Below are positions 1-45,533 of a DNA stretch of 45,533 nt, piece after piece. This stretch comes from Nitrospinaceae bacterium. Lineage in GTDB: Bacteria; Nitrospinota; Nitrospinia; Nitrospinales; Nitrospinaceae. A program made the translations under genes and the position numbers. The notes beneath the pieces were generated by a model. The model made no database searches and was not told the DNA's origin. It saw only the letters and a program-made list of their open reading frames with translations. Position 1 is the first letter of the stretch. Each line of letters starts with the position of its first letter. The stretch covers positions 1 through 45,533 of the forward strand of contig JAHELC010000016.1 of NCBI GenBank assembly GCA_024644405.1, given 5' to 3'.

Positions 1-1644
1 TTATAGAGTCCTGTTGATATGAGTTGCAATCTTTGAATGAGATAGAGGAGTATGCTGATCCAAGCCCCTCACGGTCAGTTCAAGATCTTTTTCTTTGAAT
101 TCCTTTTTCCATTCTTCGATCCTGGACATGACAGTATGGTCCACAAGCCGCGTTTCACTAAGATCCAGAGTGACCTTCCTCCCCTCCTCAAAGAAATGAA
201 AAAGATGCTTTCGTAAAGCAATCCATGTACTAAAAATAGCGGAATCCCGAATTAGAATAGTCGCGGATTTATCACCGTTCAGTTCGACCTGAGCATTCAA
301 TTTAAAAAATGAACGAATGGGAACCCGGTAGAAGATATGGAGAATAATACTGGCTCCAATTCCAATAGCAATTCCCTTCAAAAGATCAGTTGCTAAAACC
401 CCTATTATTGTGGCTAGAAAAACAATCAATTGGTCCTTTCCCAGGTGGTACATATGTATAAACTCTTTAGGAGATGCCAGGCGATATCCTGTAAATACCA
501 ATAATGCACCCAAAGCCGCCAGGGGAATGTGATTAATCACCGCTGGTATCAAGGCGACGCAGAATAATAAAAACATCCCATGGTAAAAATTAGCAAACCG
601 GGTTCTTGCTCCATTATCAATATTAGCTCTACTTCGAACAATTTCTGAAATCATGGGTAATCCACCAATAAATGACGATATAGTATTACCAATTCCAACA
701 GCCAGTATGTCCTGATCCATATTCGATTTTCGATGCCACGGATCGATCTCATCGATTGCCTTGGCACTTAGCAAACTTTCCAAACTTCCAATCAGCGCAA
801 ACAGAATTATATACTTTATTCCTGTCTCGGAGGCTATTCCTGAAAAATCCGGAAAGGCAAAAGCATTGAATAAATCCATTGGAACATTGACTAAAAATTT
901 TTCGTCCATTTGGAAATGGTGGTTATGAAATGTGTAAACTTTATCAGAACCAATTCCTAAAAAAATTCCCATTGGAACAGCTATGAATAACATAATCATG
1001 GGCGCAGGAATTACTTTATATTTTGGATTTTTTATCCAATTAAAAAAAATAACAATTAATAAGCTCAAAACCCCAATCAATCCAATTACGGGATTCTGGT
1101 TTACAATATAGGAAGGAATGCCAGCGAGTAATTCTAGTGGTGAGCCTTTAGGATGTAATCCCAGTAATACAGGAAACTGTTTCGAGATAATGATAATTCC
1201 AATGGAAGCCAGCAAACCATGAATCGCCGCGCTCGGGAAAAATTCCCCAAGGATTCCTAGGCGAAAGATCCCGAAAAATACTTGAATAATGCCTGCAACA
1301 ACCCCAACACCCAGCGCCAAACGATACGCTTCAAAGTCCTTAGTTAGGTCCTCGCCTCCAGTAAATCCAAATTCCGTGACACAACCAAGGACAATGACAA
1401 TCATTCCAGCGGCAGGTCCTTTTATCGTAAGCTCGGAATTACTGAAAAATGAAATTAGGCCGCCAATAATTGCAGTAAAGATGCCGGCAATCGCAGGAAA
1501 TCCAGAAGCCAGAGAAATCCCCAAACACAGGGGCAAGGCAATAAGAAAAACTAAAAATCCCGAGAGGATATCGTGTTTGGAATAGGTCTTAAACCCGGCA
1601 AGGTTCCCTTTGGGAATTTCCGGCGTGTCTGATGGCATACTCAT
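1..1644 (-). CDS. SulP-family anion transporter with STAS domain
   Basis: A 547-residue inner-membrane transporter of the SulP family, which moves sulfate, bicarbonate or similar anions, usually with Na+ or H+. The N-terminus (about residues 25-90) has the family's first membrane helices and the conserved segment IKGPAAG. About ten to twelve hydrophobic stretches follow, and residues from about 455 to the end form a STAS domain (DLSETRLVDHTV). The stop codon lies at the very first bases, so the gene is complete. The start ATG has GGAGG 11 nt upstream (1656-1660). The DNA is clearly richer in A+T than the antiporter gene next to it. That neighbour is a Na+/H+ antiporter, which suggests Na+-coupled bicarbonate uptake, but the substrate cannot be read from the sequence. 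Confidence 0.9.
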   Translation of the reverse strand: MSMPSDTPEIPKGNLAGFKTYSKHDILSGFLVFLIALPLCLGISLASGFPAIAGIFTAIIGGLISFFSNSELTIKGPAAGMIVIVLGCVTEFGFTGGEDLTKDFEAYRLALGVGVVAGIIQVFFGIFRLGILGEFFPSAAIHGLLASIGIIIISKQFPVLLGLHPKGSPLELLAGIPSYIVNQNPVIGLIGVLSLLIVIFFNWIKNPKYKVIPAPMIMLFIAVPMGIFLGIGSDKVYTFHNHHFQMDEKFLVNVPMDLFNAFAFPDFSGIASETGIKYIILFALIGSLESLLSAKAIDEIDPWHRKSNMDQDILAVGIGNTISSFIGGLPMISEIVRSRANIDNGARTRFANFYHGMFLLFCVALIPAVINHIPLAALGALLVFTGYRLASPKEFIHMYHLGKDQLIVFLATIIGVLATDLLKGIAIGIGASIILHIFYRVPIRSFFKLNAQVELNGDKSATILIRDSAIFSTWIALRKHLFHFFEEGRKVTLDLSETRLVDHTVMSRIEEWKKEFKEKDLELTVRGLDQHTPLSHSKIATHINRTL

Positions 1645-1729
1645 CGTTATTGTAACCTCCGCTATATGCTTTCACCTGTATAACCTATTATCAAGCGGAT
1701 AGCATCAGGAATCAATTCGATCTTTTCAA

Positions 1730-2950
1730 TCAAGCGCTATTGGAAGGTAGCATGTGATCATTAAAGCGACTGTACAGCCCCTTCATCGCGAAGGGAGACA
1801 ATAAGGTGGTCACCGCGATAACAATAACCATGCCGGCATAAATCTCATTATTGAGGATACCACTTTCCCGTCCCAATTCAGCAAATATAAGACCTACTTC
1901 ACCGCGCGGTATCATGGCGGTGCCAATGATCCAGCGAGCCGGCCACGGTTCCCGGATGAACCAGGGACCCAACATTTTACCGGCTATGGCAGCAATCATA
2001 AGTGCCATTGAAAATGCCCAAATGTAAGGAGAACTCCAATCGATCTCACGGAGGTTCAATGACAGACCGACCATGACGAAAAAAATTGGCGTGAACAAGT
2101 GAATGATCGGTTTCATTTCTGTTTCAATGTGCTCGGCGAAGGATGGATCTGCATGCAAGGCAGTGCCAAATGGCAAAAAGAAACGCCTCGATAAGGCCAG
2201 ACCTGCCGCAAAACCACCAAGCAACTCGGGTGCCCCCATGGAATGAGCCAACCAGGCGAAGAATAATACCAGGGAGACGATCGTAGTGGGAATCAGGCCG
2301 GGAATCTCTGTGGTCGTGTTGATGTGTTTGATGATAGCGGACATCAACTTGGCCGCCACCGGGGCCAGAACAAAGAAGGCTCCCACGAACATAATTACTT
2401 TGCTTGCGTTGCCCAGGGTGACACCTCCACCGATGGAGAATTCATAAAGTAGTGCCAACAGGATGACGCCCATCACATCATCTAGAATTGCTGCGCCTAA
2501 AATGATCTGCCCTTCCGGGGCGTGGTGGCGTTTCAGGTCAGTGAGCACGCGGGCGGTGATGCCAATGCTGGTTGCAGTGAGTGTCCCGCCAATAAATAGG
2601 GATATCAGCAGAGAGAGTTCGAATATCCAATATCCCACACCGAATCCCAACAGGAGCGGCAGGATGAACCCTGCAAGTGCCACGACAACAGACTTGAAGC
2701 CTGCCCGCGCCAATTGTTTGGGATCAGTCCCCAAGCCCACTTCGAACAGCAGCAGGATGATTCCGATTTCCGCCATAAGCTTGACGGATTCGATGGGTTC
2801 GATCCAGCCAAATAGACTCGGTCCCAATACGACCCCTGCCAATAATTCACCTATAACGGAAGGGGTCTTGAGCCTTGCCGCCAGTTCAGCAAAGATGCGC
2901 GCGGTTAGAAGAATAACCAGCAGGATCAGAAAAAAGTCATGAGTTTGCAT
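1730..2950 (-). CDS. CPA2-family (NapA-type) Na+/H+ antiporter
   Basis: A 406-residue inner-membrane cation:proton antiporter. It begins with the family's pattern PSVIGELLAGVVLGPSLFG (about 30-48) and LLLFEVGLGTD (67-76). The ion-binding helix has two adjacent aspartates (ILDDVMG, D157 and D158), as in electrogenic NapA-type exchangers. A PRGEVGLIFAELG motif near residue 348 supplies the usual conserved basic residue. No C-terminal TrkA/RCK domain is present, so it is not a full-length Kef K+ channel-type protein. The start ATG follows AGGAAA. It lies 85 bp upstream of the SulP gene on the same strand and could recycle Na+ taken up by a Na+-anion symporter; that link is inferred. Confidence 0.88.
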   Translation of the reverse strand: MQTHDFFLILLVILLTARIFAELAARLKTPSVIGELLAGVVLGPSLFGWIEPIESVKLMAEIGIILLLFEVGLGTDPKQLARAGFKSVVVALAGFILPLLLGFGVGYWIFELSLLISLFIGGTLTATSIGITARVLTDLKRHHAPEGQIILGAAILDDVMGVILLALLYEFSIGGGVTLGNASKVIMFVGAFFVLAPVAAKLMSAIIKHINTTTEIPGLIPTTIVSLVLFFAWLAHSMGAPELLGGFAAGLALSRRFFLPFGTALHADPSFAEHIETEMKPIIHLFTPIFFVMVGLSLNLREIDWSSPYIWAFSMALMIAAIAGKMLGPWFIREPWPARWIIGTAMIPRGEVGLIFAELGRESGILNNEIYAGMVIVIAVTTLLSPFAMKGLYSRFNDHMLPSNSA

Positions 2951-3082
2951 TCAGTTTCCTAAGTCTTGATCGAAGTGTGTTCGCTCACAATTGGCCATTG
3001 ATCTTATATCAATTTCTCACCAACCTGGTCTGTAAATATCATTTATTAGAGTCTTTGATATATTTTCCAAATCCCGGAGGCT

Positions 3083-4537
3083 TTAAAAAGAGAGGGTGGC
3101 CGCAGTGTAAAAATAGATGGAGTTGCCTTCGAGAGGCGAATTGGGAACGCTTTTCTGGAAATCGCCGTCGATCCGGTACGCCACGCCCCCCTGCAGGCGT
3201 ACGTTAGGCAGAGCCTGCCAAAGCGCCCGCACAAACCATTGCTGGCCGAGGAAGGAACCGGAGTTTCCGGAAGCATCCCGCAGGCCGGAGTTCCCGGCCC
3301 AGACGTCGGTATCCGAAGCCAGCCAGAAGGCACGGTAATGAATGTAGGCGGAAACTTTTGGATGGGGCCGGATCGAGAACTTCACGCCGGGTCCGCTGAT
3401 GTTGGAACGGACAAACGGCCTGTGGATACTGGTCGGCCCATAATCAAACATATTGGCGCCAAACAGGGGGTCGAATCCTCCCTGGGTTCCATCATTGGGA
3501 TCGCTGTCTCCGCTGGCGTAATCATAGGCCAGAACCAGCCGGGGCAACCAGGGGGCATCAAACGTAAATCCCACCTCCGCATGGTGAAAATGGGCGAGAT
3601 GGTCCAGATCCTGTGTGGCACCGGCGGTGGCGCGTGACGTCCCGAATTGGACTACCGACTCCCATTCGTAATCGATCCGCCCGCTTTCGGCCGGCCGGTA
3701 CAACCGGAAACCCGGCGAGTAGAGTTGGCGATTGCGGGTGGCGAAATCCGGTGCGTCGTCTTCGTGCAGTCCAAATAAGTAAAACTCGCCTTTGCCGCCC
3801 CAGGGGAGATTGGGCGTGGCCACAAATACGCCCCAGAAAATACGGTCCAGGGTTTCCTCGTCGAAAGCGGCGTCGTTATCCAGAAGCTCCGCCTGTGTGG
3901 TGGGTTGGCGGTCCACCGGCAGGGTGAGCAGGGCACGCACCAGGAGTCCGCTTGGGGATTTCCAGATACCATCCAGGCCGGTAAAGGCGTTTTTCGTGTT
4001 GCGGAACCGGTTGCGGCCCACCAGGCGGCGTTTCCCGATGTCCATAGTCAGACGCCCCCCCCGCAGAATACTGCGGCTGCCGTCCTGGAAAAGCCCTTTC
4101 GCCCACCACTGGATATTGGCTTCCAGCAGTTCGGCGGAATTGACGATGGCGGTCGACAAGGGCGTTCCCGTGTCGGCCTTTTCCGCACGCGAGTCCTGCA
4201 GTTCCAGCTGGATTCTGAATTTCGGGTGGAGGCGCACCGTGGCCTGGGCCAGCGTGCGCAGGGATAACACCTGATCGCTTCCCGTGGAGCCGGATCGGAA
4301 TTGACTGTTCAAGGTTTCGTATCGGATCCGGTGTTGCACCGCCAAGGACAACCCGTCCGGCAATATCCCGCTATCGTTGAGGGTGAACTTCGGTTCGCCA
4401 TCGCCCAATCCATTATCGTTGTAGACGTAAGGTTCGGGAAACGAGAAGTCGGAAGTGCGGTCCCCCGCCCAGGTGATGGTTGGAGTCAGCATCAACACAA
4501 TCAGCCACCCCCGGATTTTTCTCTTGGTTCCTCTCAT
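3083..4537 (-). CDS. Alginate-export-type outer-membrane porin
   Basis: A 484-residue predicted outer-membrane beta-barrel. An N-terminal signal peptide (basic RKIRG, hydrophobic core, cleavage after TWA at about residue 24) is followed by a long protein of alternating polar and hydrophobic strands. Recognisable parts are the segment LAVQHRIRYETLNSQFR (about 65-81) and a C-terminal strand ending in F. These fit the alginate-export (AlgE-like) porin domain, which is used widely for unknown solutes and does not imply alginate production. No other alginate gene is present nearby. There is no strong ribosome site before the ATG, so the start is less certain than the family. It lies beside a second porin on the same strand. 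Confidence 0.78.
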   Translation of the reverse strand: MRGTKRKIRGWLIVLMLTPTITWAGDRTSDFSFPEPYVYNDNGLGDGEPKFTLNDSGILPDGLSLAVQHRIRYETLNSQFRSGSTGSDQVLSLRTLAQATVRLHPKFRIQLELQDSRAEKADTGTPLSTAIVNSAELLEANIQWWAKGLFQDGSRSILRGGRLTMDIGKRRLVGRNRFRNTKNAFTGLDGIWKSPSGLLVRALLTLPVDRQPTTQAELLDNDAAFDEETLDRIFWGVFVATPNLPWGGKGEFYLFGLHEDDAPDFATRNRQLYSPGFRLYRPAESGRIDYEWESVVQFGTSRATAGATQDLDHLAHFHHAEVGFTFDAPWLPRLVLAYDYASGDSDPNDGTQGGFDPLFGANMFDYGPTSIHRPFVRSNISGPGVKFSIRPHPKVSAYIHYRAFWLASDTDVWAGNSGLRDASGNSGSFLGQQWFVRALWQALPNVRLQGGVAYRIDGDFQKSVPNSPLEGNSIYFYTAATLSF

Positions 4538-4668
4538 GCGTCGGGCCCCCGATACGAAATACGGTTCAAGGGCGTTATATATGCATAAATATATCGATCT
4601 GTCAAGTGTGAAGATGGGGTTTGTAGAGAAGTTGCGGGTTCAGAGGTGAGGATTCTTAAGAAGTAAAA

Positions 4669-4698
4669 CCCGTCCGGTCCCTGCATTGATCGAACGGG
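4669..4698 (-). terminator. Possible weak terminator after the OprP-type porin
   Basis: On the minus strand CCCGT and ACGGG can pair across a 20-base loop and are followed by TTTTACTT. The stem is short and the loop long, so this is only a candidate. It lies between the two porin genes. Confidence 0.3.
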
Positions 4699-4749
4699 CG
4701 AGGTAAGGAAATTCCGAATTCTCTTACCAATGCTTGGAAGGATTCGTTG

Positions 4750-6123
4750 CTAGAAGGAAATGTCCCATTGCAGCCGGACCCGGTTATCGGAATAATCCAT
4801 CATTGTTGCAAAATCCTTCAGAGTCAGATAGGAATAATCCAGGGTGACCTTGTTGTTATGGCCCGCGAAAAACCAGTTCAGGCCTACGGTGTATTCTTCT
4901 CTCCGGTTTCTATTAATATTATCCGTGGTGGATCGCGACTCAATGACATAGGCATAACGAAAGGCCAGTTCCAGTCCTTCGGGAAGCGGCGCCAAAGCCC
5001 CGTGGTTGGTGTACCCGATCTGGGCATACATCCCCTGATAATCATGCGTGAGCGTGGTGTCCTTATCCTCCACTTCCATTTCATGGTATTCCTGCTGGAT
5101 GGCCAGACCTTTGTATTTGAAGGCGAATTCCTGCACCCACTGGTCTCGATTGAACCTGGCAGCTGCAACTGTGTCCGGAGAGGGAAACGCGCTCAGGTTG
5201 CCGCACCCGGAAGAACTCCACCGGGTACACCGCCCGTTGTTGGTGGCGTAAGCTACGGCCAGTTGTCCCGTCGGTTTTTCATGATATGAAACGTCCGACT
5301 GCCGCCACTTCAAGTCACGGCCCAGAAAGTTCCATTGCAGGCGCCCCATGTACATCAATTCGCCGGAATCATTATTAACCGAGCGGCCTTCGCCGTTGAA
5401 AGCGCCTGCGTAATATCTCATGTCGGCCAGCGTTTTCTTGAACAAACGGCCCTGCAACATGGCGCCGACCTGCCGGTCGATGGTGAAGACGCGGTTGACA
5501 ATCGAACGTTCGACAAACGTCTGGCGACCGGAGGAATCCACCCGCTCACGGTTGAAATTGATTTTCCATTGACCCACCCGAAAACCGATTTCATCGTAGG
5601 GTTGGACATCGATTCTATAGTCAATGACTCTGGTTGAAGAGTCGGCTGAATCATCGTCGAATTCTCCGGAAGGTTGCAGATCGACTTCAAAATAGTATTT
5701 GATCCATTTCTTGTAGCCATGTCCGCCGATCTTCATGCGGAGCCGCCGGGCTTCAAAGTTGCTGACATCTTCCCGGGTGGTAAAGTTACCCACGCTTCTG
5801 GGATCCGAGCGGTTCGGGTGGGTGTACCTCAATTGCGCCCGCCAAACCAGCTTGGTGGAAAACAACCCGTCCGCGGTGGTTAATTTGAAACCCGGGTAGC
5901 TGTATTTAACCTTGATATAATCCTCCGCAGACTGGGAGACTACTTTCTTACTTGCGAAGCTTAGTTCGTTCGCGTTAAGAGCCAGCCGCTCTTTTTGCAA
6001 TGTTTCGATTTTTTCTTCCAGGGCCCGCAGACGCAAATCCGTCTCCGAAGATTTGGCCCAGGCCCCTTGCGCGCCAATCAGCATTCCCATCATCAACAAC
6101 AAACCGAGTAACTTATTGAGCAT
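4750..6123 (-). CDS. Phosphate-selective porin O/P-type outer-membrane protein
   Basis: A 457-residue predicted trimeric porin of the OprO/OprP kind. I chose the ATG at 6123 rather than an earlier in-frame start at 6159 because it is preceded by GAGGAGGAG and opens directly into a signal peptide (LNKLLGLLLMMGMLIGAQG, cleavage after WA). The mature N-terminus has a short coiled coil (about residues 28-48, LRLRALEEKIETLQKE) as seen in porins that trimerise at the surface. The barrel then follows with FEARRLRMKIGGHGYKKWIKYY, typical of the OprP domain, and a last strand ending in F. Substrate selectivity cannot be judged: a lysine ladder is not obvious, so phosphate may not be the solute. Confidence 0.82.
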   Translation of the reverse strand: MLNKLLGLLLMMGMLIGAQGAWAKSSETDLRLRALEEKIETLQKERLALNANELSFASKKVVSQSAEDYIKVKYSYPGFKLTTADGLFSTKLVWRAQLRYTHPNRSDPRSVGNFTTREDVSNFEARRLRMKIGGHGYKKWIKYYFEVDLQPSGEFDDDSADSSTRVIDYRIDVQPYDEIGFRVGQWKINFNRERVDSSGRQTFVERSIVNRVFTIDRQVGAMLQGRLFKKTLADMRYYAGAFNGEGRSVNNDSGELMYMGRLQWNFLGRDLKWRQSDVSYHEKPTGQLAVAYATNNGRCTRWSSSGCGNLSAFPSPDTVAAARFNRDQWVQEFAFKYKGLAIQQEYHEMEVEDKDTTLTHDYQGMYAQIGYTNHGALAPLPEGLELAFRYAYVIESRSTTDNINRNRREEYTVGLNWFFAGHNNKVTLDYSYLTLKDFATMMDYSDNRVRLQWDISF

Positions 6124-6302
6124 TTCTCCTCCTCTTGGCTTTCGTTTCGGTTGGAACATATAATTCCCAAATTCAGTTTTAATATGGATCTCTTAAAGAT
6201 CGCTCTGTTAGTTGAAGGATAGGCTTGGTTTGTTAGGCTTCGGTGAGGAAAAAATTAAAGTTCGTTGAGAATTCAGCAGGTTGGCTCTCATTCAAGAAAT
6301 CA

Positions 6303-6331
6303 TTGACAAAATCCCCGGGTGTTGGAACAAT
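6303..6331 (+). promoter_or_regulatory. Candidate sigma-70 promoter for the small pentapeptide gene
   Basis: A perfect TTGACA (6303-6308) is followed after 17 bases by AACAAT (6326-6331), which matches the -10 consensus at four of six bases. It is 53 nt upstream of the chosen start codon, in the spacer between two divergent genes. Confidence 0.45.
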
Positions 6332-6383
6332 TCCCCGGTACAGGACGTGAGAGCCTTGCTGCTCCCCGATGAAAGGAGAATCC

Positions 6384-6788
6384 ATGCTGGAAGAATGGGC
6401 CGAAATTTTGAAAAAAGTGGAGGCCAGAAAAGACGATCTGGAAGGCGCCGACCTCAGCTATCATAAGCTGATGAAGGCTAAACTTCAAGGGGCCAACCTG
6501 AACGGTGCCGACTTGAGCTTTGCCTATCTCATGCAGGCGGATCTGACCGGTGCCGACCTCTCCGAAGTGGATTTCAACAGCGCCGTGCTCAGCGAAGCCA
6601 ACCTCAACGGCGCCAATCTCGAGGACGCCGATTTCACCGACGCCTATCTGTGTGGCGTCGACCTGAGTCAGGTCCTCAATCTCACCTGTGACCAGCTTGA
6701 GCTGGCTAATCTTGACCGGGACACCCGTCTCCCCGATTACATTCAAATCACCTGGTTGTCAGATACCACGTTCGAATGTAAGGAATAA
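6384..6788 (+). CDS. Short pentapeptide-repeat protein
   Basis: A 134-residue protein with A(D/N)LXX repeats from about residue 18 to 95 (LEGADLS, LQGANLN, LTGADLS, LNGANLE), which should fold as a short right-handed quadrilateral beta-helix. The first 15 residues look like a small amphipathic helix (MLEEWAEILKKVEARK) and the last 35 do not carry the repeat. The start at 6384 is chosen over an in-frame ATG at 6369 because AAAGGAG (6371-6377) is placed correctly only for the later one. No signal peptide is seen, so it is probably cytoplasmic. The role of most such proteins is unknown. A much longer relative is encoded at 17525-18946. Confidence 0.85.
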   Translation: MLEEWAEILKKVEARKDDLEGADLSYHKLMKAKLQGANLNGADLSFAYLMQADLTGADLSEVDFNSAVLSEANLNGANLEDADFTDAYLCGVDLSQVLNLTCDQLELANLDRDTRLPDYIQITWLSDTTFECKE

Positions 6789-6845
6789 AATCCCCCCCAA
6801 AAGGTCTTAATAACTGAGTCAAAATCCGCAGGCCGGGCCTATTCC

Positions 6846-6876
6846 TCAAGGTTTTCTGTAAAGCCTTGATTTTTTT
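6846..6876 (+). terminator. Rho-independent terminator after the pentapeptide gene
   Basis: TCAAGG (6846-6851) pairs with CCTTGA (6864-6869), and seven T residues follow. It separates the pentapeptide gene from the outer-membrane protein gene. Confidence 0.55.
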
Positions 6877-6899
6877 CATATTTTGATCGGAGGGGGAGA

Positions 6900-7817
6900 A
6901 TGAAAAAATCGGCTGTTGGAATTCTTGTTAGCCTGCTTGCGGTACTTGGGTTTGTGGTGTCCCCGGTTTGGGCCATCGATTGGGACTTGAAAGGGTCCCT
7001 CGGGGAGGGCAAGCACAAGCGCTATGTCCCACCGGTTTCCAATCCTTTGCTCAATGAAACGCCCTATATCACCACGGAGGTTCGGCCAGTCTATATTTAC
7101 CATAGTTTCCCGAGCAACACTCCTTTGCCGGCGTTAGGGCCTCTGGGAGGGGGGAATACGAACATCCTGGCCCTGCAGTTAAGAGTCGCGTTGACGGAAC
7201 GCCTGGGATTCATCGCTAATAAAGATGGTTACGCGGATGTTAATTTCAAAGCTCCGGGTTTGAGCGATGACGGCTTTGCCAACATTTCATTTGGATTCAA
7301 ATATGCACTGTACTCTGACCCTGAGAGGGAAACCCTGGTCACGGCCGGGTTGACCTATGAAGCTCCGACGGGACGCCTCAAGGCTGGGACTTTCTGGTTG
7401 CAGGGCAATGGGGATGGCTTCATCACTCCGTTCATTACGGCCGCCAATACTTACGACAAACTCGGTGTTCAGGCGATGATCAACACCAAGCTTGCGCTCG
7501 ATGGGGACAAAAACGCTTCATGGTTCCACTATTCCCTGCATGCGGACTACGAAATACTTCCTGATTTTTTTCCATTGGTGGAAGTAAACGGATACATTCC
7601 TATTGACGAGGCCAACCTGACTCCCTTTGCCTTTGAAGGATATGACGTGGTCAGTATTGGAGGCAGCAACGTCAGTTCGGTGGTTTCTTTTGCGGTTGGG
7701 AGCCGCTATAAAATCACGGATCATGTGATCGCGGGGTTATCATACGAAACGCCTCTGACCGACGATTCAGACCTCCTGAATTGGCGTCTCACCGCTGATC
7801 TGGTCATTTATTACTGA
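6900..7817 (+). CDS. Predicted outer-membrane beta-barrel protein, function unknown
   Basis: A 305-residue exported protein. The signal peptide is clear (MKKSAVGILVSLLAVLGFVV, cleavage after VWA at about residue 25). The rest alternates polar and hydrophobic residues, with phrases such as EVRPVYIYHSF, NISFGFKYALY, LVTAGLTYEAPTG and a C-terminal strand LTADLVIYY ending in an aromatic residue, as expected for a barrel inserted by BamA. It resembles the broad transporter/phenol-degradation MetA-like outer-membrane family in style, but I do not recognise a specific homologue. A strong ribosome site (GGAGGGGG, 6890-6897) precedes the ATG. It is flanked by terminators on both sides, so it is probably transcribed alone. 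Confidence 0.72.
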   Translation: MKKSAVGILVSLLAVLGFVVSPVWAIDWDLKGSLGEGKHKRYVPPVSNPLLNETPYITTEVRPVYIYHSFPSNTPLPALGPLGGGNTNILALQLRVALTERLGFIANKDGYADVNFKAPGLSDDGFANISFGFKYALYSDPERETLVTAGLTYEAPTGRLKAGTFWLQGNGDGFITPFITAANTYDKLGVQAMINTKLALDGDKNASWFHYSLHADYEILPDFFPLVEVNGYIPIDEANLTPFAFEGYDVVSIGGSNVSSVVSFAVGSRYKITDHVIAGLSYETPLTDDSDLLNWRLTADLVIYY

Positions 7818-7840
7818 TCTGCAATTGCAAGCAGTGTTAC

Positions 7841-7869
7841 GGTCCACCTCCGGGTGGGCCGTTTTTTTT
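7841..7869 (+). terminator. Strong Rho-independent terminator
   Basis: GGTCCACC (7841-7848) and GGTGGGCC (7853-7860) form an eight-pair stem with one G-T pair and a four-base loop, followed by GTTTTTTTT. It ends the barrel-protein transcript. Confidence 0.85.
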
Positions 7870-7961
7870 GCCTTCCGGTTTCGGGTTTAATTCGTCTTGA
7901 GATGAATTGAGCGGATGCTTGTGGTAACTTGAAATCTCAGCCTTAAACCGGAGCACACCAG

Positions 7962-8468
7962 ATGAGTAAAAATCAGAAGGCGGTGATTCTGGTCGGTCAT
8001 GGCGGCCTGCCGAAGGACTGCCCCCGGGAAATGATCCAGCAGTTCAAGCAACTGGAGAGGGAACGCAAAATTTCCGGCAAACCGGCATCTCCCCGGGAAC
8101 GGGATCTCGAAAAAAGTATTCGCGAATGGCCCCGCACCCCGGAAACCGATCCCTATAAAGCCGGATTGGAACAATTGGCGGAACGCCTGGAACCGTTACT
8201 GGAAGGGGCGCCTCTGGTGCTGGCCTATAATGAGTTTTGTGCGCCTACAGTGGAAGATGCCGTGGCGGACCTGGCGACACGCGGCGTCAGCCGCATCACA
8301 GTGGTGCCGACCATGCTGACTCCGGGCGGATCTCATTCCGAAATCGAAATCCCGGAGATTCTGGACGACTTGCGCGCCCGTCATCCCGCTTTGGAAATCC
8401 GCTATGCCTGGCCCACTGACCTCGGCCTCCTGGCCGGCATGCTCGCCGATCATCTTAAAAAATTTTGA
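7962..8468 (+). CDS. CbiX/SirB-family chelatase-like protein
   Basis: A 168-residue single-domain protein of the CbiX/SirB family, which inserts Co2+ or Fe2+ into sirohydrochlorin on the way to cobalamin or siroheme. The family's two metal-binding histidines can be assigned to H13 in VGHGG and H125 in TPGGSHSEIEIP. VVPTMLTPGG (about 114-123) is the usual strand and loop before the second one. An insert at about residues 30-65, rich in charged residues and proline, is not typical of the short archaeal enzymes. No other tetrapyrrole gene is next to it, so the metal and the true substrate are open. CGGAGC precedes the ATG. Confidence 0.78.
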   Translation: MSKNQKAVILVGHGGLPKDCPREMIQQFKQLERERKISGKPASPRERDLEKSIREWPRTPETDPYKAGLEQLAERLEPLLEGAPLVLAYNEFCAPTVEDAVADLATRGVSRITVVPTMLTPGGSHSEIEIPEILDDLRARHPALEIRYAWPTDLGLLAGMLADHLKKF

Positions 8469-8501
8469 ATGTGATCTCCGCTGTCGTGGTGGGGTGCTCT
8501 G

Positions 8502-8732
8502 CTAGATCCAGTCGTCCAGATCGAATTGGGCAATGCATTCGGGACTGCGCATATCCATATACAGATCCGCCTGGTCGAAGCGCACGTTGTATTCCTTCCA
8601 CCGCTCGCAGGTAATGCCGGCATCCTCGATTTTCTTTTGAATCGCTTCCAGTTCCTCCGTTCCGCCATATTCCAGAACCACGTGGAATCCGGTGACCGCT
8701 TTAAAACTGAGTATGTAACGCTCGTCGCTCAT
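8502..8732 (-). CDS. Small protein of unknown function (76 residues)
   Basis: A short acidic protein. The start is placed at 8732 because AAGGA lies just upstream and the sequence before it (proline- and arginine-rich) does not look coding. It begins MSDERYILSFKAVTGFHVVLEYG and ends FDLDDWI; strand-helix alternation suggests a small alpha-beta fold. I recognise no family. It converges with the chelatase gene, whose stop codon is 33 bp away. Confidence 0.65.
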   Translation of the reverse strand: MSDERYILSFKAVTGFHVVLEYGGTEELEAIQKKIEDAGITCERWKEYNVRFDQADLYMDMRSPECIAQFDLDDWI

Positions 8733-8948
8733 GAAGATCCTTTGCCTTCCCGCCGGGGACACCGGAATTCGGAGAAAAATGAAGGTCACTAACATCTCAT
8801 AACCCTGTCAGGGGTTCAACCGGTAAACCGGAAAAGGTTCAAAAAAAAGGAATTAGGGCCTTATCATTGCCCGCGTTTCCTTTACAATAAAAAGAGGGGG
8901 TATCTGTCGCCAGGAAGATAATTATCCATTTTTCCGTCGAAATCACTT

Positions 8949-10898
8949 GTGGGAGCAGAACAGGTTATCGAGCAGAAAAAATCGGCTGTTGAGCTCTGGA
9001 AGCGGGAAATTCCGGGGTATTTGACCTCCGTGGATTTATCGCCGGAACACCATTGGGTGGCGCTGGGATTCGAGAACGGCGGGGTGCACTTTTTGGATGC
9101 AGAGGGCAAACTGGTCTGGGAGGCGGAGGTGGGTCAGCCGGTGAAGCGCGTGAAAATCCTGGCCCGCAAAAAAAAGGTCGCGATCCTGAACGAATACAGC
9201 CAGCTGTTTCTGGTCGATTTTGCCGGCAAGCTGGCTCTGAAAAAAGGCTTTAGAAATTTCTGGTCCGGGTTGGACAGCAAATCGGGAGATGTCCTGTTAT
9301 CGGGGTGGAAAAGCAAACCGCGCCGCATCGACACTAAGGGCCGCACTATACGGGACTATTCCATCCCGCAACCGTGGATACGGGTTTTGCCTGTTCCCAA
9401 AAAGGAACAGTTCTGGGTGGTGCACAATCAGGTGTGTCTCGGGCTGTATCAATCCGACGGGACAAACCTGTGGCTGGTCAACAATCCTTCTCCGATGGAG
9501 CTGTCACGTGATCTGTCTTCCGAGTTTGCCATCAGCGACACCGGGGACGTGTTCGCGGTCTCCTGTTTTAATAAAGGAGTCTATCTCTACAACGGGATCA
9601 ACCAAACTTTGAGCCAGATCGACCTGGATCGCTCGGTCGCTCATGTCGATGTCAGCGGCAATGGCAAGTGCTTGTTGTTGGCGGATCAGTTGGGAAAAAT
9701 TACTATGGCCTCCAAAAGTGCCGCCGTGGTCTGGGAAAAAGAAATGCTGTCTCCGGTTACCCATTGCCGGATCGACCGCCGGGGAACGCGGGTCATCGTG
9801 GCGGAACAAAACGGGACGTTGACCTGTTTTAAATTTTTGGAGGAAGGCGAACAACGCTCCAACTTTCTGGAGTTGACCCAGTTCCACGATCTTGGAGATC
9901 ACAAGGAAATCTGGAGCCAGCCCGTTCACAAGGTCAGCCCATCGCCCGGCAGGTTGGACATTTCCGGAGATGGACGGTTCGTTCTACTGGCCGACGGCAA
10001 GGAGTTTCAACTGTACGACTCCTCGGGAAGCCTGGTGTGGTTCAAGCATTTCATGACACGTCTGCCCAATGCCCGGCTGTCTCAAAACGGCAAAAAGGTT
10101 TTGTTGTCCAGTCATACCGAACTGTTTCTGCTGGATACCCAGACCCTGCGCGAGAAGCATTTGACGTTTTACAATGCCGAGCTGAGTGCTGTGGCACTGG
10201 CGCCCTCGGGGACCGCAGTGCTGGCGTTTGATAAATTCAAGACGCTGACCTGTTACTCCGGCCAGGGCAAAAAAATCTGGAGCCGCAATCTCAAGAAAGA
10301 GATATACAACCTCCGCGCCCACAACCTGGCGCGTCGGGCGGTGTTTCAATCCTCGCCGAAAACTCTGTACGTGCTGGACCTGAAGAGCTTTAAACTCAAG
10401 AAGACGTTATTGGGCGGACCCGTCACCGCCCTCGAGCTGACCCGGGACGGAATTTTTACCGGGGGGAAAATGGGCCGCTGTTACGGTTTGGATTTGAACG
10501 GTAAAGAACAATGGCAGCATAAAATGGAAGGGCCGATCCAGGAAATCATTGCCTTGAAGAAAAAGGTCCTCTTCCGGAACAAACAGGGGTCCGTGCTGTT
10601 GTGCGGCCATGACGGACGCAGGTTGGGGGAGTTTCGCGCCCACAGCTCGCATTCCCTGTTCGGCCAATATAAAAAAGACGTTCTCGAGCTGGTGCCCAAT
10701 GGTGACCTGCTGTCCTGCTACCAGGTGCCGAGTGGAAACCTGGTTTGGAGGTTCCCGCTGGCCGGGGGAATCCAGTCCGTAACGGTGAGCGAAACCGCCA
10801 ACCGCATGGCGATTCTCGATTCACAGAGCTTTCATTATCATCAATTGGTTCACGAACCGCACGCGGTGGAGGACCGGTCATCGTTTCTCGAACTCTAA
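8949..10898 (+). CDS. WD40/PQQ-like beta-propeller protein
   Basis: A 649-residue protein made of repeated four-stranded blades: SVDLSPEHHWVALGFENGGVHFLD, HVDVSGNGKCLLLADQLGKIT, and similar blocks recur about every 40 residues, each with a G-(D/N)-G turn. This is the pattern of WD40 or PQQ-type propellers, and the length allows two propellers. No signal peptide is seen, so it is probably cytoplasmic and acts as a protein-binding scaffold. The start is uncertain: a GTG at 8949 is used here with no good ribosome site, and the reading frame is open back to 8922. It is followed after 15 bp by the AAA+ ATPase gene, which implies joint transcription and perhaps a shared task. Confidence 0.75.
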   Translation: MGAEQVIEQKKSAVELWKREIPGYLTSVDLSPEHHWVALGFENGGVHFLDAEGKLVWEAEVGQPVKRVKILARKKKVAILNEYSQLFLVDFAGKLALKKGFRNFWSGLDSKSGDVLLSGWKSKPRRIDTKGRTIRDYSIPQPWIRVLPVPKKEQFWVVHNQVCLGLYQSDGTNLWLVNNPSPMELSRDLSSEFAISDTGDVFAVSCFNKGVYLYNGINQTLSQIDLDRSVAHVDVSGNGKCLLLADQLGKITMASKSAAVVWEKEMLSPVTHCRIDRRGTRVIVAEQNGTLTCFKFLEEGEQRSNFLELTQFHDLGDHKEIWSQPVHKVSPSPGRLDISGDGRFVLLADGKEFQLYDSSGSLVWFKHFMTRLPNARLSQNGKKVLLSSHTELFLLDTQTLREKHLTFYNAELSAVALAPSGTAVLAFDKFKTLTCYSGQGKKIWSRNLKKEIYNLRAHNLARRAVFQSSPKTLYVLDLKSFKLKKTLLGGPVTALELTRDGIFTGGKMGRCYGLDLNGKEQWQHKMEGPIQEIIALKKKVLFRNKQGSVLLCGHDGRRLGEFRAHSSHSLFGQYKKDVLELVPNGDLLSCYQVPSGNLVWRFPLAGGIQSVTVSETANRMAILDSQSFHYHQLVHEPHAVEDRSSFLEL

Positions 10899-10913
10899 GG
10901 GATGGTATAACCG

Positions 10914-12395
10914 ATGAATAATTTGAAACAGCAACTGTCACTCAGCATCCGGGCGCGCTACCCGCTGATTTATCTTGTGACCAGCGAGGAAATCCGCGCC
11001 GAAGAGGTGCTGGAGGAAATGGGTCGCACCATTGGAAAGGAGGTCATCACCTGGACCTGTTCCGAGGGGTTTCATCCACCGCAAGGCAATGCCAAAAAGT
11101 CGACTCAGCCGGAAGAAGCCTTGAAGTACATCGACGCGTCCGACAAGAAAGCGGTGTTCGTGCTGAAGGATTTTCATCCTTATTTTGAAGAACAAAAAAT
11201 ACTCCGGCACATGCGTGACCTGGTGAACAACCTGAAACGCAGTTATAAAACCATCCTGCTGGTGTCGCCGGTGCTGAAAATTCCGCCGGAGCTGGAAAAG
11301 GACATCACCGTGCACGATCTGCCCCTGCCGGATGCCAACGAACTGGCTGAAGTGCTGAACAACCTGCTGGAGCCGTACCGCAAATCCCAGAAGGTCAAGG
11401 TGGAGCTGACCCAGGACCTGCAGGAAAAAGTGATCCAGGCCACACTCGGCCTCACCCGCAACGAGGCGGAGAACGTCTACGCCAAGGCGCTGATCACCGA
11501 CCGCCGGTTCAGCAAGGACGACCTGCCGCAAATCATCAACGAGAAAAAACAACTCATCCGCAAGTCCGGCATCCTCGATTTCATCGGCCTGTCGACCACG
11601 CTGTCGAACGTCGGCGGGTTGAACAAGCTCAAGGAATGGCTGAAGGAGCGCGGCGGGGCGTTCAGCAACAAAGCGCGCGAATACGGTCTGCCGGAGCCGA
11701 AAGGACTGCTCATGCTGGGCGTGCAGGGCTGCGGCAAAAGCCTGTCGGCCAAAGCCATCGCCGCCGAATGGAATCTGCCTTTGCTGCGGCTCGACGTCGG
11801 CCAGATTTTCGATTCGTATATCGGCAACTCCGAAGCCAATATGCGCAAGGCCATCGCCCTTGCGGAAGCGATGAGTCCCACCGTGTTGTGGCTGGACGAA
11901 ATCGAAAAAGGATTTTCCGGATTGAAAGGTTCGGGGTCCGGCGACTCCGGGGTCACGCAGCGGGTGTTCGGGACTTTCCTGACGTGGATGCAGGAGAAGA
12001 TCAAACCGGTGTTCGTCATCGCCACGGCGAACGATATCGAAAGCCTGCCGCCGGAACTGTTGCGCAAGGGACGTTTCGACGAAATCTTTTTCATTGACCT
12101 GCCGACTGCGGCCGAGCGGAAAATGATCTTCGAGATCCACTTCGGCCTGAAAAAACGTGATTCCAAAAAATATGATGTGGACCGCCTGGCCAAAGAGGCC
12201 GACCAGTTCAGCGGCGCCGAAATCGAACAGGCGATTCTGTCCGCCATGTACCGGGCCTTTGCCGAGAACCGGGAATTCACGACGGAGGACGTCCTGCTCA
12301 GCATTAAAGAAACGGTGCCCCTGGCGGTGACGGCGTCGGAAAAGATCACCCACCTTCGCCAATGGGCCCACAAACGGGCGCGTCCCTCGTCGTAA
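10914..12395 (+). CDS. AAA+ ATPase of the Ycf46-like group
   Basis: A 493-residue cytoplasmic ATPase. The first 220 residues form an N-terminal domain (begins LSLSIRARYPLIYLVTSEE), a layout known from Ycf46-type ATPases of cyanobacteria and plastids. The AAA core follows: Walker A GVQGCGKS (269-276), Walker B VLWLDEIE (324-331), a sensor-1 TAND (371-374) and an arginine finger in RKGRFDE (384-390). All catalytic residues are present, so it should hydrolyse ATP and remodel a protein partner as a ring. In cyanobacteria the family has been linked to inorganic-carbon use and photosynthesis control, but the client here is unknown. The preceding propeller gene, 15 bp upstream, is an obvious candidate partner or adaptor. 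Confidence 0.85.
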   Translation: MNNLKQQLSLSIRARYPLIYLVTSEEIRAEEVLEEMGRTIGKEVITWTCSEGFHPPQGNAKKSTQPEEALKYIDASDKKAVFVLKDFHPYFEEQKILRHMRDLVNNLKRSYKTILLVSPVLKIPPELEKDITVHDLPLPDANELAEVLNNLLEPYRKSQKVKVELTQDLQEKVIQATLGLTRNEAENVYAKALITDRRFSKDDLPQIINEKKQLIRKSGILDFIGLSTTLSNVGGLNKLKEWLKERGGAFSNKAREYGLPEPKGLLMLGVQGCGKSLSAKAIAAEWNLPLLRLDVGQIFDSYIGNSEANMRKAIALAEAMSPTVLWLDEIEKGFSGLKGSGSGDSGVTQRVFGTFLTWMQEKIKPVFVIATANDIESLPPELLRKGRFDEIFFIDLPTAAERKMIFEIHFGLKKRDSKKYDVDRLAKEADQFSGAEIEQAILSAMYRAFAENREFTTEDVLLSIKETVPLAVTASEKITHLRQWAHKRARPSS

Positions 12396-12465
12396 AAAGA
12401 AAATTGCCCTTTCGCGCCGGAGTTGCAATATTATGAAGAGAAAGTTTCTACAGTGAGGAGTCTTC

Positions 12466-13626
12466 ATGAAAGCGCTGATTCTCGATATCAAACGCGACGA
12501 GTGGGACACCACCACCGGCATGACGTTCGCCGACGTGGACGAGCCCAAGCTCGACGAGAGTAACAATTCAGACGACGGCGGGCGGGTGCTCATCAAACCC
12601 ATCTACACCGGGTTCTGCGGCTCGGACAAGGGGATCTGGTTCCGGCACTCGTTCGATGACATGATCTTCGACTCGCTGGAAAACGAAGGACAGTCCTATC
12701 GCATTTGCGGCCACGAACTGCTCGGCGAAGTGGTGGCAACCGGTTCCTACGCCGCCAGCCATTACGGCTACCGTCCGGGCGACATCGTATCCGCCGAATC
12801 CCATATCTTCTGCGGCCTGTGCCATCAATGCAAAATCGGCGAGGAGCATGTCTGCGCCAACCACCTCATCATCGGCATCTCCGCCGACGGCTGTTTTGCG
12901 GAGACCGTCAAACTGCCCGCCAAGGAACTGTGGCGGACGGATACCGATCTCATCCGACCCGAAGTGGCGGCCATTCAGGAACCGCTGGGCAACGCGGTAC
13001 ACGCCTGCAGTAAAATCGACCTGCGTGGCAAGACGGCGGCCATTTTCGGATGCGGCACCATCGGCCTGTTCGCGGTGCTGGTGGCGCGGGCGATGGGCGC
13101 GACTACGATCATCGGCATCGATCCCAACCCGAAACACCTCGAACTGGCGGGACGGCTCGGGGTCGACCAGGCGCTGAAAGTGATTGTCGGGTCCACCGGT
13201 AAAGACTCCGTGGCGCCCGACCCGGAAATTGTCAATCAAATCCACAAAACCTGTCTTGGCGATGGAGTGGACGTGGCGTTCGAGATGTCGGGCAGCAACC
13301 AGGCGCTGAACACCGCCATCGCTTCTACACGAGCAGGGGGCGACGTGATCCTGTTCGGCGTGTCGTCCGGCGATTACCGCTTCCCTGATTTCGAGCAGAT
13401 CATCATGTACGGCAAGAGCCTGCACGGCATCGTCGGGCGCAAGGTGTTCCAGACCTGGTACATCGTGAATAATCTGCTGACGTCGAAAGGTCACGACCTG
13501 CAGGACAAAATCTGGGAAGTGATCCTGAACAAAGGCGAGGGCACGGTGTTTCCGTTTCACCAGTTCGACCGCCAGCCTTTCGAGCAGGCGATCAAAAACA
13601 ACCCCAAAACCATCTTGAAATATTGA
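12466..13626 (+). CDS. tdh: Zinc-dependent L-threonine 3-dehydrogenase-like enzyme
   Basis: A 386-residue medium-chain dehydrogenase. Catalytic zinc ligands are C51, H83 and E84 (FCGSD, CGHE); the structural zinc site is C116, C119, C122 and C130; the NAD-binding loop is GCGTIG (195-200). Several stretches follow E. coli threonine dehydrogenase closely: PLGNAVHA, FEMSG, and GRKVFQTWY near the C-terminus. It would oxidise L-threonine to 2-amino-3-ketobutyrate with NAD+. It is about 45 residues longer than E. coli Tdh, with extra residues near 55-80. The gene just downstream encodes the next enzyme of that pathway (Kbl), which supports this call over a general alcohol or sugar dehydrogenase. 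AGGAG precedes the ATG. Confidence 0.8.
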   Translation: MKALILDIKRDEWDTTTGMTFADVDEPKLDESNNSDDGGRVLIKPIYTGFCGSDKGIWFRHSFDDMIFDSLENEGQSYRICGHELLGEVVATGSYAASHYGYRPGDIVSAESHIFCGLCHQCKIGEEHVCANHLIIGISADGCFAETVKLPAKELWRTDTDLIRPEVAAIQEPLGNAVHACSKIDLRGKTAAIFGCGTIGLFAVLVARAMGATTIIGIDPNPKHLELAGRLGVDQALKVIVGSTGKDSVAPDPEIVNQIHKTCLGDGVDVAFEMSGSNQALNTAIASTRAGGDVILFGVSSGDYRFPDFEQIIMYGKSLHGIVGRKVFQTWYIVNNLLTSKGHDLQDKIWEVILNKGEGTVFPFHQFDRQPFEQAIKNNPKTILKY

Positions 13627-13667
13627 TGGGTATTAAACTCTCGTTACTATTCTAGGGAGGCCATGCC

Positions 13668-14852
13668 ATGCCCAATGACCTGACAGAGCATATCCAGAAT
13701 GAGCTGAAAGAAATTCGCAAGGCGGGTCTCTATAAAGAGGAGCGGGTTCTGCTGTCTCCCCAGCAGGCGCATATCCGAACCGCCGGGGGGGAGGTACTCA
13801 ATTTCTGCGCCAACAATTACCTGGGACTGGCGAATCACCCCGATCTGATCGCGGCGGGCAAGGCGGCGCTGGATGAATATGGCTTTGGCATGGCCTCGGT
13901 GCGCTTCATCTGCGGCACCAGCGAGATTCATAAGAAACTGGAACAGAAAGTTTCGGAATTCCTGCAGACGGAGGCCACGATTCTGTATTCCTCCTGCTTC
14001 GACGCCAATGCCGGGCTGTTCGAAACGCTATTGAACGAGAAGGACGCCATCATCAGTGACCGCCTCAACCATGCCAGCATCATCGACGGCGTCCGCCTGT
14101 GCAAGGCGGCGCGCTTCCGCTACAACCACAGTGACATGGCCCATCTGGAGACCCAGCTCAAGCGGGCCGAAAAAAGCCGGTTCAAGCTGATCGCCACCGA
14201 CGGCGTATTCAGCATGGACGGGGATGTCGCTTTGCTGCCAGAAATATGCGATCTGGCGGAGAAATACGGAGCCTGGGTGATGGTGGACGATTCCCACGCC
14301 ACCGGCTTTTTCGGGCCGACCGGGCGGGGCAGTATCGAGTATCGCAAAGTGATGGGGCGGGTGGACATCATCACCTCGACCTTCGGCAAGGCGCTCGGCG
14401 GGGCGTCCGGCGGGTTCACCACCGGTCGCCGGGAAATCGTCGAACTGCTGAGGCAGAGGTCACGGCCCTACCTGTTCTCCAACTCGCTGTCGCCGGTGAT
14501 CGCCGCGGTTACGGTCAAGGTGATTGATATGATTGACCAGAGCCAGCATCTGGTGGAGAAGCTTCAGGCCAACACCGCCCATTTCCGAGCGGAGATCACT
14601 CGGGCGGGTTTCGATATACGGCCCGGGGACCATGCCATTATCCCGATCATGCTGGGGGAGGCTCAATTGGCCCACGATATGGCGGATAAGCTGCTGAAGG
14701 AGGGGATTTACGTGATCGGTTTCAGTTATCCCGTGGTGCCCCAGGGCGAAGCACGCATCCGCATCCAGGTCTCCGCAGGCCACGAAACCCCCGATCTGGA
14801 CCAGGCAGTGGCCGCATTCAAGAAGATTGGCTCCAACCTGGGGCTGATCTGA
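13668..14852 (+). CDS. kbl: Glycine C-acetyltransferase (2-amino-3-ketobutyrate CoA ligase)
   Basis: A 394-residue PLP enzyme of the alpha-oxoamine synthase family, which splits 2-amino-3-ketobutyrate with CoA into glycine and acetyl-CoA. The family signatures are all present: [14 protein letters not shown] (45-58), the [16 protein letters not shown] segment (206-221) with the PLP-stacking and contact residues, and the PLP lysine K241 in [13 protein letters not shown]. Length matches E. coli Kbl almost exactly. GGGAGG lies ahead of two closely spaced ATGs and the second (13668) is used. The stop of the threonine dehydrogenase gene is 41 bp upstream, so the two should be made together. Other family members (BioF, HemA) are less likely given this partner. 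Confidence 0.9.
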
Positions 14853-15648
14853 CCCTGCCCGGTTTCCCAGCCCAAAATCCCACTCTTCAGGGATAATTCA
14901 ATATCAGGCGTTATAGTAATGTGTACTTTTTGTCTCTTATCTATGCAACAGATTCCAGCAGGCTTTAATAATTTCGCTTGATTTTCGCCTTATGGGGTCT
15001 TATCTATTTTAGGGGCCATTACCGGGGAACAGAATCTTTGTATCCGCCGGCTCAAGTTCGGGGTGGAAAAGTTCCGTTAATGAGGTGTGTAACCGGTAGA
15101 TTTTACAAAGGTAATAACGATACGGGTTAATGAATCCACGAAACGGACAAAGTTTTTATTTTAAAAATAATTTTTGAACATCCGTTACTGTTTCAAAAAA
15201 AATGTTTCGAAAGTTATTTTATTCGGATTTTTTTTTGAAATTAAAATCCATAAAGCATGCTTTTTCAAAAATATAAATTATTATTTTAACCCTTGCAATT
15301 TGAAGTGCATATTGAGAAGATTCATATCCAACTCCCAACAACAATTTTTTGGAAGAGCTGTCTGCATCGGTTGAGTTGGATGGTTAAGTCACAACAGAGC
15401 AGAACGGCAGGACCCAAACTTAACAATTGTGTTTTTCCTATTTGTTGGGGGAAGTTTAAAATCCGCCAGGACCGTCCCCAAAATAATCTCTAATTAAACA
15501 GCGTTCGAATGTTCAAGCTGTGAAACGGATTATTCAATCAGGTTCTGGTTTTTTAGTGTTGAGAGGTTAAGCTTATTTTTAAAGTGATGGTTAACGCGAA
15601 TCATTGATTAGCCGAAAAACCCTCATGAAACAGGAAAGGAGGTGTCAG
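14853..15648. other. AT-rich intergenic region upstream of the KamA-family gene
   Basis: Nearly 800 bp without a convincing gene; the short open frames here are rich in Phe, Lys and Asn and lack good ribosome sites. The DNA is much richer in A+T than its surroundings, especially 15150-15300. Two hairpin-forming pairs stand near the downstream end: CCAACTC-CC-AAC (15328-15339) with GTTGAGTTGG (15370-15379), and GTTAAGT (15383-15389) with ACTTAAC (15418-15424). They could be part of a long leader for the next gene. No known riboswitch or RNA gene is recognised. Confidence 0.5.
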
Positions 15649-16815
15649 ATGACTAACAATAATTCCAATAGTGATGAAATAAAGAAAGCCAAATACCTGA
15701 CCAAGCTGGAGCAGATTCCCGAATTGAGTCAGGGTGAAATCAATAGATTGAAAGACGTTGACGAGAAGTTTGTTTTCCGTACCAACGATTACTATCAGTC
15801 GCTGATCGATTGGGACGATCCGGATGATCCGATCCGCCGCATCGTCATTCCCGACGTTCAGGAGCTGGACGATTGGGGTCAGCTGGACGCCTCTGACGAG
15901 GAGTCCTACACCGTCGCGAAGGGACTGGAGCACAAGTACGATTCCACCGCTCTGCTATTGGTGAATGAGGTGTGCGCCGCGTATTGCCGGTTCTGTTTCC
16001 GCAAGCGGCTGTTCATGGATGAAAACGAGGAAGTCACCAAGGATGTGAGTGAGGGATTGGAATATATTCGGACGCATCCGGAGATCAGCAACGTGTTGTT
16101 GACCGGCGGCGATCCTCTCATCATGTCGACCTCCAAGCTGGAGCCGATTATCCAGCAGGTGCGCGAAGTTGACCACGTGAACATCATCCGCATCGGCACC
16201 AAGATTCCGGCGTTCAATCCGATGAGGATTTATAACGATCCGTCCCTGGAAGCGATGTTCCGGAAATACAGCACTCCGGAGAAACGGATATACGTGATGG
16301 CACATTTCAACCATCCGCGCGAGTTGACCCCCGAAGCGGTTCGCGGCCTCAGTTTTCTGTTGAACGCAGGCGCCATTGTGGTCAATCAGACCCCGATGAT
16401 CGCCGGTGTGAATGACGACCCGGATGTTCTTGCAGACATGTTCAATCAATTGTCTTACATGGGCGTTCCTCCCTATTATGTATTCCAATGCCGTCCCACC
16501 CTGGGGAACCGCATCTATGTGACTCCGGTGGAAGAGGCGTTTGAAATTTTCGAAACGGCGCGCTCCCGTTGTTCGGGTCTCGCCAAGCGGGCCCGCTTTG
16601 TGATGTCTCATGCCACCGGAAAAATTGAGGTGGTCGGCTTGACCGAGAAGTATATTTACTTTAAATATCTCCGGTCGCCGATGGAGGACAACGATGCCAA
16701 GTTCATGGTGTATAGGCGCAACCCGGATGCCTACTGGTTTGACGATTATAAAGAACTGGTGGATGAGTATTCACCGTTGGCCGAAACGGCGGGCGTCGAC
16801 TCCGATTACTTTTAA
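15649..16815 (+). CDS. KamA-family radical SAM aminomutase, substrate uncertain
   Basis: A 388-residue member of the lysine 2,3-aminomutase family, which uses S-adenosylmethionine, a [4Fe-4S] cluster and PLP to move an amino group. Cluster cysteines are C109, C113 and C116 (CAAYCRFC); the PLP lysine aligns with K325 (HATGKIEV). The start at 15649 is fixed by AAAGGAGGTG (15635-15644). The two aspartates that hold the lysine side chain in the clostridial enzyme (D293 and D330) align here with R282 (FQCRPTLG) and S320 (RFVMSH), and the C-terminal cysteine-rich zinc tail is absent. A positive residue at the first site recalls glutamate 2,3-aminomutase, so a lysine substrate is doubtful. No beta-lysine acetyltransferase gene is adjacent. 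Confidence 0.85.
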   Translation: MTNNNSNSDEIKKAKYLTKLEQIPELSQGEINRLKDVDEKFVFRTNDYYQSLIDWDDPDDPIRRIVIPDVQELDDWGQLDASDEESYTVAKGLEHKYDSTALLLVNEVCAAYCRFCFRKRLFMDENEEVTKDVSEGLEYIRTHPEISNVLLTGGDPLIMSTSKLEPIIQQVREVDHVNIIRIGTKIPAFNPMRIYNDPSLEAMFRKYSTPEKRIYVMAHFNHPRELTPEAVRGLSFLLNAGAIVVNQTPMIAGVNDDPDVLADMFNQLSYMGVPPYYVFQCRPTLGNRIYVTPVEEAFEIFETARSRCSGLAKRARFVMSHATGKIEVVGLTEKYIYFKYLRSPMEDNDAKFMVYRRNPDAYWFDDYKELVDEYSPLAETAGVDSDYF

Positions 16816-16843
16816 TTTTTTGACTGGTTGTGAAACTTTCTCC

Positions 16844-16898
16844 AAGGCTCCATTTCCCAATAATTTTGGGGATGGGGCCTTTTGTCTTCCTTTTTTTT
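16844..16898 (+). terminator. Rho-independent terminator after the KamA-family gene
   Basis: AAGGCTCCATTTCCC (16844-16858) pairs with GGGGATGGGGCCTT (16868-16881) with one bulge and a G-T pair, followed by a T-rich tract ending in eight T residues. Confidence 0.75.
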
Positions 16899-16993
16899 CA
16901 GCCGATTGACAGCCGGACTTCCAGGGCATTCAGTGGTAACATAATATATACTCATGTTTTGAGGATCATCCGAATTAAGAAGGAGCGGTCGGT

Positions 16994-17497
16994 ATGGTGA
17001 CTGAAAAAAGCAAGCCGGGGTTTGCATTATTGGCGGTGCTCGCCTTTTCGCTGATGTGTGTTTCCAATGTCTGGGCGGAAGAAGAGGGCAAAGAGATGGA
17101 AGATCCTTTTGAAGGTAAACCTCCGTTAGCGGACCAACTGGAACAGTTCAGCAATGAATTGGCCAAGCGGGTCCATCAGGAACTCCAGGAATTGCTGGAC
17201 AAGGAGTTGAAGGTTCTTCAGGAAGAAAGAGAAAAGAACCGGTATACCGTCGAGGAAAGAATTGCAAAGCAAGAAGGAATCATCAAAGACGATCCTCAAA
17301 ACGCCGGGGCTCATTTTGTTCTGGGTGAAGCCTATGATGAATTGAGGGCGGGCGCCAATGCCATTGTTCATACCCAGATAGCCGAGCACCTGTTCAAGGA
17401 GCAGGAAAATAAAATTGGACTGGCTGAATCGCGCCGCAACCTGAGAAGGTATTTTGAGAAATACGGATTCAAGAAGGAAGACTTTTTGCTGAATTGA
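16994..17497 (+). CDS. Exported helical protein of unknown function
   Basis: A 167-residue protein with a signal peptide (KPGFALLAVLAFSLMCVSNV, cleavage after VWA at about residue 28), so it should be periplasmic. The mature part is strongly helical and charged: a heptad-like stretch (about 45-90, LEQFSNELAKRVHQELQELLDKELKVLQEE) suggests a coiled coil. Then one TPR-like unit follows (DPQNAGAHFVLGEAYDEL, about 101-117). I recognise no named family. AAGGAG stands nine bases before the start. It converges with the long pentapeptide gene, with only 27 bp between the stop codons. Confidence 0.72.
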   Translation: MVTEKSKPGFALLAVLAFSLMCVSNVWAEEEGKEMEDPFEGKPPLADQLEQFSNELAKRVHQELQELLDKELKVLQEEREKNRYTVEERIAKQEGIIKDDPQNAGAHFVLGEAYDELRAGANAIVHTQIAEHLFKEQENKIGLAESRRNLRRYFEKYGFKKEDFLLN

Positions 17498-17524
17498 GGG
17501 TGTTCCTGAAAACAATGAAGCCGT

Positions 17525-18946
17525 TCAAGGCTGATACCCTATTACCTCATCCATTTCCGCTTCTTTAAATTCAGCTTTCAGAAGAGTGGCGCCGGTAAGG
17601 TTGGTTTGGTTAAGTTTAGCGCCGGTGAAGTTGGCATGGCTCAGGTCAGCTTGTGACAGGTTGGCTTGATCCAGCTCGGCCCGATGCAGGTCGGCACCCT
17701 TCAATCGAGTTTCCACGAGAGAGGCCCCTTTGAGTTTGGCGCCTGCCAGGTCCGCTCCTTCGAGGTTGGACTTGTCGAGTTTTGCTTTTCTGAGGTTAGC
17801 GCCCGTCAGGTGGACATTGTTGAGAGAAGCCTGCTCCAATACCGCTTCCTGCATATGGGCACGGCTTAGATCGGATCCGTCAAGATTTGCTTCGTTGAAG
17901 TTCGCTCCCTCCAGGTTCGAGTCGCTCAGGTCCACCCCCTCCAGGTTGGCTTTCCCGAGTTTGGCGCGGCTGAGATTGACCCCCCGCAGATAGGCGCCCT
18001 TCAAGTTGGCGTCGTTCAGTTTGATCCGGTTCATGTGGGAACCTTCGAGTTTCACCTTCAATAAGATGGCACCGTTTAAATCGGCGATATCCAGATTACA
18101 TTCGCTCAGGTCCGAACCCTCCAGGTTGGTTCTTCGCATGATGGCGCCGTTGAATTTTGCTCGGGTCACATCGGCATTGGTGAGATTGGCCTCGGTCAAA
18201 TCCGCTCCGGTAAAATCCACGCGGGTGAGGCGGGCCTTGTTGAAATTGGCGCCGAACATTTTGGCTCCCTTGATTTCCGCACGGACCATATTGGCTTCCT
18301 GCAAATTGGTTTCGTAAAAAACGCCGATACTGAGTTTGGAATCGGAGAGGTCGGAGTGACTCATGTCCGCCCCCTTGAAATTGGCGCGGGACAAGTCGGC
18401 ATTGTTCATGGATGCGCGGGACAGGTTGGCTTTTAAAAAATCCGCTTTATTGACGATGGATTCGTTTAAGTTCGCCTGGGTCAGATTGGCTTCGTGCAGT
18501 TTGGCGCGGCGCAGGTCGGCGCGTTCCAGATTGGCTTCCGTCAGGTTGGCGCCGTTCATCTGAGTGTCGTTCATGATGCAGTCCATCAACTCGGCTTTTG
18601 AAAGGTCCGCGTCATCGAACACGCATTCCGTCAGATCGGAGTCCGCAAACTTGGTTCCCGCCAGCTTGGAGCCGGTGATATTCGCGCCGTAAAAATTCAG
18701 GCCGGAAAGATTGAGGCCGGCAAGGTCCCGGTTTTTGAGGTTGGGGATATCGTCTTCCGGCTCTTCCTCTTCACTTTCCCTGGCCTGTTCCACCTCGTCG
18801 GTGGATTCTTCCTCTTCGTCTTCTTCGTCAGGAGATTCCTCTTCCTCCTCGTCTTCTTCCATCTCCGCTTCCGCTTCGATGCGTTCCTTATATTCCCTGA
18901 GCTGGTCCAGAATCTCCTCGACTTCTTCCCGCGTCATATCTGCCAT
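17525..18946 (-). CDS. Very long pentapeptide-repeat protein with acidic N-terminus
   Basis: A 473-residue protein. Residues 1-25 form a short helix, and about 26-68 are almost only Glu and Asp with a few Ser and Pro (EEDEEEEESPDEEDEEEES). From about 74 to 465 every fifth position follows the A(D/N)LXX rule with little interruption, roughly 78 pentapeptides, enough for about 19 turns of a square beta-helix. No signal peptide or membrane span is seen. Pentapeptide proteins such as MfpA and Qnr mimic DNA and bind gyrase; most others have no known role. The acidic tail is unusual and could bind a basic partner. Repeats at DNA level are degenerate, so this is an old, not a recently expanded, array. 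Confidence 0.88.
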   Translation of the reverse strand: MADMTREEVEEILDQLREYKERIEAEAEMEEDEEEEESPDEEDEEEESTDEVEQARESEEEEPEDDIPNLKNRDLAGLNLSGLNFYGANITGSKLAGTKFADSDLTECVFDDADLSKAELMDCIMNDTQMNGANLTEANLERADLRRAKLHEANLTQANLNESIVNKADFLKANLSRASMNNADLSRANFKGADMSHSDLSDSKLSIGVFYETNLQEANMVRAEIKGAKMFGANFNKARLTRVDFTGADLTEANLTNADVTRAKFNGAIMRRTNLEGSDLSECNLDIADLNGAILLKVKLEGSHMNRIKLNDANLKGAYLRGVNLSRAKLGKANLEGVDLSDSNLEGANFNEANLDGSDLSRAHMQEAVLEQASLNNVHLTGANLRKAKLDKSNLEGADLAGAKLKGASLVETRLKGADLHRAELDQANLSQADLSHANFTGAKLNQTNLTGATLLKAEFKEAEMDEVIGYQP

Positions 18947-18965
18947 AGAACCCCGTACACACTAT

Positions 18966-18987
18966 AAAAAAAGCCGGAAAAGCCGGC
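18966..18987 (-). terminator. Rho-independent terminator after the ADP-ribosylglycohydrolase gene
   Basis: On the minus strand GCCGG and CCGGC form a five-pair GC stem with a five-base loop (CTTTT), followed by seven T residues. It ends the upstream minus-strand gene just 20 bp before the pentapeptide gene begins. Confidence 0.65.
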
Positions 18988-19079
18988 CCGGTTGATATCC
19001 TATTTTTGCTATGAAATGAGTTAAAACCATAGCTTACCCGTCCCTGGAACGCAAGGGCGAAGATCAAATTTTTGCCGCA

Positions 19080-19853
19080 TCACCGGCAGGAAAACCGGTC
19101 GCCAAACAGGGTAACGATTTGGCGCAGAGGGACTTCGAGGCGGCTGTGCACTTCGGCTGAAAAAATGTCCGGGAGTTTTCCGTAGAAGGCCTGGGCAATG
19201 CCGCCGGCGATGCAGGCCTGGGTGTCGCTGTCGCCCCCCAGGGAAACCGCTGTACGGACCGCGTCCTCGAAATTTTCCGACTCCAGAAATGCCGTGATCG
19301 CCTGCGGCACGGATCCCTGGCACGTGGTGTCAAGGGTGTATTGCGGGCGGATGCTGTCGAGGCTAAGGCTCAGGTTGTATTGAAACTCCGTTTCAATGAA
19401 ACGCTTGATCTCTTTTTTGCTGTTGCCGGTGCGACCGAGAAAAATCGCGGCGGCCGTCGCCTGTGCGCCTTTAATGCCTTCCGGATGGTTGTGCGTCACT
19501 TCGGCGGTCGTCCGGGCCTTCTCCAGAACCGTTGCCAGAGAATCGAAGGCAAAACCGACCGGACTCACCCGCATGGCCGAACCGTTACCGTAGCTATGGT
19601 AAGGTTCGCGCGAGGGAGAGGAAGCCCAATGCATGAAACCCTCTCCATACCCGGCATCGGGATACCGGTGGAAATATTCCTTGAGCGTGTCGGTCAAATC
19701 GGAGCCGAGAAGAATGTGGTCCGCCACCGCCAGCGTCAGAACGGAATCGTCCGTGAACCGGCAATCCGGATGAAACAGTTCAAACTCGGTTGTTTTGATC
19801 GGGCTGTGTTCAAAACGCGAACCGATGATGTCGCCTGCAATCGCGCCCAACAT
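19080..19853 (-). CDS. ADP-ribosylglycohydrolase family protein
   Basis: A 257-residue enzyme of the DraG/ARH family, which removes ADP-ribose from proteins or from related compounds with the help of two Mg2+ ions. Metal-binding motifs are visible: GAIAGDIIGSRFE near the N-terminus, FTDDSVLTLAVAD (about 32-44) and GGDSDTQACIAGGIAQAFYG near residue 210. The ATG at 19853 is preferred to an upstream in-frame TTG because AAAGGC lies just before it. No DraT-like ADP-ribosyltransferase is next to it, so its target is unknown; it may act on free or nucleic-acid-bound ADP-ribose instead. Confidence 0.88.
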   Translation of the reverse strand: MLGAIAGDIIGSRFEHSPIKTTEFELFHPDCRFTDDSVLTLAVADHILLGSDLTDTLKEYFHRYPDAGYGEGFMHWASSPSREPYHSYGNGSAMRVSPVGFAFDSLATVLEKARTTAEVTHNHPEGIKGAQATAAAIFLGRTGNSKKEIKRFIETEFQYNLSLSLDSIRPQYTLDTTCQGSVPQAITAFLESENFEDAVRTAVSLGGDSDTQACIAGGIAQAFYGKLPDIFSAEVHSRLEVPLRQIVTLFGDRFSCR

Positions 19854-19970
19854 GATTTGCCTTTGTTCTATCAAGGGTCAAAATGGAATCAATGTATAAC
19901 ATTTTAAAATGGGGTGGTATATAATTTCACCTTATGCAGGTTACCAATTTTTGCGGGAAGGGAGGTTGCA

Positions 19971-20804
19971 ATGCCAACGGGTCTCGAAGACGAACTGGGC
20001 GATATTCTGCAGAAAGCCCGTGACGGGAAATCCTGGTCGCCGAAGGATCTGGCGCAGGCGGCCGGTCTTGAGCTGGATGAGGTCCGTCGTATGGAGCGTT
20101 ATGAGCTGACCCCTCCGGAGGAAACCCTTACCCGGCTCGCGCAGGTGCTGGACCTGGATGGCCCCGCGCTCTCCGCCATCGCCCGCAACGCCTGGCATCC
20201 GAAGGAGCCGGCAGCCGATCCCGGTCTTGACCTGGTATGCCTCAATGTGTTCATGGGAACGTATCCGGTAAAGTGTTATCTGCTGCGTTGCCCCGCGACG
20301 AATGAAACCGCCGTCGTGGATACCGGTGCAAACCCGGAGGCCATCATCCGGAAAGCCCAGGAAATGAAGGTGAAGCCTTCGAAAATATTTCTGACCCACG
20401 CGCACCCTGACCATGCCTGGGGATTGGATCTCCTGGTCACGGAATTTCAGTGTCCCACCTGGATCGATGCGCAGGAACCCAGACCGGCGGGGACTCATGA
20501 TTTCCAGTTTGTAAAGGACGGTCAAACCATCGCCCTGGGCGAGTTGAAGGTGCAGGTGTTGGCCACGCCCGGTCATACCCCCGGCGGCGTTTCCTACAAG
20601 ATCAACCAGACGATCCTGTCCGGAGACACGATATTCGCCGGGTCGATGGGGCGTGCCAATTCATCGTGGCAGGACCTCTATCGTTCCATCACCCAGACAC
20701 TCTTCACTTTTTCGGATGATACGGCCCTGCACCCCGGTCACGGGCCCGCCACTACCGTCGGCGAAGAGAAACGGCACAATCCGTTTTTCTGCGGTAAATC
20801 CTGA
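19971..20804 (+). CDS. XRE-type HTH and metallo-beta-lactamase fold fusion protein
   Basis: A 277-residue two-domain protein. Residues about 8-70 look like a Cro/C1 helix-turn-helix (SPKDLAQAAGLELDEVRRMERYE then LTRLAQVLDLD). Residues about 87-270 are a glyoxalase-II-like metallo-hydrolase with all metal ligands: H143, H145, D147 and H148 (THAHPDH), H202 (GHTPGG), D219 (LSGDTIF) and H257 (HPGHG). The C-terminus NPFF is typical of that group. GGGAGG-like bases just before 19971 decide the start over an earlier in-frame codon at 19914. It may be a regulator that senses a thioester or lactone-like metabolite by binding or cleaving it, or an enzyme that has only borrowed the HTH as an oligomerisation part. 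Confidence 0.85.
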   Translation: MPTGLEDELGDILQKARDGKSWSPKDLAQAAGLELDEVRRMERYELTPPEETLTRLAQVLDLDGPALSAIARNAWHPKEPAADPGLDLVCLNVFMGTYPVKCYLLRCPATNETAVVDTGANPEAIIRKAQEMKVKPSKIFLTHAHPDHAWGLDLLVTEFQCPTWIDAQEPRPAGTHDFQFVKDGQTIALGELKVQVLATPGHTPGGVSYKINQTILSGDTIFAGSMGRANSSWQDLYRSITQTLFTFSDDTALHPGHGPATTVGEEKRHNPFFCGKS

Positions 20805-20876
20805 CCTTTGCTCCAAAAAGCATAAAAATTATAGGAATTCCTTGCTATTTCCCCGGGTCGTAACCATATTGGTGCT

Positions 20877-22445
20877 ATGGATCCGGAAAAAGTCAATTAC
20901 CACTATTGTGACGAACTGCCGACATCCCCTCGACCTGAGGTCAAAACCGTTTTGGTATCAGGGGCCAACGGTTACGTGGCGCGTCGCCTGGTACCGGAAT
21001 TGCTGTATCGCGGTTACCGGGTCCGGTGCATGCTTCGCGAAAAAGGCATGCCGCAGCTATTAACCCACCCCAATCTGGAATACGCCTATGCCGACGCCCT
21101 GAACAAGAGCCAGCTGCAGCTGGCGATGAGGGGGATCGATGTCGCGTATTACCTTATCCACAGCATGCGGTTGGTGAACAGGAAGTTCCGTTCAACCGAC
21201 AAGACCGCCGCCAAAAACTTTCGTGAAGCGGCTGAGGATCACGGAGTCCAAAAAATCATCTACCTCGGAGGGCTGGGAGAAACCAGTAAAATCGTGTCGC
21301 GTCATCTGGAAAGCCGGATCGAAGTGGGGAGCATTTTATCCGAAGGCTCGATTCCGGTGATCCGTCTCCGGGGAGCCATAATCATTGGAACCGGCAGTGC
21401 ATCCTATGAATTGATGAAGTCCATGATTCTGCATACACGCTGGATCCCCTTTCTGCCCGAATTCAATTCCAAATGCCAGCCGATTGCCGTGCGCGATGTG
21501 ATCAAGTACCTGGTCGGTGTTTTGGAAACGGAGGGTTTGGAAACCCGGAAGTATCCCATAGGCGGCAAGGATGTGATGACTTATGAGGAAATGGTGCAAC
21601 GGTTCGCCAAGTTACTGAACCGCCGAGTCCGGTTTTTTAATGTTTCCTGGGTGCCGCTTCCGGTCACCCTGATGTGCCGGTTGTTCGCCTATTGGCTTCA
21701 TTTGTTTATTGCGGTACCGGTCAACATCACCTGTCTGCTTCTCGAAAGCCTGCGGACCGATGTAGTGTGCCCGGATGAATCAATTCGGGAAATTCTCCCG
21801 TTTGAGACGGTGGGTTTTGAAACCGCAGTGCAGTGGGCGCTCCAGAAGGAGAAAAACTCGATGGTGTATTCGCATTGGAGTGATGTGCCGCCGGAAAACA
21901 TGACCGATCTTCTGCCGCTTTGCGAATTTGAATCTTCCAATTTCATTGTCGAGGAACACTCGAAAGATATTCCGGCTTCTGCGGAAGCCGTGTTCCAATC
22001 CGTTTGCCGGATCGGGGGATCGCACGGCTGGGTGCACGCCAACCTGTTGTGGAAAATCCGCGGTTTCATCGATCGCGTTCTGGGGGGCGTGGGTTTGAAC
22101 CGGGGACGCCGGGATCCCAATGATCTTCGAATCGGGGATTCGGTCGATTTCTGGCGTGTGGAGAACCTGACACTGAATCGGGAATTGCTTCTCCGGGCGG
22201 AGTTGATCTCGCCGGGTTTGTCCTGGCTTCAGTTCGCCCTGCATCCCATAGAAAACGGTCACACCCGCCTGACTCTCCGGGCACACTTTATTCCCGATCC
22301 GGTGTGGGGCCATGTCTACTGGACCCTGTTGTCAAAATTTCATACCTACATCTTCAGGGGAATGCTGGATTATTTTTTCAAGGAATCGGTTCAATCGATC
22401 AAAACCGATGGCCTGAATTCCGGTCCGGTGCCTACCAAAGCTTAG
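20877..22445 (+). CDS. NAD(P)-binding SDR protein with C-terminal DUF2867
   Basis: A 522-residue two-part protein. Residues about 23-300 form an atypical short-chain dehydrogenase of the NmrA/epimerase kind, with the nucleotide loop VSGANGYVARRLVPELL (about 27-43) and the motif AYYLIHSM. The catalytic YxxxK of classical SDRs is not evident, so it may bind rather than turn over its ligand. A hydrophobic stretch at about 260-290 (PVTLMCRLFAYWLHLFIAV) could touch the membrane. The last 170 residues match the DUF2867 layout (LRIGDSVDFWRVENL, LRAELISPGLSWLQF). No strong ribosome site precedes the ATG. Function is not established for this architecture. Confidence 0.82.
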   Translation: MDPEKVNYHYCDELPTSPRPEVKTVLVSGANGYVARRLVPELLYRGYRVRCMLREKGMPQLLTHPNLEYAYADALNKSQLQLAMRGIDVAYYLIHSMRLVNRKFRSTDKTAAKNFREAAEDHGVQKIIYLGGLGETSKIVSRHLESRIEVGSILSEGSIPVIRLRGAIIIGTGSASYELMKSMILHTRWIPFLPEFNSKCQPIAVRDVIKYLVGVLETEGLETRKYPIGGKDVMTYEEMVQRFAKLLNRRVRFFNVSWVPLPVTLMCRLFAYWLHLFIAVPVNITCLLLESLRTDVVCPDESIREILPFETVGFETAVQWALQKEKNSMVYSHWSDVPPENMTDLLPLCEFESSNFIVEEHSKDIPASAEAVFQSVCRIGGSHGWVHANLLWKIRGFIDRVLGGVGLNRGRRDPNDLRIGDSVDFWRVENLTLNRELLLRAELISPGLSWLQFALHPIENGHTRLTLRAHFIPDPVWGHVYWTLLSKFHTYIFRGMLDYFFKESVQSIKTDGLNSGPVPTKA

Positions 22446-22509
22446 GTTGTTGAACCTAAGGGGGTATGCTATTCTCAATCCTCGTTTGACTCTTCGTTGG
22501 ATTTCCTTT

Positions 22510-23682
22510 ATGAAACAGCTTTCCGCTTACTTGATTTTGAGCTCAGCCCTTTTATTTTTAATGGGTTGTCCTCCCTCTTCCCAATCCCAAAAAAAGATGG
22601 CGCCTCTGTTCAGGATCACTGCGGTGCTCGATACGGGCAAGGAACCCTCATTCCTGGTCACAGATGATTTTGATATCGACGGCAATCTGGATCTGGTGGT
22701 TTTGAACAGCGCCCAGCACACCATGTCTGTGTACATGGGCAGGGGGGACGGTTCCTTTAAGGATCAGGTGCAGTATAAAACCGGCGCGGATCCGATATGC
22801 CTTGCGGTGGCGGACTTCAACAACGACGGCTTCAAAGATATTGCAGAATTGAATTATCAGGACCAGAACATCCAGATATTTCTGAATACCGGTCGCGGGG
22901 GATTTAAAAATTCCGGAAAAGTGATCAAGCCGGGCAAGATTCCGATCAATCTGATCGCCGCCGACTTCAACGGCGATGGGTACTCGGATCTTGCGGTCTC
23001 ACTTCGTTTTCACAAAGTCGCGATCTTGTTTGGCAGGGGAACGGGGGGATTCAAGGATCCGGTGGCGATACCGGTCAAAGGCCAGCCGACCGGATTGGTA
23101 GTGGGTGATTACAATCATGACAAGCATGTCGATGTCGCCGTGGCTCTGGCGGGGTCGGGTAATGTCGGGGTGGAAATCCTGTGGGGTGACGGCAAAGGGG
23201 GGTTTGAGAAATCGAAAGTATTTAAAGGCGGAGGCCAGCCTCTCACCGTGGCTAATGTGGACGCCAACAACGACGGGTTTATGGATCTGGTCACGTCCAG
23301 CAACTCCCTGCACGCGATGACCATGCTGATGAACAACAAGGATAAAACTTTTAAAACTCTTCGGGATTTTTCAGCGGGGGAGTTTCCCAAGTTTGTCGCC
23401 GCTGAAGATTTTACAGGCGACGGAATTGTCGATCTCGCAGTATCCAATTCGACACACGATACGGTGGCGGTCACTCTGGGAAGGGGAGATGGTACTTTTA
23501 TTTATCCTCCCATCAAACATTATGTCGATGAATACCCTCAAGGATTGGTTGCGGGTGACTTCAATAAGGACGGAAGGATGGATGTTGCGGTTTCGTGCCG
23601 GGATAAAAACCTGCTGACCATCATGTTGAAGAAAAATACCGCGCCACCCAGACAATTTACTCCCAAGCCTGCATCCTCTTGA
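22510..23682 (+). CDS. VCBS/FG-GAP repeat lipoprotein
   Basis: A 390-residue predicted lipoprotein. The start at 22510 is used because it opens into a lipoprotein signal ending in LMGC (Cys20), which would be acylated. The mature part has six or seven repeats of the form ADFNNDGFKDIAELN...GRGGFK, where the D-x-N-x-D-G loop binds Ca2+, so it should fold as a beta-propeller like integrin alpha chains. It probably sits on the periplasmic face of a membrane or on the cell surface and binds a protein or sugar. The gene follows the SDR gene closely and may be co-transcribed with it. Confidence 0.85.
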   Translation: MKQLSAYLILSSALLFLMGCPPSSQSQKKMAPLFRITAVLDTGKEPSFLVTDDFDIDGNLDLVVLNSAQHTMSVYMGRGDGSFKDQVQYKTGADPICLAVADFNNDGFKDIAELNYQDQNIQIFLNTGRGGFKNSGKVIKPGKIPINLIAADFNGDGYSDLAVSLRFHKVAILFGRGTGGFKDPVAIPVKGQPTGLVVGDYNHDKHVDVAVALAGSGNVGVEILWGDGKGGFEKSKVFKGGGQPLTVANVDANNDGFMDLVTSSNSLHAMTMLMNNKDKTFKTLRDFSAGEFPKFVAAEDFTGDGIVDLAVSNSTHDTVAVTLGRGDGTFIYPPIKHYVDEYPQGLVAGDFNKDGRMDVAVSCRDKNLLTIMLKKNTAPPRQFTPKPASS

Positions 23683-23735
23683 TGAATCCTGTCTTTAAAT
23701 AATTTTGATAATTCTGAATCATTCCAAAATATAAA

Positions 23736-24689
23736 ATGAATGAACCGATAAAAGAAAACCCGGCTGAGGGGAAAAGCGGATTTTTCCAAAACCTCAAAAA
23801 AGGTCTATCCAAAACCCGGAATTCCCTGGCCGGAGGTATCGATAACCTGGTCCATGGCAAGGCTGCACTCGGCCCGGAACTGGTCGATGAAATCGAAGAA
23901 GCATTGTTGGTAGCCGATGTGGGGGTGAAGACCACGCAATTCATTGTTGATGAACTCAACCGGCAAATTGCGGATGCCCGCATCCGCGACCGCGAGGGCA
24001 TGCTCAACCATCTGCGTCAAATGATGGCTCAACTGCTCAACAAGAATCAGAAGCACTGGGATTACTCCACCCATTCGCCATTTGTGGTTCTCGTTATTGG
24101 AGTCAACGGTTCGGGCAAGACCACGACCATCGGCAAACTGGCGCAACGGTGGCACAACGAAGGCAAGAAGGTTTTGCTGGCGGCCGGGGATACGTTCCGG
24201 GCGGCGGCGATGGAGCAGTTGCAGATGTGGGCAGACCGCATCGGAATATCCTGCATCAAGCAAACCAGCGGCGCGGATCCATCGGCCGTCGCGTTCGATG
24301 GGGTTCAGGCGGCGGTGGCACGCAAGATGGATATCGTTATCGTCGATACCGCAGGGCGCCTGCAGACCAATCTGAATCTGATGGAAGAACTGAAAAAGGT
24401 GAAACGGGTGATCGGTAAGGTCATCCCCGGTGCGCCGCATGAAACCCTGTTGGTGCTGGATGCGACCATCGGCCAGAACAGCATTTCGCAGGCAAAGCAA
24501 TTTCACGAGGCGCTGGATATCGATGGGCTGGTGATGACCAAACTGGACGGAACGAGCCGGGGTGGGGTACTTCTCAATATTTCCCAGGAGATGAACTTGC
24601 CCGTCCGGTTTATCGGAATCGGAGAGAAGTCGGAGGACCTCCAGGAATTTCGGGCGGAGGATTTTGTGCGCGCCTTGTTTGAAGATTGA
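23736..24689 (+). CDS. ftsY: Signal recognition particle receptor FtsY
   Basis: A 317-residue GTPase that docks SRP-bound ribosomes at the inner membrane by pairing with Ffh. The N domain (about 15-105) is followed by the G domain with all motifs: P-loop GVNGSGKT (122-129), DTAGR (204-208), TKLDG (268-272) and the closing GIGEKSEDLQEF. The acidic A domain of E. coli FtsY is absent; only about 15 residues precede the N domain, with a basic segment (KKGLSKTRNS) that could bind lipid. The ATG has no clear ribosome site. It converges with the DUF4105 gene 11 bp away. Confidence 0.96.
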   Translation: MNEPIKENPAEGKSGFFQNLKKGLSKTRNSLAGGIDNLVHGKAALGPELVDEIEEALLVADVGVKTTQFIVDELNRQIADARIRDREGMLNHLRQMMAQLLNKNQKHWDYSTHSPFVVLVIGVNGSGKTTTIGKLAQRWHNEGKKVLLAAGDTFRAAAMEQLQMWADRIGISCIKQTSGADPSAVAFDGVQAAVARKMDIVIVDTAGRLQTNLNLMEELKKVKRVIGKVIPGAPHETLLVLDATIGQNSISQAKQFHEALDIDGLVMTKLDGTSRGGVLLNISQEMNLPVRFIGIGEKSEDLQEFRAEDFVRALFED

Positions 24690-24700
24690 GTCGTAGTCCG

Positions 24701-26626
24701 TCAATAATATAAATTGATGGAAAATAATCCCTGGTCTTTGTGGTCGAATCGCTGGTATTCCAATCGCAGGTCCACATCCTGGTGCGGGGAATAGCGCAGC
24801 TTGGAATCGTATCGAATATACTCCGAATCATCGCCCAGGGGAAACCGCTTGTACTCAGCACTCAATTGCAGTCTCCAGTCCACACCGAAATCAACAAACA
24901 GGCCTCCCGAAACTCCTCCTCCGGCACGATGATTGTCTTCCAAATGGCCGGACGTTTCCGCTTCCAACTCGGCCAGCACAAACAGGATATACCAGGATTT
25001 GTGGCTGGGTTTGTAGGAATAGCCGTAACCGGCATTTCCCTTGAAAGAGTTGCAGTAGCCGCAATCAAAGTCGCGGATCGTGTCAAAGCCCAGATTGAGT
25101 TTCCAGGAGGGTTTTTTGAAAATGGGTTCGTAGGGTGTCAGGGACGCGATATCCAGCAAACGCAACCGGTCCAGACGGAATCGCTTTGATTCGTAATAGT
25201 ATCTGCCGGCAAAATCCAGAAATAAAAACTGAGAATCTTTTTTGTATCCCATATCCCGCGCCAGAATATCGTGCAGGGTGGGGCGGTAGGCGATTTCCTG
25301 AAACAGTTCGTCATCGTTGATTCCCACACCCAGCCGAGCACGGTCGGTACCGTGCGCCGTTTCCGGCCGCGCTGAAAATTCAGTTACCTCCGTATCCTGC
25401 CGTTTGTATTTCAGTTTGCTGCGTTCCAGTAAAATTGCGTGTGGAATCCTGAGCGGTTTTTTGGGATCAAAGTCTTCTTCGCCAAGGCCCTCGTATTCGA
25501 GATAATCCAGGTAGGCGTCCAGCACCAGCGCCTTTTGCGGAGTCATTAACTGCTGATAAGAATCCTCTTTCAATACCTTGGCATCTTCAACCAAGTCGTA
25601 AAGAACCTCTTTTTCTTCATCACTCATTTGTTCGGTTTTGTGCTCCATTCGACTCAATATAGCAGGGCGGTAAGTGACCTTGGAAATCAAGCCCTCCTGT
25701 TCCGCCAGGATTTTTATGGTGTCGGCGGGTTGCACGGAAATGAAAAAATCATCACTCAATTTCAGATTGGGATTGGCCACTTCCAAAACCGTGAGCATAT
25801 GATAGGAACAATTTTCCTGAAAATAATAATAGTCAAAATAGGTTCCCCCCAATTCCCACAGATGGAGCATAAGGGTGTCAATCTGGTCAGGGGTAAGGTT
25901 TAATTCATATTCCCACAAATCGCGGCTTTCCCAGTTGCTGTATTCCTGAACCTTGAGGTAATACGGGAAAACGGTGAACTCTCCTTTGAAGAATCCGAAA
26001 AGACCTTTGAATGCATACAAGATCATGCTGTCTGTATCGACAGTGGCGGCATAATTAACCCCATAGTTGGACAAAGCCTGCCGGTTGCTTTTACTTTCAC
26101 TGTCGATTCGAAGGAAAGTGTGGCCGAACATGGAGGCCGGGTTGTTCATGAAAAAGGAAGCAAAAATCAGGGTAACGCTTTGAGGTTCCAACTGGGCCAA
26201 CCAATTTTCCATACGGGTGCACTCCGCCCTGGGGAGTTGGTTGGGATCAATCGCGAGTTCCCGCTTCAACCATTTGTAACGGGCGGGGAAATTGCACTGG
26301 GGGTGTTCTTCCTTGGATTTTAAGGTTTCAGGGTTTTTGAAAAAGCTCCTGAGGGTCGCGATTAATTCGGCTTGGGGATCGGTTTTGCCGTCTGGGGCAT
26401 TGAAAAAATCCATTCCGTCGGCTTCGCTTTCGTATCCGCCCAACCAGGTTCCTTTGTAATGGAGCAACAGGTGCCACTGTCTTTTCTGATCCAACTTTTT
26501 TTCCAGAGCCTGTTGAACCAGTTGTTCGGCGTAAGGAGGAGTTTCGAAAGTTTGGGCCCACAGGGAACCGGTTGAGAGGGAAACGAGTATCAAGAAGCTG
26601 ATAGCAATGCGGACGGGAGAATGCAA
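24701..26626 (-). CDS. Lnb N-terminal-type (DUF4105) periplasmic protein
   Basis: A 641-residue exported protein. The signal peptide (RIAISFLILVSLSTGSLWA) ends near residue 24. Residues about 145-280 match the DUF4105/Lnb N-terminal periplasmic domain, with SMFGHTFLRID (H169) and ENCSYHML (C273), which have the placing of a papain-like Cys-His pair. The C-terminal third alternates strand-like segments (GDDSEYIRYDSKLRYSPHQDVDLRLEYQRF) and could be an outer-membrane barrel. The start is uncertain: a TTG is used, without a good ribosome site. It lies directly after the terminator of the DUF3015 genes and is probably a separate unit. The substrate of this family's peptidase-like domain is unknown. 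Confidence 0.82.
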   Translation of the reverse strand: MHSPVRIAISFLILVSLSTGSLWAQTFETPPYAEQLVQQALEKKLDQKRQWHLLLHYKGTWLGGYESEADGMDFFNAPDGKTDPQAELIATLRSFFKNPETLKSKEEHPQCNFPARYKWLKRELAIDPNQLPRAECTRMENWLAQLEPQSVTLIFASFFMNNPASMFGHTFLRIDSESKSNRQALSNYGVNYAATVDTDSMILYAFKGLFGFFKGEFTVFPYYLKVQEYSNWESRDLWEYELNLTPDQIDTLMLHLWELGGTYFDYYYFQENCSYHMLTVLEVANPNLKLSDDFFISVQPADTIKILAEQEGLISKVTYRPAILSRMEHKTEQMSDEEKEVLYDLVEDAKVLKEDSYQQLMTPQKALVLDAYLDYLEYEGLGEEDFDPKKPLRIPHAILLERSKLKYKRQDTEVTEFSARPETAHGTDRARLGVGINDDELFQEIAYRPTLHDILARDMGYKKDSQFLFLDFAGRYYYESKRFRLDRLRLLDIASLTPYEPIFKKPSWKLNLGFDTIRDFDCGYCNSFKGNAGYGYSYKPSHKSWYILFVLAELEAETSGHLEDNHRAGGGVSGGLFVDFGVDWRLQLSAEYKRFPLGDDSEYIRYDSKLRYSPHQDVDLRLEYQRFDHKDQGLFSINLYY

Positions 26627-26652
26627 AATGGAAGTTTGGGGAAAGGGTGGAC

Positions 26653-26697
26653 AAAAAAAGGGATATCAATGCATCGCGAGAATACATTGATATCCCT
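26653..26697 (-). terminator. Strong terminator after the DUF3015 genes
   Basis: AAGGGATATCAATG (26658-26671) and CATTGATATCCCTT (26684-26697) form a fourteen-pair perfect stem. On the minus strand seven T residues follow; on the plus strand TTTAAAA follows, so it may work both ways. Confidence 0.85.
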
Positions 26698-26718
26698 TTA
26701 AAATCAAGGCTATTTAGA

Positions 26719-27228
26719 TTAGCCGATGTCTCCCGTACAGGTTTTGGACAGTACGCTGTGTCCGGAAATCTGCTGTTCCAGGGAACCCAGCATGTCCTTC
26801 GTGGAGGTGTTCTGATCCTTCACGATCGTACTGAAGTTTTCCTGGGCTACGGTTCCAAAATCCCCGTAGGAATCCTGGGAGCAACCGTACATGCTGGCCA
26901 GAGTTTCAAGATTCTCACCTTGGCCGGCAGCCATTTCCTTGACCAGGCTGTTGTAGTTGATATTGGCAAAGGTTTCACGCTCCTGCTGGGTGCGGGTCAG
27001 TTTGTCCGCTCCGCAGTTGGAGGTGCCGAAGGTGACCGCGGTGGAATGGGATGATCCGTAACCCATGCCATTGGTCGTTGCCGCCAGGAGTTGGCCGCCG
27101 TCGCGTTTCGTTCCAATAACCAGAGAACCGGGACCACAACCGGCATCGCCATAACCGGCGGCAATGGCCGTTCCGGAAAAAGCGACCAAAGTGAAAAGAA
27201 CCGCGCTTCCAAGTAGATATTTTTTCAT
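26719..27228 (-). CDS. DUF3015 protein, paralogue A
   Basis: A 169-residue exported protein, last of three related genes on this strand. The start at 27228 is set by CGAGGAGA and the signal peptide (KKYLLGSAVLFTLVAFSGTAIAA). The mature part begins GYGDAGCGPGSLV and has the family core NYNSLVKEMAAGQGENLETLASMYGC, near-identical in all three copies and typical of DUF3015. The four cysteines (GCGPG, TSNCG, YGCSQ, KTCTG) could form two disulfides. The function of DUF3015 is unknown. Copy A differs most from the others in the middle (TNGMGYGSSHSTAVTFG) and lacks room for the full upstream regulatory module seen before copies B and C. Confidence 0.88.
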   Translation of the reverse strand: MKKYLLGSAVLFTLVAFSGTAIAAGYGDAGCGPGSLVIGTKRDGGQLLAATTNGMGYGSSHSTAVTFGTSNCGADKLTRTQQERETFANINYNSLVKEMAAGQGENLETLASMYGCSQDSYGDFGTVAQENFSTIVKDQNTSTKDMLGSLEQQISGHSVLSKTCTGDIG

Positions 27229-27276
27229 TGAGTATCTCCTCGTGATGTTCAATGTTGTTTTCATTTTATTGTCAAA

Positions 27277-27298
27277 TTACAAAAGAATAATAATGTTC
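27277..27298 (-). promoter_or_regulatory. Possible degenerate copy of the DUF3015 dyad
   Basis: TTACAAAAGAAT followed by AATAATGTTC resembles the dyad before paralogues B and C but has a weaker right arm. It is only about 50 bp from the start codon of copy A, not about 145. Confidence 0.3.
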
Positions 27299-27304
27299 AG
27301 AATT

Positions 27305-27326
27305 AATGGAATGGTTCCGTTCCATT
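27305..27326 (-). terminator. Weak hairpin at the end of DUF3015 paralogue B
   Basis: AATGGAA and TTCCATT form a seven-pair stem with an eight-base loop, overlapping the stop codon of copy B. Only AATTCT follows on the minus strand, so it may slow rather than stop transcription and allow read-through to copy A. Confidence 0.35.
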
Positions 27327-27831
27327 AGCCGATCACACCGGAGCATGACTTGGACAGAACCGCATGGCCCGCCATTTCATTCTCGAGAGAAACCAGCATC
27401 TGATTGGAAGTGGTGCTTTCACCTTGAACGATGTGTCCGAAGTTTTCCTGTACCAGGGTGCTGAAATCACCGTAGGATTTCTGCGAACATCCATACAGGC
27501 TGGCCAGCGTGCTCAGGTTTTCACCTTCGCCTACGGCCATTTCCCGGACCAGGCTGGAGTAGTTGGTTTGTGCGAACATTTCACGCTCTTTTTCCAATTT
27601 GACCAGGCCCTGCGGATTGCAATTGGAGAAGCCGGTGGTGATCGCCGAGAGTTGGGTTGGCTTTAGAGTTTCATTGGTTGAAATGCCCACCAATTGCATG
27701 GCGCCCGGCGCAGTTCCCGCTACCAGCGAGCCCGGTCCACAACCGGATCCACCAAAACCTGCGGCAAACGCGGCACCCGAAAGGGTAATGAAAGTAACAA
27801 GAACAACACCCACCATTAGAAGTTTTTTCAT
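27325..27831 (-). CDS. DUF3015 protein, paralogue B
   Basis: A 168-residue exported protein. The start at 27831 is set by GAGGAGA and a signal peptide (KKLLMVGVVLVTFITLSGAAFAA). It shares with copies A and C the N-terminal GCGPGSL and the core NYSSLVREMAVGEGENLSTLASLYGCSQ, and like C it has TSNCNPQG-like and KLEKERE segments. It looks more closely related to C than to A. A promoter, dyad and leader hairpin like those of copy C lie about 45-165 bp upstream. Function unknown; periplasmic by its signal peptide. Confidence 0.88.
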   Translation of the reverse strand: MKKLLMVGVVLVTFITLSGAAFAAGFGGSGCGPGSLVAGTAPGAMQLVGISTNETLKPTQLSAITTGFSNCNPQGLVKLEKEREMFAQTNYSSLVREMAVGEGENLSTLASLYGCSQKSYGDFSTLVQENFGHIVQGESTTSNQMLVSLENEMAGHAVLSKSCSGVIG

Positions 27832-27874
27832 TGACTGTCTCCTCATGTAGTTAAGGGTTAAGGGTGAGTTGATA

Positions 27875-27899
27875 TTCCGGATAACCGAAATTTCCGGAA
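27875..27899 (-). promoter_or_regulatory. Leader hairpin upstream of DUF3015 paralogue B
   Basis: TTCCGG and CCGGAA pair across a 13-base loop in the predicted untranslated leader. A matching hairpin (TTCCG/CGGAA, 14-base loop) is at 28798-28821 before copy C, with similar flanking bases. Confidence 0.5.
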
Positions 27900-27953
27900 A
27901 AGAATTGAGCTGGGTTAAAAACTATGAAATCACAAAACTCCTTATCTTATAAG

Positions 27954-27995
27954 ATTTTAAAGGATATAATACAATTACACAAGAATTAAATGTAA
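27954..27995 (-). promoter_or_regulatory. Promoter and overlapping dyad for DUF3015 paralogue B
   Basis: On the minus strand -35 TTGTGT (27977-27982) and -10 TAAAAT (27954-27959) are 17 bp apart. The -35 lies inside a TTACA-N11-TGTAA dyad (27975-27995) that is identical at 19 of 21 positions to one before copy C. A regulator bound there would block or recruit RNA polymerase. Confidence 0.6.
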
Positions 27996-28160
27996 CTCTT
28001 TATCAACCCAAATGTGACATTTGGATCTCGGTGTGGGGCCGGTTCATGGTCCCTCTGGAAGGCCGCAAAAAATAAAAGAATTGGAGGTTTCTCGGGAATT
28101 GGTAATATTTGAAATCGGGGGGATATCACCTTTTTAAGGTGGGTCGGCTGAGGTGGGGGG

Positions 28161-28204
28161 AAACAAAAAGGGTACCAATGGTCCGCTTTGACCCATTGGT
28201 ACCC
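28161..28204 (-). terminator. Strong terminator after DUF3015 paralogue C
   Basis: GGGTACCAATGG (28170-28181) and CCATTGGTACCC (28193-28204) form a twelve-pair perfect stem with an eleven-base loop. The minus strand continues TTTTTGTTT. Confidence 0.88.
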
Positions 28205-28234
28205 CTTTATTTTAAAAAACCTGGTCCTGTCGGA

Positions 28235-28738
28235 TTAACCAATGATACCGGAACAGGATTTGGACAGTACGGCGTGACTCGAAATTTCAGAATTCAGGCT
28301 GGAAAGCATTTCCTGAGAGGTGGTGGAGTCACTTTGAACGATATTACTGAAGTTTCCCTGGACCATAGAACCGAAATCGGAATGAGAGTCCTGAGAACAA
28401 CCGTAGAGACTCGCCAGGGTGTCAAGGTTTTCCCCTTCGCCCATAGCCATTTCTTTTACGAGAGTGGAGTAATTTTTTTGAGCGAACTCTTCCCGCTCTT
28501 TCTCCAACTTCACCAGACCGGCGGGATTACAATTGGAAGTACCCGTAGTCATGCCAAACGTCTGGTTCATAAGAGTTCCGTTGGTGGTGGCGGCCAGAAT
28601 CTGAACGGCACCTTGCTCGTTGCCAAATATGATTGCCCCGAGACCGCAACCGGCATCGCCATAACCCGCGGCGAAAGCCGATCCGGAAAAAGAAACTAAA
28701 GAAAGGACCAAGGTACCCATCATTAATAGTTTTTTCAT
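28235..28738 (-). CDS. DUF3015 protein, paralogue C
   Basis: A 167-residue exported protein, first of the three copies in transcription order. GAGGAGA precedes the ATG, and the signal peptide (KKLLMMGTLVLSLVSFSGSAFAA) ends near residue 23. The mature part starts GYGDAGCGLGAI and carries the family core NYSTLVKEMAMGEGENLDTLASLYGCSQDS. The last residues KSCSGIIG match copy B (KSCSGVIG). It has its own terminator and its own promoter with the shared dyad, so it is probably controlled together with B but transcribed apart. Function unknown. Confidence 0.88.
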   Translation of the reverse strand: MKKLLMMGTLVLSLVSFSGSAFAAGYGDAGCGLGAIIFGNEQGAVQILAATTNGTLMNQTFGMTTGTSNCNPAGLVKLEKEREEFAQKNYSTLVKEMAMGEGENLDTLASLYGCSQDSHSDFGSMVQGNFSNIVQSDSTTSQEMLSSLNSEISSHAVLSKSCSGIIG

Positions 28739-28797
28739 TGGAGTTCTCCTCTTGTTGTTAAATAAAAGGGTGGTTAGTAATCAAAGGTGTGGATATA

Positions 28798-28821
28798 TTC
28801 CGTGGCCAAAATCGACCGGAA
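28798..28821 (-). promoter_or_regulatory. Leader hairpin upstream of DUF3015 paralogue C
   Basis: TTCCG (28798-28802) and CGGAA (28817-28821) pair across 14 bases. Its place between promoter and start codon matches the hairpin before copy B while the loop bases differ, as expected for a conserved RNA structure. Confidence 0.45.
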
Positions 28822-28869
28822 ACAATATGCAGGATTGTATTTTTCAAACTTTATCAAGTACTTATAGAA

Positions 28870-28911
28870 AATTTAGCATACCCGAAGGTATTACACAACA
28901 ATTAATTGTAA
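28870..28911 (-). promoter_or_regulatory. Promoter and overlapping dyad for DUF3015 paralogue C
   Basis: On the minus strand -35 TTGTGT (28893-28898) and -10 TAAATT (28870-28875) are 17 bp apart. The dyad TTACA-N11-TGTAA spans 28891-28911. Its near edge is 152 bp from the start codon, against 143 bp before copy B. Confidence 0.6.
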
Positions 28912-28986
28912 TTCTAACAGGGGGATTTTTCTACCCCGGTGGAGTCATGGGGATAAAACTTTGAAATCCGCCCCTTAAGAAAAAAT

Positions 28987-29061
28987 TGGAGGCGCCGGGC
29001 GGATTCGAACCGCCGATAGAGGTTTTGCAGACCTCGGCCTTAGCCACTTGGCGACGGCGCC
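28987..29061 (-). tRNA. tRNA-Cys (GCA)
   Basis: On the minus strand the acceptor arms GGCGCCG and CGGCGCC pair perfectly. The anticodon loop reads CTGCAAA (anticodon GCA), the T loop is GGTTCGAATCC, and the 3' CCA is encoded (28987-28989). It follows tRNA-Gly by 34 bp. Confidence 0.96.
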
Positions 29062-29095
29062 CTTTGAGTTTTTACGGGTGGGGGAAAGAAGAAAA

Positions 29096-29170
<75 letters not shown>

Positions 29171-29240
29171 TTGTTGTACTGTCCTGTCTGCGCTGCAGAT
29201 GAATTTTTCATTATATTTCCTGTCGGGCGTTTGTCAAACG

Positions 29241-29825
<585 letters not shown>

Positions 29826-29932
29826 AGTGAATTTATTTATAGGGTGGATGGCCGCACTCGTAGCCATTCCCGGGTTCAGGAACCGAGCTCCAGTGCCGAA
29901 GTGGCGGATGATGATCCGCCGTTATCGAGTGA

Positions 29933-30835
29933 TCAGTCCAGATGTTCCTGCAGGGCTTCGCTGGCGGAACGGACTTTCAAACGTGCTTTGGCTCTTTTTT
30001 CAATCTGACGCACCCGTTCCCGGGACAACCCGATTTCCTTACCGATATCCTCCAGGGTTTTGGTCTCCCCGTTAAACCCGAACCGCATGCGAAGAATTTG
30101 TTCCTCCCGTTTCGACAGGTGCTTGAGCATGTCATCCACCTTCTGATGCAGGGATTCCTTCATGATCTGATCGTCGTAAGGAATGTAGTCGGGGTTTTCC
30201 AGGAGATCAAGGTACTGGGTCACGTCGTCGTCCCGCAGGGGGGTATCCAGCGACAAGTGAGTCCGGTAGGCCCGCATGATGTTTTCGATGTCCTCGACGT
30301 TGTATCCCAGATCCGCCGCCACCTCGGAAGTGGTCGGCTCCCGTTCCAGCTCCTGCGTCAACGCTTTGTATTTCCGTTCTATTTTATAAAGTTTGCCCGC
30401 CTGTTTGATGGGAAGCTTGACCGTTCCCGACTGTTCCGCCAGAGAGTGCATAATTGCCTGCCGGATCCACCACACTGCATAGGTAATGAATTTGATGTGC
30501 CGTTTGCCATCAAACCGTTTGGCCGCTTGGATCAGCCCGATATTGCCCTCTTCGATCAAATCCTGCAGGGACAATCCGCAACCCCGGTATTTGTTGGCCA
30601 CGGTGACCACATATTTCAGGTTGCGCCGCACCAACTCGTGCAGCGCTTGTACATCACCCTCCTGAATTCGCGTGGAGAGAGCCTCCTCCTCTTCCCGGGC
30701 CAGGGGTTTCAGTTTGCTGATTTCATTCATGTATTGACCGAGCGAGTCGGGTCTCTCCGTTTGTCGTTCTTTCCTGCGGACAACCTTTTTGCCGGTCTTG
30801 GATTTTTTTGTTTTGGATTTTTTATCGGTTGCCAT
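29933..30835 (-). CDS. RNA polymerase sigma-70 family factor (group 2 type)
   Basis: A 300-residue sigma factor. A lysine-rich leader (residues 1-25) replaces region 1.1. Region 1.2 follows (DSLGQYMNEISKLKPL), then region 2 with RNLKYVVTVANKYRGCGLSLQDLIEEGNIGL and the -10 recognition part TYAVWWIRQAI, region 3 (about 135-215) and region 4 (about 237-290, LSKREEQILRMRFGF then LSRERVRQIEKRAKARLK). Lack of region 1.1 and the short length point to an RpoS-like or SigB-like non-essential factor rather than the main one. It follows bamD by 21 bp and is probably co-transcribed with it. Confidence 0.9.
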   Translation of the reverse strand: MATDKKSKTKKSKTGKKVVRRKERQTERPDSLGQYMNEISKLKPLAREEEEALSTRIQEGDVQALHELVRRNLKYVVTVANKYRGCGLSLQDLIEEGNIGLIQAAKRFDGKRHIKFITYAVWWIRQAIMHSLAEQSGTVKLPIKQAGKLYKIERKYKALTQELEREPTTSEVAADLGYNVEDIENIMRAYRTHLSLDTPLRDDDVTQYLDLLENPDYIPYDDQIMKESLHQKVDDMLKHLSKREEQILRMRFGFNGETKTLEDIGKEIGLSRERVRQIEKRAKARLKVRSASEALQEHLD

Positions 30836-30856
30836 AATTCTGCTACGACCTGGAGA

Positions 30857-31621
30857 TTACTGGATTTCCCTCAGACGCGCCCGCGCTTCCTGAACGAACT
30901 CGCTCCTCGGGAATTTACGGATCAATTCCTGATAATTCAGTTTAGCCTTTTCAAAATTTTGCTCGTTGTAAAACGATTCGCCCAGCAGAAACAGCACTTC
31001 GTCCAGAAACGGCTGGTCCGGGTAAGTCGACATCAATTGCTGGAACCGGGTGATCGCGGACTGAAACGAGCTGGTGCGGAAATAAAATTTGCCGATCTCC
31101 ATCTGGTTGCGCGCCAGGCTTTCGAGGCATTGTTTTCTTCTCGCCTGCGCCAGGGGCCGGTATTTGCTCCTGGGGAACTCCTTGATAAACTTTTCGAATT
31201 CCTCAAGAGCGTTCTGGGCGAATGTCTGGTCGCGGGTTTCAAGATCCATCAATCTGTAATCGCTCATCGCCATGAAGAAATAGGCCCGGTCCGCCAGCCG
31301 GTGCGCCGGGTATAATTCCAGAAAACTTTTGAACATGAACTTGGATTCTTCAAACTGATCATTCTTGTAATGGACCTCCGCGATCAGCAGGCTGGCCGTT
31401 ACTTTCTCCGGACTGTCCGGGTAATCTTCGATGATCTTGTTCAGGGCGATCTTGGCGTCGGAAAAATTTTCCGCGCGGATGTACGATTTCGCATCTTTGA
31501 GGAGTACCTTGGGCGTCTTATCGGAAGTGTCGAGCAAAGACCCGCCGCATCCGTTAAGGAGAAACAAGCACAATAGGGAATGAATTAGAGTGATTTGAAA
31601 AAGAGTGTGAAGTGGCTTCAT
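30857..31621 (-). CDS. bamD: Outer-membrane assembly lipoprotein BamD
   Basis: A 254-residue lipoprotein of the BAM complex, which inserts beta-barrels into the outer membrane. The start at 31621 is set by GGAAAGG and opens into a signal ending in the lipobox LNGC (Cys25). Five TPR-like units follow, with family phrases YPDSPEKVTASLLIAEVHYKNDQFEES and FIKEFPRSKYRPLAQARRKQC. Given the many barrel proteins in this window, a BamD is expected. The next genes on the strand are the sigma factor and plsY. Confidence 0.9.
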   Translation of the reverse strand: MKPLHTLFQITLIHSLLCLFLLNGCGGSLLDTSDKTPKVLLKDAKSYIRAENFSDAKIALNKIIEDYPDSPEKVTASLLIAEVHYKNDQFEESKFMFKSFLELYPAHRLADRAYFFMAMSDYRLMDLETRDQTFAQNALEEFEKFIKEFPRSKYRPLAQARRKQCLESLARNQMEIGKFYFRTSSFQSAITRFQQLMSTYPDQPFLDEVLFLLGESFYNEQNFEKAKLNYQELIRKFPRSEFVQEARARLREIQ

Positions 31622-31783
31622 AACCTTTCCTGCGGGTGGACACTGCAAACCATCATATCATTATTCAACGCCAAAAGTCAGGGTTTGCGCCTTGTGCGCC
31701 AGCGGAGGTTCGTGCTATAAAGCTAAAGGTCTATCGGATTGTCAAACGCTGGTTTAGACCCTTCAGGAGCGCCGGACCCCTTC

Positions 31784-32557
31784 ATGAAAAAACCTCTAAT
31801 TCTTTCAATATCAGTAGTCTTCAGCCTGCCTCTGGTGTTGGCTGGGGCGGATTTTGCCTGGGCCGCCCAGGAAAAAAACGTTGCCGGCTGGACCATTATC
31901 TCCGTCATCGAAAAGGGTGGGCCCATGATGTACCCCATCCTGTTCGCGTCCATCCTCATGATCGGTATCGCAATCGAACGCTTCTACACCCTGCGCCGGA
32001 AAAACATCATCAACCCGGATTTTCTGAACAAGGTGCGGGCGCATTGGAACTGGAAGGACATCCATCTTGGCCTCCAGCTGTGCAAATCCTACGACAACTC
32101 CCTATCGCGTATTTTGAAAGCGGGACTGCTCCGCTTCGGCGGCAAGGTGGACGAAGTCGAACGCGCTATCGAGGGAGCGGGCCAGCACGAGGCGTCGCTG
32201 CTCACTTCCAACTTGCGGGTTCTGGGCGCGGTGGCGAACATCACCCCCATGCTGGGCCTGCTTGGCACCGTGTTCGGCATGATCAAGGCGTTCAACGTAA
32301 TCTCGCAAAGCGGCACCGGCAACCCCGGGCTCGTCGCCAGCGGCATTTCGGAGGCGTTGATCACCACCGCCGCGGGGCTCGTCGTCGGCATCCCCGCATT
32401 GGCGCTGTACCATTATTTTAGGGGACGTATCGAACGCTTCGTGTTCGAGATGGAAGAAGTGTCCGTGCAGTTGGTGGAGGAATTGAATTTCGAAAGCATG
32501 CGCACCCGCCGCGCCGAGAAGGGAAAAGATTCCAAAGCCGCCAGCCGTTCGGCGTAG
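31784..32557 (+). CDS. MotA/TolQ/ExbB-type proton channel subunit
   Basis: A 257-residue inner-membrane protein. A signal-like hydrophobic N-terminus (LILSISVVFSLPLVLAGADFA) is followed by a membrane span at about 48-65, and then two helices with the family motif LGAVANITPMLGLLGTVFGMIKAF (about 150-173) and ITTAAGLVVGIPALALYHYF (about 200-220). With the ExbD/TolR protein encoded next, it would use the proton gradient to energise an outer-membrane system. Whether the pair is Tol-Pal or Exb-like cannot be decided: no tolA, tolB, pal or tonB gene is adjacent. The extra N-terminal signal-like stretch is more often seen in ExbB-like proteins. The start at 31784 has no strong ribosome site. Confidence 0.87.
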   Translation: MKKPLILSISVVFSLPLVLAGADFAWAAQEKNVAGWTIISVIEKGGPMMYPILFASILMIGIAIERFYTLRRKNIINPDFLNKVRAHWNWKDIHLGLQLCKSYDNSLSRILKAGLLRFGGKVDEVERAIEGAGQHEASLLTSNLRVLGAVANITPMLGLLGTVFGMIKAFNVISQSGTGNPGLVASGISEALITTAAGLVVGIPALALYHYFRGRIERFVFEMEEVSVQLVEELNFESMRTRRAEKGKDSKAASRSA

Positions 32558-32576
32558 AGGCGCGAGCAAACAGTCT

Positions 32577-32645
32577 CCCCTCCTTTAAAAGGGGAGGGGT
32601 ATTTAGTTTTTATCGGTGTTTATCTGTGTTCATCTGTGGTTAATT
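32577..32645 (+). repeat. Hairpin and intergenic repeat between the proton-channel genes
   Basis: CCCCTCC (32577-32583) can pair with GGAGGGG (32593-32599), a terminator-like shape without a long T run. It is followed by a short direct repeat (TTATCTGTG, TCATCTGTGG), a phrase I know as a common short intergenic repeat in many genomes. Confidence 0.45.
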
Positions 32646-32658
32646 TGGGGTTTGGATT

Positions 32659-33054
32659 ATGTATTTCCGTAGAGATACCGAAGAAAACTATTCGCTGGAG
32701 CTGACGCCGCTGATCGACGTCGTGTTCCTGCTCCTCATCTTCTTCATGGTGTCGACCGCCTTCGTCGATTTCCCCCGGCGGATGGATATTACGTTGCCCA
32801 CCTCGAAAGCCGCCAGCGACGACGAAGTCGTCAAGAACCTCGAGATCGAGATGACCAAAGACAAAAAGATTTTTATCCGGGGACGCCGCGCCAGCCTGCA
32901 ACAGTTGGAAGCCAGCCTCGCCAAACTGAAGAAGCCCCAGGAAGTCAAAACCATCATACGCGCCGACAAGGACATCGCCTACGGCGACGTCGTCAAAGTC
33001 ATGGGCCTCCTCCAGGCCGCCCGCGTCACCGACATCTCCGTCGCCGTGAAGTAA
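32659..33054 (+). CDS. ExbD/TolR-family protein
   Basis: A 131-residue protein with one membrane span (about 16-35, PLIDVVFLLLIFFMVSTAF) preceded by the charged MYFRRDTEENYSLEL. The conserved aspartate in LIDVVFLLLIFF carries protons in this family. The rest is a small periplasmic domain with the ending AARVTDISVAVK. It partners the proton-channel subunit encoded 101 bp upstream. The spacer between the two holds a hairpin and repeat that could lower expression of this gene relative to the first. Confidence 0.9.
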   Translation: MYFRRDTEENYSLELTPLIDVVFLLLIFFMVSTAFVDFPRRMDITLPTSKAASDDEVVKNLEIEMTKDKKIFIRGRRASLQQLEASLAKLKKPQEVKTIIRADKDIAYGDVVKVMGLLQAARVTDISVAVK

Positions 33055-33071
33055 AATCTGCCCTAACCTCG

Positions 33072-33350
33072 TTATACAGTCAGCGTATCCAGTTTTAAAT
33101 TCCCTTTCGCTACTTGTTCTTTGACGGGTTTGGAGAGGTTTTTGACGGCGCATTCCATTTTGAGGGCCTGGGAGCGGGTGCCGATTTTCTGCTGGAACAC
33201 GAGGGTCAGCGGGCCACGGGCGCGCAGGTATTTCGATCCCTTCTTGCCTCCTTCCGCATGTTCGGCGAAGCGTCGCTCGACGTCGGTCGCGATGCCGGTG
33301 TACAGACTGCCGCCCCTCACGCGAATCATATACAGATACCATTCGGCCAT
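33072..33350 (-). CDS. GIY-YIG domain protein (UPF0213-like)
   Basis: A 92-residue protein that is a single GIY-YIG nuclease-like domain: WYLYMIRVRGGSLYTGIATDVERRFAEH contains the two-part signature (YLYMI and LYTGI) with the conserved arginine and histidine after it. Small stand-alone members are common in bacteria and their task is not settled; DNA repair has been proposed. It converges with the ExbD/TolR-family gene, 17 bp away. Confidence 0.88.
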   Translation of the reverse strand: MAEWYLYMIRVRGGSLYTGIATDVERRFAEHAEGGKKGSKYLRARGPLTLVFQQKIGTRSQALKMECAVKNLSKPVKEQVAKGNLKLDTLTV

Positions 33351-33386
33351 AAGTTTTTCTTCGGGGCACTTTGGGTAACCCTGTCA

Positions 33387-33479
33387 CCCTGAGCTTGTCG
33401 AAGGGCGGCAGGGTGGCGCACTTTCCTTCGGTAAGCTCAGGAAAGGATGTCGCGCTTCGACAGGCTCAGCATGACATCC
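33387..33479. repeat. REP-like palindromic repeat cluster
   Basis: Three related segments: CCCTGAGCTTGTCGAAGGG (33387-33405), CCTTCGGTAAGCTCAGG in the middle (from about 33425), and CTTCGACAGGCTCAG near the end (from about 33456) in the opposite sense. The same core stands at 36507-36569. Such CTTCGACAGGCTCAG elements are widespread mobile-like repeats. Confidence 0.7.
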
Positions 33480-33513
33480 TATTTAATTTTGAATAAAAAA
33501 ATCCGGGATAAAT

Positions 33514-33816
33514 TTATTCGCCGATGGATTGGTGCAGATTGGAGCCGCGGGTGAGGATCCATTCGTTGAGGCGGATCACTTCATCCGGTTTCAGGAATTG
33601 TAACACGTCCTCAGGGGTGGGGTGGTCTTCGTCGTTGATCATGGTGCAGTAGTTACGCTCGACGAACGCGGCGACGTGCTGTTTGTACTGGGGGAAGTTC
33701 GGGTACAGCTCGCAGAAGATTTCCGCCTGGTAGTCCCGGCTGGTGTTATTGGGATCGTAGTGCCGCAGTTTCGGCGTCACCTTGGTCCCGAATGCCGCTT
33801 TGATCAATTCGCCCAT
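33514..33816 (-). CDS. Hypothetical protein, 100 residues
   Basis: An acidic cytoplasmic-looking protein starting MGELIKAAFGTKVTPKLRHYD. A central part is rich in aromatic residues (FCELYPNFPQYKQHVAAFVERNY) and ends in a helix (LKPDEVIRLNEWILTRG). AGGGGG precedes the ATG at a long distance (11 bases). I recognise no family. It is the only gene between two repeat clusters. Confidence 0.65.
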   Translation of the reverse strand: MGELIKAAFGTKVTPKLRHYDPNNTSRDYQAEIFCELYPNFPQYKQHVAAFVERNYCTMINDEDHPTPEDVLQFLKPDEVIRLNEWILTRGSNLHQSIGE

Positions 33817-34225
33817 GATACAAAACCCCCTGACAGGATTTATCCTTCACTGAAAGGATAAAGACCATTTAATTGTATCAATGTGGCGGGTGAGGACAAG
33901 GAAATAGTGATAATCCAGCAATGGGAAGAGGCAAAATTGGGTCCAGCGTCACGCTGGAGGTCCGCCAAATCTGTGTAAAATAAGCACTCTTCGGCACCGC
34001 GCCCGTCACAAATTTTACCGGGAAGCGGGCGATTTCGCGTTGAGGCGCCACAATTCTGTTGGGAATTTCCATCACCCGGGATATCATGTTTTTTCATTTG
34101 AACTGCAGGCGAAAACCCAGATCCTTCGCTAGCGCTCAGGATGACAATTAATATCAATTTGTCATTCTGAGGAGCCGGGGCGACGAAGAATCTGGGTTTT
34201 AAATTTGCCTGCGGAGGTACTCTGC
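33817..34225. other. Spacer with a long inverted repeat
   Basis: About 400 bp without a gene. It contains the 34105-34212 inverted repeat directly before the aminopeptidase gene. An open frame across it gives ILSASEGSGF, a phrase produced by that repeat family, and is not a gene. The rest shows nothing recognised. Confidence 0.65.
34105..34212. repeat. MITE-like imperfect inverted repeat
   Basis: Outer arms GCAGGC (34105-34110) and GCCTGC (34207-34212) enclose AAAACCCAGAT...ATCTGGGTTTT and further inner arms (CTTCG/CGAAG, CTCAG/CTGAG, TGACA/TGTCA). The whole could fold as one long hairpin of about 108 bases. It ends 1 bp before the aminopeptidase ribosome site (GGAGG, 34214-34218). Confidence 0.6.
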
Positions 34226-35548
34226 ATGAAGCGTAACGCTAAAAATTATCGGAAATACGCCGAGTCGTTGCTCGAACTGATCGACGCCAGTCCCACGCCG
34301 TTTCACGCGACCCGCAAACTGGCTGCACTTCTGAAAGCCGGGGGTTTCGTTGAGTTGCAGGAAGCGGACGCCTGGAGTCTGAAAAAGGGCGGGCGGTACA
34401 CTGTCACGCGCAACGATTCGTCGCTAGTGGCTTTTGTCATGGGGTCGAAGCCGCCGGAGCAGGCTGGATTCAAAATCATCGGTGCGCATACGGACAGCCC
34501 CAACCTGCGCCTCAAACCCAACCCGGCTTACGAAAAATCCGGATACGTGCAGTTGGGCGTCGAGGTTTACGGCGGTGTGTTGTTGACGACCTGGACCGAC
34601 CGCGACCTGTCTCTCGCCGGGCGGGTGGTTTTGCAATCGAAGAAGGGAGAGCCGGTGTCGCGGCTCCTCAAAATTGACCGATCCCTGCTGCGCATTCCCC
34701 AGTTGGCGATCCATCTCAACCGCGAAGTCAACGAGAAGGGTCTTCTTCTCAACATGCAGACGCACCTGCCGCCGATTCTGCAAATGGCGGAAACGGATCT
34801 TTCCTCGGAGAACGTGTTGAAGGACTTGGTGGCGCGCGAGTTGAACTGCCAGGCGTCTGGGATCGTCAGTCTCGATCTGGCGTTGTACGACGTACAGGCC
34901 TCGGCCTTTGCCGGTCCGAACGAAGAATTTCTGTTTGCGCCGCGGCTCGATAACCTGGCGTCCTGTCACGCGGCGACGCTGGGGTTACTGGAGGCATCCA
35001 ATCAGGATGATGCCACGCGTGTGCTGGCGTTTTACGATCATGAGGAAGTCGGCAGCGAAACCGCTCAAGGGGGCGGCTCGCCGTTCCTGAAAGATGCGCT
35101 GGAGCGGATGGTGATGGATTCCAAAAATCCGCGCGAGACGTTGATGCGGGCGATTGCCCAATCGATTTTTATTTCCGCCGACATGGCCCACGCCGTGCAC
35201 CCCAACTATGCCGACAAGCACGAGGGCCAGCACCTGCCGCTCATCAACGCCGGGCCGGTGATCAAAACCAATGCCGGGCAGCGGTACGCCACGGAGGGTG
35301 TGTCGAGCGCGCATTTCGAGTTGTTGTGCCGGCGCGCCGGGGTGAACGTGCAGAAGTTTGTGGTGCGGTCCGACATGGGATGCGGCAGCACCATCGGACC
35401 GATCACCGCCGCCAACCTCGGCATCCGCACCGTCGACGTGGGCAATCCCATGCTCTCCATGCACTCGATCCGCGAGATGGCCGGGTCGCAGGACCACGGC
35501 GATCTGATTCAAGTCTTCAAGGAATATTTTAATTCGGAGAAGGATTAG
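34226..35548 (+). CDS. M18-family aminopeptidase
   Basis: A 440-residue metallopeptidase that removes acidic or neutral residues from peptide N-termini; it works as a dodecamer. Two-metal site motifs are visible: GAHTDSPNLRLKP (H88, D90), RLDNLASCHA, FYDHEEVGSETAQGGGSPF (the catalytic Glu pair) and SADMAHAVHPNYADKHE. The start at 34226 is fixed by GGAGG eight bases upstream. Its stop codon overlaps that of the Nfu-N gene on the other strand. A long inverted repeat sits immediately upstream, so the promoter must lie within or before it. Confidence 0.93.
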   Translation: MKRNAKNYRKYAESLLELIDASPTPFHATRKLAALLKAGGFVELQEADAWSLKKGGRYTVTRNDSSLVAFVMGSKPPEQAGFKIIGAHTDSPNLRLKPNPAYEKSGYVQLGVEVYGGVLLTTWTDRDLSLAGRVVLQSKKGEPVSRLLKIDRSLLRIPQLAIHLNREVNEKGLLLNMQTHLPPILQMAETDLSSENVLKDLVARELNCQASGIVSLDLALYDVQASAFAGPNEEFLFAPRLDNLASCHAATLGLLEASNQDDATRVLAFYDHEEVGSETAQGGGSPFLKDALERMVMDSKNPRETLMRAIAQSIFISADMAHAVHPNYADKHEGQHLPLINAGPVIKTNAGQRYATEGVSSAHFELLCRRAGVNVQKFVVRSDMGCGSTIGPITAANLGIRTVDVGNPMLSMHSIREMAGSQDHGDLIQVFKEYFNSEKD

Positions 35549-35814
35549 GCGTTCCGCTTGATCGTTTCCATCACTTTGCTTTTGAGGGAGCCCCAGGTGA
35601 CTTGTTCGTCTTTTGTCACCTGCACTTCATTGCCGAGGACCCAGACGCTGGAGACTCCTCGAATTTCAAACAGGGCTTTGGCGAGGGGATTGCTTTGCGC
35701 CTTTTCGCGGTTGGGATAGGAACTGCCGGTTCCCGGCGGTAAGAGGGATTTGTCTAATATGAACGCAACGGAGTTCTCATTGCGCATGGGTTCCACGGTT
35801 ACTTTTACGGACAT
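35545..35814 (-). CDS. Nfu N-terminal domain protein
   Basis: An 89-residue protein equal to the N-terminal domain of Nfu iron-sulfur carriers: MSVKVTVEPMRNENSVAFILDKSL at the start and SNPLAKALFEIRGVSSVWVLGNEVQVTK in the middle. The C-terminal CxxC domain that holds the cluster is absent, so it cannot carry a cluster on its own. GAGGAAA precedes the ATG. Confidence 0.88.
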   Translation of the reverse strand: MSVKVTVEPMRNENSVAFILDKSLLPPGTGSSYPNREKAQSNPLAKALFEIRGVSSVWVLGNEVQVTKDEQVTWGSLKSKVMETIKRNA

Positions 35815-35853
35815 AGGATTTCCTCTTCCAAAAAATTGTTGCCTGACGTTTGA

Positions 35854-36420
35854 TCAGTTGTCATTATACCCGAATTTTTTCCGGGCCTCTTCCAGAGTCT
35901 TGCGGGTCGCCTCCGCCGCTTCAGGCATATTTTGCGCTTCGAACAAATCCACGGCCTTTTGCAGGTTCACGATGACCAGCATTTTGAACTGCGGCCCCTC
36001 CGAGTAATTCAGATACGCCCATCCCAGATTGCCGTGCGCCTCGGCGTTGTCTTTGCTGCGGTGCACCACCCGGTTGAGATGGCCGATGGCCATCTCCCAG
36101 CGTTCCATCCGGTTGTAGACGTTGCCGAGGTTGAGCCGGATATTGATGTTATCCGGTTCCAACCGCAATGCGCTTTCGAAGGCCGCCGCGGCACGTTCGT
36201 ATTGCTTGAGATGTTTGTAAGCCAGGCCCAGGTTGTAAAACGGTCCCGTGGCGTCAGGATTGATCTGGATGGCATGATGGTACGCCTCCACGGCCTGCTC
36301 GTACTGTCCTTTACCGCTTAGTTCGTTGCCCTTGAGATACCAGTCCAACGCCTCGTCCGCCCATAGCGTGGGAACGGAGACCAGCTGGATCAAAAACACT
36401 AAAGCAATCAGAAACCTCAC
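35854..36420 (-). CDS. Exported TPR-repeat protein
   Basis: A 188-residue protein with a signal peptide (RFLIALVFLIQLVSVPTLWA) and at least three clear TPR units: LDWYLKGNELSGKGQYEQAVEAYHHA, GPFYNLGLAYKHLKQYERAAAAFESA and INIRLNLGNVYNRMERWEMAIGHLNR. It should be a periplasmic protein-binding module. The start is GTG with GGGAGG eight bases before it. The partner is unknown. Confidence 0.86.
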   Translation of the reverse strand: MRFLIALVFLIQLVSVPTLWADEALDWYLKGNELSGKGQYEQAVEAYHHAIQINPDATGPFYNLGLAYKHLKQYERAAAAFESALRLEPDNINIRLNLGNVYNRMERWEMAIGHLNRVVHRSKDNAEAHGNLGWAYLNYSEGPQFKMLVIVNLQKAVDLFEAQNMPEAAEATRKTLEEARKKFGYNDN

Positions 36421-36506
36421 GGCGGCCTCCCTGGGATGGCAGTTTTAAGAGCGGAGAAATTTTATACCATCCATTACAGATTGACAAGAGCACGAATATA
36501 AAATCG

Positions 36507-36569
36507 GTGTCATGCTGAGCCTGTCGAAGTATGGCACCGTGTCGCCCTACGACAGGCTCAGGGTGACAC
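36507..36569. repeat. REP-like inverted repeat
   Basis: GTGTCA-TG-CTGAGCCTGTCG (36507-36526) is answered by CGACAGGCTCAG-GG-TGACAC (36550-36569). It shares the CTTCGACAGGCTCAG core with 33387-33479. It lies between two genes on the minus strand and may serve as a transcription end or mRNA end. Confidence 0.7.
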
Positions 36570-36600
36570 GGTTACGCTTTTGCTAAAATTGCTCCGGCTC

Positions 36601-37371
36601 CTAGCCAGCCGCCCAATAGCGGCCGTTGTTATGATGGAGCGTTAAGGGATGGCCCAGCGCTTCGGACAGGATTTCATCGCGCAGCATCGAGTCCTTGTTC
36701 CCCTGGCGGAAGATTTGTCCGTCTTTGAGGTAGAGGACGTGGGTGATGGCGGGGAGGATTTCTTCGATATGATGCGTGACGTAGATCATTTGGGTTTTCC
36801 GGGCCAGTTTCTGTAGAGTCTCGAGGAAGCGTTCGCGCGTGGGGATATCGAGTCCGGCGCAGGGTTCGTCGAGCACCAGCAGGGTGGGACGGTGGACCAG
36901 CGCCCGCGCCAGCAGAACCCGACGGGCTTCCCCATAGGACATACTGCGGAACCGTTTTTGGCCCAGGTGCTCGATTTCCAGAAGATGCAGGCACTCGTCG
37001 GCCCGCTGTTTCTGCCGGGCGTTGACTTTCTGCCAGAGCCCGATACTGGCGAAGAAACCGGATTCCACCACTTCCAGACCGGTCACGTTCCGGTCGTAGT
37101 TTTCCTGGTATTCGGCGGAGACGTAGCCGACCTGTTCGCGGATGTCCGCCAGTCCGTTCCAGGTTCGGCTGTTGAACCAGTGTACCGTACCGCCGTCGAT
37201 GGGCAGCAGTTCGCCGAAAATGAGTTTCAACAAAGTGGTTTTGCCGGACCCGTTGTTGCCGACCAGGGCCCAGTGCTCGCCGGCACGGACGGTCCAGTCG
37301 ATGTCTTTTAAAACCGGGGTGTCTTTCAAATATACGGTGGCGTTTTTGATCTGGACCAGAAAAGCGGTCAT
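36601..37371 (-). CDS. ABC transporter-type ATP-binding protein
   Basis: A 256-residue ATPase: Walker A GNNGSGKTT near residue 37, a signature loop SMSYGEARR in place of LSGGQ, and Walker B LLVLDEPCAGLD. The H-loop is in IYVTHHIEE. The layout is close to one half of ModF and to other single-domain ATPases without a permease. No membrane subunit gene is adjacent, so the role is unknown. The start at 37371 is chosen because the domain begins right after it; an in-frame ATG at 37419 would add 16 residues and overlap the phosphatase gene. Both genes are on the same strand and probably share a transcript. Confidence 0.85.
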   Translation of the reverse strand: MTAFLVQIKNATVYLKDTPVLKDIDWTVRAGEHWALVGNNGSGKTTLLKLIFGELLPIDGGTVHWFNSRTWNGLADIREQVGYVSAEYQENYDRNVTGLEVVESGFFASIGLWQKVNARQKQRADECLHLLEIEHLGQKRFRSMSYGEARRVLLARALVHRPTLLVLDEPCAGLDIPTRERFLETLQKLARKTQMIYVTHHIEEILPAITHVLYLKDGQIFRQGNKDSMLRDEILSEALGHPLTLHHNNGRYWAAG

Positions 37372-37393
37372 GGCTTTGTCCCGTGGCGGCGCA

Positions 37394-38059
37394 TCAGGTG
37401 ATGTGTTGCCAGGTGCCATTCAGCAGTTCCACCATCACCTGGTCTTCATAAAACTGGATAATGTTGACGGCGGCGAAGTGCTGACTGATGCGGAACAGGT
37501 TGGCAATGGGAAATCCAAGCAGGTGGGCGAGGATGGCCCGGTTGACGCCGCCGTGACACACGAAGGCGATGGTGTCGTTGGAATGGCGGGTGGTGATTTC
37601 CAGAAATTTCGGGATCACCCGGTCGTGCAACTCCTGGAACGTTTCGCCGCCATCGGCGCGAAACAGCTCGGTTTGCTTGAGGCGCTTGTTCATCTCGCCG
37701 GGAAATTTTTCGCTGAGTTCGGTCAGGCTCTTACCTTCCCATTCGCCGAAGGACAATTCACGCAGTTCGGGAAAGGCCACCGGTTGCAATGCGTGATGCT
37801 CGGCGATCAGCCGGGCACCCTGATAAGTCCGCTGGAGATCGCTGGAGTAGACGGCGCGGATGGGGTGGTCTTGCAGTGCATGGGCCAACTGACTTGATTG
37901 TTCCCGGCCGGTATCCGACAAGGCGACGTCGAAGTGACCGTTCATGCAGATCTGGTGGGCATTGGCGGTTTCGCCGTGGCGGAGCAAGTAAACGCGGCAT
38001 CCGCGTTCTCCCCTGAAAGCGCGGGACTGGGCATCGGAAGGTATGTTGGTGAAAGACAC
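37394..38059 (-). CDS. Histidine phosphatase family protein
   Basis: A 221-residue enzyme of the phosphoglycerate mutase-like superfamily. The catalytic motif LLRHGETA (about 25-32) is followed by LSDTGREQ, SSDLQRTYQGARLIAEHH, the acid/base region ELSFGEWEGKSL, and the second histidine in FVCHGGVNR. Members include alpha-ribazole phosphatase and small-molecule phosphatases; the substrate is not clear. The start is GTG with only a weak ribosome site. It begins just after a strong terminator. Confidence 0.85.
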   Translation of the reverse strand: MSFTNIPSDAQSRAFRGERGCRVYLLRHGETANAHQICMNGHFDVALSDTGREQSSQLAHALQDHPIRAVYSSDLQRTYQGARLIAEHHALQPVAFPELRELSFGEWEGKSLTELSEKFPGEMNKRLKQTELFRADGGETFQELHDRVIPKFLEITTRHSNDTIAFVCHGGVNRAILAHLLGFPIANLFRISQHFAAVNIIQFYEDQVMVELLNGTWQHIT

Positions 38060-38081
38060 GAGGCTCTGATCAAGGCATTAA

Positions 38082-38114
38082 AAAAGATGGCAAGCCTTGA
38101 GCTTGCCATCTTTT
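38082..38114 (-). terminator. Strong bidirectional terminator
   Basis: AAAAGATGGCAAGC (38082-38095) and GCTTGCCATCTTTT (38101-38114) form a fourteen-pair perfect stem with a five-base loop, with A/T tracts on both sides. It ends the minus-strand transcript coming from 38146 and beyond. Confidence 0.88.
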
Positions 38115-38145
38115 AAAAGCCGGTAATAAAAAAGGTCAAACCCGA

Positions 38146-38328
38146 TTAATGGCCGCCGCCACCGCCGCCGCCGGAGGACCACAGGTAGAAGAAATTCAGT
38201 CCCTGAACCTCCATGAGAGCCCAGTCAATCAGGAAATAATAACCGAACATGACAATCGACGCGAGGATGAAATGGGTAATGGACTTCGCGGTTATAAATG
38301 GTCTAGTTTCATCTTGTATTTCAGACAT
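38146..38328 (-). CDS. Small single-span membrane protein with Gly7-His tail
   Basis: A 60-residue protein. A hydrophilic N-terminus (MSEIQDETRPFITAKS) leads into one long membrane segment (about 18-38, ITHFILASIVMFGYYFLIDWA). The C-terminus, LNFFYLWSS then seven glycines and a final histidine, is unusual. Its size, aromatic content and setting next to a CtaM-like protein recall accessory subunits of respiratory oxidases, but I recognise no family. It is the last gene before the terminator. Confidence 0.72.
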   Translation of the reverse strand: MSEIQDETRPFITAKSITHFILASIVMFGYYFLIDWALMEVQGLNFFYLWSSGGGGGGGH

Positions 38329-38379
38329 GAAGTTTCTATCTCCCCTCTCTAGGTTGAAAATTTTGATGCAGGTCCCTGG

Positions 38380-38484
38380 TTACCGCCAGACGGATGCGAA
38401 CCAATAGAAAAACCAAAGACATAAGATAACCGTCGCAAGATAAATCCAAGGCCCGGACTTTTCTTTAAATTTTTGTAAATCCAT
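38380..38484 (-). CDS. Very small membrane protein, 34 residues
   Basis: ATG at 38484 follows AAAGGAAAA and opens a 34-codon frame: MDLQKFKEKSGPW then a single span of about 20 hydrophobic and aromatic residues (IYLATVILCLWFFYWFASV) and a short basic end. The charge pattern suggests the N-terminus stays in the cytoplasm. It is spaced 51 bp from the next small membrane gene downstream, in the same sense. Short single-span proteins of this kind (CydX, CcoQ) are often part of terminal oxidases; this one is not recognised. Confidence 0.6.
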   Translation of the reverse strand: MDLQKFKEKSGPWIYLATVILCLWFFYWFASVWR

Positions 38485-38531
38485 TCGGGTTTTCCTTTTC
38501 TAATTGTTTGAGTGATACAAATGTTTTACTC

Positions 38532-38561
38532 TTGACAGTATAAAAGACGGAATGATAACTT
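38532..38561 (+). promoter_or_regulatory. Candidate promoter for the 35-residue membrane protein
   Basis: Perfect TTGACA (38532-38537), an 18-bp spacer, then TAACTT (38556-38561) preceded by TG, an extended -10. Transcription would start about 27 bases before the ATG. It lies between two divergent small genes. Confidence 0.5.
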
Positions 38562-38594
38562 AACTTTCCCGTTTGTTAATTCAATGAGGACCCT

Positions 38595-38702
38595 ATGGCC
38601 AGTAAAGACGGTAAAATTTTCGATACGATTGTTTTGATCGGTTTGGGGGTCAATGCGTTGACCGCCGCTTACCTGTTGCTGATGTACTTTGAAGTCATTT
38701 AA
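38595..38702 (+). CDS. Very small membrane protein, 35 residues
   Basis: ATG at 38595 follows GAGGA (38586-38590). The frame gives MASKDGKIFDT then a single hydrophobic span (IVLIGLGVNALTAAYLLLMYF) ending EVI. It is the only plus-strand gene in the stretch 37394-42270 and is divergent from the 34-residue gene. A candidate promoter stands upstream. The product is not recognised; a subunit of a membrane complex is a reasonable guess. Confidence 0.6.
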   Translation: MASKDGKIFDTIVLIGLGVNALTAAYLLLMYFEVI

Positions 38703-38805
38703 ACGGGCACAATCTACCATATTGTCTATTTAAGTCAAGGGTAAAAAAAACCTCCCTTTGCCTGAAAAATCCCTGAAACTCCTTAAGTTATAAGACTTTT
38801 CCAGA

Positions 38806-39525
38806 TTACCCTGCAGCGGCCTTCAGCGGGTAAATGACATACAGCATGAGATAAGTGGCGGTACTGGTGCACAGGATCAGGGCGAACAGGATCATGGTTC
38901 CGCGGCCCAGAATACGGTGCCGCCGGGCGCCGTCCGGCAGCCATTTTTCGATCAATTTTTCCAGTCCGACGACCAGGGCAATGGTCATAAATATAAGAAA
39001 ATAAGCCAGTTGTGCGCCGCCCGATTTGCCTGCAATTAGGCAGTACCCCTCCACCAGAGCCCACAGTCCCAGGATCCACAACCAGATCCGGATAAATTTT
39101 TTGGGATCGGCTTTCAGCTCTCCTGATTTGAGTACATAGTCTCTTCCCAGTTTGTCGCAGGCCCGGAAACCTTCCACAATCATGTAGGGGGTCAGGATCA
39201 GTCCCAGGGTGACGAGGGTGAGATGTGTGGTGAGCACGGGCAGGAAAATCGAATCGTATACTTCCGGAGGGCCGCCAAATCCTTCTTTGCCCTCCAGCGA
39301 CAGGACCCCCAGGGAACGGGCATAGTAGTACGCTACAAAATAGACCACCATGGAAACCATGGAGACAAAGATGAGTTTGTGGTGGCGGGTGCCCTGTCCT
39401 TTTTTGGCCATCCACCAGGCCACCAGAAAGAGCACGGTGAAGACCACCGCCAGGAGGTAACTCAGGTCCGCCCCCATGGACCCCGACGCGACCATAAATC
39501 CCGGCTTTTTTAGAAATTCCTGCAT
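38806..39525 (-). CDS. DUF420 (CtaM/YozB-like) membrane protein
   Basis: A 239-residue inner-membrane protein with five to six spans. The DUF420 pattern is visible: RHHKLIFVSMVSMVVYFVAYYYARS, LTTHLTLVTLGLILTPYMIVEGF and RRHRILGRGTMILFALILCTSTATYLMLYV, with conserved histidines that could bind metal or heme. CtaM, a Bacillus member, is needed to make active heme-copper cytochrome oxidase. Compared with the short members, this protein carries an extra middle section (about 125-195). It is 30 bp downstream of the 59-residue gene on the same strand. Confidence 0.75.
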   Translation of the reverse strand: MQEFLKKPGFMVASGSMGADLSYLLAVVFTVLFLVAWWMAKKGQGTRHHKLIFVSMVSMVVYFVAYYYARSLGVLSLEGKEGFGGPPEVYDSIFLPVLTTHLTLVTLGLILTPYMIVEGFRACDKLGRDYVLKSGELKADPKKFIRIWLWILGLWALVEGYCLIAGKSGGAQLAYFLIFMTIALVVGLEKLIEKWLPDGARRHRILGRGTMILFALILCTSTATYLMLYVIYPLKAAAG

Positions 39526-39555
39526 GATGGGTTAATCCGGTTGGGGGAAGGAAAC

Positions 39556-39735
39556 TCAGCTCTGGCTTTTGCCCAGGATCAAAGTGCCTCCGTAAAAGAA
39601 AGAGGCGCCTGCCACGCTGCCCCAAAGCAGGGGTTCCATTCCCATTTGAGTGAAAAACATCAGGACCACGTAGGTCAACGCTCCCAGACCCACGATTTGC
39701 ATGGCTCTACCCAGAAAATATCTGAACGGATTCAT
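39556..39735 (-). CDS. Small membrane protein, 59 residues
   Basis: A frame starting at 39735: MNPFRYFLGRAMQ then two hydrophobic segments (IVGLGALTYVVLMFF and LLWGSVAGASFFYGGTLIL) and the end GKSQS. The two spans are joined by a short loop (TQMGMEP). It is 30 bp from the DUF420 gene and 16 bp from the next gene upstream, all in one direction, so it should be translated with them. Not a recognised family. Confidence 0.65.
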   Translation of the reverse strand: MNPFRYFLGRAMQIVGLGALTYVVLMFFTQMGMEPLLWGSVAGASFFYGGTLILGKSQS

Positions 39736-39751
39736 AGTGTAACCCGGAAGT

Positions 39752-40327
39752 TTATTTGCCCCGGACTTTCTTGTTGGCTTCGATCAGGATTGTAATATGG
39801 TTCCGGCAGAATTCCTGAATCTTCTCCCTGACCATGATCAGGGCGATTTTACCGGGAGTGGTGAATCCGCCCGGGATGTCCGGCAGGGCTTGCTTGGCTG
39901 AACCCTCTTCGAGCTCTTTGCACCGCTTCAAAATTTCCTTGTCATCGTACAGGTCTTCCAGCGGATAACTGTAATGGAGTTTGACATATTCCCGCTCCTT
40001 CTCCGTTTCCTTTTTGGAATCCCAGATGATATTTTCCCTTTCAATCGAAATCGGTTTTTTCTTTTCAGCGTTGATGATCTTTTTAATGGCCTGAAAGTAG
40101 GCCTGCATTTCCTTTTCGGTGGAGAGCTCGTCTTGAGGAATTTTGGAGCTGATTTCGAATTCCAGGCTGTTGTCGTGCAGGACCGGCCGGCTGATTTCGT
40201 AAGTGATGTCGTTTTGGTTGAACCGCCGCCCTTTTTTGGGTTTGTATTTCTTCTGCATCTCTTCGATCAATTGACTCAAACCCTCGCCCGCGTATTGATT
40301 GAACAAAATTCCTTTTAAACTTGCCAT
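39752..40327 (-). CDS. Hypothetical soluble protein, 191 residues
   Basis: A cytoplasmic-looking, charged protein. AGGAGTG sets the start at 40327 over a GTG nine bases earlier. It opens MASLKGILFNQYAGEGLSQL, has a central strand-rich part (NDITYEISRPVLHDNSLEFEIS) and ends with a helical, basic section (MVREKIQEFCRNHITILIEANKKVRGK). No known motif is seen. It shares its transcript with the 59-residue and DUF420 genes. Confidence 0.72.
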   Translation of the reverse strand: MASLKGILFNQYAGEGLSQLIEEMQKKYKPKKGRRFNQNDITYEISRPVLHDNSLEFEISSKIPQDELSTEKEMQAYFQAIKKIINAEKKKPISIERENIIWDSKKETEKEREYVKLHYSYPLEDLYDDKEILKRCKELEEGSAKQALPDIPGGFTTPGKIALIMVREKIQEFCRNHITILIEANKKVRGK

Positions 40328-40536
40328 AAAAATCACTCCTGAATTTGCTTGTGGTTGTGCTGAAAATGAATGTTGAAACAGGGGTCCGACCGGGACTCAC
40401 GCCAGAGGGACTGTCCGTTAATGAAATAAAATTTACCATACCCGCCTTGAAGGTTCATCTTTTGTTTTCAGACGGTGCCGGGGAGTTTAAAGACGATGGC
40501 CCTCAGGCGGATCCGGGATTTATGCGGTAAAACCTT

Positions 40537-41337
40537 CTAAGAGTCTGAAATATCAGGGTTTGTTGCGACGTTGGTGGACGTGAATGAGCCGCTGTTGTCT
40601 TTCAGAAAACTTTTGGTGCCCTCGTCCTGGTAGACATATTTCATCTGGATACAGCCCGGCTGTTTGTCCGCGCAATAGAAACTCATAAACTGAATCTTGG
40701 CGAACTTTCCGTCGGAAGTGCGCATCACGTAGACGTTCTTGCGTGCGGTCAGTTTGTGGGTGATGTAATTGTACTTGTACCATTGCACCAGAACCGGATT
40801 CTCGGTTTGAGTGCGCGTCGATGTATCCGCTATGAAATCTTTTAAAGGAACATTTTCTACCGCTTCGAAGGCAACCTCTCCCAGATTGATCAAGCCCGCC
40901 TTGCCAAACTTGTTGGTGGCGCCGCCGTTGGTGATGATTTTCCCCCGGCGGAAGGCCAGGTCCCATTCCAGTGAAGAGGTATCGTGGATTTTAACCTGCT
41001 GGCCCCGCGAGAAATCAAAATAGGTCCACTCCTCCTCGTTGGTGGCGTCGATCACGATACTTTGCGCCGGGAGCAGGTTGGGATTCACTGAGGCAAGCGA
41101 CTGGGCTCCGCCGAAATTCCGGGACGGTCCGTCAGTTTGCTTGTCTTTCATGCTGGGGGAATCCAGAAAACCGCCCATTTGCTCCAGCTTGACCGGCAGC
41201 CAGAACAGCCCGATCAACAATAGGGTGACGCAGAGATTCAGGATGAATAGGTTTCGCCACAACTTCTTTTTCTTCCGCACCTCCGGACTCAACGGGGGCG
41301 GGGGATCTATTGAACTGGAATCAAAACTATCGTTCAT
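40537..41337 (-). CDS. Membrane-anchored HmuY-like protein
   Basis: A 266-residue protein with a cytoplasmic proline-rich start (IDPPPPLSPEV), one membrane span (about 29-48) and a periplasmic domain. That domain (about 95-245) resembles the HmuY fold known from heme-binding proteins of Bacteroidetes: WTYFDFSRGQQVKI, SLEWDLAFRRGKIITNGG and FAKIQFMSFYC with IQMKYVYQ after it. The histidine pair that binds heme in HmuY is not evident. It lies 21 bp after the CsgG-like gene. A role near heme or a c-type cytochrome would fit the region but is not shown. Confidence 0.65.
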   Translation of the reverse strand: MNDSFDSSSIDPPPPLSPEVRKKKKLWRNLFILNLCVTLLLIGLFWLPVKLEQMGGFLDSPSMKDKQTDGPSRNFGGAQSLASVNPNLLPAQSIVIDATNEEEWTYFDFSRGQQVKIHDTSSLEWDLAFRRGKIITNGGATNKFGKAGLINLGEVAFEAVENVPLKDFIADTSTRTQTENPVLVQWYKYNYITHKLTARKNVYVMRTSDGKFAKIQFMSFYCADKQPGCIQMKYVYQDEGTKSFLKDNSGSFTSTNVATNPDISDS

Positions 41338-41358
41338 CGGTCTTGTAGGGTGAAAGGT

Positions 41359-42270
41359 TTACTTGGATTTTGGCACATCGCGAAAATCCTTCAATACTTT
41401 TTTGATGGCCTCGCGTGAATAATTTTGTTTGTCAAGCCATCGATATTGGGCCGAAAAGGCATTGGCCATGGTCGCGGATTGGGACCCGACGAAGCGGGCT
41501 CCCCAAATGGCTTCCCCGGTCCGGGTGCTGATCAGGTAGACGCTGAACTCCACGGCGGCGCCTTCGCTGGAATCGGGCCGACCTGCACGGTTTTTGAATT
41601 TATTCGTATAGCGGGTAACCGAGCCGATGAGGACCGCGTCGAATTTATCCCTGGAATAAGGCAAATCGTAACCCGGCTTCGAGGCAGTTTGTCCCGAAGG
41701 GGCCGGACTTGATCCGGGACCGGGCGCTTGGTCTGGAGTGGTCACTATCTTCATTTGGAATTCATCCAGCATCCGGGTCGGCGAAATGACCGACAGCTTT
41801 TCGACCCGCTCCAGTTCCGTCGAAAACTGGTTGGCCACCAGAGTCCCGGCATTCTCATCCGCTCCGAATCCGCTGGTTTTATTTTCAAAAAAGACCACCC
41901 CAATCCGCTTGGCCTGCTTGAAGGCTTGACGATCAAATACCTTGCTTTGCACCTGGTCTTTCGGGTCGATCTGCAGAAGCTGGTAATAATACTTCGGATA
42001 CCGCCCCACTTTCGGGAATTTTTTCAGATACTCCGGGATGGGATGCGGTTCGTTGATTGCATCGTTCAGGTTCGGGTTCTGACTGCGGAACTCCCCCGGA
42101 GCAACTTTGTGCAAGGGGTGCGCATTGAGCGACGGATTCGGGTTTTGCTGGTGGTAAGGAAACGCGTCGTCCGTGTCAATGGCCCCGGCCGGCCCGGCGG
42201 CAAAAACCAGCCCCGCCACGCTAATCATGTATAATAATCGACGGATAAAGTTGCGTTGTCCGGAAGTCAC
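41359..42270 (-). CDS. CsgG/LpoB-like exported protein
   Basis: A 303-residue protein. A GTG start with AGGTGAC before it opens into a signal peptide (RRLLYMISVAGLVFAAGPAGA). The first 100 mature residues are rich in Pro, Asn and Tyr. The rest (about 115-290) follows the CsgG/LpoB fold: KRIGVVFFENKTSGFGADENAG, LSVISPTRMLDEF, FDAVLIGSVTRYTNK and AVEFSVYLISTRTGEAIWGARFVG. No lipobox is seen, so it is not a standard lipoprotein. Members form outer-membrane pores or activate cell-wall synthases; the role here is open. Confidence 0.72.
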   Translation of the reverse strand: MTSGQRNFIRRLLYMISVAGLVFAAGPAGAIDTDDAFPYHQQNPNPSLNAHPLHKVAPGEFRSQNPNLNDAINEPHPIPEYLKKFPKVGRYPKYYYQLLQIDPKDQVQSKVFDRQAFKQAKRIGVVFFENKTSGFGADENAGTLVANQFSTELERVEKLSVISPTRMLDEFQMKIVTTPDQAPGPGSSPAPSGQTASKPGYDLPYSRDKFDAVLIGSVTRYTNKFKNRAGRPDSSEGAAVEFSVYLISTRTGEAIWGARFVGSQSATMANAFSAQYRWLDKQNYSREAIKKVLKDFRDVPKSK

Positions 42271-42274
42271 AGTG

Positions 42275-42292
42275 TCACCTCAAAACAGGTGA
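42275..42292 (-). promoter_or_regulatory. Hairpin covering the ribosome site of the CsgG-like gene
   Basis: On the minus strand TCACCT-GTTTTG-AGGTGA is a perfect six-pair hairpin and AGGTGA is the ribosome site itself. It could reduce translation of the GTG-started gene. Confidence 0.4.
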
Positions 42293-42431
42293 TTTAAAAG
42301 GAAATAAACTGTTTCCTGAATTTTTAATATATCACAGGGCCAAGCGAAAACAACTGTATTTGAATGTATCTGTACCTCTCGCCAGATCAGGGTATGAGAA
42401 GCCCTTTTGATCGTATCCACGATAGTTCTTA

Positions 42432-44426
42432 ATGAACCATTATATAGAATATTCCTTTACGAAACTCATTTCATTATCCAGCTTTATAGATACTGGTTTC
42501 AGGCATTCCTTGCCATCCGGTTCACCCTGGCTTTTGGCAGGAGTTACATTGATTTTTACAGTCGTTTTCCTGTGGGCGCTTTTGCCGAAAATCCGGATCA
42601 TGACCCTTGCCGCCAAGGAAAACCGGGTGGATCAGCTTATCCGGCGGTTGTGGAACACGTTTGTCATTGCTTTGGGTCAATCCAAAATGTACAAGGACCG
42701 CCCGGCGGGATGGATGCACGCCCTTATTTTCTGGGGGTTTTTGATTCTTCTGTTCCGCGCCCTCCAGTTTTTCTATATGGGATTGTTCCCTCACGCCATT
42801 ATCGAATTCCCCGGCTCAGACGCCATTGGTAGTGTCTACACGTGGATCAAAAATGTTGTCGTGATTTTAGTAACGCTGGCCTGTATTTATGGATTATACC
42901 GTAGGCTAGTGACCAAACCGAAACGACTGAATCTCTCGGTTGAGGGTGTCGTCATTCTTGCTTTGATTCTGTTGATCATGGCATCAGATATAGGGTACGA
43001 AGGGGCGAAGTATGGCATAGCTGAATTTCCCGAGCGAAAAGCTCATTTTGAAATAGGTTTGATCGTTAATTATTGGACGCACATTCTCAGTATTCTGGTG
43101 TTTCTGGTCATCCTGCCGCGTTCGAAACACTTCCATATTATTACGTCCATCCCCAACGTGTTCCTGGGGAACGTGACGCAGACCGGCAACCAGTTGAGCC
43201 GCATCGACTTCGAGGATGAGAGTAAGAAAACCTTCGGCGTGACGCGCATCGAGGAGTTTTCCTGGAAGAAACTGCTCGACCTCCACACCTGCACCGAGTG
43301 CGGGCGCTGTGACGTGTTCTGCCCGGCGCTCAATTCGGACAAACCGCTGTCGCCAAAACAGTTCACCATCGACCTGCGCGATCATCTCAACAGCCAGACA
43401 CCTGCGCTTCTCAGTAATAAGGAAGCTCATGAACCGGCGGGTATCATGGGAAATGTCATTCAGGACGCCACGGTCTGGGCCTGCACTACCTGCGGTGCGT
43501 GCGAGGAGGAATGCCCGGTGATGATCGAGTACGTCAACAAGATGGTCGATCTGCGCCGCGGCCTGGTGCTCACCGAAGATCGCTACCCGAAGGAACTCGG
43601 TGAAGCGTTCAAATCACTGGAAACGCACAGCAATCCGTGGGGTTTCCCCGGCACCCAGCGCGAGGCCTGGGCGCAGGAGCTCGTCGTGAAGCAATGGGAC
43701 AAAAATAATCCGACGGAGTACCTGTATTTTGTGGGCTGCAACGGCTCGTTCGACAACCGCGGCAAAAAGGTTTCGGAGTCGGTGGTGAAGGCGTTACAAA
43801 AAGCGGGAGTCGATTTTTCCATCCTCGGCAACCGGGAAGGGTGCACCGGCGACCCGGCCCGCCGCCTCGGCAACGAATATCTGTTCGACATGCTGGCGTC
43901 GAAGAACGCTGAGACGTTCAAGGAGCAGGGGGTGATCAAAGTGATCGTCCATTGCCCGCACTGTTTCAATTCGCTGAAACATGAGTATCCTGAATTTGGG
44001 TCCAAGCTGGAAGTCATCCACCACTCGGAATTGCTGGCCCGTTTAATAAAGGAAAACAAACTGCCGACAACCGGAGGAGCAACGGATGAAACGGTAGTGG
44101 TGCACGACTCCTGTTATATGGGGCGGCACAATAAAGTATACGAAGCCCCGCGCGACATTTTGAAATCCACTACTGCGCCGGACTCCGTTAAGGAAGTCGA
44201 AACCTCGCGTGAACGCGGCACCTGTTGCGGCGCGGGGGGCGGACGGTTCCTGCTCGAGGAATCCGGCACGCGCATCAGCCACATGCGCGTCGACGAACTC
44301 ATGCAGACGAATCCCGACACTATCGCCGTTTCCTGTCCCTATTGCGTGCTCATGCTGGAAGACGCCCTCAAATCAAAGAACCTCGCCGATACCGTGAAAG
44401 TCAAAGACATCTCCGAAATGATCTGA
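42432..44426 (+). CDS. Membrane (Fe-S)-binding oxidoreductase, HdrD/GlpC-like with NarI-type domain
   Basis: A 664-residue inner-membrane protein. The first 240 residues have five or six spans with NarI-like histidines (H96, H217, H233, H235), likely heme b ligands. Two [4Fe-4S] motifs follow: C287, C290, C293, C297 and C351, C354, C357, C361. The C-terminal half has two cysteine-rich CCG domains (GCNGSFDN, CPHCFNSLKHEYP, CCGAGGGR, CPYCVLMLEDAL), as in HdrD and GlpC. This layout is known from FadF-like proteins, which take electrons from electron-transfer flavoprotein or other donors to the quinone pool. The electron donor is not identified here. Confidence 0.88.
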   Translation: MNHYIEYSFTKLISLSSFIDTGFRHSLPSGSPWLLAGVTLIFTVVFLWALLPKIRIMTLAAKENRVDQLIRRLWNTFVIALGQSKMYKDRPAGWMHALIFWGFLILLFRALQFFYMGLFPHAIIEFPGSDAIGSVYTWIKNVVVILVTLACIYGLYRRLVTKPKRLNLSVEGVVILALILLIMASDIGYEGAKYGIAEFPERKAHFEIGLIVNYWTHILSILVFLVILPRSKHFHIITSIPNVFLGNVTQTGNQLSRIDFEDESKKTFGVTRIEEFSWKKLLDLHTCTECGRCDVFCPALNSDKPLSPKQFTIDLRDHLNSQTPALLSNKEAHEPAGIMGNVIQDATVWACTTCGACEEECPVMIEYVNKMVDLRRGLVLTEDRYPKELGEAFKSLETHSNPWGFPGTQREAWAQELVVKQWDKNNPTEYLYFVGCNGSFDNRGKKVSESVVKALQKAGVDFSILGNREGCTGDPARRLGNEYLFDMLASKNAETFKEQGVIKVIVHCPHCFNSLKHEYPEFGSKLEVIHHSELLARLIKENKLPTTGGATDETVVVHDSCYMGRHNKVYEAPRDILKSTTAPDSVKEVETSRERGTCCGAGGGRFLLEESGTRISHMRVDELMQTNPDTIAVSCPYCVLMLEDALKSKNLADTVKVKDISEMI

Positions 44427-44542
44427 ACGCAGGGATCCCCGCGTTTTCTTAAAAAACCCGATAAAAATTTTGGTTCCTTAGAAAATTCTCCTTACACTGG
44501 TAAGTGGTAAACATCGTCTAAAATTTTCAGGTTTTTGCCCTC

Positions 44543-45533
44543 ATGGATCAGGTCGTCCCGGTACCCAAAAGCCGGATACTTATTTTGCTAGGATTGATGA
44601 TCGTCGTTGTTTTCGGTCAGGTGATCGGTTTTGAGTTCGTCAACATCGACGACCCGGTGTATGTCAATAATTACATGGTCGTCAAAGGGTTGACCCTCGA
44701 AGGCTTGGCCTGGGTGTTCGCCAGCATCCACACCAATTTCTCGACGACCCTCAACTGGATTTCCCATATGATCGATGTGGAGTTGTTCGGCCTCAATCCC
44801 GCTGGTCATCACCTGACCAACCTCCTTCTGCACCTCGTCAACACGCTTCTCTTTTTTATCATTCTCGACCGGATCACCCGCGACCGGCGGAAGAGCGCAG
44901 TGGCCGCTATTTTGTTTGCCCTCCATCCTCTGCGTGTGGAGACCGTGGCGTGGGTGGCCGACCGCAAAGACCTGTTGGCGATGCTGTTTTCCCTGTTGAC
45001 GATCGGAGCGTACTGTAAGTATGCCGTGGAGCGCCGTCCTTTGTGGTATGGGCTGATGGCGCTCTGTTTTGTGCTGGCCTTGTTATCGAAGCCGGTGATG
45101 GTGATTCTGCCGCTGGTTTTACTGCTGATTGATTTCTGGCCCCTCAACCGTTTGGAATCCTCGTCCTCGTTGCCATGGACGCGCATCAAGCCCCTGCTAT
45201 GGGAAAAGGTTCCGCTATTGGGATTGTCCGGCTTGTTTTCGTGGATCGCCTATAACGGTCAGGCGGTGCACAACGTGATGGTTTCCGAAACAGCGCTGCC
45301 GTGGTACGACCGCTGGTTGAATGTCCCCGTCAATTACATGCGTTACCTTGAAAAAATATTCTGGCCGACAGATCTGGCGGTGTTCTACCCGTTGTCTTAC
45401 CAGGCGCCGGCCACGTGGAAAATTGCCTGTTCTTTGCTTTTCCTTACAGCGGTCACGGTTTGGGTGCTCCGTCGTACTCGGAGTGCGCCTTACTTGTGTG
45501 TAGGATGGCTCTGGTTTCTGGGCTCCCTGGTGC
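44543..45533 (+). CDS. TMTC-like membrane glycosyltransferase (partial)
   Basis: Open to the window end with no stop codon in 330 codons. The frame begins MDQVVPVPKSRILILLG and has many membrane spans. Its soluble loop carries NIDDPVYVNN (a DD motif as in GT-C glycosyltransferases) and HPLRVETVAWVADRKDLLA, which matches the TMTC/DUF1736 O-mannosyltransferase type. These proteins often carry TPR repeats after the membrane part; that section lies beyond the window. Acceptor and sugar are unknown. Confidence 0.8.
   Translation, partial: MDQVVPVPKSRILILLGLMIVVVFGQVIGFEFVNIDDPVYVNNYMVVKGLTLEGLAWVFASIHTNFSTTLNWISHMIDVELFGLNPAGHHLTNLLLHLVNTLLFFIILDRITRDRRKSAVAAILFALHPLRVETVAWVADRKDLLAMLFSLLTIGAYCKYAVERRPLWYGLMALCFVLALLSKPVMVILPLVLLLIDFWPLNRLESSSSLPWTRIKPLLWEKVPLLGLSGLFSWIAYNGQAVHNVMVSETALPWYDRWLNVPVNYMRYLEKIFWPTDLAVFYPLSYQAPATWKIACSLLFLTAVTVWVLRRTRSAPYLCVGWLWFLGSLV

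Follow-up and report, generated by a model that had tools for sequence, protein, structure and literature searches.

Small single-helix proteins of about 30-40 residues accompany CydA-type oxidases, CydX/AppX and CydH/CydY being the described examples (PMC8585947). For the OR-N-type CydAA' reductase of Nitrospira and Nitrospinota, subunit composition is given as unconfirmed in PMC10839748, and no mention of small subunits was found in the accessible portions of the literature on the enzyme. Its CydA-like subunit is probably fed by cytochrome c (PMC3578206, PMC10839748). PMC8026999 and PMC10839748 present the Nitrospinota as the ocean's most abundant known nitrite oxidisers, mostly devoid of a canonical heme-copper oxidase, and leave open the electron path from cytochrome c to O2 and the make-up of CydAA'. 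Two other described proteins are of relevance here: CtaM/YozB, an assembly factor of aa3-type oxidases belonging to the DUF420 family and associated in the literature with a-type oxidases and the synthesis of heme A/O (PMC4958251), and HmuY of Bacteroidota.

The locus lies in a genome of the order Nitrospinales (Nitrospinota), within a 45,533-nt stretch of contig JAHELC010000016.1, here called the window. Eight genes had been predicted, seven on the minus and one on the plus strand, with four membrane proteins of 34 to 60 residues arranged around a DUF420 protein; all frames were found at these places and on these strands:

38146..38328, minus strand: A60, 60-aa single-span membrane protein, second gene of a tiny pair
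38380..38484, minus strand: B34, 34-aa single-span membrane protein, first gene of the tiny pair
38485..38594, no strand: divergent intergenic region of 110 bp between the 34-aa and 35-aa genes
38595..38702, plus strand: C35, 35-aa single-span membrane protein, diverging from the 34-aa gene
38806..39525, minus strand: DUF420 (CtaM-like) membrane protein, 239 aa, PF04238
39556..39735, minus strand: D59, 59-aa hydrophobic membrane protein, probably two-span, no known family
39752..40336, minus strand: E194, 194-aa protein, probably soluble, no known family
40537..41337, minus strand: HmuY-domain protein, 266 aa, PF14064, with an N-terminal membrane helix
41359..42270, minus strand: exported protein, 303 aa, at most weakly CsgG-like

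Gene order and strand were identical in 64/64 loci of relatives, a set in which some genomes are counted twice, and all seven genes from HmuY to the 60-aa gene were present in 47 of these loci. Within the genus, median dN/dS was 0.059 for the 35-aa, 0.075 for the 34-aa, 0.125 for the 60-aa and 0.056 for the 59-aa frame, so the tiny frames (0.06-0.13) are under purifying selection. The original prediction, which was to be judged by scattering of the genes in relatives and by untranslated small frames, survived on the 64 conserved loci, these ratios and the identity of the 35-aa protein. That the small frames are unexpressed, or that annotation produced the cluster by accident, was already disfavoured and is extremely improbable: promoter and terminator scans of the cluster did yield no more matches than shuffled sequence, but the dN/dS values, the Shine-Dalgarno-like sequences upstream of most starts, 80-97% identity over an order and homologues in other phyla stand against it. 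Judged by strand, the cluster comprises three transcription units. The divergent layout of the 34-aa and 35-aa genes is also seen in another locus (L217), and its conservation suggests coordinated expression; a shared promoter in the 110-bp region is inferred only.

The 35-, 34- and 60-aa genes (the trio) encode families of their own, and neither the window nor the outgroup members of the tiny proteins matched a known family in Pfam or NCBIfam. The most conserved protein of the cluster is C35 (80-97% identical across the order), which is characterized by GKIFDTIVYIGLGVNxLTAxYLLLMYFEVI and has a 37-aa paralogue encoded elsewhere in the same genome. B34 is recognized by KEKAGP...FFYWFASVWR, A60 by the motif LMxxQGL and a glycine-rich C-terminal tail with histidine as the last residue. 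No relative of the C35 family was found among solved structures, and the solved-structure matches of the 34- and 60-aa profiles were rejected as chance. In G061 (L143), a 45-aa frame adjacent to a CydA-like gene of 849 aa resembled the 35-aa family and was likewise rejected; it is without the conserved G..N and aligns poorly.

Orthologues of A60 occur in all OR-N-bearing families of the Nitrospinota (per-genome E values outside the order range from 5e-9 to 3.5e-4). A 60-aa profile built from Nitrospinota only was searched across 387 genomes and gave just two strong matches outside the phylum, in genomes of other phyla, G245 (9.4e-11) and G279 (1.6e-9), the best non-phylum match after these having an E value of 0.0027. 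In both genomes the 60-aa homologue directly precedes a PF01654 CydA-like gene, with gaps of 27 and 29 bp, and genes for cytochromes c come after it. G245 holds all three families within 400 bp; its 35-aa gene points away from the 34/60-aa pair, just as in the window, and the oxidase comes next. Among 8083 frames, the 60-aa frame scored E 4e-9 (Nitrospinales profile), the 34-aa frame E 2.9e-7 and the 35-aa frame E 4.7e-6 (Nitrospinota profiles). No 34-aa homologue was found beside the 60-aa gene of G279. In G245 and in every Nitrospinota outgroup locus examined, the A60-like gene follows a B34-like gene. In G061, of the same class, the pair stands at the head of an OR-N operon that also encodes cytochromes c and a CydA-like protein. 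Besides CydA, the operons of G245 and G279 encode a cytochrome b and several cytochromes c with membrane anchors, and the tiny proteins might belong to this downstream part of the operon, its membrane-bound multiheme cytochromes or its cytochrome b, rather than to the CydA-like subunit. We consider this quite improbable, given that the 60-aa gene is directly beside CydA in G245 and G279, although in G061 it adjoins a cytochrome c gene instead.

Within the phylum, the 34/60-aa pair is present in families f5, f6 and f9 and in nearly all genomes of f1-f4, and it occurs together with CydA-like genes; f7 and f8 lack the pair as well as any CydA-like gene. No 35-aa homologue was detectable in f6. 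One genome (G002, 97% complete) has a CydA-like gene and none of the tested cluster genes, perhaps owing to a missing contig. The trio never adjoins the CydA operon in Nitrospinales, f6 and f9, and the oxidase linkage therefore rests on three lineages. The CydA-like genes conform to the OR-N type in the PF01654 N-terminal half, a length of 600-720 aa and cytochrome c neighbours. In a phylogenetic tree a 100/98 branch sets the trio-adjacent CydA genes and the OR-N1-type gene of Nitrospinales apart from the OR-N2-type gene and from four OR-N lineages without trio matches; these clade names follow PMC10839748 by length and operon and are backed solely by the tree of this analysis. The trio appears dedicated to the bd-like oxidase, the terminal enzyme of respiration in these nitrite oxidisers. 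The reading that makes its three proteins small, single-helix partners of the OR-N-type bd-like oxygen reductase (CydAA'), taken with the remaining steps of the explanation below, is given a probability of about 0.72. They might instead assemble or regulate the oxidase, present in small quantity and not as stoichiometric subunits, considering that in Nitrospinales they are clustered with the DUF420 and HmuY-like genes, both of which encode plausible assembly proteins (CtaM, PMC4958251). Size, single helix and operon-head position at CydA fit CydX and CydH/CydY (PMC8585947) and make this unlikely.

The larger proteins of the cluster differ in how closely they are tied to an oxidase. The predicted membrane-anchored HmuY-like protein was borne out by its Pfam score (84.8 bits against a cut-off of 27) and by Foldseek matches of its model to the BfrB and HmuY crystal structures (E 3e-12 to 9e-7). 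In G061 and G279, HmuY-like genes are neighbours of a CydA-like gene or OR-N locus, and in G063 one is located inside a COX1-CtaB-SCO1 operon; outside the order, 3/10 HmuY loci examined adjoin an oxidase. The assignment to DUF420 also holds (63.7 bits against a cut-off of 30.5 for PF04238). The family has H48, H101 and H203 as invariant residues; Foldseek of the model gave no significant match, and no relative of the family was found among solved structures. The protein at the cluster end had been called CsgG/LpoB-like and exported. Export stands; the likeness to CsgG is weak, as the window protein has no Pfam match and stays below the PF03783 cut-off, CsgG appearing at E 0.018 in 2/14 orthologues, and no relative of the family was found among solved structures.

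In the original prediction, the genes together serve a respiratory complex encoded outside the window, as its accessory or assembly module. For the three proteins of the trio this is well supported, and for the HmuY-like protein reasonably so; all four adjoin terminal-oxidase operons in other lineages. Only position ties the DUF420, 59-aa, 194-aa and CsgG-like proteins to the oxidase, and the eight genes may therefore not be one functional unit. There is a real possibility, if the less probable one, that the trio serves the oxidase and the CsgG-like, HmuY-like, 194-aa, 59-aa and DUF420 proteins make up an envelope or heme system of their own. The three transcription units agree with such a division, as do the 59-aa, 194-aa and CsgG-like genes, which of all retrieved loci were seen in the Nitrospinales cluster alone, and the DUF420 gene, present in G061 and G063 without the tiny genes nearby. 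The fixed gene order across the order and the oxidase operons adjoining HmuY-like genes in three other lineages speak against it.

The heme-copper oxidase implied as partner by the CtaM analogy was replaced by the cytochrome bd-like OR-N-type oxidase. Heme-copper oxidases are reported from only a few Nitrospinia (PMC10839748), whereas the cluster is near-universal there. A COX1 search of the cluster's own genome gave one full-length match, a 942-aa frame resembling the fused cbb3 oxidase of N. gracilis (PMC3578206), and one fragment below the cut-off.

The CydA-like and cytochrome c genes of CydAA', the preferred partner of the trio, are located elsewhere in the genome. The three proteins would most likely lie against the CydA-like subunit, as CydX and CydH/CydY do on CydA in canonical cytochrome bd, where they would keep the heme-binding helices in place and shut membrane access to the hemes; the 37-aa paralogue may serve the second CydA-like subunit. 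The HmuY-like protein, on the periplasmic side, would most likely handle heme during oxidase assembly, and the DUF420 protein, like CtaM, would most likely act in heme insertion or maturation. Physical binding, the CydX-like role and heme handling are what we infer beyond the genes, conservation, selection, homology, operon linkage and co-occurrence documented here. It is rather doubtful that everything holds jointly, that is, that the trio are stoichiometric CydAA' subunits across several phyla, with the 35-/37-aa paralogues one per CydA-like subunit, and that the HmuY-like and DUF420 proteins form an undescribed heme-delivery route to a cytochrome c-oxidising bd-type enzyme. As candidate small subunits and assembly proteins, they make purification, heterologous assembly and structure determination of CydAA' testable and provide gene markers for the enzyme.

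Compared with CtaM/YozB, the window protein shares the PF04238 domain and conserved histidines, but its model (of moderate confidence) has six long helices instead of four (PMC8239418), and CtaM is tied to a-type oxidases, whereas heme-copper oxidases are few in Nitrospinia (PMC4958251, PMC10839748). The HmuY-like protein resembles HmuY of Bacteroidota in the PF14064 domain and fold and differs in its membrane helix at the N-terminus, which replaces a lipoprotein signal, in the adjoining terminal-oxidase operons of three lineages, and in a single histidine (H194) conserved in all aligned homologues, where two axial histidines would be expected as heme ligands of an HmuY; methionine or other residues may also serve as ligands. 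The proposed partner of the trio is CydA-like and, unlike canonical CydA, without the canonical Q-loop (PMC3578206, PMC10839748). With CydX/AppX and CydH/CydY the trio shares its small single-helix proteins and its encoding or co-occurrence with a CydA-type gene, and, like CydH/CydY (from the orphan gene ynhF), the window trio has its genes apart from the oxidase operon (PMC8585947). It differs in having three families instead of two and no sequence match to them in Pfam or NCBIfam, and would carry the theme of the orphan one-helix subunit into a separate bd-superfamily branch.

The window corresponds to bases 1-45533 of contig 10 in a genome of 2.98 Mb with a completeness of 96%, with Nitrospinaceae/Nitrospinota as its closest named relatives, and all eight frames of the original prediction were found in it. 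They include the trio C35, B34 and A60, which are single-span membrane proteins of 35, 34 and 60 aa.

Genes of the cluster in the window
38146-38328, minus strand: A60
38380-38484, minus strand: B34
38595-38702, plus strand: C35, on the opposite strand, head to head with B34 and tail to tail with the DUF420 gene
38806-39525, minus strand: DUF420 protein (Pfam match)
39556-39735, minus strand: D59
39752-40336, minus strand: E194
40537-41337, minus strand: HmuY-like protein (Pfam match)
41359-42270, minus strand: CsgG-like protein (weak assignment)

An HdrD/GlpC-like iron-sulfur membrane protein is encoded divergently from the cluster (42432-44426, plus strand), an adjacency kept across Nitrospinales.

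As far as sequence can show, the small frames are genes. The expected togetherness of the cluster in relatives was borne out, since each of the 64 loci holding three or more of the genes showed identical order and strand, counted by tblastn of the window proteins against the relatives' loci and a scripted tally in which some genomes were entered twice. Of these loci, 47 carry the complete run of seven from HmuY to A60 and 22 carry all eight genes, a count affected by the many loci that are cut short. In the tblastn comparison the identity of C35 across the order was 80-97%, exceeding that of every larger cluster protein. Median dN/dS values within the genus were 0.059 (C35), 0.075 (B34), 0.125 (A60) and 0.056 (D59), and GAGG/AGGA-like sequences precede most starts. 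G002 (97% complete, OR-N1 oxygen reductase gene present), one of seven further genomes in the genus, yielded none of the tested cluster genes, perhaps due to a missing contig.

Among the cluster proteins Pfam recognised only DUF420 and HmuY, in agreement with the original prediction, and an NCBIfam search of the same proteins gave nothing credible beyond these; the CsgG-like assignment proved weak. The model of the HmuY-like protein (pLDDT 70) matches the crystal structures of BfrB and HmuY (E 3e-12 to 9e-7), and one histidine (window H194) is invariant in 16/16 aligned homologues. In the DUF420 protein H48, H101 and H203 are invariant.

The predicted proximity to oxidase genes failed in Nitrospinales, where the cluster has no oxidase neighbour, and held for an A60/B34-like pair in the class-level outgroup G061, which gave the first lead to the partner. 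There, an OR-N operon encoding cytochromes c together with a CydA-like protein of 618 aa carries at its head 39-aa and 35-aa one-helix frames resembling B34 and A60, and a membrane-anchored HmuY-domain protein is encoded at a second CydA-like locus. G061 also has a locus (L143 3264-9257) where genes for an 849-aa CydA-like protein and two NuoM/NuoN-like proteins occur together, with a one-helix frame of 45 aa between them, possibly a bd-like oxidase joined to ion-pump modules. The DUF420 homologue of G061 adjoins a fused nitrite/sulfite reductase-TusA-like gene, with an ammonium transporter nearby (L115 7961-11121).

With a profile built from Nitrospinales sequences only, A60 homologues were found in every CydA-bearing Nitrospinota family outside the order (f5, f6 and f9), with per-genome E values from 5e-9 to 3.5e-4. 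A B34-like gene lies directly 5' of the A60-like gene in each such locus. The A60 profile search found no homologue in f7 and f8, both without CydA-like genes, a contrast that is small because it involves four genomes in all, three of them less than 90% complete.

A search of 387 genomes, of which about 310 belong to other phyla, with the Nitrospinota A60 profile singled out only G245 (9.4e-11) and G279 (1.6e-9) outside the phylum, the next best match there being 0.0027. The G245 locus comprises a divergent C35-like gene, B34-like and A60-like genes and, after 27 bp, a gene for a CydA-like protein of 617 aa, followed by cytochromes c, a TPR protein and a cytochrome b. The A60-like gene of G279 lies 29 bp 5' of a 646-aa CydA-like gene with downstream cytochromes as in G245, and a C35-like gene is 6.7 kb away. 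Since these neighbours were first spotted by reading the loci, they were tested afterwards with profiles excluding both genomes in 8083 frames. A60 reached 4e-9 (G245) and 8e-5 (G279), B34 2.9e-7 in G245 (0.010 with a Nitrospinales-only profile), and C35 4.7e-6 (G245) and 2.4e-4 (G279), or 0.085 and weaker with Nitrospinales alone. The matches of one C35 search in these two genomes were left uncounted because its profile contained their own sequences, so that they match by construction.

In the 387 genomes PF01654 matched many canonical bd oxidases, as well as several further OR-N-like genes that have no trio matches. Thirty CydA-like proteins were also placed in a tree. A branch with 100/98 support separates the tiny-protein-adjacent genes of G061, G245 and G279, together with the genes of f6 and f9 and the OR-N1-type gene of Nitrospinales, from the OR-N2-type gene of Nitrospinales and from OR-N genes in G114, G136, G158 and G265; the labels OR-N1 and OR-N2 were assigned by length and operon, after PMC10839748.

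HmuY-domain genes are also linked to oxidases, a link that is real and, given seven further loci with other neighbours, not exclusive. In G279 a membrane-anchored HmuY-domain gene (E 6e-42 with the Nitrospinales profile) lies 708 bp from the OR-N operon in divergent orientation, and in G063 such a gene ends an operon of COX1, a 42-aa protein, CtaB and SCO1 (L178 5113-9735). Most Nitrospinales hold a second, divergent membrane-anchored HmuY-domain paralogue adjoining sulfatase-modifying-factor-like and ribonuclease E/G-like genes (G000:C28:93320-94036, L183 7320-8036, and equivalents).

The trio thus probably serves the OR-N oxidase CydAA', encoded outside the window, as subunits or close accessories (probability roughly 0.7). 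This finding was picked as the best in the window and its partner was reached through a long search; the decisive profile matches are strong, come from profiles without the genomes concerned and all lie beside one same gene. The divergent units kept between G245 and Nitrospinales suggest matched expression. A C35 paralogue of 37 aa (37-38 aa with its equivalents), present in nearly all Nitrospinales and encoded between leucine-rich-repeat and arginyl/leucyl-transferase-like genes (G000:C1:184617-184730, L186 6615-6731, and equivalents), could speculatively serve the second CydA-like subunit; its homologue in f9 (36-41 aa) mostly adjoins a PolX-like gene. The HmuY-like and DUF420 proteins might deliver or insert heme, as CtaM is thought to do for aa3 oxidases (PMC4958251), and D59, E194 (59 and 194 aa) and the CsgG-like protein are tied to the system by position only. 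The fuller picture including heme delivery is rather unlikely to be correct.

Canonical cytochrome bd also contains one-helix subunits, of which CydX is required for heme-site stability or assembly and CydH/CydY, the product of an orphan gene, closes off heme b595 from the membrane (PMC8585947). In size, topology and genetic position the trio resembles these, and by analogy its members may act on the CydA-like subunit of CydAA' much as CydX and CydH/CydY do. Of the putative heme-handling proteins, the HmuY-like one has H194 as the one His conserved in all aligned homologues, which makes a bis-His heme site like that of HmuY uncertain, and the DUF420 protein shows six long helices in a model of moderate confidence, whereas CtaM has four (PMC8239418).
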